Shown here piece by piece: positions 1 through 64,000 of a DNA stretch of 64,000 nucleotides. The DNA comes from Trametopsis cervina (lineage: Eukaryota; Basidiomycota; Agaricomycetes; Polyporales; Irpicaceae): assembly GCA_022385755.1 (NCBI GenBank), contig MU278348.1:1741470-1805469 (forward strand), in the 5' to 3' direction. Within the stretch, counting starts at the first letter, position 1. Each line of letters opens with the position of its first letter. The notes below the pieces were generated by a model. It had not been told where the DNA came from. It searched no databases and worked only from the letters and a program-made list of their open reading frames with translations. Position numbers and translations under genes: made by a program.

Positions 1-1
1 G

Positions 2-906
2 CCACATGAGATAACAGAGACGTACGACGGTGTCTTGCACATCGCCATGCCGGACAACGCCGAGGATATTGAAAGCTTCCTGAACGTGCTGTACGACCCG
101 TTGTAAGTACCCATCCTAACTTTGTGACAAATCTCAATACTGATAGCATCCGCAGAGGGAACGCGTACCGACGCTTCTGCCCGAATACCCCGGTGCTCGT
201 CCACGGCGCGCTCAAGCTTTCCATCAAATACGAGTGCGAAGCCCTGCGCAACCGTCTCGTGGAATCCATCGAGGCCGACTGGCCGCAGACTCTTGCCCAA
301 TGGGACGCACGACGATCCGAGGCTATCATCGCACGCTCAGAACACAGTCTCCGCACCCACGGGAAAATCAACGGGTTGTACCTCGACGACCGTCTACCCG
401 AGCCTGCGTCCGCCATCCGCATCGCGTCCGACTTCGACATCCCCAGCATCCTCCCCGCCGCGTTCTACCAGCTCGCGTCGATCAGCACGGACGCAGACTG
501 GGATCAGTACCGCTCGAACGCAGCGACAGAGGCGAAGCACCTTCGCTTCGGCGCACGCACGGCGCGCTGGAGTCTGCTCGACAAACGGGACCTTATGCGG
601 CTCGTTCACGGCCAAAAGCTGCTTGCGGCGTACACCCGAGCCATCGGGACCGATATTTTTGGCTCGCGATGCCCGCGGAACGCAAAGGGCTGCAGCATAG
701 CTCGCAGCGACTGTTGGAAATACCTCCAGGAAGATGCGCCCATTTCGATGGACGACCCGCTCGATATCCTGCACGACTGCATGTCGTTAAGCGACCTTCT
801 GACGGACCTACCCTGCGCGACGTGCCTGGCGGATATCACCGCGCTGGCCGAGAAAAAGAGATCGGAATTGTGGAGGAGCCTGCCTGTGTTTTTCAATTTG
901 CTGTGA
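2..906 (+). CDS. BTB/POZ-domain-like protein, 5' partial
   Basis: The 5' end lies left of the window. A first visible exon (2-102, open in frame 2) ends at a GTAAGT donor. The next exon starts at about 156 (after CGCAG) or 147 (after GATAG); both keep frame, and it runs to the TGA at 904-906. The peptide pattern across the junction, an acidic helix with a short Leu-Tyr-Asp-Pro turn, then an Asn-Thr-Pro loop and a Leu-x-x-Lys-Tyr helix, is what basidiomycete BTB/POZ proteins show at the end of the BTB fold. The helical C-terminal part has several Cys residues (about 220-255 of the visible part). Such proteins are a large lineage-specific family in Agaricomycetes; their partners are mostly unknown. 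No catalytic motif is visible. The family call rests on pattern recognition only. Confidence 0.6.
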
Positions 907-1105
907 GCTGTATTTGTGTGCTTGATGGAGGACTCTCGGAATGGTTTCGTGGATGGCACGGACGCGTATGTTTGACTGTTACTGATGTATATTTAGTTCG
1001 TTCTGTTGTACTGTAGTGTCTATCTTCGTGTATGTATAACTGTAGCACACCGTCACTATCCTAGCTGTAAGACTTTTTGGTCGGGATCACTCGCTCGCAT
1101 CTCGC

Positions 1106-3481
1106 TCACGCCCACTTCTTCAAGATGTTGTCCACAGCGTCCCAAGTGTTTCCCTTGGTGCCCCAGATCTCACTGCTTTCCTCTCCCCACGTCTTCCATC
1201 CGAACAGCTCGCCGATGCTCAGCATAGTCTGCTTCACATCCGTCTGGTTGTATGCAACTCCGGTCGCCTTCTGCCCAACGAGGATCGAGACGAAGGTGTC
1301 CCATCGCTTGGCGTAGTACTCGCCAACGAGGCCAGCCCACTGCTTGGACGCATAGTCGTTGATCTGGCCGGTGGGGCCCCAGAGCGTGATCTGGTTGCGC
1401 GCCTGGTACTCGAGGAACGCCTCGTATGTCTCGTTCTTTCCGCCCCACTGCTTGGCGCCTGCGATCCAGGTGCTCAGCAGGAAGTTCTCGTTCGTGTAGA
1501 GCAGGCTGTCAAGGTCCTCGAGGATGTGGACGAGCGGGAGACCGGCACGGGCGACGTCCTGCGCGGTCGTCGTGGTTGAGTTCCAGACGGCGATGAGGTT
1601 GGAGTAGAGGTCAATGAATCGGTTCGCGACGAGCTGACGCGCGATTTCAGTCACGTCGAATGCGAACTCGGGGGCTTTGCGCAGGGATGGGGTGGACTTG
1701 GAAGCTTTCACGAGGAGTTCGAGAGCGGCAAGGATAGTAGAGTTGGTGTCATAGGGGATCAGTGTTGGGTGGTGACCTATATATCATATGTATGCGGTCA
1801 GTTATAAATTGCAATCAAATGAATAAGTGAAGTGTACGAACCGCCCAATCCAACCAAGCTCTTCGGGTCTGCGTTGGGGGTGAGCTCGAAGATGCTCTTG
1901 ATGGTAGCTTGAGCATTGGGGTTCGTGGTGTTGTACACCGTCGACGCGAGGATTTGCCAAGCCTTGTTAACGTTGCTTGGGAGGGTCTTCACGCCGTACC
2001 GACGAGCAGCCCACTTGCTGACATAGCTGTCGAGAGCGAGGGGAGTAGAAGACCAAGCCTGGTCAAGCAGAACGTCGTACACAATCTCGTTGCCCGGCTC
2101 TTGACCCTCCATCGTCAAACCCATACCGGTCATCGTGCTCCCGTTCGAATGCAGAGCGGCGATCGGGCCCGCTGTGATCTCGGGCAAGTTGCCCTGCATG
2201 CCCATGTTTCCTCCATAGTCGTGCAGCTCGCACCAGACCCATGGCTTGCCGAAGTACGAGTTCGTGCGGTTCCATTGCGGCGCTGCCTCCGAGTACAAGT
2301 CCAGGACGAGCATGGCGTCGTTATCGGTCACGCCTCCGAGGTATGCTTCGATGCGGTCGTCTGTCCAGAAGGTAGCGCTGGAGAAGAACAGCCAGCCCTG
2401 CAGAACCCATATGGCCTCCGGGTCCGCCGCGCGAAGACTTGCAACAGTGCTCGACGAGATGCTGGAGAGGTAGGTGGTGTTACCACTGAAGGGGTCGATT
2501 TCGTTGTACTGGTCGAGCGTGTAGAAGTGCGTGATGTTCCCGTACGCGGCTTGCTGCTTCGCGATGAAGGACTTCTGCATTTCTGCGAAGAGGGGGTCGA
2601 AGGGTTCGAGGAAGGTGTCGTTCGTGAAAGAGGTGGGGAATCCCTCCCACCCACTTCCGTTCACCATCGACGCGTTCGGGTAATGGGTGTGCAGCGCGCG
2701 GGGAACGAAGCCGGTGAATGAAGGCAGGATGGGTGTCATACCGAGCTCGAGCATCCGGGGCAGAATCTGGTTCTTCTGCATGTTGAACTGATCGGTTACC
2801 CACTGCATGGGCAAGGGACCACCCCAGGAGCCTTGCATGTTTCCGAAACGGTTCCATGGCAGGAACGGACCACCCGCGAGGAAATCGAAAATCTCGTCAT
2901 GAGACAATCCGAAGTCCTGGAACACCTGGATGAGGATTGCTTCGTAGCCATTCCAGGCAAGGGGAAGGTTGACGCCACGGAGGGCGAGCCAGTCAAGGAG
3001 GAGTTCCCACTTGTCGAAGTTCCAGAAGGCAGTGGTGTAGCCGAATGTGACCGTGTTGAAGTGGTATCTCCAGGGGACGAGAGAGCTACCCTTGACGGTC
3101 TTTCCGACCTTCGGCAGAGGGCTAGCAAGCTCATGGAGACGCGAGCCGGTCCACCAGATGTCTACTCCACCGAACTCCGTCAAGTACCTATGTATGCGTT
3201 CAATGTTTCGTCCATACTTAAACACACACAGAGAGGACCACGTACGTGTAGAGACCACGAGCACAGGCACTGACCGTGGTACACTCGACGTCGATTCCTC
3301 CCTTCTTTCCGTCATTGATGCTGAACGCGTCACCGGATCCCTTGACGAGCTCGAAGGTGAAGTCATTCGCATGTTGAGGAATGCGACGCTTGACGAGCGA
3401 GTGAAGGCCCGAGAGACTTGTAGTCGCGAGAACAGTGGGCACTAAAGCCGCAAGGGCAGCGACTTGACCAAGCTTGACCAT
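1106..3481 (-). CDS. Alpha-N-acetylglucosaminidase, GH89 family (copy 1)
   Basis: Secreted or vacuolar exo-glycosidase predicted to release terminal alpha-linked N-acetylglucosamine, as NAGLU does. Three exons: 3246-3481, 1842-3187 and 1106-1776 (750 aa), with introns of 58 and 65 nt. A hydrophobic N-terminal signal peptide (about 19 residues, ending Leu-Ala) precedes the GH89 N-terminal domain. The TIM-barrel part carries PWRYHFNTVTFGYT, LAWNGYEA and MTPILPSFTGFVP. The two catalytic carboxylates of the family are present: Glu in LDQYNE (about residue 308) and Glu in TMEGQEPGNE (about 439), with the same spacing as in human NAGLU as I recall it. The C-terminal alpha domain (YEAFLEYQARNQITLWGP) is complete. 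It lies head to head with a paralogue at 4431, sharing the intron positions. Several NxS/T sequons suggest glycosylation. Confidence 0.93.
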
Positions 3482-4430
3482 GCTGAGGCGGTAGAGGGTT
3501 ACCGACAGATGTGGGGTAAGAGCACAAGCTTAAGAGGCGTTGTTCGTGCGCACTTTAAGCAACAGAGACGTGTTTCAGCGCTGTGCTGATATTTGGCATG
3601 GCCCTGATCAGCCAAGGCGTTTCTGATTTCCCAGTAGTATAATTATCGAATGTGGCTGTCTGGCAAAACATAGCCAGTACCATGCCGGCGGGTGGAGGGG
3701 GTGGTGGCGGACAAATGGGTCGCAAGATAGCACGTTTGCATGTGCTCGGTCGCTGCGTGGGATATTGCGACCTGAAACAAGCAGCCACCATGAACGTGGT
3801 CCTCTTCCAGTGCGGTGCCAGCTTGACCGATGCATTCAATCACGACTGCAGTGCAGTAAACCTAACTGCTTGACCTGGCGGGCTTGACGCGATGCTTTGG
3901 TATGAAGTTGAGAGGTGAGAGCAATATTCACTGCAGAGCTTGGCGGATAACGCACCGATCAACGTTGTCGTCCGATCCGCACCGGGGTACCGGTACCTAT
4001 GAGCGCAGCACGGACTACCGCGGCTTAGGTGCCTGTCCGCGCGCATCCACCACCACCACACAATGACGAGGAATATCCAGGCCCAACTACTTCCCCTTAA
4101 GCTTTCAAATAACAGGCAGCTGTGGGCGTAAATGAAATGCTCATTGTAGTTTAGAGGCTCCGGTGAGTAGTAAACTGCAGACCGACATAACGAATACAGA
4201 GCTGACCAGCTTGACTTAGCTTCCTGCTGCACATGCAGCATTCTGGCCGTGCCCGCGACCTCCACTGTAATAAAGCGTCTACTCGCCATTTCAGCAATCT
4301 AAGCACCCGTAGTTCACGTGGATCTATGAAGTCCATGCGGCGAGAGGGCTATTATCGCCGTTGAGAGAGCACATATAGCTCCGTCGTCGAGTCAAACGAC
4401 CAGGAACCGGCGACCTCACTACGTGCCAGA
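3482..4430. promoter_or_regulatory. Shared divergent intergenic region of the two GH89 genes
   Basis: This 949-nt region separates the start codons of the two oppositely oriented GH89 genes, so it must hold both promoters. The copy 2 side has a TATA-like ACATATAG about 60 nt before its ATG (near 4370). I saw no further open reading frame that could be supported, no repeat and no RNA gene. A short palindromic stretch rich in GGTACC lies near 3987-3997. Confidence 0.5.
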
Positions 4431-6795
4431 ATGGTTGGACTGCCAAGTCTAGCTGTACTCTTTACAGTGCTCCCGTCTGTTATTGGCGCAACGGGTTTGT
4501 CGGGTTTAAATGGTCTCCTACAACGCCGCATCCCACAGCATGTCAATAGCTTCCACTTCAACCTTGTGAACGGTACGGGCGATGCATTTTCCATTAGCAA
4601 TACCGCGGGGAAGACGGGTGAAATTACTATCGAGTGCACGACACTCAGCTCGTGTGCGCGTGGTCTATACACGTACGTTTCATATTCTCGGTGTTTGGTA
4701 TGCTGCTTATGTACCATTTGAGATAGGTACTGCACGGAAGTCGGTGGTGTCGACATCTGGTGGACAGGTTCGCGCCTTCACGAGCTGCCGCTACAACTTC
4801 CCAAGGTCAACAAGCCTATCACTGGTAGCTCTATCGTGCCTTGGCGGTACCACTTCAACACCGTCACCTTCGGCTATACCACTGCCTTCTGGGACTTCGA
4901 GAAATGGGAGCTTCTCCTTGACTGGCTTGCACTCAGAGGTGTAAATCTCCCACTCGCCTGGAACGGCTATGAAGCTATTCTCATCGACGTATTCCACGAG
5001 TTCGGGCTGTCGGATGAGGAGATCTTCGACTTCCTCTCGGGCCCTGCATTCCTCCCATGGAACCGCTTTGGCAACATACAGAGCTCATGGGGCGGGCCAT
5101 TGCCTATGCAGTGGGTCACGGACCAATTCAACTTGCAGAAGAACCAAATCTTACCCCGGATGCTTGAGCTGGGCATGACACCCATCTTGCCGTCTTTCAC
5201 CGGATTTGTTCCGCGAGCTATGAGGACGCATTACCCAAACGCTTCTATCATCAATGGCAGCCAATGGTCCGGGATTTCTGAAGTGTTGTCAAACGACACG
5301 TTCGTGCAGCCTTTCGATCCCCTCTTCCCGCAAATGCAAAAGTCTTTCTTGACCAAACAACAAGCGGCATACGGCAACATTACCCACTTTTACACGCTAG
5401 ACCAATACAACGAGAATGATCCCTTTAGCGGCAACATCTCCTACCTTTCCAGCATCTCCGAGGGAACCATCTCGAGTCTTCGCGCCGTGGACCCTGACGC
5501 CGTATGGGTCCTGCAAGGCTGGCTCTTCTACGCGAGTTCGGCGTTCTGGACGAACGACCGTATCGAGGCTTACCTGGGGAGTGCACCCGACGATAGCATG
5601 CTTATCCTCGACCTCTGGTCCGAAGGCGCGCCGCAGTGGAACCGCACGGACTCGTACTTCGGCAAGCCCTGGGTGTGGTGTGAGCTGCACGACTATGGCG
5701 GAAACCTTGGTATGGAGGGAAACCTACACGAGGTCTTGAACGGGCCCGTTGAGGCTCTCCACTCGAACGGCAGCACGATGGCGGGGATGGGGCTGACTAT
5801 GGAGGGGCAGGAGCCGGGAAACGAAGTTGTGTACGACGCGCTGTTGGATCAGGCGTGGTCGGCCTCCCCGTTGGACCTTGTTGACTATGTGACGAAGTGG
5901 GCTGCACGTCGATACCAGACGAAGACACTCCCGTCTACTATTGCGAAGGCTTGGGAGATTGTGGGGTCGACGGTGTACAATAATTCAGACCCATCGACGC
6001 AGTCGACGGTCCGCAGTATCGTTGAAGTCGCGCCAGGTCTTGGACTGGATACCGTAAACTTTGCCGGTGAGTCGTGCGTGGCGTGGATATGCTATCTTAC
6101 TAACCAATTTGTGCATCACAGGTCGTCGACTGACGTTTGTACCCTACGATACAAACACAACTATCGTCCCCGCACTCAAATTACTGGTGAACGCCTCCAA
6201 GTCAACGCCTTCTCTCCGCAATGTCCCAGAATTCGTGTTTGACGTGACAGAGTTCTCGAGACAAATACTCGCCAACCGCTTCCTCGAGATGTACACGAAC
6301 CTCATCTCTATCTGGAACAGCACGTCCGCCTCGCCAAATGCTGTTGCCACCGCAGGCGCACGGATGGTTGACCTCCTAGGCGACATGGACACCCTGCTAT
6401 ACACGAACGAGAACTACCTGCTCAGCACATGGATCGCCGATGCCAAGCAATGGGGCAAGGGTAACGCATCTTACGAGGCCTTCCTCGAGTACCAAGCGCG
6501 CAACCAGATCACACTCTGGGGTCCTACAGGCGGTGTCATCAACGACTACGCAGGCAAACAGTGGGCAGGTCTTGTGGGAGAGTACTATGCGCCAAGGTGG
6601 AAGAAGTTTGTGTCTCTGCTCGTCGATCAGAAGACGAGCGGGGAGCCGTATAACGCGACGCTGGTGGCTGACACGATGGAGACGCTTGGCGAGCAGTTTG
6701 ACTTGAAGAGGTGGGGCGATGCCCCAGGTGAGATCTGGGGGACGAAAGGAGATACTTGGGAAGCTGTTGAGACTGTGTTGAAGAAGTGGGTTTGA
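4431..6795 (+). CDS. Alpha-N-acetylglucosaminidase, GH89 family (copy 2)
   Basis: Paralogue of the neighbouring minus-strand gene, with the same three-exon structure: 4431-4672, 4727-6066 and 6122-6795 (751 aa, introns 54 and 55 nt). Signal peptide of about 19-20 residues (MVGLPSLAVLFTVLPSVIGA). The catalytic Glu candidates are E310 (LDQYNE) and E440 (TMEGQEPGNE). Strong conservation with copy 1 runs through the barrel (PWRYHFNTVTFGYT, GGPLPMQWVTDQFN, WVWCELHDYGGN) and the C-terminal alpha domain. Divergence is highest near the N-terminus and in surface loops, so the duplication is not recent. Enzyme reaction as for copy 1; substrates in a fungus are uncertain (wall or glycoprotein GlcNAc). 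Confidence 0.93.
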
Positions 6796-7356
6796 GCGAA
6801 GTATGCTTACGTGCAGTCTGTGAGTTTACTTGCATTGTGCGTGATGAATCTTTCTGATTAGATCTCAGCAGTGTATATACTTGCCTCGCCGTAATATTCA
6901 CGTCAGTGGATTGCATGTTAAGCACGTTGTTCAGCGTAAGACACGAGTACTACTACAGTATGACGACTTGGACCTGGAGTACTGCAGCGGTAAGTACAGA
7001 TCTCAAGATAAGAGAACCCAAAGCCGATCGGCACCCGATTGCCAACGGAAAGCGCGGGCCGCTCACGGTTCCCTCGAAAGCCACAGCTGGGAAATGTTGC
7101 ATGTTTGAGGAACGCGTCGAGACAAGTGCTCAGATACGCGCTCTCATTAGCGAGACCGGACGGTAAGCCTTCTCGTGGTACTCCAGAACTTGTCCAGCCG
7201 ATGCCGCACTTCTTGACGCGGTTCTACTGGCTAGAGCCGCACTCACCATCGACTCATTCCAGAGGCGGAGATAATCAGCGTGGGAATCTGATCAGAGCAT
7301 ATATGTAGACTGCAGCTTCCCTCTCCACTTCTCTCTTCAAAACTCCATCTTCAACC
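6796..7356 (+). promoter_or_regulatory. Enolase upstream region with TATA-like box and CT-rich leader
   Basis: The first part is the 3' flank of GH89 copy 2. Before the enolase ATG there is a TATA-like CATATATG at about 7299-7306. It is followed by a pyrimidine-rich stretch (about 7315-7354, runs of CT) directly upstream of the start codon. CT-rich leaders are a known mark of highly expressed fungal glycolytic genes. Short open frames between 6880 and 7310 are not supported as genes. Confidence 0.55.
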
Positions 7357-9026
<1,670 letters not shown>

Positions 9027-9603
9027 ACGTGTACTGACCTCACGCAAAAATAATGACCGATCACGACGAAAGTGCTGTAGTATATAACTCGACGAATTAG
9101 ACATGTAGAATGTACAATCTTAGTTCATGAATATTCCCAGGAATGTGTGAGAATGAGTCGGAAAGCATAATCAACAGAGCTGGCTCCTATAAGGTGACGA
9201 ACACTTGCACTATCTCAAGATGCTTAGCCAATCACTTTTGGACAGTGAGAGAACTCTCACACTGAAATACATGTTATCGTATTGGCCAAGAAGGAAATTC
9301 ACGAGATATGCTGCATATATCGATATATTCATTGACATCCTTGTCGGGGTCTCCAAGATCTTTCACTGTGATTACAGACAGATGTACTAGCTACAGCAAG
9401 TACGAGCCAGGTCCTCTGCATTAACATTAACGTGTATATTCTACGCACTACACCACCTACACATGTACATTACAGTATGAGTATAACATGAAAGCCGGAC
9501 GATAGCAAAGCGAAGACTGACCCGATACATGCTCGTATGATCGTCCCATTTTTAGGGTATAGAAGGGCGAAGCTATACAAACGAGGAGACAAGGGACTAA
9601 ACG
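9027..9603. other. Intergenic, convergent 3' ends
   Basis: This holds the 3' flanks of enolase and of the minus-strand mannosyltransferase gene. It is AT-richer than the surrounding coding sequence. I saw no supportable gene, repeat or RNA. Confidence 0.5.
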
Positions 9604-11289
9604 CTACCACCAATCGCCATACCACCACGGATGACAATCTCCACCATCCCAACTGTATATCGCACCGTCTCCCACGATCATCCTCGCATCCTGCATCCAC
9701 GCGCCATTATACACGCGCTCAACGAGCCACGCGACATACGGATGCCTCAGCACCCACTTATGCCAGACGTAGAAACGCCACTGGTACGCGACGCGCACGC
9801 GCGGGTTGACGTATATGCGGTTCATGCCCATGATCCGCCGCATGTCGTACGGCAGGAGGAAGCTCTCGGACGAAAAGCAGCCTTCGCCGCGGGGAGAGAG
9901 ACGGAAGCTGAGCGGGGGAGTGAGGGCGGGGGACTGCGCGGTCGTGTTCGCGAGCGGGTGCGTTGGGACGGGAGGGAAGCGTAGTGGGTCGTTGGAGAGC
10001 GTGCGGTTCGAGCGGAGGTGGACAGGGAGGACGGGGTCGGCTTGGAACGCGACGACGCCGTTCCAGCAGGCAAAGACGGGGACAGGCGAGGCGGTCTGCA
10101 TCGCCTTGATGTCTGTTTCGTCCATGAAGAAAGGCCAGATGGTGGAGGGGAGGTGCCCGATACGGTCTCGTAGCACCCACATGTCGTACATGCCGAAGTG
10201 AGCAAAGTCCATACCGCACGCCATGTCGTAGTTGCCGTCGGCGGTCTCGATGAGCTCAATGAGGGTTTCGGGTTCGATGAACACGTCGTTGCTGAACACG
10301 ACCTTGTCGTAGCCACCAGTCTCAATGAGCGGCTCCATGACTCGGTTTCGCAAGGCGGCGAGGAACTCGATGCGGCCGTTCCAAGCCATATCTTCCGGCT
10401 TCTTCACCACGTCATCTTGAATAAGTATCCTGCGGGTGACATTCAGCTTGCCTAGCTGCTCGTCGAACTCGCGCAAGATTTCGGGCGTGCGGTCGTTCGA
10501 GTTGTTCTCCAAGATCGAAATAGCGACGTTATCAAGGCCAAGGTAGGTAATGGTGTCTAGCACAGACTTCGTCCAGTACGGCAGAACCTCCTCGTTGTTG
10601 CTGAACATGGCCCCGATGAATATCTTCTCGCCCTTCGCGTAGCCCGCACGAGACACAGGTCGCTGTGCAAGTGCCCGCTGCAGGGGCGACTTCCACCGTA
10701 TATCCTCCTCGTTTTCATAGTACGTCCACCCCTTGTATCCTTGGAAGACTATCACGGTGCAGAGTATGATCTGTGCCCACCATAGGATAGCGCGTACAGA
10801 GGGCACGTAGGACAGAATGCGCCGCGGGAGTGTTGGCGCACTGCGCTGCGTGGGCGACTGGGGACCTTCGGCTTCTTCAATTTGCGCAAGAAGGGTATAC
10901 TCCTCTTGCTGTGATTCGCCGTTGTACATGGGTCTATCGTACTTTCCGCGATTCCATGATTTCAATCCATATCTCCGGTGCAAGAGCCACACGACAAGCT
11001 CCCACCCGAGAAGCCAGAGCAGCTGGAGGAGCGCGACGGCGGGAATGACAGTCAAGACCATGACCCACACCGTCCATGTTTTGGGGAACGCAGGAGCCCA
11101 TACGACGTTGTACTGTTCGAACCATTTACGCCAGGCGTACAGGTAGAGAAGTGTGAACGCGAGGGCTTGGAGAACGCCGGGGAACTTGATTAACGTCCAT
11201 ATCACGGAGAGAATACGGATGGAGACCCAGCCGAGCGCGTTCGTGGTCCGTTCCAGCGTGTGCGAGTTATGCAGAGGTCGCCAGGACAT
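9604..11289 (-). CDS. CAP59-type alpha-1,3-mannosyltransferase-like protein (GT69)
   Basis: Single-exon 561-aa Golgi-type membrane glycosyltransferase. The N-terminus has several hydrophobic segments (about residues 28-52, 70-100 and 178-195). The lumenal domain begins at about 220 with KIFIGAMFSNNEEVLPYW, then VAISILENNSNDRTPEILREF, VVFSNDVFIEPETLIELI and the DMACGMDF region. These match the cryptococcal CMT1/CAP59 family, which transfers mannose from GDP-mannose. The FSNDVF stretch is the DxD-like donor site. The C-terminal part (SFLLPYDMRR, YVNPRVRVAYQW) is also typical. In non-encapsulated basidiomycetes the acceptor is unknown; a cell-wall or secreted polysaccharide is likely. It has no introns, unlike most neighbours. 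Confidence 0.9.
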   Translation of the reverse strand: MSWRPLHNSHTLERTTNALGWVSIRILSVIWTLIKFPGVLQALAFTLLYLYAWRKWFEQYNVVWAPAFPKTWTVWVMVLTVIPAVALLQLLWLLGWELVVWLLHRRYGLKSWNRGKYDRPMYNGESQQEEYTLLAQIEEAEGPQSPTQRSAPTLPRRILSYVPSVRAILWWAQIILCTVIVFQGYKGWTYYENEEDIRWKSPLQRALAQRPVSRAGYAKGEKIFIGAMFSNNEEVLPYWTKSVLDTITYLGLDNVAISILENNSNDRTPEILREFDEQLGKLNVTRRILIQDDVVKKPEDMAWNGRIEFLAALRNRVMEPLIETGGYDKVVFSNDVFIEPETLIELIETADGNYDMACGMDFAHFGMYDMWVLRDRIGHLPSTIWPFFMDETDIKAMQTASPVPVFACWNGVVAFQADPVLPVHLRSNRTLSNDPLRFPPVPTHPLANTTAQSPALTPPLSFRLSPRGEGCFSSESFLLPYDMRRIMGMNRIYVNPRVRVAYQWRFYVWHKWVLRHPYVAWLVERVYNGAWMQDARMIVGDGAIYSWDGGDCHPWWYGDWW

Positions 11290-11736
11290 AGCGGAGGGCG
11301 GGGGTCGAGTTGTACATTAGAGGCGCGGTGGAGATATATAACTAGGGCGCGCTGATTGCTCAACACACAACGGCATAAATGAGCCGTTTTTCTGGTTTGC
11401 TTGTCTCTGATCACGATCACGCAGCATTTGAACCTTAACTGCTTTGCCTAGCGCGCACCGCGGCATATCCAACACCGAAGTGGGGATTGTCATGAGTCTT
11501 TAGTCGACTCTGAATTTTCGGCCAGTACATTCAATAGAGCTCAAGGCCGGTATTAGGGACATGAAACAAGGGGATGCATTCTTTCACGCCGTATCATACT
11601 CCGATATCCGACATACGGCGAATGCTCAAGCACACAATCAGCATCTTTCGATGCACAGACGACCACCAAATGACACTGAGAACCCCCACTGAGCACCTTG
11701 TAAATAGCCACCTGATATACCCAATCCCTGGCGCGA
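11290..11736. other. Intergenic: mannosyltransferase promoter side and NOG2 3' flank
   Basis: Upstream of the minus-strand mannosyltransferase ATG there is a TATA-like ATATATA at about 11333-11340 (minus orientation). The remainder is the 3' flank of the NOG2 gene. No additional gene seen. Confidence 0.4.
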
Positions 11737-14120
11737 CTACCGCTTGCGTTTGTCCTTCGAGCTCTTGGGCAGTGACTTCATCAGTGCAGCCTTTTGTCGA
11801 TTCTTGTTCTTCACGTTAGCATTCGTGTAGAAGTTCGTCGCTTTGCGCTGAGAGTCAAGTGGTGTCAGCTGCAGGTAACGGCAAAGAGGCAATACACCTG
11901 CCTTGTTTGTTTTCATGCGTGAGCCACTTCGCGCGTCCTGTTCAGATGCTTCGTTGACCTCAGCTTCATCTGTCAAAGTTATACACCTATCAGTATATGA
12001 AATATTGATTTGAGTAATCACGTACCGTCTTCATCGTCCTCTGCATCTGCATCTTCGTCATCCACAGAGCTGAAGACTGTCGGCGCGGTCGCTGTGGACT
12101 TAGATTCATCTTCAGGGAACACATCACCCCACGCCAGTTCCTCATCTGCTTCTGCAGCAACTTCTTCCTCGGCGTCCTCATCCTCCCCTGCATCAGATGC
12201 TACTTCGCTGTCTGCATCATTGTGACCAGGTCCGGCGCCAACTTCCTCGAGAGTCTTGATATCCTCGGGGACAAATGTATTCTTCTGCATGATCGATCCC
12301 AGGTTCTGCGTCACACCAATCACGGTGTCAACCCGTTCCCCATCTTGGGCCTTCCCTTTGCCCTTCGCGTCCTTGCCGCTCCTGCTGGCGGCCTTTGCCT
12401 CTGCCTTGTTCAATTGCTCTGAACGTTCAGGCGGGGTGACAAAGAAAGGAATACGGCCTCGGACCCAGTCGCTCAGGATAATTTTGGCCACCGAGTCCAT
12501 GTCCGGCTCTCCTCCTTTGAGCAAGCGGCCCTTCATGCGCGCCAATTTGTCCAAGAACGTTTCGGGATCCCAGCATTTCGATGGGTCCTCAGGGTCAGGT
12601 AGAGCGACACCGTAGGTACGTGACAGATAGATAGGCTTGACGCGTTCCATCAACGCAGGAATATGGTCTGAAGGTGTCGCAAGTGCCTCGACACGCACCA
12701 CACCCTTCAATACTGTAGACGTCTGGGTGTCCCTTGCAGATGTGGGTACGATTCCCGGGCAGTCGATCAAGTAGATACGCTTGGTAAGCGTGATGTACTG
12801 CCAGACCTGCATGCCGAGAACAAAATCAGCTGACTGCTCTCGAACGTGCATTGATGGCATTATGCACCTTCGTCTCTCCTGGAACGGGTGCGACGGTGCA
12901 GACCTTGCTACTTTTAAGCGTGTTGATGACGCTGCTCTTCCCCACATTAGGATATCCCACAAAGCCGACAGATATCTGCTTTTTGTCAGAATGGAGCTGC
13001 GAGAATTGTCGGAGGAGCTGGATGAGTGAGCCCTTGCCGAAGGAGTGATTCGGCGAGGCGTGGAAAGCAATAGTGGGATAACGCGGCGTAAGGTGCTGGA
13101 TATACCGAGCGGTCACCCAGTTCGGAACGAGATCGCACTTGTTGATGACGAGGACAACTTGCTTGTGGGATTTCTCCTTGCGGATGTACTCGAGGACGCT
13201 CTCGCACAGCGTACCCATCGGGTCACGAGCATCTATGATGTGAAGAATGACGTCCGAGGAGTCGATGACCTTGTACAGCTCGCCGTAAATACGTCTTGAA
13301 GTACCCTTCGCATATATAGGTTCGATAAGGTCGGAGTATGTGGGGAATTCCACAGTGGATGTGGATGCTATGGGTTCTGTTAAAGCTAGGTCAATACGAT
13401 GTTCATAAAGGAGCATGGTGGTTAATTACCGCCCGCAGCGATAGCATCCTCGGCCTTTTGCTCAGCAGCAGCATCGTTGTCAGTGTTGAGCTTACTGAGC
13501 TCTTCGAAAGTGCCGACTTCCAGCCTGGGCTTCTTCCGTTGAGCCTTGGGCCCAAAGGTATCATGGAACGGTTCAGTCTCCACAATGTGGGAACGCTAAG
13601 GGAAATATAACGGAGTGGTTAAGACTTTTGTCGTCCTCAGAGGAAGACCACGCACTTTTCGTGTGTTAGGGTTGGCAGCATCGTCCAGAAGTGCCATAGG
13701 GAGTTTATTCCTCCTCAGCAGCACAGAGTACGGGTCGTGCTGCTTTCCATGGAGGCTCGTGCGGAAAGTATCCAGAGCCTTCTGGGATATAACTCTGGTG
13801 TTACCTATTTCATTTCAGAATACTACTCCTCAATGTGCACCAATAAGCGAGAGGGAACACATACCAAACCACCGACGGTCAGGCTGCACTCTGCCTGGTT
13901 TCGTCTCATCCTCTCCCTTCTGGAACGCAGCAGCCTGTATGATCTTTCCGTCCTTGTCGCGTACAGCCTTGCCGCCGCTGAGCATCTTGAGACGACCGAT
14001 CTGCTTTGCATTGCGGTAGAAGTTCTCGCCCTTCACTTTCTTCAGCGAGACCTGACCCTGGGTGGAAGACGAAGAACGGGTCTTCGCCTCCGAGGAGGAG
14101 CCTTTCTTCGATGGTCCCAT
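11737..14120 (-). CDS. NOG2: Nucleolar GTP-binding protein 2 (NOG2/NUG2), 60S assembly GTPase
   Basis: Circularly permuted GTPase of the YlqF/NOG2 group, acting on pre-60S particles in the nucleolus. Seven exons: 13865-14120, 13656-13804, 13430-13595, 12868-13385, 12026-12806, 11902-11969 and 11737-11847 (about 682 aa). The N-terminal NGP1 domain ([45 protein letters not shown]) is followed by permuted G motifs: DARDP, NKCDL (G4), [14 protein letters not shown] (G1/P-loop) and DCPGI (G3). A long acidic and basic tail ends in a Lys/Arg-rich nucleolar signal. The last intron seems to use a GC donor (11848-11901): this gives [16 protein letters not shown], the conserved family tail. A GT donor at 11897 with a different acceptor would also be open. 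One intron is only 44 nt. Confidence 0.95.
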
Positions 14121-14439
14121 GGCGATGTTTCGTTAATGGGTCAACGCAAGAGGGAACGCAGGAAAGCAAGGTGTGCGCCTGTCTTGCGGGCAAGAAATCA
14201 AAAAAGTTCCAGGGCGCGATCACGTCTTAGAGTGGGAATAGGCGGGATGTTCCCACGCCACGACCTGCAAGTCCGACGCTCAGATCTCAGAGTCAATTCT
14301 AAGACACATGGAGACATCTACCCGTTGACATTTTGAAGTGGTATATTGTGAGGTGCGTCGAGAGGTGTACTTTACTACTAACATATTGCACACTATGCTA
14401 GTAACGACCATACCAAGCCGTACCGTTCGCGAGTAAGCC
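14121..14439. other. Intergenic: NOG2 promoter and 3' end of the DUF3140 gene
   Basis: Short region between two minus-strand genes. It must hold the NOG2 promoter and the terminator of the upstream neighbour. Nothing further recognised. Confidence 0.4.
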
Positions 14440-15299
14440 TCACGTAGCTTCGTCGGCGGCGGTTTTGGACTTCTTCCTAGCTCTCTCCTCACCCTCCTCC
14501 GGTGCATCCTCTCCAGTATCATCACTATCCTCGTCAAATACATCTTCACCGTCGGCGTTCTGGAACGGGTCCTCTGCCTGGTCATCGGCTACTTCGTCGT
14601 GCTTCCTCTTCGACCCGATGTCTTTCTCCGTGGACTCAGCCTTCTCCTCGTCTTCTAGTTTGTCAGCCTTGACATTTTTCTCGTTGGAGCCTTCAGTCTC
14701 CTCCTCCTGGGCTTCGGTATCCTCATCCTCTTCCAAGGTTTTGATGGGGTCCTGTTGCTTGTCAGCGCAGCCAATCCGGCTCCTCGTTCAAGTACTCACA
14801 TGGCCCCAGTTTTTTAAACTGGCGTAACATATAAGTATAAGACAAGGTCAACCGGGAGAAAGCTGCAGACAGACCTGATCGTGCTCTTGGTCTTCTCGAG
14901 CTCCTCCTTGGTCTTTGTATCTTTCAGATGCTCTTCCTGGGCGATATGCCGCTTGTTGTACCTATGTGTCCACTAAGTCAGTAGAGGCCACGACTATCCA
15001 ATCCTTCAGGCATACCCTACGACTTTGCGCATATGATCCAGGTCCTCCTGTCCGTACCATCTCAGTCAGCCGCTTTCGAGAATAGAACGGGTCAAATGAA
15101 CGCATACATCTTCGTACTTGGCCGGATCCTTGGACGGGTTTTTCTTCAAGATTTCAATAATCTTCTGTGCACTCTCCAGGCCGACGCCTGTACCCGCCTT
15201 TTTGCTCATAGGGTTCTCGAGCCATTCTTCGAGCTCTTCGACGGTCATATTGACCTGCTCGTTAAACTCAGCAATTGTATCGTCCTTGGACTTCACCAT
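14440..15299 (-). CDS. DUF3140-domain protein with acidic C-terminal tail
   Basis: Five exons: 15118-15299, 15016-15060, 14875-14961, 14800-14818 (only 19 nt) and 14440-14751, giving 214 aa. The domain spans residues about 1-112: VNMTVEELEEWLENP, the ILKKNPSKDPAKWYGQEDL linker, DHMRKVVGYNKRHIAQEE, and SLKNWGHDP encoded partly by the micro-exon. This matches DUF3140, a small helical family I know mainly from bacteria (annotated there as DNA-binding) and also present in fungi. The tail (about 112-214) is Glu/Asp-rich with a KRKHDE basic patch and an RARKKSK patch, suggesting nuclear localisation. The ATG at 15299 is preceded by no in-frame ATG and begins directly at the family N-terminus. Function is unknown; chromatin or nucleic-acid binding is an inference. 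Confidence 0.8.
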
Positions 15300-15837
15300 G
15301 GTCAACTACTGTGGAGAGGAGGTCGAAGAACTCGCATTTCTCTGCCCTCGTCGCCGCTTTCTTTATGTGCATGTTGCTTTGCGGAGAAGCCCGTCTGCTG
15401 GTGACGCAGAGTGAGCGAGGGTGCTTCTGCGGCGGATCGCGTGGCTACCCTCCGCTGATGGTAGCACACATGGATAATACACGTCGGTCAAGGAAGGGAA
15501 TTCGATTTCTTTTCTTTTCTACACAACTAGAATGAAGGTCCAAGATGTCCAATGTATTGCAAGCAATCATATAACGTGGCTGTGAATGTGAATGGATTAT
15601 TCGAGCGTAGACATGAAAGAAGTAAGCGCGGAAAGTGTAAGGGGAAGAGGTATATTCGTAGCGGAGATGCGAAACTAACTGCGTTCGTAAAGGCGGGTCG
15701 TCGTGAATGAGCAAAGTCCGGAATACATAGTATCGACTAATGAGGGGATATTAAGTTATCGGGTCATGCAACGTCCATAAATTGTCGGAGAGGAGAAAAG
15801 ACGAAAACAGGTAACGGACGACACACAGAGCCAACAA

Positions 15838-18800
15838 TTAGTTATAACCGTGAGGCTGGGGTGGCGCAGCACCAGGGGGAAGACTCGAGTTCCGGCTGTA
15901 CCGGTTCGACGTCGGTGCTTGCGATGTAGGTCGCTTGTTTGGTTGCCTCGATACTCGCCGCACTCCCCCTGGGCCAGGGACGGGACCGTTGTCAGCCAGG
16001 CTAATACCTCTGGTTCGGCTCTGATTGCGACCAGCGGCAGGCTGAGGGACGTTCGGCAACTCCTCAGGCTCGGCCATGTAGGGGAACTGTTGAGGGTACG
16101 CCTGAGGGCTCTGCACCTCCCCGGAGTAGTAGCTTGTGCTTGACTGCCGGCCGGGCCTCGACGATCCAGGGGTCTCAAATGGTGATGTTTGGTTTAGATA
16201 TTGAGCACTCCCTGGAGAGGAAACGTCATAATCATCCATATACTGTCCTTCCTGCGATCCGGGTATGAGTCGCTGGTGTGACGAACCGATGTCAGACCCA
16301 TAACCTCCCTCCTCGCTAGAACGGGAAAGGGCGCCGGTGGAGGCTGACGCCGATGTAGGCGTCGTACGATTGACTGATAGCGGTGCAGGTAGCATCAGCA
16401 GTTGGTTAGACTCGCTTCGTCGAGGAGGTGGGCTCGCATACGCAGAGTCGTAGGTAGAGGTTTCGTAGCCTTGCGTCGGAGCGTGGTAGTCGGAAGTTGA
16501 AACCATAGAAAAGCGGTTACTGTCGGCTCTGTAACAGAATTCAGCCCAAAGTATATCTGTGAATAGGAACACACGTACTCGTATCGCCTTGGGGAACTGT
16601 TTCTCAGATCGTTGTATGTCGAGTCACGAGACTGACTACCACTCTTCCACCGTCTCTCCCTCTCGAATTCGGCCCATCGCTTCATCACAATATGCGCCGA
16701 ATCGAATTCACCCTCCTTGTCACCGTGATTAGCGGTAGCTTTATCACCTGCAATCTGTCGGGTCTGACCCCAGGAGAAATCGTCGAAGTGCCAGAACGCG
16801 TAGGCCGGAAGGATACCGTTCCAGATGGGAAGAGAAAGCAGGTAAATCAACATCCAGCCAACGTATGCGACCTTGCGCGAGGTGATGACAATAAGGAAAC
16901 CGGGTAGACCAAGGACTATAGCCAGCAGGATGAGCGGGATAGTGGTGTTCGTGCCGCCAGGGATGATAGAGACGATGATGAGGTACAGCGTGAAAGAGAT
17001 GGCGGCCGGCAACACAAGAGTACCAGCCAATTCCATTCCGACGACGAACTGCATTGAGAAACAGAAGGTACCACAGAGGTCACGGACGAGAAGCAGCTCC
17101 GCAAGGTTATGGATGGTAGAGTTGATCCAACGACGACGCTGCGACAGAAGAACGCTGAAGGTGTCGGGCACGACCGTCTTGCACACTGCCTGCGGACAGA
17201 ACACGTTCTTACGCTTGGGGAAAGTCTTCAACATGAGGGTGGTAAGGTATCGATCTTCTCCGAGAAGCAGCAGATTCTTCTTGTGCAGAGTATCGACGAC
17301 GTTCTCAGAGTAGTGTTCCACGATATCGGGGTTGGCCAATATGGGAACCCAGTAGCCTCCCTCGCCCTTCGGGGCCTTGATACGGTACATGCTGAAGCAA
17401 CCGGGAAGACAGGTTACACCTCCGAACATGGACTCGAAGGCCTTCGTCATGTGATGAGAGATATAGTACTCGAACACTACCACACTCGTCAGACCGCGCG
17501 ATTCATAAGCATAACCTGTCACATACCTTGAATCATCGTGACCCAGGTCTCCCCCTTGTTGGCAATCTTCGTCTCACCGCAAAGACCCATAATTTCGTAG
17601 TCGTTAACCATGCACGAGACCATGCGACTCAAGGAATCCGGGAATACCTTGGTGTCGGCGTCGACGCATAACACGAGTTCGTACCGATCCGGGCTGATAC
17701 CAGTGACTCGCCAGATGGAGTTGAAGAATTCGTATTCGAACGTCGTCATGCGCTCGTCGAACATAACCTTCTGCATGAACGCCATGAGTACGATTTGACT
17801 GTCACGCTTGCCACGGTTACCCGGCTTGGCGTCGTTCGCTTCCAGGGGATTACCGCACTTTGCCACCAGCACAATGGGTACGCGCTGCTGCTTGGAGCGT
17901 TCAACGGTAGCGTCGTCATAGTTGTAGAAGCCAGCATAGACTTTAGCCATATTGTGGCGCTTGTGACCGTCAGCGATGGCAACATACGAGTGAGGCTCCA
18001 CGTCGGTAGGGTCGATGACAAACTCCTTCATCATAGTAAGACAGATTTCGGGTGTAGTCAAGGTGTTTCCGGCACCCTTGACCATGCCATCGGCAATGAC
18101 AAGGATCAGCTTGTGACTGTTAGGGTAGTCTGTGGTGGCGAGAGAGTCCAGTGTCGTACGCAGACCTTCGACAGACTCTGAATACGCTGTAACCAGGCAG
18201 ATGGTGTGTGCGAGGGGATAGTTGAACGGCTCATAGTCGGGAGGCGGTTGTGGTACGACATTGGGCGTTGGGAAGGGACATTGACTGTCGGCGAACAAGC
18301 CACCCTTCTGAGCTGAGATGTCAAGAGATGTAGAACTCCTCGACTGTCGAGTAGCGGGAGTATCCGGTGGTGTGAGTTTGGCAATGCTCTTCCTGCTGGA
18401 GGCGGCATACATGGTGTTCCTCTTGTATGGCATCGGTTCCAGCATGCCGTACGCTGTGGTAGGCCGACCACCACCGACACCTTTCAGTACATTCTCCGCG
18501 GGAGTGAATCGAGAGGTGGAAGGGAGGAAAGATTTGATGCCCTTCTGAGTACCATTCTTATGCACGTTGGGTCGGTATTGACTGGGCGCAGGACGGTAGA
18601 TATCGTCGGTCCAGTTTTCGATCTCAGCTGCGCGGCGCATCCTTTGCTCGTAAGTTTCGTTCTTGAAGTTGCCGATACGCCAGGAGAAAAACCAGGCAAA
18701 CATGACAGCCATGAAGAACCTGATACCGACGACACCGATGATGAACACGAGAGAGACGTATAACACCACCTCAGAAGCCACACATCCAATGCTGTTCGTA

Positions 18801-20396
18801 TCGATGAACCCGACTGTTGCAATGTCTTGCAGGCACTGCCCTAACGCTTTCTGGTTCGTGCGGAGCAAGAACATACTGATGTCCTTGCCATTAAAAGTAC
18901 CGTTGGGACGCGACATGGTGTCGAAGATATCCGGATAGTTCACCTGCGCCTTACTCAACCATTGCAGGAGGTCAAGGTCCAGAACAGTCCTGTGTTTTGT
19001 TAGCAGGTGCATAGGAGAACATGGCAGTGCCTGATACTCACGACTCGAATACCGCAAGATTGCGATTATTATTTCTGACGTCATCCCAGGTGTAATAGAC
19101 CTGTCCTTGAGGTTGTATAGCGGAGAGCTGGCTGCGTGCTGGTGGCTTGACATGACAGTTTGTTGAGGAATCGTAGCCAGTGAGATTGACGGGCGACGAG
19201 CCGAACTGATTATAAACGTTGCAAGGGAAGTACCAGTCGAGGTTGCCGGAGATTGTAGAATTCGCAGCTTTGGTGATGAAAGGCTTGCAGTGCTCATTTG
19301 TATTCTGAAACATGAACGAGATGTCGGCTCCAGCAATGTGCCAGTTTCCTTCTAGAAGCGGGTTGGCACCGCTTGTCGGGAAGGTACTTCCCACCTGTGG
19401 ATGTTTGAAGTTCGAGAAATCGTAATCATAGCCATGGATGATAACGGAGCCATTCTCAATCTGCCCAGAATGGAAGCGATTCGGAGGTTTTCCACAAACA
19501 GCCTCGGTGAATCCGAAGGTCAGGAAACCCACGCCCGCCATGAGAACAGCTATAATGGAAAGCAGGCCGATTTTCTCGCGCCATGCCCGCTGTTGTTCCG
19601 GTGTACGTATGCCTGATAAAAGGCTTTAGAAATAACTGAGGACATACCAGCTACTTTGTACTCACCGCAGGCCCTCAACAGCGGAGGCGGAACCCACACT
19701 GTGATTATGTAGCAGTAAATGAACCAGGCGTCTTTCGGCCCAGGTCCGATATTGCCTAGACATCCTCCTGAACGAGCAGCAACGGGGGCATCGGCAGGCG
19801 TCGCTTTCTTGCGGCGGAGAGTTGTTCCTCGCTTGAAGAGCGCCAGCCCCGACTCATGTTGGTCTTCTTCCCTACCGAGGAGGGACTTGCCCCGTCGCAG
19901 CCCAGCTCTCTGCGGCTGATTTCCCGTAGCTGAAAATATGCGTATTGTGTAGGCAGAGGTAAGCGGGGACATTGAACGTATGTTACGCACTGGACGGGAT
20001 GTAGTCAATCGCCCCAGTATCCTGCAACTCCGCCACACGCGTGTGATAGTGGTATTGACGGTGTCCAGGGTCGATCTTTTCTCTATCGGGCTTTACTAGG
20101 CTCTTCTTGCGACCAACAGCTGATGCGTAGCCGCCATTCTCAGCGAACGACGGATCAGCATAGGTGGGGGATTGTGGTTGGTACGCAGAATACTGGCGCG
20201 GTCGGTTCTGGTCAAGGGGTGCTTGACGGTCACCGCGTTCAGTATTCTGGAACGAGATACCTCTGTGCGCATCGAACGAGTTGTCAGGGAGAGCTGGTGA
20301 CGGCCTCACAGGTACAGAAGCCTGAGAATGATAGGGCGGTGCAGAGGATTGCGGGGGGCGTGCAGAACGAGGAGGACGTTGCCCTCGGTTATCCAT
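15838..20396 (-). CDS. Chitin synthase, class IV (Chs3-type)
   Basis: Plasma-membrane GT2 enzyme polymerising UDP-GlcNAc into chitin. Six exons: 19991-20396, 19666-19929, 19042-19612, 17527-18989, 16579-17476 and 15838-16528 (about 1430 aa). Order: disordered N-terminus (1-200), membrane segments (about 210-235 and 255-275), an extracytoplasmic loop with cytochrome-b5-like and Cys-containing sequence, a further membrane segment near 470-500, then the catalytic domain. Catalytic marks are the donor-binding stretch [17 protein letters not shown], the acceptor loop [17 protein letters not shown] (about 970) and [12 protein letters not shown] (about 1010), followed by a cluster of C-terminal TM helices and a disordered Ser/Pro tail. 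The CVDADT, EDRYL and QRRRW set and the long N-terminal half without a myosin motor identify class IV. An in-frame upstream extension to 20549 exists, but the ATG at 20396 starts the typical disordered N-terminus. Confidence 0.96.
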
Positions 20397-21182
20397 CGCG
20401 GAGAGGGTTGCACGGAAAGAAGGAGTGTGTGAGGGTTCAACACATACAAGCCAGCTAAGAGGACGGGGATCCGCGAGGATGTGGAGGGTAATGAAGGCGA
20501 GGACAGAGCGTTGTCCGCAGTGGCCGTGGGCAACGGAAGGGAAGAACAAAAACTGCAGACACCAAAAATAAACGTTTCATCTCAGACAGCTTACACATCC
20601 AGCACTATAGCATACAACACGTTTGGCGCGCGGTGTAGTCAAGTAACACTCATTTGCTTACGAGCGAATTTAAGTCGATAACGACGTCAGAACCATGTCA
20701 GACGGGACTTATCCAGGAACACTCCACACTACACAATCTATCAGCGATATTTCACCACTGCATTGTCCACAGCCATTGTTGTGTTAGTTTTGAGTGTTGC
20801 CATTACACCGCTACAAGCTTCCTTTGTGAGCTTTCACGTCGAGGTCTCGAACTGCACCAGGATCTTAGCAACTCGTCTATCGAGCGCATGTGAAACCCCA
20901 CTGAATCAGTCAGCGCGCAAAGCATCGCGGCTGTACTGGCCATGCAGAGAATGAAACCAAGTGTACTTTTACGACACACGTTCGAAGTTATTACGGCCAT
21001 GAGGAGGCCTAAGTTACATCGGCATAAGAGCATCCAAATGCAACACTGCGCGAACACCCATACCATGGCACACCGCTTCCAACGACGGGCCGCTATTTGT
21101 AGTATGTACGAGGCGTTGTGTGGTGCTTTCGAGAAGCGGAGGGTGAAGCTCCCCGGACAATGTCCGAACTCCATGCAGTTGT
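20397..21182. other. Intergenic: chitin synthase promoter and NOP10 3' flank
   Basis: About 790 nt upstream of chitin synthase and downstream of NOP10, both on the minus strand. Open frames on either strand here (for example 20803-21186) lack any recognisable protein pattern. They are not annotated. No repeat or RNA gene seen. Confidence 0.45.
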
Positions 21183-21486
21183 TCACATGGGTTTAGCGGG
21201 CAACTGCGTCAAGAGGATGCCAAAGCGCTTTTTGATCGTCACTCGGTGGCGAGAGAACTTGTCGTCTGGGGAAAAGCGCGCTATAATGGATAGGTCAGTA
21301 GAAAGAACTATTGCACAACGTATGCGCAGCTGCTCACCAGGGTGCGCAGACTTCGTGATTTTGCCCCCATCAGTTATTTTCTGCAGACAAAGTCAGAAGA
21401 TGACAGTGAGAGATTGCAGGAAACATATTCACCTTCAGGGTATATATCCTGGTCCCATTCTCATCAAGAGTGTACATGAGATGCAT
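21183..21486 (-). CDS. NOP10: H/ACA snoRNP subunit NOP10
   Basis: Tiny three-exon gene: 21433-21486, 21338-21380 and 21183-21280, coding 64 aa, the normal NOP10 length. It begins [19 protein letters not shown], continues through the conserved [20 protein letters not shown] and ends [19 protein letters not shown]10 binds the pseudouridine synthase Cbf5/dyskerin in H/ACA ribonucleoproteins, which modify rRNA and snRNA, in the nucleolus. Eukaryotic NOP10 lacks the archaeal zinc ligands, as here. Introns are 52 and 57 nt with clean GT..AG ends. It lies divergent to the CRAL-TRIO gene, with 331 nt between start codons. Confidence 0.95.
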
Positions 21487-21817
21487 GTCGGGCAATCGTC
21501 GTTGAGTGAACGGACAAGGTCGACTGGAACTGGCAAAGCAGCAAAATCTAAAATGACCGCACGTGACGATACTGGGGACGCTGTGACAGTCAGTGAACGT
21601 GACAATGCGCGATAATTACTGATGCGAGGTTTGTCATGTTTTGTGCGCCAAGCTCTCCGGCCATTAACGGCTGCTCGAGAACTGTAACAAAACGTGAACG
21701 ACTCATGTGTCCATCTTACACTCTACACACGCAAAGAGCGTGTTAACCCCTCCTTTTAACGTTACTCCCACTCCCCATTCTGCGCACGGTGGTCCAGCCT
21801 GCCCCTATTCCACTCTA
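21487..21817. promoter_or_regulatory. Divergent promoter region NOP10 / CRAL-TRIO gene
   Basis: 331 nt between the two start codons of oppositely oriented genes; both core promoters must lie here. It contains a CACGTGAC E-box-like element at about 21560-21567. No other feature recognised. Confidence 0.45.
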
Positions 21818-23163
21818 ATGTCCACCACTCATGAGGTACTCATTAAGCCCGCCCCAGGTACCCAAATAGGGCCCACGTTCGACTATAACGAGGAGCAAAC
21901 AGCCAAGATGGCTGCGCTGAAAGAGGTGCGGTGCACGACCGGCAGAACGATTACATCGTAGAACTTAACATGCGCTTCTTTTGAAACAGCATGCTCTCAG
22001 TCTGGCACTTCCAGAGTCAGACCCATACCGTAAGTGGGAGCTGCGGTGGATCAACAAACCAGATACTGTGCCGCGGTATATGCGCGCGGCAAAATGGGAC
22101 CTGGAAGATGCGAAGAAGCGAATAGAGGGGACAGTCCACTGGCGCAGAGAGTATAAGCCCGACTTAATCACTCCGGAAGAGGTGCGCTGAATACCTCTCG
22201 TGGTGACCCGAGTCGTGTAATGAAGCTGATCAATCTCTGCACGGATAGGTACGAATAGAAAGCGAGACAGGAAAGATGTAAGTTTGCATCCTCTATGTGG
22301 CTCAGCAGCGTTCTCTGACATTTGCTGCAGCGTCATCAATGGATTCGACGTGGATGGTCGCCCCATTATCTACGTGCGCCCAGGCCTCGAAAATACTGAA
22401 CGCAGTCCTCGTCAAATGCGACACCTTGTGTGGTGCCTGTGAGTGACTACAACGGTCCAAGTGTATCGGCTCCTGATCAGCTTTCAGAGAACGAGCAAAG
22501 GACCTGATGCCGCCCGGTCAGGAATCGCTCATGATTCTCGTAGATTACAAAAGCACCTCTCTGCGAACCAACCCATCAATATCAATAGCGCGACAGGTGC
22601 GCTACGATTTACTTCTCATGTCCAGACACTAACTCCATCGCCCTCCAGACATTGAATATCCTCCAAAATCACTATGTAGAGACACTTGGACGCGCGCTGG
22701 TCGTCAACCTTCCGTTTATCTTGAATTTCTTCTACAGGGGTATCTCCCCGTTCCTAGATCCAGTTACGCGAGATAAGGTTGGTGCTAAAATCCTCTACCC
22801 CGCACCGCACGAAACATTGAATACGCTGCATGGCAGATGCGCTTCAACCCTGACTTGAAAGAGCTGATTCCATTGGAACAGCTCGATGCGGCGTTTGGAG
22901 GTGATTTCCACTATGAGTTTGAGAAAACCAGCTATTGGGATCAGATAGTCAAGTGAGTGTGATGGAATGGATTTCGGGATTCATAGACTGATATCGGCCC
23001 TTTCAGAGCATGTGGGATTGCTCCTGATGGTACGCGGGTCAACGAAGACCTTCCGCCAGTCAACGAGGTCCTTCCACCAGTTGCCAGCGAGAGCCTGCCA
23101 CAAGAGAAGCATAGAGAGAGCGTCGAAGTTCAACCGCTCGCTGAAACTGAGGCTGTTGTATAA
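21818..23163 (+). CDS. CRAL-TRIO (Sec14-like) lipid-transfer protein
   Basis: Eight exons: 21818-21925, 21990-22181, 22249-22277 (29 nt), 22331-22438, 22488-22596, 22649-22777, 22837-22952 and 23007-23163, giving 315 aa. The CRAL-TRIO N-terminal helix region has the DTVPRYMRAAKWDLEDAKKRI pattern (about residues 58-80). The lipid-binding domain shows GFDVDGRPIIYVRPG, LMILVDYKSTSL, ILQNHYVETLGRALVVNLP, FYRGISPFLDPVTRDK and the closing FGGDFHYEFEKTSYWDQI. Such proteins exchange phosphatidylinositol and another lipid at membranes. By layout it resembles the yeast Csr1/Pdr17 type of Sec14 homologue. The tail (about 275-315) is Pro/Glu-rich and disordered. Confidence 0.93.
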
Positions 23164-23460
23164 AGTGGCTGTTGAGTACTCATCTATCTTATATATCTTG
23201 TAGAAATATTACTGTATCTATCATGGGTTTTGGGTTTTATCTATAGTTTGTATCTTTCTGACGATGTCTGCGCGCTGGTTATTACGACGTGCGCGGTTTC
23301 AATTCAGGCAAGGCATACAGTATGCGAACGACGAAGCGCGGGCGCTATCTCCATATTCGGATGGATTGTTTGTGCATATTTGTCACTGTACAGTTCCGTT
23401 CAGCCACTGCCTGAGCTCATCGTCGACGACCAAAGTGTAAAGTACAGCAAATCCGTCAAG

Positions 23461-24379
23461 ATGTCTACCGATCTCCAGTGGCTCCTTATCCGCGTAAGTG
23501 CGCTCTGTAAATGTTGTAGGAATGCCTTTGTCTGACATTCCTGTGTCAATTTCTAGAAAAACAACTCCTTCATTGTGAAGCGGGTACCCGAGGGACCTAT
23601 CTTCTCTAAGGAGCCCGTACGTGCTATTGGTCAGGATACAGAGCATGAGAGCTGACGTGCATCGCGTGGCATAGGGCAACTTGACCAACCTCCACTCCCA
23701 CAAATACTCTGGAATTGCCAACGACAAGGTGCGCTCACAAACCTCCATATAAAAGCTCGTGCTTACCATGATGTCTTGCTTCAGACCATCCACGTTGCGC
23801 AAGGTCCCTCTGGCATCCAGATTGTCACCCGCAAGAAGGGTGCATCACCGAACACTGTCCGCAAGGCTTCAGTGAGCTCCTCCATCCGCAACCGATCAGG
23901 GCCCCGTCGCTCCGCCGGTGTAGCTGCGTCTCTCGCCAAGCGGGAATACCGCCCTGACCTGCGAACTGTGAGTGCCGTTTCCTTTACGCGAAGAGTGGAA
24001 CGGGTTGTTTCTGTGAATTCGCCGTGTGCAATACGCTCCTTGTACCCATGCGCGTACAGCCAACAAAGAACGCACCATCTAGAGCCCGCTGGAACGCCGC
24101 AAGGCAACACGAAAGTTGGGTGTGGACATGATGTGCAATATTAATCAGTTTAGCTCGGGGATCTTTTGGAAGACGTCCGTTACCCGACGCGCCTTCACTC
24201 CTCCTTGAAACATACATCCTTCAACTGTCAATATACACTTGAACAGTTCGCTGACACGTTCTCAACAGGCTGCCCTCGCACGCACCAGTGCGTTGCTTCT
24301 CGCACAAAAGGACAAGAAGCCCGCACCGCCAAAGAAGGCCCGGGGAAAGAAAGCTGTAAAGCCCGCTGCCTCCGAGTAG
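23461..24379 (+). CDS. RPL28: 60S ribosomal protein eL28
   Basis: Five exons: 23461-23493, 23557-23616, 23675-23728, 23785-23967 and 24269-24379, giving 146 aa. Characteristic sequence: MSTDLQWLLIRKNNSFIVKR, FSKEPGNLTNLHSHKYSGIAN, a basic central part, YRPDLRTAALARTSALLLAQK and a Lys/Ala/Pro-rich C-terminus. It is a component of the large cytosolic ribosomal subunit. The first four introns are exon-poor and short, but the last is 301 nt, several times the window's usual size. It may therefore hold an intronic non-coding RNA (see findings). Symbol given by the eL28/RPL28 family name. Confidence 0.95.
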
Positions 24380-24634
24380 GTGCATCCGGGATTCGGTAGC
24401 TGTGTATTCTTTGTCTTGCTTTCGTTGTACTGCCGTACATGTTTTCATGCCCCCACCGCAATACCATATGCCAGATTTAGGCTCGCATGAATTCTCCCGT
24501 TCGTCTGCAGGATTACTATTTTACATCGGAGGTAAGGATCCCCATATTGTACACGGATGGAATACTATGGTACAGGTTCGGACTCGTTTGTTCTGCAGTC
24601 TATGATACAAGCTGACGTCGCGGTGTTGTTCACC

Positions 24635-25143
24635 CTACATGCTAAGTCGTCTGCCATTAGGTTGGTTAACCCTGGCAATAGGAGTCTTCGAAGCCGATCC
24701 CTGATCTTTGGACGGTCTGTTCTGTTCAGCTCTTTTGCGCAGAGTCTCCTGAATCTTCCGTTCATGGTCAGGATCGTGTTTCCGGTCATGCCTAGGCTGC
24801 TCCTCCTGATGATGGTGCTCTTCGTTAGGCTGCTGGGTAGGAGGGGCAGGTCGTGGATAGTCGGTAGGGCTGTCGTCGACAGCACTATCGACTTTCTGCT
24901 CTCTGGCGACGTGGGTTTACTTAGTTCTGATGGTCGGCAGTTGTAAATATACGTGGGATACTCACACAGGATGGTGGATATGAGGCTTCGGCCTTGAATT
25001 CAAGGACATACGGCGTCCTCCCACTTTCTCTGTGAGGGATGTTTGTATGTTGCTACAACTATCAAGCGAAGAACATGACGACACTTACGAGCAGGCGGGT
25101 GGGTAAGAATAGCTGAAGGGGGTTGGGCAGTGTGGTCAGACAT
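24635..25143 (-). CDS. Unrecognised small disordered protein, 128 aa
   Basis: Three exons: 25089-25143, 24966-25029 and 24635-24902. They join with consistent phases (55, 64 and 268 nt, 129 codons including stop) through GTAAGT and GTGAGT donors and AG acceptors. The protein is hydrophilic throughout. It has a Pro-rich start (MSDHTAQPPSAILTHPP), a basic GGRRMSLNSRPKPHIHHPV stretch, then an acidic, His/Gln/Glu-rich segment and a basic amphipathic stretch (HERKIQETLRKRAEQ). It ends NGRRLSM. The RRMS and RRLS sequences fit the PKA-type consensus RRxS. I do not recognise a family. The third exon lacks any ATG in frame, so it is invisible as a conventional open frame. It is convergent with eL28, 255 nt apart. 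Confidence 0.7.
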
Positions 25144-25487
25144 GGTAGTGGTTTCGAGGTTGTCTGGGGTCAAGTAATGGGGTGTATGCTCGATGGTTGG
25201 GACGAAGGTGGATGGTCGCAAGAGCACTTGGTGCATCCGTTTATGTATGCGGAGGGTCAGCAGGTCTCAGCCCTCCGATGGTGGCTGGAGCCATTCCAGC
25301 CAATTAAGTCACATCATCCTCCGGGGGAGCGTCAATTGTTGCTTCCGGCTGCTCGATGGCCGAGAGGGGCTCTCGACCTCAGTAATTCCAGGTCATAAGT
25401 AACAAGGCGACCTTATGTGAGGATGTAATGTACACGAATACAGCGAACTGTACACTTTCTCGTAGAATGATACATGAGAATTCCAGC
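25144..25487. other. Intergenic between two minus-strand genes
   Basis: It holds the promoter of the 128-aa gene and the 3' flank of the next minus-strand gene. No other structure recognised. Confidence 0.4.
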
Positions 25488-26339
25488 CTACTGGTCCTTG
25501 AGTAGTCGATCTTCCTCACGTTCTGACTTCACACTCTCTGCGACTTTGCTGAGATAATCATGCGTCCTAGGGTACACAAATAATGCAGCGAAGAGAACTA
25601 TCGGGGCCAAGAACAACAGAATTGAAAAGACTGACGCAGGTAGAATTGTCCAGTAGAGCGGCTCCAAGATTATCATGAACGGCGTGGCTTCGGCGTTGTG
25701 AACCTCCTTTGCGGGGACTCTGACACCTGTGTCTACCAAACGCACACGAGCGTATTTCCGACGAGTTCGTGGTTTAGCAACCTGTGTCATGTCGCTAGGA
25801 ATAGGAATAGATGGCGCGGAGGTAGCGTTATGTATAGCCCATAGTTCCTCAGGAGAGAATACCTGTATATAGAAATCTGTTGGGTGCTATCCAACATTGT
25901 TAGGCTGGATTCACAGCTGCTATATGCTACGACCCACAAATGCCGGCCAGGAAATCCGGAGAGTGAACTTGGAAAAGCGGCTCCAGCCAGGGCTGTCGAA
26001 ATCTAGCACCGCCCATCTCTCGTGCGCACAAGTACTGCCGTCTTGTGAAACGCAGACTTTGTCTAGGGAAGTATGTAATGGCGCAGGCTGCGCTCGCCAA
26101 AGCTGCTCAGAAGCATTGGAAGAAAGGACAGCCCTGCTCAAAGATCAACGTGTATACTTGGAAGTACACCTCATGTTGCACAGCACGTACCAGGTGGGGG
26201 GATGTGGGAAGTGCACATCAGCTGCGTCAGTAGCCACGATATTCACGATTTCGGTGTTAGCAAAAGCTAGGTTCGCGCATGCAACGACGAGCAGAATGCA
26301 TTGCAGCACTGGAGGCGGAGCAATGCCAGAGTGACGCAT
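25488..26339 (-). CDS. Unrecognised ER-type single-pass membrane protein, 245 aa
   Basis: Three exons: 26191-26339, 25934-26133 and 25488-25876 (149, 200 and 389 nt; phases agree). It starts with a signal peptide (hydrophobic LQCILLVVACANLAFA, about residues 13-28). A lumenal domain of about 150 residues follows, with FTLRISWPAFVDFYIQVFSP and the ARVRLVDTGVRVP strand. One transmembrane helix lies near 185-220 (TILPASVFSILLFLAPIVLF), and the short tail is charged and cytosolic. Topology: type I, ER or secretory pathway, with NxS/T sequons. The lumenal beta-strand pattern with a C-terminal TM recalls PIG-X/Pbn1-like GPI-mannosyltransferase subunits, but I cannot confirm that. It is divergent to the gene at 26522. 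Confidence 0.75.
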
Positions 26340-26521
26340 AGCGGTTGTTGGTTGTACCTTGTTATGAAGGCTCTGCGACATCCGGAAATGGTGCATCGCC
26401 CGTCCAATCAATTTCTCACGCGTATCTACTCAAGAAATTATCGACGTCGCGTTGGTCAGGCGCGTGCAACCAGTATATAGCCTCTCCTCGCTCCTTGCAG
26501 CAGGACCCTGTTCACTCTCCA

Positions 26522-29245
26522 ATGGCTGTCGCAAGTACCATGCACTCGAACAGCTCTGACGCGTTCTGCCCCCCTGGCCTTCGCAACGGGGACATCAAGT
26601 TACCACCTACACCTCCATCATCGCACTCTTCGCGCTCAACTTCGCCTGCGCTCACTACGGAAGCACCGGCTGCCCTCGAGCAGACGTCTGCGCCCAAGAA
26701 GAAAAAGAAGAAAAAGACCAAGAAGGCCACGAAGCCCGAGGGAGTATCCGGGGACATGAATCAGACCCGAGTTGAAGACGAGGATCGCCCCTCGGTGCTC
26801 TGTATTAGTCGTAATAAGCATTGGCGGTATATTAGCTCATACCATGTGCGTATCACTCGTGTCCAGTACAAACAGTGTTAACATGAACTGTAGGGGCCCT
26901 GGCTGCAACTTCCTGTTGAACTTCTTGAATCCCTACTCGTGATAAACCTCGACCCAGCAACACTCTCGTCCTCCGAGTCGCGACTGCCTCCCCTGAGCCC
27001 ACCCTCTCCAAGCCACAGCAGCTATGGGGTCATGCAAAGGGCACGAGGTTTTGCAAGCCTTGCTGATCATTCACCACCCGACTCCCCTCACAGCGCGTTC
27101 GCAAACTTGCCTCCGCCGCCTGCGCTACCTGCTCCGAAACCAGGCAAAGCCACACCCCCGCCCATTGATCCTGGCGTTTTCCGTTGCGTAACCAATATCA
27201 GGCGACTCATCGACGAAGCATCTGAGCTCTCTGTAAGAGCGTCATCCGGTCTTTCCGCGGCTGCCCTTGGCTCAATGCGTGGAGGGTCTGGCTACAACCA
27301 GAATCCTTGGACCCTGGCACATTCCCTCGGGCTAAATGGTTTTGGGGAAACCAACAACGGCAGGAACGTTGCTATGTCTGCTACTCGAGTGCATCGCTTG
27401 AGAGTCCTTGCAGTTCAAAAGCTGGCAGCCGCCTACAAAGCAGACGAGATAGCGTCTAGTGTAATGGTAATGCAGGGTGGAAGTGTATTCGACGACATTG
27501 CCGAGCGTGTTTTGAGAGTTGGTGAGTGTTTCTCCGTTGCATTCCAGCTTTCCCGTGTAGATGATATGATTAGACCCCCACGACGTCGATGCACGATATG
27601 TGCACTTCTTCCATGAGAAGATACCTTCTCGGTACGTCCCAGTCGCGCTAGTCCGGAACCTAGTTCCCATAAACATGACCATGCTGACACTTAAGCATAA
27701 AGGCAACTGGCCGAATCCACCACCACCACGCTATTGGACGACTTGATAGCAGCTCAACCTCACAGACTGGAGTTCTTCCGCACGCGCGGGATAGTGCACT
27801 GTTTCCGCGACGAGTTCGCGCTGGCCACGAAGGACTTTACGCATGTACTCAAAGAATCCCGCGCGCAGAGGAAAACCAGGGCTGCACACCTAACAAATGG
27901 GCTTTCCAATTCACAAGGGACGAAAGGGAAGAGAAAGAAGGGGAAATCAGGCGGCTTCAAGATGCATGGACAAGCTCCTATGGATGGCACAAGTACGCCG
28001 CCTATCATGGACGGGCCCACGATTGACGGACCGGATGGGGAGCCCCTGCTGCTTCATCCGTCCGTCCTTCCAGATGCCCCAAACCCTCTCGAACCACAAT
28101 GCTTATTCCTTCGCGGAGCAGCGTACCTTCAGCACGCTGTGTATCTCATCGAACAGGCGGTTCTCCAGCTGGAGGGAATCCGCAAGGGGGGCACGGTGGA
28201 TGGAGCCGAGCTCAGATTGTGCTACATAGAGAACGGGCGATATGGAGGTGTCGAGATTGGGAACCCTGCAGGTCCTCTTGGGCCCAAGTCCGGCGCGAAG
28301 CTTATAGCCTACCAGCAAGCGCTGGCTAACGAAGAGTTCAAGGACCAGATCTTTGGCTTGGTAAAGAAGAGCATGCGAGATCACGAGAAGTTCTTGTCTC
28401 ATTTCGACACTTTGGAGAGCCCGCCGGTCGACGCTGCAGACGATGTAGACCTTTCGCGCAAGGCAGAATATGCATTCCTGCTCTCTCAGAGCTTCCGACC
28501 AGGAACCCAGAATGCCCCGCCCGACCCTCTTCATCCTGACATGCCACCCATGTTCACCACTTACCATCCTCTTCTTGTGGAGTCTCACTTCAGCATCCTC
28601 ATTTGCCATCTCATGCTCGGTGACTTCCCCTCCCTTCTACCTGCTTTCTATCGCGCAGCGCTCCTGGTGGACGGACTTGAGGGGTATCCCGTTTTCCTCC
28701 CTCCCCGTTCGATGGCTCAGGCTGAGTTCGTCGAGATTCTCGAACGACTTGCTAGTGGATGGCGCATTGGCACCAAGGCGCATTCCTTCATGCGTTCCAA
28801 CACCCTTGCTCTGGAGGTTTCTTCTCGCTCGCAGAAGGCCAAGGCGGTCAACCGGCCGCACACGTTGTCCATCGTCCCGCCTGAGCCTCAAGCAGCTACA
28901 CAGAACTCACTGTTGACTCCCATGGGCATCAATGGGTCCAGCTCGAGCTCTGCAATCCATCCTTCAAACCCGCCCTCCGGGCGTGCCTCTCCGCAGCCGC
29001 CTGCAGCTCGAGTGGATCTCGTCGAGTCTCTCGATTACGCACGTATGCTGCTTGTACCCGTGGCAGCCAAGCAACGCGAAAAGGCAGGCAAAGTTGCTAT
29101 GGAGAAAGCTGCTGAGAAGGCTGCAGGAAAGAACAAGAAAAAGAAGCCTGTCAGTATTAACATACCGTTGCATGGTCCTCGTGTGGAGGTCGTCATGGCT
29201 TGGCTGGGTGCTGTTCACCTGATTGAATTGGACTCTGTTGCTTGA
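26522..29245 (+). CDS. Conserved-looking protein of unknown function, 850 aa, possibly TPR-like
   Basis: Four exons: 26522-26845, 26894-27521, 27574-27631 and 27703-29245. The N-terminus is disordered with a run of Lys (KKKKKKKTKK, about residues 57-67), a nuclear or nucleolar-type signal. From about residue 105 the sequence becomes structured: GPWLQLPVELLESLLVINLDP, then a Pro-rich stretch, then helical repeats (VFRCVTNIRRLIDEASEL, RVHRLRVLAVQKLAAAYKADEI, EFFRTRGIVHCFRDEFALATKDFTHVL). The size and spacing of these helix pairs resemble TPR-like solenoids. Further on come CLFLRGAAYLQHAVYLIEQAV and a Lys-rich insert (KGKRKKGKSGG). The C-terminus (VEVVMAWLGAVHLIELDSVA) is hydrophobic. I do not recognise the family; an RNA or chromatin role is only hinted at by the basic tracts. 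Confidence 0.8.
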
Positions 29246-29802
29246 AATAAGTGTATGTCATGTATAGTGTATTTTCGACTAGTTTATGCGACACGTGTTG
29301 CAGTTACTGTAGCATCGGACCCCATCCGTACCTTTACATTAGTATTGTCTCCTGCAATGACGACTCGTGGATATAGCGTAGCCTCATGTAAATAGCTCAG
29401 ACTCATAAGCAGTGATGTTCAGAGGAATTATATTGTGATGCATTCGCGTATATACAAAACGACTGGGGGGATATGTGACAGGAAAAAATCGACATGCCGC
29501 AACATAGGGTGATGAGTTACGACACTTCCTAGCCTGGATCAGCCGTAGCCTTGGTCTCGAGAGAACAGCGACACAAGTCTCTGGCACTGTATTCAACGGT
29601 AGAGAAGACTACGTCGATCAGCGTGGCAAATCTCTCTTGGTTGAGAAAAGAAGTAGCGCTTGTGGCAGGGTTTATATACGTTCTGAGTACTCCGCTTCGG
29701 TCTCCGAATGGCATCCTCCGGGTGGAATACGCGCCGGTTATTGGGAAAGCCTCACCTGCGACGTCGACGCTAATAACTCGAACGCTTCCACGGAGGATTA
29801 CC
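29246..29802. other. Intergenic: 3' flank and uS15m promoter
   Basis: 557 nt between two plus-strand genes. On the minus strand there is a TATA-like GTATATAAAC (about 29665-29675), but no convincing coding sequence follows it. I see nothing else. Confidence 0.4.
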
Positions 29803-30765
29803 ATGTTGAGTGCGAGGTGGCTGGCACAATGTGTGTGTACTGTTTTCTCTCATCGAAACCTTCATTAATCCGGCTGTTCGTCCAGGCCCACGCGTAACAG
29901 CCTCCACGAGTAGAATCCCCTCCGCGTCTTTACATTCCTCCGCCGTCCTCAATGCCAAAGCGAAGACACGCGAGGCAAAGGCCAACCTTGCCAAGCGCAT
30001 AGCCAAAGAAAGAGCAGCCGGTCTGAACCGTCCACACGTTGTGCTCGGAAACAAGCCTGGAGACGAGTCCAAGTGGCAGAAGTGTGACTTGGCGAAAGTG
30101 CTCGTGTCCGAAGCGGACGTCCACGCCACGCCGATCCTCTCTCCCGATCCTATATTGGACAGCGATGTTCAGGTGCCAAAGTACACCAACTTTGGCATTG
30201 CTACGGAAGAGAAGAAAATGCTGTTCGAAACCTTGCCCGAGATGAGCGTGGAATCGTACCGGTTGTCCCTTGAGAAAATGAAGGACAGGCTCGGCAAGCA
30301 TGTTACCCCGTTTGAGCTGGAGGCCATCGAACAAGAGTATGTGCCGCGAGAGCAGTTCAAAGCCAACATGTTGGCAAGAGTCGTCGATTTGCGCAACGCG
30401 AATGCGAGAGGTATCGCGTACGAGAACAGGCGCAGATGTGTGGAGGCCTTTTCAGAGGCTGAAAATCCTAATGATACAGGCCGCCCGGAGGTACAAGGTA
30501 CGTCTGCCTAGATGTGTATAATATTCCCTCGATGTCTTACCGCATGACACTAGCTGCTATACTGACCATGAAGATTCGAAACGTTTGGGAGCATATCCTT
30601 AAATCAAAGCATGATGTTGCCAGCCGTCGGAGCCTTCGTCTCTTGATACATAAACGAGCGAAGATCCTGAAGTACCTCAAGCGTAAAGACCGTGACAGGT
30701 ATGATGTCGCGTTGGACAGGCTGGGCTTGGAGCCGAAGAGTGTGGAGGGCGAGCTGGTGATTTAG
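29803..30765 (+). CDS. Mitochondrial small-subunit ribosomal protein uS15m
   Basis: Three exons: 29803-29830 (28 nt), 29886-30497 and 30554-30765, giving 283 aa. The first exon and following Ser/Arg-rich residues (MLSARWLAQC, then RVTASTSRIPSASLHSSAV) form a mitochondrial presequence. A fungal-type N-terminal extension of about 170 residues precedes the S15 domain. The S15 core lies in the last 80 residues: ILTMKIRNVWEHILKSKHD, RRSLRLLIHKRAKILKYLKR and DRYDVALDRLGL. uS15 binds the central domain of small-subunit rRNA. The yeast counterpart is MRPS28. A TATA-bearing upstream region belongs to the preceding spacer. Confidence 0.92.
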
Positions 30766-31332
30766 ACGGCTGTACTTGTATATTCCCCAAGGCCTATATT
30801 ACAGGCCTTTAATCTTCTTGCTCAGATTATGGTTTTGTATGCCTACTGAATGCGGCTTGTCTCTCATTGGACCGAGGTAAGTACAGAAACCGTCAACATT
30901 GCCACCACATCACAGCGCCAGCTCTTGAACATAGTTGCGATGTATCATGTCAATCTTTTCCTGCATCTCGAATCTCATTGGCATCTGGTGAATAACGCTT
31001 GCGCAAGATTCGATTTCCGACGTATACATAACTTCAGTCATTTCGTAAATGTGCGCTGACTATTCGTGGCGCCGACAAACGTGACCAGCGCATGGCCACA
31101 ATACACCATACATCACGAGCATTTCTACGACACAAGGGACCAGACAGTCTGAGCTTTTAGAACTCGAAACCACTGGAGTTGCCCGAAATGGGTAGCACGG
31201 GTGTTATAGCGCCCCTAGCCGCGCCCTGCGGAAATGACGTTTTGGGAAGTGCGCCTTACCTCGAGCAAGGCTTACCCGAGGCAGACTTCCTCCATGTCGG
31301 CCAGCAGCAACATACGCTCATAAGCTAGCACT
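30766..31332. other. Intergenic: uS15m 3' flank and RhoGEF promoter
   Basis: 567 nt with no supportable gene. The right part upstream of 31333 is GC-rich and must contain the RhoGEF promoter. Confidence 0.4.
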
Positions 31333-34241
31333 ATGGCGGTGGACTCAGGTAAGCGTTCTCTGCGCCCGTCGTCCCTCGCACCAGGCTGACATGCACATCC
31401 GCCACATCCTTCGCATTACAGTACTAGACAAGACCCATGCTATGGTCGACTTTCCCGCCGGGGCTCCCGTACACGGCGAGCCCCAGAACCCTCTGCCACA
31501 ACACCTCCCGTTTCGACGGATATCGTTCCCTACCTCGGCGCGACCTGGTCCTCATAGACCCCTTTCAGTCGTCAGCACTGCGTCTTTCGATTCCACGGAC
31601 ACATCCCACCCGCATCCTCCTTTCCCATCACCTAGCAAGGGATCGCCGAGAGCTCCGAGACATCGACCGTCCTCGGTCGAGGCCAACAGGCGGTATAGTA
31701 GGAGAAGGGAGGTGAAGTCGATGGTGGTGAACGAACAGATGGACGCAAAGCGGCGCAAGATTGTTAATGAGTTTTGCGAGACGGAGAGGACGTACGTCGA
31801 GGGACTGGAGCTCATTTATTCTGTGAGTCGTACTTTGCTCTGGATGGATTTATGGAACTGATGGTACGCGTCCCAGCATTTTCTCACACCTATTATCGCA
31901 TCGCTGGACACCCCTAATCAACTGCTCGACCGCAATGAAATCACGTCTGTTTTCCACAATTTTATTGACATCTGGAATTTGCATCGCTCTTTCTATTCAT
32001 CGCTATCTTCTCTCATGAACACTTCAATCTCATCATCATCCACGACCCTTAACGAAGACATGCCCCGGCTGTCACCCATCTTGCTGTCCCATTTCCCCTA
32101 TTTATCATTATATACGCCCTTCGTCACATCTTTTTCTGACTCGCTCACATCATACAATACTCTACTCTCCAAACACCATGCATTTGCTTCATTTATGGCC
32201 ACACAAGAGGCCGACCCCCGTTGCGGGAAGCTGAAGTTCCGCGACTGGCTGCTCACCGTCGTGCAGCGATGCCCGCGGTATCTGCTGCTACTCAAGGACC
32301 TCATCTCCCATACAAACCCCGAAGATGTAGAATACGAGCCCTTGCTGTCAGCACAAGGACTCATATCCAAGAGTAAGTTCTATCAATTTATCCAATAAAG
32401 ACCCTGGCTTATTCCAACTTTAGTTACGGACTCCCTGAACGCGTCGTTGCACGTGCACACTCAGACCCTTGAGATCGTCGCTATCCAGCGTAGCACGTCC
32501 AATCTTCCATTCCAGCTGATCACTCCGGGACGCACATTCGTCAAACGGGGGCCGCTCCTGCAGGTGTTGGGCTCAGTCCCGAAGGAACGCGAGTTCCTAC
32601 TATTTTCCGACTGCATCATTTGGCTCGCCAGCGCGGACAAGGACCAGGTGGACGCGACGAGCAAGTGGGAGGCGCTCAGCGGCGGCTCGAGGCTACACGA
32701 CATGGCCTCGCGGCCCAAGACGCTGCTGCGCACGCGTAGCAAGAGTGACGCTGAGCTCCCGCGACTGTCGGACTTGAAGAAGAGAGAGTCGGCGCTGAAG
32801 ATGAAGCTTGCTGTTCCAAAGAAGAATATCAAGCGGCTATCTAGTGGAGGCGGGGAAGAGCGCTGGACGTACAAGGGACATATTGATCTCGTCGACCTGG
32901 AGGTTGTCCTTGGCTCTGTTGGAGAAGCCAGTGAGGAGCGCCGCATAGAGTTGCTCAGCCCCCATACGTCCTTTGCACTGTATGCAGGTAAGCAATGAGA
33001 GGCCCAGTATTGTCCCCTATCACCGCTCACGCATTTATCTTATTAGATAGCGTAGAGGAGCGCGATGAGTGGAGTGAGGCCATCCGAAGTGCGAAGGCGA
33101 CCTTGCTGTTGTCACTGCATGTCATGAACCCAAACTCTACGTTGACATCTTCGATGTCCACAAATCACCTTCGACATGCTCTTCAGGCTGTTCCGTACTC
33201 GCCGGACGAAGAGCACGGCGGCAACCCCAAGCGGGGTCGCGTGGAACACTTTGTGCCCGCTGTCTGGATACCGGATGGCAAGACGGAAAGCTGCATGCGG
33301 TGTGGCCGGACTTTTGGTTGGAGAAGACGGCGACATCACTGTCGGCTGTGCGGTCGTTGTATCTGTGCTCAATGTTCTACGAAGGTGAGTTGTTAACACG
33401 CTTGTTTTCATCGGCGATTGATTGTGTTTTTTAGACCTTCTTCATCGTGGATTCTAGCGACTCTGATAATAAATCTCCGCACAAATCTGCACGCGCGTGC
33501 GACGCATGCTACGACACTGTGTTCCCCATCCTTGACCCGCAGCCCGCCCTCCCCGCAAATGAAACATTATCCCGTCTCACGCTGTCAGGCCTCAGGTCGA
33601 TGCCGTCACTCCTTTTAGATGATCAACTGCACATTTCACCCTCGGTGTTGATGTCTATAGATTTTGAGTCACCTCGTCGGCCTTCGCATAACAATTCGTC
33701 AATGCTCGCGAGCGCGCCAAGAGAACCTTCTGACGGAGCAAGCAGTATGCATCTAGCGGCTCTGAGGATCAAGACCCCATCTCGTCCCCGCAGCTATGTC
33801 CACATCCTGGAGGATTTCAATGATATTGAAACTCCGGAGCGTTCTGTCGCGGGAAGCCCTACATTGTCTCGCTTCAGCGATCACATGGAGGGTGCCTCGT
33901 TTGCGCTTGATGATTTAGCAGAGAGCGAGGAAGACCAACTGGATGGTGGACCTATCAGTGCCCCGCCTACCGTGGAGACCATGCCTGTGCCCCTGAGTCC
34001 ACGTACGAGACGGCCCGAGGACACAGTGCGTCGACGTAAGCGGTTCTCGATGCCTGCACTGGCGATACACACGACCCCTGTGACGACGCGTCCTAACGTT
34101 GTCGGAGACGGCAAGTCGAGACGGTGGTCGCTCGTGTTGGGCAACTGGCGGTCTGGCGGTCCATCGACTGGGCCTCCGGAGAGCCCGAAACCGGGAGTAG
34201 TGACGGGTAAATTGAGCGAGCTGCTGAGGAGGCAGAGCTAG
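31333..34241 (+). CDS. RhoGEF with DH, PH and FYVE domains (FGD-like)
   Basis: Predicted guanine-nucleotide exchange factor for a Rho/Cdc42-type GTPase, recruited to PI3P membranes. Six exons: 31333-31348 (16 nt), 31422-31822, 31877-32372, 32424-32987, 33047-33384 and 33435-34241, giving 873 aa. A Pro/Ser-rich N-terminus leads to the DH domain (KRRKIVNEFCETERTYVEGLELI, about residues 115-310; RDWLLTVVQRCPRYLLLLKDLI is its conserved helix). The PH domain follows (RTFVKRGPLLQV, REFLLFSDCIIWL, to the closing EERDEWSEAIRSAKATLL, about residue 510). The FYVE finger near 560-640 shows WIPDGKTESCMRCGRTF, RRRRHHCRLCGRCICAQC and ARACDACYD. The zinc ligands and the R(R/K)HHCR patch are intact. The C-terminal 230 residues are disordered. 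Confidence 0.94.
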
Positions 34242-35037
34242 AAATGGGGGTGCAGGATTCTGGCAAGGGCATGTATAGCCGCTGCGGTGTTTTCACTGTT
34301 CACCCAACCCGCTCTGGTTATCTGCGAAGGACGACCTGACACCGCTTTTGTCACCATATAGGATCCGTAAATGTATTTTTGCTACCGCTTGTGCCCTGCG
34401 AAACGGACGATACCGCGGTTGTAGGTCGGTACCGCCTCATGAGATTGGAAATATCCAGCACCCACAATCGGCATCCTAGTCCCGTTTTGGAAGGTTGGCG
34501 CCTCGGCTTGGCTTGAAGCGCCGAGAATGATACCGCAAGGTTTGTTGGGAATACAACTAACATGTACGCAGCGGCCATCGTGGCAGTACAGCCGGGCTCA
34601 CCACGTCCCTTGACGATGCAAAACAGTGATATACTGTTGGTCAAGACTCCGGATACAGACGAACAGCCGACTCTGCAAAAGGAAATAATTAAACAAAGAG
34701 TGCGCACAATCTGCCAGTACGGCACTCTGATGCTTATACTTGTGGCAGGCGAGTAGCCAAATTTGCGTCTTGATACGCCGAGCACGGCACATATCTTGTG
34801 ACCAAACATCACACAGTTCCCACCGTACCCTTCCCAGTGTTATGCCGCGTGGCCAGCCACAGCGTTAATTATAATGAGGCCTCTTGGCCGAGGAGATCCT
34901 CAGACGGCACACAACTAACGGCTTGTGTCGTTCCCTCACTTACGAGCTCTCCACACTTATCAACATTCTTCAGCATCTCTCCTGCTCTCGTCCTCCTTCC
35001 TGGCTCCTTTCTTCCGCCAGTCCCCCCCAACCAGAAC
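34242..35037. other. Intergenic: RhoGEF 3' flank and glycosyltransferase promoter
   Basis: About 800 nt. A minus-strand open frame (34351-34812) has no protein-like pattern and no splice partner. The last 100 nt before 35038 are pyrimidine-rich (CTCCT runs), typical of a fungal leader. Confidence 0.4.
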
Positions 35038-36730
35038 ATGGCGACGTGGTCAAACTCGTTCGAGCTGCCTAGCCGCAGGTCCAGGCGGCGCATGCTCTAC
35101 TGGGTCGCCCTCTCCGTTTTCTTTGTCATCTGTGGATTATCCTACGCCTTCCACTACCTCGAGAAGAACCCAGAGCTCAAAAAGTCGGAACTTGTGCAGA
35201 TGATCATTGGCCCCAAACCACTTCCTCCACTTTACCACGGCTTCCGGAAGGCAGAGCGTCGACTGCCGCAGCACTCTACCAAGCCTTTCGCTGACGGGAA
35301 GAAATACCTATGGGTCGCCAGCCACTCCTGCTGTCAGTGTTTCTCAACAGCATTCCATTCATAGTGTCTGCTGACAATCAGTTAAGGTTCCGGCTTCGGT
35401 AACGTTATGCAAGATCTCGTGCTGACCGCTCATTTGACGTACGTGTCGGGGAGAAGGTAAGCACCCCACCACATCTTTCTCCTGCTCCGCATATACCCAA
35501 CCCCCCCTCCCGCCTAGTTTCGTATTCGATGACTACCTCTGGGTCCGTGGTGGCCCTGCGTATGCTGACTGGAACGGGAAGCTCATTCCGGCGCATGTAC
35601 CACTTTCGGCAATCGTCGCAGGTGAGTCCCCTCCGATGCCATTTTACGCGTGGGATCTAACGTGTCCGCCCAGGCCCCATCGTCGGCGGTAGTTGGGGCA
35701 AGGACGACCCTACCCCACTCAGCATCTCCAAGGAGCACTTCAAAAAGATATGCCCAAAGCCATATATTTTGCACGGCGACTGGGTACGGCAGGCACATGG
35801 CGATGGCGCGTCCTCCCAGAAAATACTGGATACATGGGTCAGCTTTCTGAACGGGATCGACGACCCTTGCGTTGAGGTGCCGGGTGACTCAGGTAACCTC
35901 TTCCACCCATTGTGCGTCTGTGGCCCTTCTCCCGAGCTGCTCGTGTGCTGATGCGTGATGTGATCCGCAGCTCGTTTGGAAGCAAAGAGGAGATGCTGCC
36001 CATATGGGCGACACTAGGGCAGTCGCCGGTAATCACTCTCTACGGCTGGTCAAGACTGGCACACAGCGGCCTGAATAACAACAGAGCACTTTTCACCTCT
36101 ACCGCGCGTATACCACACCGCTCGAACGAGGTCATGCTATATGACGAGGATCCATATAGTCAACTCGACGGTCTCCTTGCCGTACACGTCCGTCGCGGGG
36201 ATTTCATCGATCACTGCGAGAACTTGGGCCATTGGGGCGCTGACTTCCTCGCCTTCAACCAGTTCCCGGAATTTGCACACCCTTGGGTAAAGCCCGAGGG
36301 AGACGAAGACCACAAAATGTCTATCTACCGCCAACGATGCGTGCCCACTATCGAGCAGATCGTCCAGGCGGTTGAGGAAGTCCGGCTGTCGCGTGCGGGC
36401 TGGGGCCTCAAATACATCTACATCATGTCGAACGGCGACCCGACGTGGCTCGCGAGCCTGAAGAAAGCGATCCTCGAGGCCTACGCCTGGGACAAGGTCG
36501 CGACGAGCAGAGACATGAAGTTATCGCTCGAGGAAAAATACGTGTCGCATGCGGTCGACATGCTTATCGGTCAACGAGCACAAGCTTTCATTGGGAACGG
36601 GGTGAGTAGCGGTTTGCGCGGTTTGGGGGCGTTGCTGACGACGGAAGCATAGTTTTCAAGTGTCTCATCAAACGTGGCGATGCTTCGCATGGGACGTCAC
36701 TTTCCTGGGGACAGCACGAGAATGTGGTAG
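35038..36730 (+). CDS. O-fucosyltransferase-like type II membrane protein
   Basis: Six exons: 35038-35332, 35387-35456, 35518-35621, 35674-35911, 35971-36601 and 36653-36730, giving 471 aa. A short cytosolic basic segment (PSRRSRRRM) precedes one signal-anchor helix (YWVALSVFFVICGLSYAFHYL, about residues 22-42), so the enzyme faces the Golgi lumen. Family marks are SGFGNVMQDLVLTAHLT, the donor-site motif LAVHVRRGDFIDHC (about 285-298) and the C-terminal FSSVSSNVAMLRMGR. The HVRRGDF motif is that of GDP-fucose O-fucosyltransferase-like proteins. True donor and acceptor are unknown. The fourth donor is ambiguous: GTAACC at 35893 would break frame, while GTGCGT at 35912 keeps it. Confidence 0.82.
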
Positions 36731-37525
36731 CTGACGGAATACGAGACTGCTGTTTCTACTTACGGCGAGTGTCCGGAGCACTCATCCATAGCTTAATGTC
36801 GATAAATTCACTGGCTGCAGAAGGGCTATAATACGAGCAATTATATTACTGGCGATTGTAAAATGTTGTGGACGTCGAGTTTTCGTTTTCACGGCGTCTC
36901 TTTAGACGACTATCGCCACGTGATAGTCCTCTCGGTGATGTCCATGGTCTCCAAATGTATGAAAACTCAGTTGTCCACATCATTTTGCAATCGCCAGCCT
37001 CCGTTCAGGTACTCCTCTCCCGATGTAATTATCGGGCAAAAATCTAGTTGGGATTATTCTGGTACGACACAACAGCCGACGGATCCTTTCTACCCCGCGG
37101 GTGTAATTAACCAGTGCAGAGTGTGGTCCATACTGTAGGAGCAGTGGATATCCAATCGGCTCGCACGTTCACTGCCTCGTTTTCTTGCGGCCACAGACCA
37201 CCGCGTTTCGTGTTATAAAAAGATAGGATAATGAGATCACAGACTTCGCAGATCTCTGTTTGTATGTGACACCGCACACCAAGTGTCCCCAGACGTCAAC
37301 GTCGGTTCTCATCGGCCACGATAACTGCGGACACTATAAACACGACTGACGTACAGCCGGTACTTGCGGTATAAGTTGTTTTATTTCGAGACCGTGACCA
37401 CAAAAGGGACGTCACACCCGTCGGGTCACAAATTGCATTTCGAAATTATTGATGGCGGGGAGTGAAGCGCCAAACGGTGCGTGCAGATCTACAGAGCACG
37501 CACGACCTCGCTGCTTCAATCCACC
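36731..37525. other. Intergenic between glycosyltransferase and RRM gene
   Basis: About 800 nt, AT-richer than the coding regions. I saw no coding pattern, no tRNA-like cloverleaf and no repeat. The right part must hold the RRM-gene promoter. Confidence 0.45.
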
Positions 37526-38606
37526 ATGGCCGACATCTCAGCAGTCCCTGTCGCTGCCCCGCCGCTCTCCGCCGACGGCATACAAGGCGCCCCTCCCATC
37601 GCGGCCCCCGCCCCAGTCGCACCGCTTGTCCCTGGCCAACCACAACCACCAGCACCAGTGGTGGCAGAAGAAGTCGCGACGGAGACGCTGTACATCCAGA
37701 ACCTGAACGAAAAAATCAAGATCCCGGTGTTGAAAGCGAGTTTGCGAGGGCTGTTCAAGGCGTACGGAGAGGTTCTCGATGTCGTTGCGCACGGGAACTT
37801 GCGCATGCGCGGGCAGGCGTTCGTGTCGTTCGAGAATGCGGACGTCGCGAAGAAGGCGTTGAAGGAGGTGCGCGGGTTTCCGCTATACTCGAAGCCGATG
37901 GTGAGTGGCGTGCTGCTTTGTGCCGATAGCTTGGGCGTGTATGTTGGTGGCTGATTGTATGGGCTGCGAGTAGCAAATATCATTTGCGAGGACGCGGTCG
38001 GACGCTGTGGTCAAGAAGCTCGATCCGACCAGCTTTGACACACACAAGGCGAGCAGAGAGGAACACAAGAGTATGTGGTGTCACTCTTCGTCTGGCCTTC
38101 TTGACTAATGTCAGAAACGTTCCAGAGGCAACACGGTACACGAACCCGTTAAAGACCAAGTTCCGCCAAAAGCGACTGGCCGCGGAGGGTATGTCATCTT
38201 CCTTGCGTCTCCATGCGATAGTATTGACGACCCTATGCAGTGGACGGCGGCAGCGCTCTCCCGACGGCCAAACGGCCAAACGTACAGATGCCAGACGAGT
38301 ACTTGCCGCCGAACAAGATTCTCTTCCTGCAGAATCTCCCGGACAGCGTTACGAAGGACCAGCTCATGGCGCTCTTCTCTCAATATCCCAACCTGTACGA
38401 AGTGCGTCTCATCCCGACGAAGAAGGACATTGCCTTCGTCGAGTACATGGACGAGGGCAGCGCGACTTCCGCGAAGGACGCGTTGCACAATTACAAGCTG
38501 GACGGCGAGAACAAGATCAAGGTAAATGCGGCTCGTTCGCTCGCTAAGCTTAGCAGTCTTCTAATCGTATCTCTCTGCATTTCAGATTACGTTCGCGAGG
38601 AAATGA
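37526..38606 (+). CDS. U1A/U2B''-type spliceosomal RNA-binding protein (two RRMs)
   Basis: Five exons: 37526-37900, 37974-38070, 38126-38188, 38241-38521 and 38586-38606 (21 nt), giving 278 aa. An Ala/Pro-rich N-terminus is followed by RRM1 (TLYIQNLNEKIKIPVLKASL as RNP2 region, RGQAFVSFENADVAKKAL as RNP1, closing QISFARTRSD). RRM2 follows (KILFLQNLPDSVTKDQLMAL, KDIAFVEYMDEGSA, closing KITFARK at the very C-terminus). The NLNEKIKI sequence and the order of elements are those of the U1A/U2B''/SNF family, which binds stem-loops of U1 or U2 snRNA. As in most fungi I cannot tell U1A from U2B'' by eye. Confidence 0.92.
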
Positions 38607-39005
38607 GCGATGGACACCTTTCTACCTTCGCTGCTTCGTCTTCCACGGTTTCTTATGCTTTCGTTGCACGCCTGTATCAATACTCCTGCATTTTTCAAAC
38701 TTGTAATACTGCAGGCTCCTCGACTGATCGCTCGTCTACATGCGCAAACAAGCCAATCGTTGTTGTGCAGGCAGCTGGGTATTGAAGTGGCAGTGAGGTG
38801 AGTACAAGGAGGCACGCGGGTCCCATGATGCGGACCGCGCAGCGAAACAGAGTCGCTCGCGATAAGACATCTGCGCGGCTTCCAGCTAACTCTCATCTGG
38901 CTCGTTAGCGTTCATCGAGAACGGGTCTCATAGCTGCTCACCGCCTGTCAGCAGTCAGCCTCCTCCTACACACCAGCACAACCGAGTCACCAGCTTCGCT
39001 ACGAG
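38607..39005. other. Intergenic; right part is duplicated promoter/leader sequence
   Basis: The left part is the 3' flank of the RRM gene. From about 38915 the sequence resembles that upstream of 40969 (shared CGAGAACNGGTCT and CACCNGC/TCG elements before the ATG). It therefore belongs to the segmental duplication. No other gene seen. Confidence 0.45.
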
Positions 39006-39355
39006 ATGGAGGAGGAAGTCAACGAGGCCATGTGGCAGGAACCGGGTGTCGTGGGTGAGGAGGGAGAGAAGAGCGATGGCTATGATACGGAGGTGTGTTG
39101 ACAAGTGCAGCTCAGAGGCTTTCGTTGTTGTGTGCTCATGGGTGCTCATCTGCTTTTCTTTGCTGTCTTGTACATTCTCCCTCTCTGTCCTGCAAACGTA
39201 GATGGACGAAGATGAGGCAGATGCCCGGCCTGAATCTGAAGGGGAGGACAGCGAAGGAGATGTTGAGATCAATGTGTGTTACATCTAACCTTCACAGGGT
39301 TGAGTCAGAGAAGTTGAACATCATCTATGCTCTCAGGAGGAGATAGATGAGATAC
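38915..39355 (+). repeat. Left copy of partial segmental duplication
   Basis: Similar in order and sequence to about 40870-41410. Both contain a leader, an 87-nt first exon (29 codons, with QEPGVVGEEGEKSDGYD against QEPEVVDEEGEESDDYD), an intron of 109 or 102 nt, an acidic second exon (72 or 69 nt) and an intron ending in a near-identical TCTATGYTCTCAG. Similarity stops about 15-20 nt into exon 3, where AT-rich sequence begins. Confidence 0.75.
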
Positions 39356-40609
39356 ACCATACCTGCCGCATTACTGAGGAACCACAAACCTTCCCATGTA
39401 CACCTTTGAAGTTTGTGAAGTATCTTGAGCTAGATAAAGAAGTCTGTTATGATCTCAGGTGTGCATTACTTGGATTTACCCATATCACCACTAACCAGAG
39501 TTTTCACAAGGTGGCATTACAAGGATAACCAGGTCACTGTATATGGGCCTTCATATACACATAATGCTGCAAGTGAATTCCTTTCATATAATAAGCATGA
39601 ACCCAATGAAAGCTGTCACATGGGTGTACTGGGTATGCTCACAGCAGATTCAACATACATTGACTGTGATCAAAGTTTTGGATTTGCAACTCCACGCTCC
39701 ATCACATCTGCAAGTTCAAACACTGAGGTCCTCACTGGTGGCAAGAGGCCAATAAATGATTGGATTCAGACACAGCAAACAACAAAAAAGATTCGTCCCC
39801 ACAAGTGTAAGTGTTCTGATACTGGATGTTGTCAACTAACATCTCTGATGCTGACTCAGTTAAAGAAACTCCTGCATTACCATCTGGTTTTGATTGGATT
39901 CCAAGAATCATTGTGGAAGTGGCAGCATCTCAATCATTGAAAGATGCACAGGAGAAGGCAGAGTCTTGGCTACAGCACAAAACTGTCAATGTAGCCCTTG
40001 TCATTCATATGCAAGAGCATGTGTTCCAAGGTCCAAAGGATTTAGAGGGCCCATTTTCAGGCTTGAATCTTTATGACCAATTTCAAATCATGCCACGCAT
40101 GCAAGATCATTTGGGACCTTACATTCATTATTTGAATGAAGAGAATCCTGGCCCACATGATGATTTTCTTGCCTCTGTGTATGATTATTCTGAACAATAT
40201 GAGCAGTTCAGTTGGACATGGCATGGTCTGTGATTCAGCATATGCTCTCCTTCAGTTTCAGCAGCTGATATTTTACATTTCAGGTGGAATAAAGGAAATA
40301 GATCTCTACATCTACTATAAAGGAGAAAAACCAGTTGTGGTATGAATTTGCAGGTATATCAGATTATAAAGCCTAATCATTTTATAGATGCCTCTTGTTA
40401 CTGTTCACAATAGTGTTCCAAGCTTGCATCTTTCAACTCTTCACATTCCGTGGTCCAAAATTGACCCTACAAGTCTCAAAGCTGCACATGAAGAGAGATT
40501 CAAGATTAACTTTGAAGGCTTCATTAATTATGTTGGTAGAGGAGTTCACAACGATGCAGTGGGTCGGTTTGAATATTGGTGGTTGGAGCAAATGGAATCA
40601 CAGGAATAA
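39006..40609 (+). CDS. Chimeric gene: duplicated acidic exons fused to AT-rich nuclease-like gene; possibly frameshifted
   Basis: Exons 39006-39092 and 39202-39273 encode an acidic start that duplicates the gene at 40969. They splice in frame into 39337 onward, where the frame stays open into unrelated AT-rich sequence (FVKYLELDKEVCYDLRCALLGF) until a TAA at 39526-39528. A second frame, open from 39434 (ATG 39449), continues to 39806 and splices to 39860-40225, 40284-40339 and 40388-40609. A one-base shift near 39510 would link them (FHK to WHYKDNQVTVYG). The downstream protein has DWIPRIIVEVAASQSLKDAQ and KAESWLQHKTVNVALVIHM, resembling a PD-(D/E)xK-type core, and GIKEIDLYIYYKGEKPVV. Third codon positions are AT-rich, unlike all neighbours. 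It may be a young pseudogene, or two genes. Confidence 0.5.
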
Positions 40610-40869
40610 AAATGTAAAGTATCATAATCATTATCATTATCAGCTCAATAGCTTTATTACCTCAGCAAGTCAGTCATGATGTACTATATCAGTAAATTTT
40701 GGCATAAAAGAGGTATGGTCTGCTACTAAAGCTTGGGTAGTACTGTGACAATGAGTGTAACTAGGATGATGGGCATATCGAGGATGATGGGCAATGACGC
40801 AAACAGCGCACGAGCCAATTGAACTTCTGACGATCAACATTCCCAGACCAGCGGAGACTTCTAACCAAC

Positions 40870-41410
40870 GTTCGTGCAGCTCCCCGAGAACAGGTCTGGT
40901 AACGGCCAGCCTGGCAACACTTGTCGTCTGACTACACACACCTCGGTTCACTTGTTCCGCTGCTCGAGATGGCGAAGAAAGTCAGTGACCTCGTGCAGGA
41001 ACCGGAAGTCGTCGACGAGGAGGGAGAGGAGAGCGATGACTACGACGATATTGAGGTGCGTTGGTAAAGAGATATTGTGGCTGTTTGTTATGTTGTGTGC
41101 TGACAGGTGCTTTTCCGCTCTCCGTTGCTCTCCTCCCTTCCTGTCGTGCAAATATAGGAGGACGAAGACGAGGGAGGTGCCGAATATGATGGGGAGGACG
41201 ACGAGGAAGGAGATGAGGAAGGCTTGGTGAGCGCACACGAATGGACTCTCTTACCCTCGATAATAACAGGGCACTGCTTTCAGACAAAGAAAGGATCGAA
41301 CCTGACTGCTCTGCTATTGGGTGGTTCGGGCAAGGCGCGTCGTTGTATCAGAGTTCATAAAGGGTGTATACTGATTCTATCTATGTTCTCAGCAAAGCGA
41401 AGAGGTCGAA
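40870..41410 (+). repeat. Right copy of partial segmental duplication
   Basis: Counterpart of 38915-39355. Here the second intron is longer (166 nt against 63 nt), and exon 3 continues into the normal acidic C-terminus. Sequence identity is moderate, highest in exons 1-2 and at intron ends, so the duplication is not very recent. Confidence 0.7.
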
Positions 41411-41653
41411 GACGATAGCGACGACGGCGACGAAGAGGAGGACGATGAGTATGACCCCCAAGGCCTCGACATCAAAGGCCCAGCGACCGAAGCCCTCGCC
41501 GACCCTCCGGCTCAACCTGCCATTGGCCTGAAGCGTACACGTGAAGAGGACGAGCCCGATGACGGAGAAGAGCTCAGCGGAGACTATGGCGAATTTGAGG
41601 AGAACAGCGAGACCGTGAGGAAGAAGGCGAGGGCTGCCGCCGAGGAGAGTTGA
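40969..41653 (+). CDS. Small acidic nuclear-type protein, 138 aa, unrecognised
   Basis: Three exons: 40969-41055, 41158-41226 and 41393-41653; introns of 102 and 166 nt, longer than usual here. The protein is almost wholly Asp/Glu (EDDSDDGDEEEDDEYDPQ). A single short basic patch (IGLKRTREEDE) and a closing KKARAAAEES could serve as a nuclear signal. Acidic low-complexity proteins of this size often act as histone or ribosomal-protein chaperones, but nothing specific is recognisable. Its first two exons are duplicated 1.9 kb upstream in front of an AT-rich gene. This copy has the complete reading frame and is the likely parent. Confidence 0.75.
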
Positions 41654-42134
41654 CGACGTAAATGCTCCAGTGGCAGTTGAAGCGCAGATTGTCCTGAAAT
41701 TAAGTTCTTCGTATCTTGTACATTATTGTTTATCTTTCTTTATCCTCGAAACGTGATCCTCTCTAGTTTCGTCGAGGTATACAGTAGGCGTGGACGGAGG
41801 ACTGCATGCATGTATATGTACGTCGCGGGGGAAGCCGCTTCTGGCTTGTCTTGTCTCGGACTAACATCTCAATAGATGGCGCGCATCCAATCAGAGCACC
41901 GCCTTGTTGTAGCGCACCACTTACCCTCATACAACTCAGCAGCGGGAATAAAAACGAGTCAGGTCGGATCGGAACCGCCTGTCACTGCGATTAACATGAT
42001 GTTTGCGCTTTGTAACAAAGGAGGGCCACTGTGACTTATCCATCCATCCATCGTGCGTCGTCGAGCTCATAGGCCACAGTACCATCACTCACTCTTCTCC
42101 CCTCCTAAACGTCTGGCATAGACTGATCTATGAT
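41654..42134. other. Intergenic: 3' flank and promoter of the RNA-repair gene
   Basis: 481 nt. The reading frame of the downstream gene is open back to 42003, but without an ATG before 42135. I saw no other gene. Confidence 0.45.
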
Positions 42135-44771
42135 ATGGCTTTGCAGCTGTTCCGCGGCACAATATCGCTAGTTGGCCCAGAGGTCGATGCGCTGGCCACA
42201 CAAACAGCTGTCCCGGAGCGATATGAATTCGCTCGCACGAACATCCCATACCATATCACCGTACTTTCCAAGGACGAAATTCGCGACCTCGAGTCAAAGC
42301 TCACTTCAGAGCAAGTCTTCCAGGAGCTCCAGAGAGAACTGGGTTCGGAGCCTCCTTCCCTACACTCTCTCGGAATCGGTGGACATCCAAATCAGTCACG
42401 CCCGGAGGTTCTTTTCGTCGTTATCATATGGGCCAAAGGACAACAGCTTCGTAAAAAGCTCGGGCTCCCTCCGAAACATTTCCACATCACGCTCTCGCAG
42501 CAGGACGCTCACGGCATAGACAAGGGCATAGATTCACTTTTCAGATATGTTTCCACACACTCATCTCCCGAACTACTCGATGACCTGGTTGTCACGCTTT
42601 TCTCGATGGGAAACTATGCTCGAGCGAAGGAGTTCTCGGCGTGGTTATGCGAGAAGACTTCCAATTCGAAGAAGGGTTTCCTCCGCCTTGCAGGTTCGTC
42701 TCTCAAACTCCGGGAGTACAAGACGGCTATGCTCGCTTATGCATGTGCGTACAAACGACCTCCCACGGATGATCTCAAGCCGCAGGCGTTTTGCCTCGAT
42801 AGACTGCTGAGTTGTGCCAAAGAGACGGAATGGGGGCCCATCTGCACGGATGGGGAGATCAGACAGCTTCCCAGGGAGATCAACTGGCTACTCACGGAAC
42901 CCTGGTCGTCGGAGCTGCGCGACCGCATCAACGAAGAGTTCGTACAGGTGCCCACGCTGGTACGCGCGTCGCGCGAACAGCTCTTCCTTCCGCCTCCTAT
43001 ACTCCATTCATCGTCAGACCAGTTCTTTTACCCCCTCCCGCGCTTCTTCAGGTGGCTTGTCCCATACCGCATCGCGCTGATGTCTACCCCTCGTGACGCG
43101 CGCGATATCGAAACTCTTGCATCACCGCATATTGGCATTCGGCATGTCCTCACTTTGACTGAAGAGACGCCTCTTCCGAAGGAGTGGTTTCAAGGAGTCC
43201 CTGTGAAGAACACGTTTTGCCCAATCCCGAATCACTACCCTCCCACCGTCGAACAAATGGACCTCATCGTAAAACTCTTGTGCCAGGAGGAGAATCTCCC
43301 GATGCTCATACACTGTGGAGGCGGTAAAGGCCGTGCAGGAACAGTCGCCGCATGTTACCTTGCTGCTTTCGGTTTCTCACAGCCCCCGCTGAACCGCGCG
43401 GGGCCCACCCACCCAACAATGCCGGCCTCAGATGCCATTGCAGCACTCAGGGCGATTCGACCGGAGAGCATTGAGTCAAAGCAGCAGGAAGCGTTCGTCA
43501 GCCAGTGGTGCAGCACGATATGGAAACGACAATCCGTTTTCCCTGAGGTTGTACCTGAGCCTCCTCCCTCATCGTTAAAGATTGACGGAAAAATCGAGTC
43601 GTCGAGCAATCTCTTCATCTTCGTAGGGCTCCCGGGATCTGGAAAGTCATGGGTATCGCACGCACTCATGGCTCGCGATCCGCGCGGCTGGGCGTGGATA
43701 AACCAAGACGAAGCAGGCAACAGGAGCGCGGTCGAAACAGCCATTGGGCACTCAAGGGCGAAGGAGAGAGTCATACTCGATCGCTGTAACACCTCGAGCG
43801 ATGATCGCAAATCGTGGCTTGCGTTGGCCATGCATTGGGCTGAATCACCTGTGTGCGTCTGGTTCGACTATTCCGTCGATCTCTGTACCTCGCGCGCGCA
43901 AAATCGTATCGACCATCCGACCTTGCCTCCAGGAGGTAGAGTGCGCAACGCGGTCATGCAGATGAAGGAGGTGTTCACTCGGCCCTCTAGACAAGAAGGA
44001 TTTGCAGCAGTGGTCACTATACGCTCGTTTGCCGCAGCGGAGGAGTTCATCCAGACAGTCTCTGCTCCTGTGAACATGCACAGATTCCCAAGGACGGCCC
44101 ATCTGATCAACCTGGGCGCCGCAACCGACGACGATATAGTGTCTGACGGCCTCCAGGTGGACAAGTTCTCAATAGATACGCACGTCGTGATCACGGAGAA
44201 AGTTGACGGGGCCAACATGGGATTCTCCCTGTCCGCCGACAGGACGCAGATTCTTGTGCAAAACCGGTCACACTATATCAACCCACAAAGCCACGCGCAG
44301 TTCAAGAAGTTGGGGCGGTGGGTCGAGTCCCATAGAGAGGATCTGTACAAGATTCTCGGCAGGGATCCCTATTTCGCACAACGCTACGTACTCTTCGGCG
44401 AGTGGCTGACCACGGTGCACTCCGTCACATATACCAAACTGCCATCTTGGTTTCTTGCATTCGATTTGTACGACCGGACGACAGACAGCTGGGCCGACCG
44501 GTCAACCCTCGTTAATATTCTCGCTGATACACAAATTCGGGCGACGCCGTTGATTCATGAGGGGCCCATGCCGTCGGAAGAGGAGCTGAAAGCTATGGTG
44601 CAGCGGCAATCGCAGTTCACTGAGGAGAGGTTGGAGGGGGTATACGTGAAGATGGAGCATGAGGGGAAGGTTGTCGCTAGAGGCAAAGTGGTGAGGAGCG
44701 ACTTTATTGCTGGGAATGAGCACTGGACAAAGGGTAATCTTCGTGCAAACCAGCTCGAGGTTAAAGAGTAA
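42135..44771 (+). CDS. Four-domain RNA repair protein: 2H phosphodiesterase - phosphatase - kinase - Rnl2-type RNA ligase
   Basis: One intronless 878-codon frame from the ATG at 42135. Domains in order: (1) residues about 5-145, a 2H/LigT-like fold with YHITVL (H40, T42) and FHITLS (H117, T119), as in 2',3'-cyclic phosphodiesterases; (2) about 150-290, a helical linker region; (3) about 305-465, a dual-specificity phosphatase with HCGGGKGR (C394, R400); (4) about 490-650, a P-loop kinase with GLPGSGKS (K504), NQDEAGNR and DRCN, as in polynucleotide kinases; (5) about 655-878, a nucleotidyltransferase ligase with EKVDG (K689), LFGEW, EGVYVK (834-839) and RGKVVR (K851). Together these could open a cyclic phosphate, phosphorylate 5'-OH and seal RNA. 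Fungal tRNA ligase Trl1 has ligase-kinase-phosphodiesterase order and a different ligase, so this is a separate repair enzyme. Biochemical roles are inferred. Confidence 0.9.
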   Translation: MALQLFRGTISLVGPEVDALATQTAVPERYEFARTNIPYHITVLSKDEIRDLESKLTSEQVFQELQRELGSEPPSLHSLGIGGHPNQSRPEVLFVVIIWAKGQQLRKKLGLPPKHFHITLSQQDAHGIDKGIDSLFRYVSTHSSPELLDDLVVTLFSMGNYARAKEFSAWLCEKTSNSKKGFLRLAGSSLKLREYKTAMLAYACAYKRPPTDDLKPQAFCLDRLLSCAKETEWGPICTDGEIRQLPREINWLLTEPWSSELRDRINEEFVQVPTLVRASREQLFLPPPILHSSSDQFFYPLPRFFRWLVPYRIALMSTPRDARDIETLASPHIGIRHVLTLTEETPLPKEWFQGVPVKNTFCPIPNHYPPTVEQMDLIVKLLCQEENLPMLIHCGGGKGRAGTVAACYLAAFGFSQPPLNRAGPTHPTMPASDAIAALRAIRPESIESKQQEAFVSQWCSTIWKRQSVFPEVVPEPPPSSLKIDGKIESSSNLFIFVGLPGSGKSWVSHALMARDPRGWAWINQDEAGNRSAVETAIGHSRAKERVILDRCNTSSDDRKSWLALAMHWAESPVCVWFDYSVDLCTSRAQNRIDHPTLPPGGRVRNAVMQMKEVFTRPSRQEGFAAVVTIRSFAAAEEFIQTVSAPVNMHRFPRTAHLINLGAATDDDIVSDGLQVDKFSIDTHVVITEKVDGANMGFSLSADRTQILVQNRSHYINPQSHAQFKKLGRWVESHREDLYKILGRDPYFAQRYVLFGEWLTTVHSVTYTKLPSWFLAFDLYDRTTDSWADRSTLVNILADTQIRATPLIHEGPMPSEEELKAMVQRQSQFTEERLEGVYVKMEHEGKVVARGKVVRSDFIAGNEHWTKGNLRANQLEVKE

Positions 44772-45048
44772 ACCGTGTATAACAATATTACGTCTGATAC
44801 ATAATTTCTTGCCAATCGTGCGTGTCGGGCGCACGCTGTTCGCGCGTTCGTGGCATCTGCCGACCAACCCGCAGGCGATCATGCAGCGTGCGCGTGCAAA
44901 ATGTAATGATCTTTTAGGTCGCGTCCGGGAGATTGGAAGATTGCGCGCACGATTATCGTTATAAAACATTCTCTCAGGCTCTCACTCCCACCACCATCTT
45001 CGGCTTGCTAGCATCTAACGTCGATACTCTTACGTTCATTCACGCATC

Positions 45049-46362
45049 ATGTCCTACTCCGTCTTCGCTCTGGGCAACCCCTTGCTCGATATTCAGGTCT
45101 ACAATGGCGAAGAGCTGTTGAAGAAGTATGATCTCAAGGCAAACGACGCCATCCTCGCTGAGGAGAAGCACACATCTCTGTGAGTCTGCTAGTTGGTTTC
45201 CATCCTATATATTCCTGATTGTGCTGTTCAGCTACGAGGAACTCGTGAAGAACTACACTCCGACCTACGTTGCTGGTGGTGCCGCGCAGAACGCTGCTCG
45301 TGGAGCTGCCGTGAGTTTATGTTCGTTCCCAGGGGTCACACTGTCGGTGTCTAACGCATGGGAACATTTCCCTCGACACAGTATGTCCTCCCACCCAAGT
45401 CCGTCGTCTACACCGGTGCCGTCGGAAACGACGAGCTTGCTGAACAACTCAAGGCCGCCAACAAGCGCGAGGGATTGGACCAGGTCTACCTCGTGAAGGA
45501 AGGCGAACAGACCGGTGCATGTGGTGTTGTTATTACGGGACACAACCGGTACGCTCGTGCCTCGCTCAAATAGCCTATTGCTTTTCTGACAGACGTGCAG
45601 ATCCCTCGTGACCACCCTTCGTGCGGCTGAGAAGTTCGAAAAGTCCCACCTGTCCTCACCAGAGGTCGCTCCCCTCATTGACGGTGCTAAGCTGTTCTAT
45701 GTTGAGGGCTACTTCCTCACTCATGGCACCGAGTCTGCTCTCGAGCTCAGCAAGAAGGCGTCGGAAGCTAGCAAGGTAAGCATTGACGGTCCCGCACCAG
45801 CAATAAATGCTAATACGAAATTCGCGTAGATCTTCGTCTTGAACCTGTCTGCGCCTTTCATCCCCCAATTCTTCGGTGTTCAGCTCCAACAAATCATCCC
45901 CTACACTGATATCATCATTTGCAACGAAACCGAGGCGGAATCATGGGCGACAGCCACTGGGCTGCCGCACACAGACCTGCCAAGCATTGCTAAGGCACTG
46001 GCTAGCCAACCCAAGGCCAACGCCGCTCGCCCTCGTATCGTCGTTATCACCCATGGCGCCGAGAGCACCACCGTAGTCACCGCCAACGACGTCGAGAACG
46101 CCCAGACCTACCCCGTCCATGCCCTTACTGACTCCGATATAGTCGACACGAACGGTGCTGGAGATGCTTTCGCGGGCGGATTCATCGGTGCATATGTTAG
46201 CGGCAAGTCGCTCGAGGAGAGTGTCGAGGCAGGCCACAAGCTCGGCTCGATGTGCGTCCAGCTGGTGCGTGATCTTTTGGTTGTCTTTACGCTCGCAGTA
46301 TGTCTTACCTCCCGTTGCAGGTTGGACCTCAATACAAGTGGCCCAAGGTCAACATTTTGTAA
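45049..46362 (+). CDS. ADO1: Adenosine kinase (PfkB family)
   Basis: Six exons: 45049-45179, 45232-45310, 45382-45548, 45601-45775, 45830-46264 and 46321-46362, giving 342 aa, the usual length. The reaction is adenosine + ATP to AMP, in purine salvage and the methylation cycle. Marks: SVFALGNPLLDIQV, the YVAGGAAQNAARGAA substrate loop, GAVGNDELAEQL, ICNETEAESWA and the PfkB signature DTNGAGDAFAGGFIGAY with the catalytic Asp. The C-terminus is the conserved VGPQYKWPKVNIL. Only 277 nt separate it from the RNA-repair gene upstream, on the same strand. Confidence 0.97.
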
Positions 46363-46892
46363 CGATCCGATAAGAACTATCGGTAATACCACGCTTTCAA
46401 CAGCAGCATGCTCTCAACAGCAACTTAGGTCACACATTTGCATAACAATTAGACTCAGCTTTCCCCAGCTTGTATCATAGACAATTAATGTAGTGATAGG
46501 CAGTTCTAGCTCCTCTGAAGCCGTTGGATACCTACCGGTAGCATGCACCAGTGCATATTGCCCCGAGTGTCACATAGCGATACTCGACGATGCGACGATA
46601 GTCCATATGTACGTCCGTATTGTCCGCAGGAGCATTGAAACCAATACCAATGTTCGCGACGCTTCCTATGTAAGCAAGGGACCGCGACTGCCAAGGGCCC
46701 AGTGAATTCCAGGAAGACTGACACACGCCGTAGATGAAACTCACGAGTTAAGTTGAGATGAACTCCCTGAGATAATAAATGGAAACAGCAACGCGTCAAG
46801 CCCAAAGAGAAGTGGTCGATTCCTAGCACAACCGTGGTCAGAACGCGCCCTCCATGCGCACCGAAGTTAGCTCGCCTGTGTTAGCATATCGG
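46363..46892. other. Intergenic, convergent 3' ends
   Basis: Between adenosine kinase and the minus-strand zinc-finger gene. No supportable gene, repeat or RNA was seen. The exact left end of the zinc-finger gene is uncertain, so a little of this may be its 3' UTR. Confidence 0.4.
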
Positions 46893-48521
46893 CTAGTAAA
46901 AGCAGATATTAACACACAAGCGCAGAAATGCAAGTAGGCCGTGAAACTGACTGGGCTTAGGTGACCAAGGCGGAGACCCGTCCAGTTGTCCAGAAGGTCG
47001 ACGATACAGTCGTTGAAGGCTCGCGTTGATTTCCAGCATCGACGTCGCAGCGCTAAGTTGGGAGGGCTCGACCATGTCAGAAGTGTCTGCCGTAGATATT
47101 CCCAGAACATTGCCTAGCCCTGATGCTGCATCAGAAGAACCATCGGCCGACGATGCAGTTCGCCGCGCAGCCGCAGTTATGTGAGTGTCACGAGGTTCAT
47201 GGGGAACAAAGGACGATTCGCCCGTTACGACCCCGCCAGATGGCCCTGTGTGTGCCGAGTTGTCCTCTTCGGAGTCAGAATGGCCCCCTTCGTCGTCTTC
47301 CCTCTCGTCCAGATCTGAGTCTTCATTGTCTTCATTGTCTTCCTCGTCGAGCTCCCCGTCTTCATCCGATCCACTGGCCCCATCAAGTGATTCCTCAGGA
47401 GTGTGAGATCTCGTGCCAGAAACATGCGTAGTCTGAGCGTGACTTGACCCTGATTGTGTAGATGGAGCACCGCTAGAACGAACATCATGAGTCATATAGT
47501 CAGCTTAACAAGGAGGACGACGATACCGCTGAGAGACGAATGGTGGTCCGTGTGGGTAGTAATGGGAGGGTTGGTAGTACGGCTGTACAGAGTATAATTG
47601 AGGTGGTGGCGGCGGTACCGGCGAACCTTCCCCGGCCCATGGTGGGGGTGCAGGCCAGCCCGACCATTGTAAACGGGCGGCAGATGTAGGTATGGCGATC
47701 CCATGGGGGTACCCTCCTTCAATAAATATAGGTGGAGGTGGAGGTAGAGGTGACCCATATGCTACAAGATGCAAAGTAATTAGCAGGTTTCAGATACCGA
47801 ATGCTCTAACCCCACTTGGGTGCGCCGCCTGTGATCGATAGTAGCTTGCGCGAGATGAGGTCGCTTGAGGCTTAGGAGAAACGTTCTTCGGTTTGGTCTT
47901 GGGTTTCGCTTCGGCTTCATCATCCTTCATCGGTGTGCTTTCGCGGCTCAGTGAAGACATTGAAGCATCAGTATCTTCACTTTCGTCTTCGGACGTCTTC
48001 CCACTGGTCGAGGATTCAACGATAACTCCGTTGTGCCTTAACGCAGCATTAAGTTTCCAAGCAGGGGACAGCGGTGTCGCATTCGCGCTCACCTGGATTT
48101 CTGATGTCTCCGTAGGGCATCGGTCTAACAGAATATCCAGCTGCGGCGCACATTTCTGAAGCTGAGAGACTTGACGTACTCTTGTAAACGTGGCATCGCA
48201 CTGCGGGCAAGCGCTATGAACACTTCATTAGGTTTGCGGGGTGCTCAAGCTGGTATGTAAGGTAGTACTCACTATCCTGGCTGAGAGTGCCCTTTAGTGG
48301 TCCTCTGATGCCTCTTAAGGTCTGCTTCTCGAGCAAAGACCTTATTACAGTCATTGATTTTACACGCCCATAAGCCTGTCTTGGAATGAGGCTTCTTTTT
48401 GTGGCCGGATTCCTTCTTCTCCTCGGGCTGTGTGCAACGAGGACGGTCAGCCACAATTGTGGCGGTGGCTGAAAATGCCAGCCACTGTACTCACCGGGGG
48501 CTTTACGTGTGCGCGTACCAT
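46893..48521 (-). CDS. C2H2 zinc-finger protein with Pro-rich centre and acidic tail
   Basis: Model with five exons: 48495-48521 (27 nt), 48273-48427, 47798-48213, 47527-47761 and 46893-47472, giving 470 aa. The finger is GLWACKINDCNKVFAREADLKRHQRTTKGH (about residues 26-55), a clean C2H2. It is followed by half of a second finger (YACPQCDATFTR) whose His side is missing. An 87-nt in-frame intron after TFTR is possible. A Ser/Thr/Lys-rich part follows, then a Pro/Tyr-rich segment (PLPPPPPIF) and an Asp/Glu/Ser tail. The third intron is just 36 nt but has a good branch point (GCTAAT). The C-terminal 40 residues could be altered by a further splice near 47000. It is probably a DNA-binding regulator. 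Confidence 0.75.
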
Positions 48522-48903
48522 AGCGTCTTGAGGCGATATATAAATGCGGTAATTATGACTAGTCGCGACTATGCCCTTTGAAGCAGGGTTGGAGGGTCAG
48601 TATTCCTGTATTTACCTATGAAAACCTGGGGCCACAACGCATTGATGGTACCGCTGTGGCAGCGCTTGACCACCGCTTATTTGGTTCATGTTGAGCGGCG
48701 ACAGTAGCGGAATATATATCTGAGATAGGCACGCGCTCGGCCGAGCTTGTAATTCAAAGCCAGCCAGTCTCAGACACGGAGTCCTCAATTTCACTTCGGA
48801 CTAAGCTTTCAGTTAAGCTTGTGTCAGTGAACTAAATACAGATAGAACAGATGATTGACAGGCGTGTCTGTGTATATAACTCGGAATACAAAATATAGTC
48901 TAC
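48522..48903. other. Intergenic: zinc-finger promoter and P450 3' flank
   Basis: 382 nt between two minus-strand genes. It contains a TATA-like GATATATAA about 15 nt upstream of the zinc-finger ATG (near 48535). No other gene or RNA recognised. Confidence 0.4.
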
Positions 48904-50955
48904 CTAGGTCTGACGTTTCCGGAATAGAACCGTCGCAGAGGGATTGGGGATAATCACCGAACCGCGATATACAGGCGGTGGGACAACGCCTTCATTCTCA
49001 AACTTCAGGTCGTAGTTCAAGAGGATGAATACGATAAAATCCTTCATCTCATTGATGGCGAAGAACCGTCCCGGACTGGCGCGATAGGTCAGGTTCACGT
49101 GTAATGAATAAACTGCTACGAGCCACCCACCAGGCACTTTTCCCGTGTCCGAAGGAATAGAAGTCTGACGTTGTTGTTACATACTGCAACGTCGTCGCCT
49201 GAGCAACAGAGGGATCGTCCTCTTGAAGCTTAACGAAGCGCAGTGGATCGAAGACTCTGGGGTTCTCATAGTTCTCGGGATCCATGTGTGTCGGCAGGAC
49301 AGGCGTCACAACTATGTTACCCGCAGGGATGAATGTTCCATCGGAGAGAGTGTAGTCTTTGTAGAACATCCGGCTGACGCTTACTGCCTCTTCGTGAGTA
49401 AATATGCATGTGTCTGAGCAGGACTGACTAACCGATGTTTGCGCCGTTATATCGCGCCGTTTCTCTCATAAAGCTGTCAAGTTTTCGCAGCTTGGCCAAA
49501 GACGCCTTGGTAAAGCCTTCGGACTGTATGACTGGCTCAATTTCTTCACGTAGCATTCGCACATACTTTGGTTCGGCCGCCAGGTGGTACAGCAGATGTG
49601 TGAGCGACTATACCCTCCAAGTTAGTTTTTGTAGCTGATAGAAATCTACGAACATACCGTTCCGGTGGTAAAGATCGAGGCAAAGTTCAAGAGCAGAACT
49701 AGTCGTACAATCTGTGGCACTTGATACCCTCTTGGCCTTGCCATTTCAATTACCCATTGCAGCATATCCGCCTGGAAGTGAATGTCACTGCTGCCCCGAG
49801 ACAATGCGGAGGTATTGAATCCCACTCACAGGCCGATCAGAATCTTCCGTATCGGGTTTATCAAAAAGTGCAAGGCGTTCCTCGATGAGGGAACCCATTA
49901 TCTTGGTTCCTCGCTTGGCACGATCCGAGATATTGGTGATAAACTTCGCTGCAAGCCTGATAGACGGGTCAATCGTCAATGTATGACAAGTTCGTCAAAC
50001 ACAACATACGGTTTCAGAACTGGTGGGAAAATGGACAGGAAGAATCTGGCGACGCCGACATCTCGAGTAAAGTTGACGACAAGGTCCAGATATTCGGGGT
50101 CATTGCCTGCGAGAAGGCCGAGTTGAGTATGTAGTCATTTAGCATACTTGAATTACTCACACAGGGTTGGGCCGACCAGAAGGCGGCCGGTTATTCGTGC
50201 GATAGCTTTCTGAGTCAGTAGGAACGCATTGACGGGGACCCATTCTACGGAAATATCAGTAGTGGACACAAGGATCGTACGCCAGACTCAGATCCTCACC
50301 GTCAGCTTCAATAGGAATAAGATCCTCGATCGCCATGGCAGTCTCAGCATGCAGTATCTCGTGTAGGCCACCAATGTTCCTCGTCAGCTGCCCTTTCAGC
50401 ATAGCAACGTGGAAAGGATCACGATGCACTTCTTCTCCAAAGATGTACCTCGTGCCGACCAGCTGTGCATAGAGATCAGTCGCCCAAACGCACGAAACGA
50501 CGCCTTGCCACTTACTTCTCCAGAAGCATATGTAAACGATGCGATATCTGAAGGCAATGTTGCTACCTCCTCCACCAGTTTGTGGCCAGATACAACGACA
50601 AGCCAGCGATCTGGCATGGCCATCTTGAACGTTGCACCCTTATACTATGCAGGACGAATGGAACGATAAGTACATTGCCGAATGCACAACAAATGAAGAT
50701 GCTTGCTTACCTTGTCATATCCCTCTTGCAGGACCTCCTTCGCATGATGCAGCCAGCGGAAGCTTTTGATATAAGAAAGGACAGGGATCGAAGAACCCCC
50801 GACCGTTGGGATGGATCGGAGCTGTAGAGAAGCTGAGATATTGTAGAACCAGAGACATCATGGGCACGTACACTGTGTTTACTGAACTGGCTGTGGATAA
50901 GCAACACGACTGGAATGCCGAGTAAGAGCAGTTTTACTACGGATGCGACGTCCAT
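48904..50955 (-). CDS. Cytochrome P450 monooxygenase
   Basis: Eleven exons: 50872-50955, 50711-50821, 50516-50644, 50300-50462, 50161-50244, 50010-50106, 49830-49956, 49658-49771, 49433-49607, 49131-49389 and 48904-49075, giving 504 aa. The N-terminal membrane anchor is VVKLLLLGIPVVLLI. Then come IPTVGGSSIPVLSYI, the oxygen-activation helix (LVLLLNFASIFTTGTSLTHLLY), the K-helix ExxR (SFMRETARYNG), the meander PENYENPRVFDPLRF and the haem ligand loop FGHGKSACPGRFFA with the Cys intact. All frames join without a stop, so the gene looks functional. The style, including the PTVGG start and RETARYNG, is that of basidiomycete xenobiotic or secondary-metabolite P450s; substrate unknown. Introns are 43-66 nt. 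Confidence 0.95.
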
Positions 50956-51719
50956 CGTGCTTGGCCAGTGCAACCTGTGTTAGAGAAAGCTACCGCCATT
51001 CGTAGCATGCATCACCACCTATATAGGGTTCTTTAACGCTAGAATAGACCTTCTAACCTTATTCATAACTCTGCTCGTCATTGGGTGTTATCCACGGTGT
51101 ATCAAAACACTCGTGTGCTACTGAATGGCTGTTGTCAGCACGAGGTTATGGAAGTGTTATGGAAGTTAGACGTACGTACCAATGCTGACGGTCCCACCGC
51201 GGCAATGAATAGTATTTGCCAGTACCCCCGTAAGCGCTGCGGGATTTCGGGAGACGCTTGTTCTCGTTTGACGAGCAATGCAGCTATGTGGGCTACATTT
51301 TGTTGTGCCGAACGACCTTGATCATGTAAGGGTTAACACACATACATGCTTGAACAGCACATAATCCATTGTTCTTGTGCCGGACGCACCTTGATCATGT
51401 AAGAGTAAACACACAAGCAATCATATGTATCTCGTAGGCGATGCATAAAAAATATGTCCGACGACAGCGAAGACGATCTGCGCACGAACTATCCGGTGGG
51501 CGGGCTAATTATACTGAGGGTATAGATAAGAGTCTGATGAACAGTGCAAGAGTGTGTATGCGGTGGATTGATACGACATGCGCAGATAGCAAATATTGAT
51601 CAAAGAAAGATCCATGAAGGGGGAAAGCGGGCAGGAACGTATGAATGAGCGAGATCATAATAATAATAAAAGTCGTGCGGTGGACGGCGCAGGCACGTCC
51701 GCGAGGAATCCATGTATCT
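50956..51719. other. Intergenic with imperfect direct repeat
   Basis: It contains the P450 promoter and the 3' flank of the next minus-strand gene, and the direct repeat annotated separately. No gene was recognised. Confidence 0.45.
51304..51416. repeat. Imperfect direct repeat, two 41-nt copies 72 nt apart
   Basis: 51304-51344 and 51376-51416 share TGTGCCG(A/G)ACG then ACCTTGATCATGTAAG and a TAACACACA-like end, with only a few differences. The 16-nt ACCTTGATCATGTAAG core is identical. It includes the palindrome TGATCA. It could be a regulatory element or the remnant of a small tandem duplication. Confidence 0.75.
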
Positions 51720-54700
51720 CTATGACCCGCGACCGCCAGCTCCATCTACTCGCCAGCTCGACGGGGGCGGCGGCCTTGAACGGGAATGTTGAGGAGGGAG
51801 GGGCGCATCAGACGGGGCTGTCTTCGTACGCGGTCTGATAGCGGGCCTACGTGGGGCCTCCGATGCCGCAGAGCTGATCCCAGCGAGCTGGTTATACGAG
51901 CTCGACCGCTGGTTCTGTCCGAGGCCCATCGCAGGTACCCGGCTATTTCTCGACGGTCCGCCGTACTCGCTCTTCGATCCCCAGCCCATGCCGAGCTCGC
52001 TACCCGCTGTGCTCCCAGCATACATCGACTGCGCCGAATTCGCGAACATGGGGTAGTTCATCCCGTATCCACCAGGCATCATGCCACCCATCCCCATCCC
52101 CATGGGCATCCCCATTCCCATAGGCGATCCCATAGGCATGCCCATCATGCCCATGCCGTTCATGCCGTTCATACCACCCATGCTCATAGGAGAAGTGAAG
52201 GCACTGGTGCTGGAACCGCGTTCCCATTCGTCGTTCGCAGCGGCCATCGCCTGTTGCGCGACCGCCATCTGGTACGCCTGCTTCGCGACCATCATCGCAT
52301 GTTGGTGAGCGGCCAGCATCCTAGGGTCCGACGGGGGTGGCATAAAGTGTTGAGGGTTCATCATGGGCATAGAAGGTGATGGAGCCCAGGCCATGGGTGA
52401 AGGAGGCGTAAAGCTCAGCATCGGGTTCGCCACGCTGAGACGAGAGCCCATCGCGTTGAGAGGCATGTCCTCGTCGTCGTCGAGGTTGATGGCAAGCTTG
52501 CCATTGACAATGTTGCCGAGCTTCGAAAAACGTAAGTACAGCAACCAACTTCCTGAATTACCAGAGTGTCTTACCTCAATAGCAGCCTTCGCCTCACTTC
52601 GACGCCTCTCCCTCCTTCGCTGCTCATCCGTCTCGCTTGTCTTCTGCGAAGGAAGACCCTCCTCATTATCCTCAAATGACACACTCGGTCTGTTCTTGTG
52701 ACCCTTCTGGAAGCCTCCAACAGCACGAGCCGCACTGCGCGAGTCGCTAGCCCCATAATCACTCCCATCGGCCGGTGTCAACGGCGTCCTTCCACTGCTC
52801 GAGTCCCCTGTAGAACTAGCGGGGCTATACCCGCGGGGAGCCATCGCAAACGGCTTCTGCGGCGGCACACTCGCCTGCGACGAAGTCGGGCTGCTGCTCG
52901 CAGCTGAGCTCTCGAATGGTTGTCGAGGCCGTTGCGGGAATCGATGAGCAGATGACTGGGCCTGAGACTGTTGATGGGCAGTAGAAGGCTGAGAGGACGC
53001 AGACGACGAGGACGAAGGCGGAGGGCGGGTGTTTTTGGCTGGCTCGGAGGGAGTGACGTCCATGCGGGGCAGTAGTGTCGAAGACCGTTGACGCGGTCTT
53101 GCATAAGACTGAACAGACCTCTTCGGCTCGCTCGGTATCGCCGCTGGGGAAGCTAGGAGCCCAGTTCCAGTGAAGCCAGCCATCGACGGGCTTGTCGCGT
53201 CCGCTACAAGAGTAGACGAACGTTTACGAGCGCCCATGGGAGGCCGAGCAACGGCTGTCGATGACACTCCGGCAGATGGAGCTACCGTAGCACCCGACGA
53301 CGACGAAGCCGACGTGATAGTCGTTTGTGGCGAGACCGACGCCCCAGGTTCACCAGAAGTAGAAGAGAAGCCATTCGGCCTACCCGAATCAAAGGGTGAG
53401 GTCGGAGAAGTAGGACTCGACGATACACTGCTCGAAGAGCCCACGATGCGTACAGTAGCCTGCGACAGCCGCGTAGCGTTCATAGACAACTGCGACGCAG
53501 GACGAGAAGTCACGCTAAACGCAGGCGGCGGGGACCGTTCGCGTATCGTGGTCGGCACGATGGGAGTGGGATCTGTCAGATCGAAAGCGGCGGCTGCGTT
53601 GGGGGAGGAGAGGGAGCGGCGGTTGGCTTTGGGTTGTGGTCGTGTCGGCGGGGGCAAGGATGGTGAAGAAGATGAAGAGGTGACATTTTCGAGCGAATCG
53701 AGCGGTGCGGTCTGACTGCGAGTAGGTTGGGGCAAGCGTCCGCGCTCGCCCGCGTCTGACAAGAGCGGTCGTGAATCCAATGACCGGCGTTCGAGCGGCG
53801 GAGCGCCTGCCAGGTTCTCGGTAGACTTCGCGCCAGCCGTCTGTGCAACCCTAGCCAGGCGATCGCTCAGACTAGGTTTCTCAGAGTGCGTCGGCCGGCT
53901 AGCACCATTAGGCCTCTCATTGACAGCTGGAGAAGCGGAGCGATCCTTGTCAGGTACAGGGGGTCTCTGGAATGCCGAAGGTGAAGGTTCATCTGTGAAG
54001 GCACGTATGGGTTTAGGGGGTGTCTGCATGCGGGAAATGTCAATCAGGGGTTTCGGTGGCATGCGCAGCCGTGAGCTTGATGCGTTAGACGCAGAGCTTC
54101 CCGGGCGAGGAGGCCGGACTAGCGATGCTAGGGGTGCATCGTCAGAATCGTCAGACGAATCAGAGCTCGACTCCGTGTCGTTATTCCTGCTATCCCGAGT
54201 TGGCGCTTTGATGTTCGTGAAAGCTGGGTATGCTGACGTGAGGAGTGGCGGCAGTGAAGGTGTAATAGTACGTACAGTTGGGCGACATTGCGGCCTTGGG
54301 AGCAGGAAGCGGGGAACCGCGCTCGGACGGAGAATTGACCTGACAGCGATACATCATATTAAACATCCACATAAGCACGAATTCCAGAGAACTACTTACC
54401 TTGGGAAGCGGCAATGTCCTCTCACTACTCGCGCCAATCCGCTCGTGTCCCGAAACGGACTTGGAAGGGGGCCGAGACGTGACAGGAGACACACGGCGAT
54501 GGCCATGCTCACTAGTCGCCTTGCCCCCCGCACGGATCGTCCGTTTGCGCTTGGGGCGCATCGTCTCTGAGCCCTCAGACTCCTCAGACTCCGAATCGCT
54601 CGCCTCAGACTCATCACTCGAGGTGTCCGCAGAGAGAGCCAACGTCGAGCCGCGTTGTGGCACAGGGACAGGCGAGCGGCTAAAGGACGCAGCGGAGGTA

Positions 54701-55548
54701 CGGAAGCTGGCGTTCTGCAGGGAATCTGTCCGGGAAGGAGGCCGCAGCAGGACCGGCGATGGGTTGGTCGCATCAAGGTTCACTGTGCTCTTCCGAGCTG
54801 CTGCCTCGCGGAATGCAGCGACGGATATGCGTTGCGACGAGTCAGACGCAAAGCTGTCCCCCCTGGGACGCGGTCGCGCAGGCGGCACGAGCATCATGTC
54901 GGGCGAGACCGAGAGCGTCGCGGACGCAGGGGAGTCCGAGCCCGCCGGGCCTATATGGCGGAATGATTTGAGGTTGAATGAGTCTGAGCTGACGTCCACG
55001 TTGAGCTTGGGTGGCTGGCCTGATGGTTTGGACTTCTTGCGTTCTCGGTGTGCCCACGAGAACAGACCCTTCTTCGGCGTAGGGGAATTGTCGGGGTTGG
55101 AGGGATGCGGCGGACGTCCGTCGTGCGAGTGACGGGGTGGTTGGGCGGTGGGTAGGGACCTTGTTGAAAGCGCGCTCTGCGGGTCGCTGTATGCTGAGAA
55201 CAGCGCTCCCTTGGACGGCGGACGAAGGGAATCAAGACTCGCCTCGGAGCGTGACCCGGTGGCAAAAGACATCTGTGGTGGTCGCAGGAGGTCGTTCTCC
55301 TTCACCTCGGCTGCTGGGGTTGATCGTTTGCGGTTGAAGCCAAGATGATACTTGCTCGTCGAGGCCTCCGACTGCGGGTAGCGATAGACATGGCCGGGTT
55401 GCGAGGACGCATCAGGGAGGTCTGGCATGACATACTCGGAAGCATCTGCCTCTGAGGACCCATCTGCGACCGATGCGTTCGACCTGGTCGTCGCTGAGCT
55501 TGAGGACTTGTTCTTGTCTTTCTTTGAGAAGAGACCGAGGAGGGCCAT
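51720..55548 (-). CDS. Large disordered Ser/Pro-rich protein with Met/Gly tract, 1220 aa
   Basis: Four exons: 54400-55548, 54276-54339, 52575-54223 and 51720-52520. The protein begins MALLGLFSKKDKNKSSSS, a short amphipathic and basic start that may touch membranes, and is mainly disordered. Ser, Pro and Arg-Ser patches recur, with an acidic stretch (SDESEASDSESEESEGSE, about residues 320-340) and a basic KRKRTIRAGGK patch. One short ordered segment (LGNIVNGKLAINLDDDEDMPLN) follows a helix (RRRERRRSEAKAAIELGN). A C-terminal His/Ala/Gln helix (AAHQHAMMVAKQAYQMAVAQQAMAAAND) comes next, then a Met/Gly tract. No catalytic domain is seen. The intron at 52521-52574 is in frame, so it could be retained. 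Likely a scaffold or signalling adaptor with many phosphosites; family not recognised. Confidence 0.8.
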
Positions 55549-56244
55549 AGTGGTCGGTGGGAGACCTGCGATAGAGGCAACGAGGAAGTGAAGAGCGTGT
55601 TCTCAGGCGTCTGGGGTTCGCGAACTCTTCAGTCGTATGGCCAAACAGGAACCCAGCCCGGCGTCCTCCACAGGCCCGGCACACTGTATTGACGACAGCT
55701 CCACGTGGCTGGTGGGACAAGTGGAAAGCAACGTGCACCACAGGCCCTGGCAAATATCAAGAGAGGGTGGGGAGATTAGACAAATGTAAGAAAAAAGACA
55801 CAGCAGAGACAGAGATGTGAGTATGGCAAGGACCAGCAGGTCGCCGTCAGGCAGAACAGGCAATCCCGACATTCTTTCCTCTGAGGCAATGCTTAGTCAG
55901 CAGCGTAATGCCGATCAGTTGCAGGGACAAGCGCCCTCAATTGCTCAGCGTCGCGTCAACTCGCGCCTCTTGCAACATGCATCTCATGAATAACTCGGTA
56001 AAATATGATCGTGAACGTGTGCTCCTGGACGACGGGTTCCAATGCAAGCGAAGAAGTATGTGCAGTGAAATTCTGTCACTAATCACTCTGCACAAGCAGC
56101 CTGTGGCCCGCAGATCATGAACTAGGCGTATTACTGATTTTCGATAATCATAGTACAAGTGTTTACTAATGCTCGTGGCTGAGGTCGAGGGGTCGAATGC
56201 AAGATACCGTGGCGGGGAAGAGCGGAGTCTCTGGCAGATCGAGC
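55549..56244. other. Intergenic: promoter/leader of the 1220-aa gene and thioredoxin 3' flank
   Basis: 696 nt. Open frames here have no splice partner or protein pattern. Nothing else recognised. Confidence 0.4.
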
Positions 56245-56724
56245 TCACGCGTTCTTGACGATCAGGGCCTGGAGAGGACAAAGTGTAAGTTGAAGGAAGC
56301 ACAGCAGATAGCGTTGGGACTTACGTTGAGTGCGCTGGGGTTCGCGCCAACAACTTCACCGATCTTCTGGCCATTCTTGAACGCCATGAAGGTGGGCATC
56401 TGCATAAGATGAAAAATCAGGACAGCTTTTTTCGCGAGATCGGATGCTCAAGCTTACCGCACGGACGCCAACTTCCTCGCTGATGTCGCCAGCGTTGTCT
56501 ACGTCGACCTTGTAGAATCCGACAGAGCTGAACTGCTCCGAGAACTTCTCGAAGATCGGGCTGATGACCTTGCAAGGACCGCACCAGGTCGCCCAGAAGT
56601 CGAAAATGACGACTTGGTCCTTGCCAACCTAGAATCGGATGTGAGCCCAATATCTGCAGAACTGAGTGGTCATACGTACAATATCACGGAACTGAGCGAG
56701 GTCGGAGATGGGGGTGACGGTCAT
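56245..56724 (-). CDS. Thioredoxin
   Basis: Four exons: 56680-56724, 56458-56628, 56325-56399 and 56245-56268 (24 nt), giving 104 aa. Small disulfide reductase, cytosolic type, without a targeting peptide. The active site is ATWCGPCK at about residues 28-35. Conserved elements are VIFDFWATWCGPCK, YKVDVDNAGDISEEVGVRAMPTF (cis-Pro of the MPTF turn) and the last helix with ALIVKNA at the end. The last exon is tiny, and an acceptor a few bases later would break the normal C-terminus. Confidence 0.97.
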
Positions 56725-58620
56725 GTTTGCTGTAGTGTAATGTGCGGTGGTGGTGAGTGTGAGGAGGGGAAGGTTTGGGGAGGGGTGCCGGGGACGATCA
56801 GTGCTTATATAGTGAGCACGCCAATCCGCGTACGGCTTTATCGACTGTGGCGGAAAACGCGATCCCAGCTGTGTAATATCATCTACCCGTCACGTGCAGC
56901 CCATTCCTGACAAATCCTTGCCTTGTTGGTCACAAACTTCGCGATGGCCACAGCCAACGTCTCGCTTTGTGAAAATCCAATCTTCTGCTGGGACATGCGT
57001 GTGGGAGGTAAACATTCGCCGGTGGCAGATGACGACTGGAAGCTGGCCAGAGGTAGCACTGAGTACATTTCCTGATGTCAGACTGACTCCGAAATCTTTC
57101 CTGGCTATCGATGCTCGCGCGCATCTCAACTAACTCAGCTAGATGCTTTCCAACTAAACATATTAAGAGCCCTTCAATACTCGGGACCAGGTAGATAAAC
57201 CTGTGTGCGTCCGAATCCGTCCTTCGCACATCATCAAACGAGCATTCTCAGGAGACACGAAAGTTCTGCTGCACTCTCCCCGGTGTCCGGCCTCGTGCTG
57301 ATTACCGCACAACGGACATACAACCGGGACCGCGTTGGCCAGTCAGCGCTGCAGTCTAGGTCGGCCGAGTGTCTGTATAAGATGAAGCTTGTTTTTCATT
57401 CCCGGTCATCGCCCCGACCACAAATTCCAGTGATATGTAACGTCTCAGACTTGCTGCGTCCTTGTCCACTCATATTTTGAGACATAGTCATAGATTGTAC
57501 AATAACCACTAAATCATCTCTGATTAGCCGACGCGGAATGGCTATAGTAAATCGCAGCTGAGGCGGTGACCAAGATATCTCACCACTGTCAGCATTGTAC
57601 GATAGGACATCAGTCAGCACAACGAGAGCTTTCTCCCAGCTCACAGAAGCAAGTTCTGCATAGCTGAGGTGACTTCTAGCAAACTCTGAGAAACCATGTC
57701 GACATTGGCGATGACGTTTGCCGAAGCAGCCAAAGGGAAACTTGGAACTCTACGCAGACGTATAACACTAGTCGTTGATACCTACACCCGCCTTTCTTTT
57801 TTCCCCTCCTCGATCCCGCACGACTTTCTATCTATGTTGCCCCGCAGAGAGCATCATGCAGGATAACGCTGACGAGTGTGGCGATGCAGGGCAATCACCA
57901 CGTTGTGGGCGTCAGCGTTCAACTGCGCGCGCCACCAAGGATCTCGTCTCAAATCTCCCCTCGCATTGCATCAACTTCCTTTCCGCTTCTCGTCGCACCC
58001 TCCTCGCCCATCTCTTCCTCTTGCCACGGCACCGACCGCTCAAGTCTTTATTCTTTCCCTATTTCGCGCGCACGCATACCTCTAACTTATTGAACCATAC
58101 CCTCGTTAGTTACATTCCTCACGACGCGCTTGTTCTCCACGAGGCAATTCGACATTTGAACGGTGGGACAAGAACTCCGTGCAACTCAAACCCCGGCGTA
58201 GCCTACCAACCGCAACCCAGCTGTGGTAGCCTCTGACGACCACATCGTCTCTCCCCCAGGTCGCGTGAGCAGTGTTCGCAGTACAGTGGTCAGTCTATCT
58301 ATGACGTCGTTTCAACCATGATAATCATAGAGCAACCTGTTCCTTAAGCAATTAGGCATTTGAACCGCTGCAACTCAACAGGACAATATCAAAGTTTGTC
58401 TTGCACATAGGAGAAATTCTGAACAGGGGATTATCTTCGTACGTGATGGTGACTTCTCTGTATGCTAATTAATCAAACACGCCTTCACAAGGAGTACCAG
58501 AAGCCGTCGGCCCACGTAATAGAAGGGCACCATTGCTAGTCTAAATCCGATACCCAACTTCCAGTCCTTGCTATCAGATAACTCTGTGATACCTACACCG
58601 AAGGAGCTGCTCGTCACACC
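56725..58620. other. Long intergenic region between thioredoxin and the GRAM-VASt gene
   Basis: About 1.9 kb, the longest spacer in the window, between divergent genes. It must hold both promoters. Pyrimidine-rich stretches occur at 57785-57840 and again before 58621. Open frames such as 57775-58236 are low-quality and unsupported. No repeat, tRNA or transposon trace recognised. A non-coding transcript cannot be ruled out. Confidence 0.45.
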
Positions 58621-61600
58621 ATGGCGCCCAATTTCTTCAGCAAGCTCGTCAAAACATCGAGCGGAAGGGACGGCGCACGATCACCGTCGCCGTCGCCAAA
58701 GTCCCCCGGCTCGCCTCCCACCATCTCCGTTTCGCGGCCGTCAACGGGTCACAACAAGTCGAGCTCCGTGGGAAGCACGTTTCAGGTCGATATTGATAAT
58801 GACGGCGCGGATAATGAGTCTATCAACCCGAACGTGACCGTCATCCCTCCTTCTCCCCGCAACAGCCACATGTCGGTCTCGGACAGCTCTTCCAGCCGAC
58901 TCTCATACCACAGGTCTTCAGAGGACATTCAGGCGTTGAACAAGAAGCCTTCGCGCGAACGTCGACTGCTCTCGATATCCCTCGATAGCCGTTCTCCACC
59001 TCCCCTCCCATCGGCTTTTGAGGAGGATGCAACTACGCCAATGCCCCGCCGACCTTCCTCAAGAGAAAGCGAGAACACCTTCCGAGGGCTTGCAAACTCA
59101 AGTTCCACTGGAAACCTTCGTGGGGCTGCCAAAGCAGCCGAAGCGTCGCTCCCACGTTCAGCAACCGTCAGCACTTCGACACAGCTGCGGCGCGAGCAGG
59201 AGGAGGCGAAGCGCCAGCGCTCGAACTCGCTCAAATCGACCAAGTCGTCAAAGTCCAGCAAGTCGACCAAGTCCCAGAAGAGCAGCAAGATTAACCTGAA
59301 GCTCGCCGGTACCAAAAGTTCATCTCCCCGCGCAGGGCATCAGCGCGCCACGTCTAGTCCTGATGCCGTGCTTGGCAGCGATGAGGGGACAATGTCGCCT
59401 ATCGTCGAGTCTCCGACCAACATCAGCGCGGGTCTCGGATCGAACATGAGCAGCTGGAACGGCTCTCCCGCCGGCCACGGCCTACACGCCAGCGCGACAA
59501 CACCGAACATCCCAAACTCAGCCCTCCTGGGCGCGCCAGACAACTCGGACACAATCTCCGTCTATTCCGTCTCCACAGGAAAGAAGCGCCGGCTCTTCCG
59601 CCGCCTGTCCATCAACGCGAAGGAGCCCAGCACGCCCGTATCGCCTGCCCTCGGCTCCTCCACCTCGGGAAGCTCCAGCAAGTCCCCAAAACGCAAGAAC
59701 ACAGGGCTCGCCGCCGCGCTGGCCACCACCGGACTCGCCATGGCCAACTCGACCGTGCTCACGCCGCAGGTGACGCCCGCCGAGGTCCTCGCGCGGGAGG
59801 CGCGCTCGAACTCGCTCGGATCGAATGGGAACGGCGGGTACCGCACACGCTCGTCCGCAGACCGCACGCGCAGCCCTGCGCGCTCGCGCCAGGCGTCGCT
59901 CAATTACGCAGCGAGCGATATGTCGGACCGCGAGTCGTTCATCTCGGGGATTGGTGGAGGGTCGGACGACGACGAGCTCGACCTCGACGCGGACGATATC
60001 CCTGTTACGGGCTTTGCGGTCGCGAGCGCGCGGCGTAACCAGGAGTTCCATGAGATGTTCCCCACGATCCCTGAGGGCGACTACCTGATTGAAGGTGCGT
60101 GTTTCCGGCGCTGTGGGATGAACGTGCACTGCATGCTCACTTCTGTGCTTGTGCATCTTCATCAGACTACGGCTGTGCGCTCCAGCGCGAGATTCTTGTT
60201 CAAGGTCGTCTGTACATCTCCGAGAACCACGTCTGCTTCCACGCCAATATATTCGGCTGGGTCACCGATGTGAGTATTGGCTCCGATCATGTGGCTGTTT
60301 GGCCTGTTGCTGATGTCATGTGTTGCGATGAACTCTCTAGCTCACCATTCCTATGTACGATGTGACTGCTCTAGAAAAGCGCATGACCGCGTTCGTGATA
60401 CCCAACGCTATTCAAATCACTACCCCCGGTGTCAAGTACACTTTCACATCGTTCCTCTCCCGTGACACCACGTTCGACGTGATATACAATGTCTGGCGCC
60501 TCGCTCGCCCAGAAGACTCGTCTATCAGCTCGCAGCTTGAAAGTGCACGCGAGTCGTTCGACGTAGCCCACGACCCTGCGATCGCAGGGCTTGTGAATGG
60601 GAAACTCAAGACAGTGACCGCCAACAAGGTGTCGCAATGTGGCTGCGGCAAGGCGGGGCAGCATTACACCGAGTTGGCGATGGACATCGTCATCCCTGGG
60701 ACGCCTGAGAAGATATACAATCTCATGTTCACGAGTGGGTTCATCAAGGAGTTCATGCGGAATGATCAGAAGCTGCAAGGTACGCTCCAGTGCATTCACT
60801 CAGCGAAACTGCGGTCAACTAACGGTGTTGACTGTGGTCAGACATCCAGATCTCCGACTGGATGCCGCTGCCCGACAACCCGGCCCTCCTGGCGCGAAAC
60901 ATGTCGTACATCAAGCCTCTGAACGGCAGCATCGGACCCAAGTCGACGAAGTGCGAGATCCGTGACGAGTGTGGGCACTGTGACTTTGAGGACTATGTTT
61001 CGATGATAACCACGACTCGGACGCCTGACGTGCCGAGCGGAAGCGTGTTCTCTGTGAAGACTCGCACATGCATTACGTGGGCGAGTAGCGTGTCGTCCAG
61101 GATTCAGGTGACTTCGCAGGTGGAGTGGACAGGCCGCAGTTTCATCAAAGGTCAGTGTTGTTTACTATGTATCGCGAATATCAGCTGAACATCAGCGACA
61201 CACGACAGGTATCATCGAGAGGTCCTGTATCGACGGCCAGAAAACCTACCATGGCGACCTCGAAAAGGCGATGCGCGACTACATCCACGAGCACAAGTCC
61301 GAGTTCATCCCAGAGGGCGTCGACCCAGCCGTCGTCGAGGAGACCGAAAATGCGCAGACCCCCGTAGATGGCTTGAACGGCGACGGTGGCCGCGTCTCGT
61401 CAGAGGAGGCACGCGTGCTGCGCGAGAAGGAGCGCAATGCGCGCGGGCTGCAGTGGGCGTACGACACGTTCGAGGGCGCGATGAAGGTCGCGAAGCAGTC
61501 GACGGAGGGCGCGCTCGAGCTCATCAAAGACGCATGGGACCAGAGCTCGACGAGCACGATCCAGTACTTCGTCATTGTCGTCCTCGTCATCAGCAATGTG

Positions 61601-61903
61601 TGGACACTGATGATGATGGGTGGACGCGAGGAGACCGGGCGGCGCAAGGAGCTGAAAAGGACGGAGGAGCGGGAGAAGTGGGTGCAGAGCATCGTCACGT
61701 CGCTCTGGGACGAGCTCACGACGAACAAGAACGCGGAGCTCGGCGTATCCGACCTGAAGGCCCCTGTCACCTTGCGGATTCCTGGCCTTGATGAGCCGAA
61801 GCACCCTGATCTGAAGCAGGAGCTAGCGGCGCTGCACAACGTGTTAAACGAGGTTGAGCAGCGTGTTGCGAGCTTACGCAAGAGCCTGCAGGAATTAGAT
61901 TAG
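58621..61903 (+). CDS. GRAM and VASt/StART-like protein, LAM/GRAMD1 sterol-transfer family
   Basis: Predicted sterol transporter at ER contact sites. Five exons: 58621-60094, 60166-60269, 60341-60779, 60842-61150 and 61209-61903, giving 1006 aa. A long disordered Ser/Pro N-terminus (1-460) precedes the GRAM domain (EFHEMFPTIPEGDYLIE, ALQREILVQGRLYISENHVC, IFGWVTDLTIPMYDV, about 470-590). The VASt domain (TELAMDIVIPGTPEKIYNLMF, then ISDWMPLPDN, RNMSYIKPLNGSIGPKSTKC, and VTSQVEWTGRSFIKGIIERS, about 640-800) is the StART-like lipid pocket. Near the C-terminus is one transmembrane helix (TIQYFVIVVLVISNVWTL, about 895-912), as in yeast Lam proteins, followed by a coiled-coil tail. Confidence 0.95.
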
Positions 61904-62321
61904 CCAGCCCCTAGACATGTACATTATGGACGATTTCTGTGCTTCTTTTTTGACGGTTGTACTGCTTATGATCTCATCCCCCCTCTGACGCTTTGAATGT
62001 CAGCTATACCGTGGCATTGACTGAACGCGAGTGACATGTGTTACTGTATCTGTATGCAAGATTAAAAGAGCATTCTATGGTGATTGCGATTCGAAATGAT
62101 AGACAACTACAAAGGGGCGACAGAGAAGGCGTGAACGGAAACATGGTGAGTGAGTGTGGTATCATGTATGATTAAAGTCCCAGGTACGGCGAAAGCGAAT
62201 AAACGAAATGAATGGACGAATTTGAGGCCAATGTTAAATAAGCATAGGCATTCGATAGAAAATCCACAAAAGCAAGTATCATGATATCATCCATATTTAC
62301 CTACCAAGGGATGGAAGACCT
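61904..62321. other. Intergenic, convergent 3' ends
   Basis: 418 nt between the ends of the GRAM-VASt gene and the AGC-kinase gene. It is AT-richer, and an AATAAG/ATTAAAAG polyadenylation-like signal lies near 62061-62067. No gene recognised. Confidence 0.4.
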
Positions 62322-64000
62322 TTATCGAGGCGATTGGAAGATGGAGAGGACCTTCTCTGCGCCTTCCTTGTATTTCTTCAGGCCCTTGCTCTTCTGTTTC
62401 TCCTCGATGTTGACTGTCGACGCAGCGCGCGATGTGTCGAGGGGCGTTCCACGAGAGTCGCCGTTGAGGGACTGGTCTGATGATTCACTCGGAGATCCCA
62501 TAGATATGGCGGACTCTTTCGACTTGAGAGAAGGGGTAACCGGGAGACTTGACGAAACAGAGGGAGACGGGGTGAGGAGCTGAGCACTCGAAGCCGTGGA
62601 CGCAGCCGACAGTGTTGCTGAGGCTGAGGGTATGAACGACGACGAGTGATGGCTTGACGGGGACTTCGCCCTGAGGAACTCTTTCGGATTCCTCCTGAAC
62701 GTGAGACCCGGATTCCTTCCTCGTCGCTTTTCTGCCGGGGTGGGCGACTCAGACGGGCTACCCAGATCCGAGGACGTCGAAAACGGGTTACTTCGCGCGC
62801 CCGACCGTCTCGGTGTCGATTTACGGAAGACGGCGAGCTTATAGCGATCGACGACGCCCCGTGCAAAGAGGCTATTGCCTTTCGATCCATTGCGCTCCTC
62901 GTCCACGTTTGTCTCCACGAAGTCCCAGTCCTCGTCTTCTTCGTCGCGTTCCGTCGCAGAGTCCTCTGCTGCCGCAGCATAGGCCCGGTCCAGGGCAGGG
63001 ATACCTGACTTCTCCCTCCTTGAACGCATCTTGGCCGAGCCGCGAGGCACTGGAGGCTTGACGATGACAGTCTCCTTCGCTGCGTGTGTTGGAGCGGTGG
63101 CGGCAGGGACTGGCTTCTCCACACTTTTCGCACGTCGCTCAGACGGCAGGGTTTCAGGCACGGGTAGAGCAGGTTCCTTGGCTGGTTCTGGATGTTTCGC
63201 CTCGACTGGTGTTTTGACGTCGACCAGAGCAGCCTCTGCCTCCGCTTCCTCAGCAAGAGGTGCTTGCATGGCCTCTGGTGTTGTTGGCTCCGGAACTTCG
63301 TCCACTGTCTCCATCTCACCTGTCACGTCTGGCACAGCTTCCGTCTCTGTACTTGTGTCCTCTGGAGGCACCGTAGTGTCGATCTCCGTAGTCACAACTG
63401 ATGATTCGTCATCTTCTTCCTCCTCTTCCTCTTCTCCAGATTCTTCTCCTTCCTCATCATCCAGAAGAATAGAATGTCTTCCCTTGAACGAGTATCCATC
63501 AAACAACGTGTCGTCCTCCACAGGGTGCGCGGAAGAGCTCCTCGATTGCGAAGGCGTAGTAGCAGAGTCTTCTCCGTCCGTCCGCTCACTATCAGTTGCG
63601 GGGTCGGTGTTGTCGGTCTGCTCGCCCTCATCGTCATCGTTGATGACAGGCTCCATGTCAAGGAAGGTATCGTCGAAGTTCTGCGTGTCACTTGCATTCG
63701 ACGGATCAATAGGTGGTATGTAAGGGGCTGGTTAAACAAGCACACGTGAGCAACTGCCGATCATCCCACTGGACTAGACTATACGTACGTATGTAGCGTT
63801 TATGATACACATGCGACCATTCTCTGCAAGATAGAGATAGACACATTAGAGTTGGATGATTAGCACGATAAGAGTCGCTTACATCATACAGAAATAGGGG
63901 TGCTTTTTGATACGAGGCTCTTTCATTCTCAGAGCGGGATTTCGTTGAAGCAACTACATCGCGGATGGGTCAGCTGTGAGCGGAGGAAGGTGGACTATGA
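62322..64000 (-). CDS. AGC-family protein kinase, C-terminal part with long acidic tail (5' end outside window)
   Basis: Only the 3' exons are in the window: 63883-63953, 63789-63823 (35 nt) and 62322-63727, with further exons beyond the right edge. They encode the last kinase helix (LLQRNPALRMKEPRIKKHPYF), then IEWSHVYHKRYIPPYIPPIDP and the AGC C-terminal tail (SDTQNFDDTFLDMEP). A tail of about 440 residues follows. It is first acidic (DDDEGEQTDNTD, EEGEESGEEEEEEEDDE), then Pro/Glu/Ser-rich, then basic and Ser-rich, ending KSKGLKKYKEGAEKVLSIFQSPR. The catalytic lobe cannot be judged here. The AGC assignment rests on the HPYF end and the NFDDTF tail; the exact subfamily is open. Confidence 0.8.

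Follow-up and report, generated by a model that had tools for sequence, protein, structure and literature searches.

A predicted single-polypeptide RNA repair protein of the Swiss Army Knife kind in the polypore Trametopsis cervina

The repair gene and its domains

The window analysed here, the whole 64,000-nucleotide stretch of DNA, comprises bases 1741470–1805469 of contig C1 in the 29.4-Mb assembly of Trametopsis cervina, a polypore of the Irpicaceae. At 42135–44771 on the forward strand, translation gives a single open frame of 878 residues without an internal stop; the chance of an open run of 878 codons is ~3e-13 at the stop-codon density of the window. The first in-frame ATG is at 42135, and the mechanically called open reading frame takes a TTG further upstream (42003) as its start. 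All 878 residues are 100% identical in P0002, a deposited T. cervina protein, and this agreement supports the single exon proposed in a preliminary description of this DNA. The gene and its features are as follows:

42135..44771, + strand: whole gene, 878-residue SAK-type putative RNA repair protein; one exon, stop TAA at 44769–44771
42159..42512, + strand: 2H phosphoesterase domain, residues 9–126, PF22547 2H-SAK (81.2 bits)
42252..42260, + strand: first HxT motif, H40-I-T42 (H in 157/178, T in 158/178)
42483..42491, + strand: second HxT motif, H117-I-T119 (H in 165/178, T in 148/178)
42552..42827, + strand: TPR-like helical linker, residues 140–231, with helices on to ~268–270
43038..43499, + strand: cysteine (DSP/PTP-type) phosphatase domain, residues 302–455, PF22784 PTP-SAK (184 bits)
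43230..43232, + strand: Asn366, facing Asp in five solved chains of four proteins (Asn in 213/222)
43311..43340, + strand: phosphatase P-loop HCGGGKGRAG with C394, K398 and R400 (C in 222/222, K in 218/222, R in 218/222)
43602..44060, + strand: PNK-type P-loop kinase domain, residues ~490–642 (AAA_33, 45.9 bits)
43626..43649, + strand: Walker A GLPGSGKS with K504 (K in 186/189; 2 gaps, 1 Arg)
44070..44768, + strand: Rnl2-type ATP-dependent RNA ligase domain, residues 646–878, PF09414 (RNA_ligase, 114.9 bits over residues 683–853)
44196..44210, + strand: ligase motif I, EKVDG; K689 is the lysine expected to be adenylylated (K in 176/177, 1 gap)
44391..44408, + strand: ligase motif III, LFGEWL (G755 and E756 in 177/177)
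44634..44651, + strand: ligase motif IV, EGVYVK (E834 in 173/177)
44679..44696, + strand: ligase motif V, RGKVVR (K851 in 174/177)

Downstream on the same strand, the stretch 44772–46480 holds a pfkB-family kinase gene, which we take to encode probably an adenosine kinase. Models from four species (P0002, P0003, P0059 and P0082) join the two genes into one. We rejected a true fusion because the two genes are delimited separately in this DNA: the repair gene ends at its TAA, and the kinase opens with an ATG at 45049, 277 bases past that stop. P0003 and P0059 retain the internal kinase Met after dissimilar linkers, and P0002 and P0082 are without that kinase start. The fusions are probably annotation errors, two gene models having been merged.

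The preliminary description had read a 2H enzyme, a phosphatase, a kinase and an Rnl2-type ligase into one protein, and a Pfam search bears this out: all four enzyme domains score above the curated cut-off, which is 27 bits for each of the 2H-SAK, PTP-SAK, AAA_33 and RNA_ligase profiles. Their order, with the helical region included, is 2H-TPR-PTP-PNK-LIG. As had been claimed, this order is unlike that of Trl1, the ligase is of the Rnl2 type (no PF09511 match at E up to 1, with HMMER filters) and a phosphatase is added.

An AlphaFold2 model of the protein has a pLDDT of 86.3 and a pTM of 0.61, the latter leaving the arrangement of the domains unsure. Part by part, the predicted phosphatase matches DUSP23, the kinase fungal kinase–GDP structures and the ligase T4 Rnl2, in agreement with the earlier assignments; the ligase also matches Naegleria and trypanosome RNA ligases. 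Searched by phmmer against PDB sequences, the ligase domain alone found no match at E up to 10. For the model of residues 1–300, Foldseek gave no match at E 0.001 (best E 0.0076, 8ye5). TPR proteins were abundant in that Foldseek list, with Acb1 (7t27), which we take to be a 2H enzyme, at rank 14 (E 0.073–0.077, probability 0.69), and helical-repeat chains predominated in the VIA list for the same residues. The TPR-like helical region (~140–270), a feature absent from the preliminary description, probably tethers the modules or docks a partner.

Is the architecture new? It had been called unusual, and the order is real, but it belongs to an already-known family: Pfam names 2H-SAK and PTP-SAK after the "Swiss Army Knife" (SAK) protein, and 142 of 239 homologues share the five-part order. 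No tested feature separates the T. cervina protein from these orthologues, and some homologue source names read "Swiss Army Knife" (e.g., P0194 and P0230). SAK RNA repair proteins are reportedly described by Burroughs and Aravind (2016, NAR 44:8525). A later paper that cites this work applies the name "Swiss-army-knife" to a family of HAD phosphatases (PMC7824862). The 2H-SAK profile matched none of 14 control prokaryote genomes; the PTP-SAK profile matched 8 of the 14, 6 of them above cut-off, and its name alone is therefore unspecific.

The broader family assignments are clear for the ligase, which matches PF09414, carries the nucleotidyltransferase motifs and has the Rnl2 fold, and which stays below the cut-off of the narrower Rnl2 equivalog (NCBIfam TIGR02307, 14.1 bits versus 197.15). 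T4 RNA ligase 2 and the Naegleria RNA ligase differ from the SAK ligase, which is fused after three healing modules and ends 24 residues past motif V. The kinase domain is similar to those of mammalian PNKP and bacterial Pnkp, and the NCBIfam PNKP profile TIGR01663 reaches 38.4 bits versus a cut-off of 502.8, over profile positions 329–501 of 520 only. By sequence, the two nearest solved kinases are 9d8a and 9drz, both of which carry titles naming GDP complexes. The 3′-end phosphatase of PNKP and Pnkp is a HAD or metallophosphoesterase domain, whereas that of the T. cervina protein is of the cysteine type.

Catalytic sites and the phosphatase pocket

The catalytic residues H40/T42, H117/T119, C394, R400, K504 and K689 lie where the preliminary description had placed them, and the ligase motifs at residues 753–758, 834–839 and 849–854 are present in the alignment. 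Among 121 aligned proteins, counting both P0001 (the window protein) and P0002 (its own deposited record), C394, R400, K504 and K689 are invariant (121/121), H117 is kept in 118 and H40 in 113. Wider domain counts, from which sequences covering <60% of the domain profile were left out, add D525 in all 189 kinase domains. The exact H-T-H-T set occurs in 142 of 178 2H domains and 36 deviate, making the 2H site the one under the weakest constraint of the four, although some of these 36 variants may reflect errors in gene models or alignments.

Tested as a canonical DSP/PTP enzyme, the phosphatase retains the Cys and Arg of CX5R (C394 and R400) and lacks the Asp of the IPD loop, presumably the general acid. 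In alignments, this loop reads PD in five solved chains (four proteins, with two chains from DUSP23) versus PN in the T. cervina protein, so that Asn366, on which the preliminary description was silent, stands opposite the Asp of solved relatives. The P-loop HCGGGKGR has a Lys where these relatives carry Phe, Tyr or Leu: DUSP23 (VHZ) combines the IPD-loop Asp with GFGR, whereas the T. cervina protein combines Asn with GKGR. Both features are family-wide, position 366 being Asn in 213 and Asp in 4 of 222 phosphatase domains, with N366 and K398 together in 210.

PTEN carries a similar P-loop Lys, and RNA triphosphatases of the cysteine-phosphatase superfamily are not known to need an Asp acid. 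Judged from sequence, the simplest inference is that the SAK phosphatase pocket would be adapted to RNA ends of high charge, and the exchange of Asn for Asp could make its activity weak or altered. The signature formed by Asn366 and the P-loop Lys may be new, and the family-wide Asn poses a sharp, testable enzymology question.

Does the phosphatase act at all? The phosphatase and the variable 2H domain might instead be regulatory or partly inactive, serving as RNA-end sensors or acting on small-nucleotide signals, with kinase and ligase as the working core. Such a division would suit the prevalence of N366, the 36 2H variants and the 21 PTP-PNK-LIG and 21 TPR-PTP-PNK-LIG proteins among the 239 that have no recognisable 2H domain. 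However, the phosphatase Cys is retained in every domain and the Arg in 218 of 222, and several of the proteins without a 2H domain may owe this to incomplete gene models; we consider this alternative distinctly improbable.

Relatives in eukaryotes, viruses and plasmids

Relatives were collected by protein searches (best 120 of 432, best 120 of 131 and best 120 of 573 matches). Two of these searches contributed 238 new proteins, which together with P0001 form the set of 239 to which our own domain profiles were applied. Besides the 142 five-part proteins, the set holds 31 with 2H-TPR-PTP only, 21 TPR-PTP-PNK-LIG, 21 PTP-PNK-LIG, 11 2H-TPR-PTP-PNK and 3 LIG-PTP-PNK; the partial architectures are inflated because a 470-residue query drew shorter proteins, and truncated models certainly contribute to them. 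A permuted, ligase-first order was seen as LIG-PTP-PNK in P0236 and as LIG-PTP in a Polarella protein (P0237).

Fungal relatives among the matches listed come from Kwoniella, Rhizoctonia, Tulasnella, Tuber, Rhizina, Aureobasidium, Myriangium and the chytrid Gaertneriomyces, and others from Phytophthora, Globisporangium, Trebouxia, Guillardia, Polarella and the fern Adiantum, where the contig is 139 Mb long. Partial sets occur in several of them: 2H-TPR in Guillardia, 2H-TPR-PTP in Phytophthora and Rhizina, LIG-PTP in Polarella, and no recognised kinase in Tuber and one Aureobasidium protein. A Pfam scan of seven distant relatives found PTP-SAK and RNA_ligase in all seven, AAA_33 in six and 2H-SAK in four, so not all lineages show every part. 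All five parts are present in four bdelloid rotifer proteins among the matches listed (two from Rotaria, one each from Adineta ricciae and Adineta vaga), and contamination is unlikely for the A. vaga protein (P0248, I4U23_009105), which lies on a 16-Mb contig. A record labelled Pseudogymnoascus (P0138; 45% identity over the 470-residue query) could be contamination.

Giant-virus relatives were seen in the structure library alone. Foldseek aligned much of the model with a Terrestrivirus protein of 859 aa (26% identity, E 3.8e-60) and a Bodo saltans virus protein of 649 aa (22% identity, E 2.7e-34), with low whole-model TM-scores (0.26 and 0.17). The whole architecture was not found in genome contigs, where 60 stretches gave 7 loci, all confined to the ligase part, nor among the best 80 of 99 viral contig matches, 78 of which match only from residue 614 on and two (L028 and L081) reach the kinase. 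Phages gave 13 records, none covering >26% of the query, and plasmids 30, the 20 listed covering ≤28%; a phosphatase-only viral scan confirmed 0 of 32 stretches. The closest plasmid ligases among the matches listed have 33–34% identity in the ligase part only.

In three of three plasmid loci examined (L096:3248-5708, L097:3056-5684 and L098:3060-5678), a DUF3696-type ATPase gene is followed by one for a ~176-aa protein and then by the related RNA ligase. The ~176-aa protein begins IDTNVLL, which we take to be PIN-like. Scanned in two of the loci, this protein matches PADLOC HEC-03A; HEC-03B is matched by the Aeromonas plasmid ATPase, and no PADLOC model matches the Aeromonas ligase. The row is perhaps an RNA-cutting defence carrying its own repair ligase. 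In a large viral contig, a P-loop kinase (L028:4992-5996) is followed 1.7 kb on by an Rnl2-like ligase (7679-8566), so that two of the SAK activities stand in an operon-like arrangement.

A tree of the phosphatase-to-ligase core was built from 39 of 40 proteins chosen from 258, one permuted protein being dropped. Several placements emerged: (i) the bdelloids fall in one clade with three other proteins (100/100); (ii) Kwoniella falls within the main Agaricomycete group (99/99), where it pairs with one protein (100/100); and (iii) ascomycetes take up two or more well-supported, separate positions, with Aureobasidium next to a chytrid (96/91) and Myriangium with others (99/97). The bdelloid clade adjoins the basidiomycetes, which suggests a shared rotifer–basidiomycete origin, but we did not retain it because the joining fork is weak (82/90) and includes an oomycete and Rhizoctonia. 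The distribution, patchy across ascomycetes, basidiomycetes, a chytrid, oomycetes, algae, a fern, bdelloids and giant viruses, may be new in its breadth; the patchiness suggests horizontal spread without giving directions.

A second ligation route beside Trl1

Trl1 heals both RNA ends and seals them as one protein, leaving a 2′-phosphate that Tpt1 removes. In the T. cervina genome, matches to the Trl1 ligase, then the kinase and then the CPD domain line up along the C14 minus strand (81356-83772), the CPD match lacking the first 61 profile positions, and Tpt1 is matched on C22; all three PF09511 matches lie on C14. The co-presence with Trl1 that the preliminary description had raised is confirmed for all three Trl1 domains, and Tpt1 is present as well. 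An RtcB profile, which matches 9 of 14 control genomes, had no match in the same six-frame search, a method that can miss split exons. The repair gene is the sole match of both PF09414 and 2H-SAK. PTP-SAK exceeds its cut-off at two further loci, C23:97388-97735 (45.1 bits) and C6:1070593-1070712 (33.3 bits). With Trl1 domains and Tpt1 present and no RtcB match, the SAK protein would be a second ligation route.

What would this route be? From the domains, their conserved residues and predicted folds, and the company of Trl1 and Tpt1, we infer reactions, substrate and role. The protein is very probably a single-polypeptide RNA end-healing and sealing enzyme of the SAK kind. The 2H domain would open a 2′,3′-cyclic phosphate, and the cysteine phosphatase would then remove the terminal phosphate so produced, leaving a 2′,3′-diol. 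The kinase would phosphorylate the 5′-OH, and the Rnl2-type ligase would self-adenylylate at K689, transfer AMP to the 5′-phosphate and seal the 3′-OH to the 5′-P. Rnl2-type ligases require a 2′,3′-diol, which would explain the extra phosphatase; as the phosphatase would strip the 2′/3′-phosphate, the Tpt1 step would be unnecessary, unlike in the Trl1 route. Trl1 shares with this scheme the single protein for healing and sealing, but has the order ligase-kinase-CPD, a PF09511 ligase and no phosphatase, depends on Tpt1 and lies at a separate locus.

The likely target is RNA cut by metal-independent RNases such as ribotoxins, anticodon nucleases or stress RNases. Repair of ribotoxin or anticodon-nuclease damage is our preferred candidate role, plausible if still tentative, and to this extent the interpretation in the preliminary description is partly supported. 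No experimental study of a SAK protein was found among the literature matches listed, a search with subscription papers mostly outside its coverage. A study of two bdelloid species reports that fungal attack raises 50–70% of the RNA ligase genes, ~15 per species, and suggests ribotoxin repair; the top matches of the induced ligases are bacterial or phage, and RNA ligase is without enrichment under desiccation (PMC11258130). Given such matches, these ligases may be of another type. Two RNA ligases predicted to be horizontally acquired are raised after radiation, according to another report (PMC10809525).

A bolder proposal, which we hold unlikely, makes SAK a self-contained, horizontally spreading eukaryotic defence against RNA-cutting weapons that would move among fungi, oomycetes, algae, a fern, bdelloid rotifers and giant viruses. 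It would stand beside the resident splicing ligase and use a distinct type of cysteine phosphatase, which would act on RNA 2′/3′-phosphates with an extra Lys in its P-loop and no Asp as general acid.

Alternatively, SAK could be a backup or specialised splicing enzyme, joining tRNA exons or HAC1/UPR mRNA and not repairing damage. It should take the same ends as Trl1, whose domains occur in the same genome; yet Trl1 and Tpt1 already cover such work, and the patchiness across eukaryotes together with the giant-virus relatives suits conflict better than core splicing. We rank toxin-made break repair first and backup splicing, an improbable explanation, second. Finally, many deposited records are titled "ATP dependent DNA ligase" and the kinase resembles that of mammalian PNKP, a DNA repair enzyme, but a DNA or mixed nucleic-acid repair enzyme is highly improbable, as the ligase matches RNA_ligase (PF09414) and the T4, Naegleria and trypanosome RNA ligases, and a 2H phosphoesterase suits 2′,3′-cyclic ends, a feature of RNA that DNA does not have.

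If break repair by the SAK protein is correct, fungi that own a tRNA-splicing ligase keep a second, one-polypeptide RNA-mending machine. RNA repair outside splicing could then be put to a direct test in mushrooms that grow in culture, Coprinopsis cinerea (P0091) among them, with a possible link to warfare with RNA-cutting toxins.
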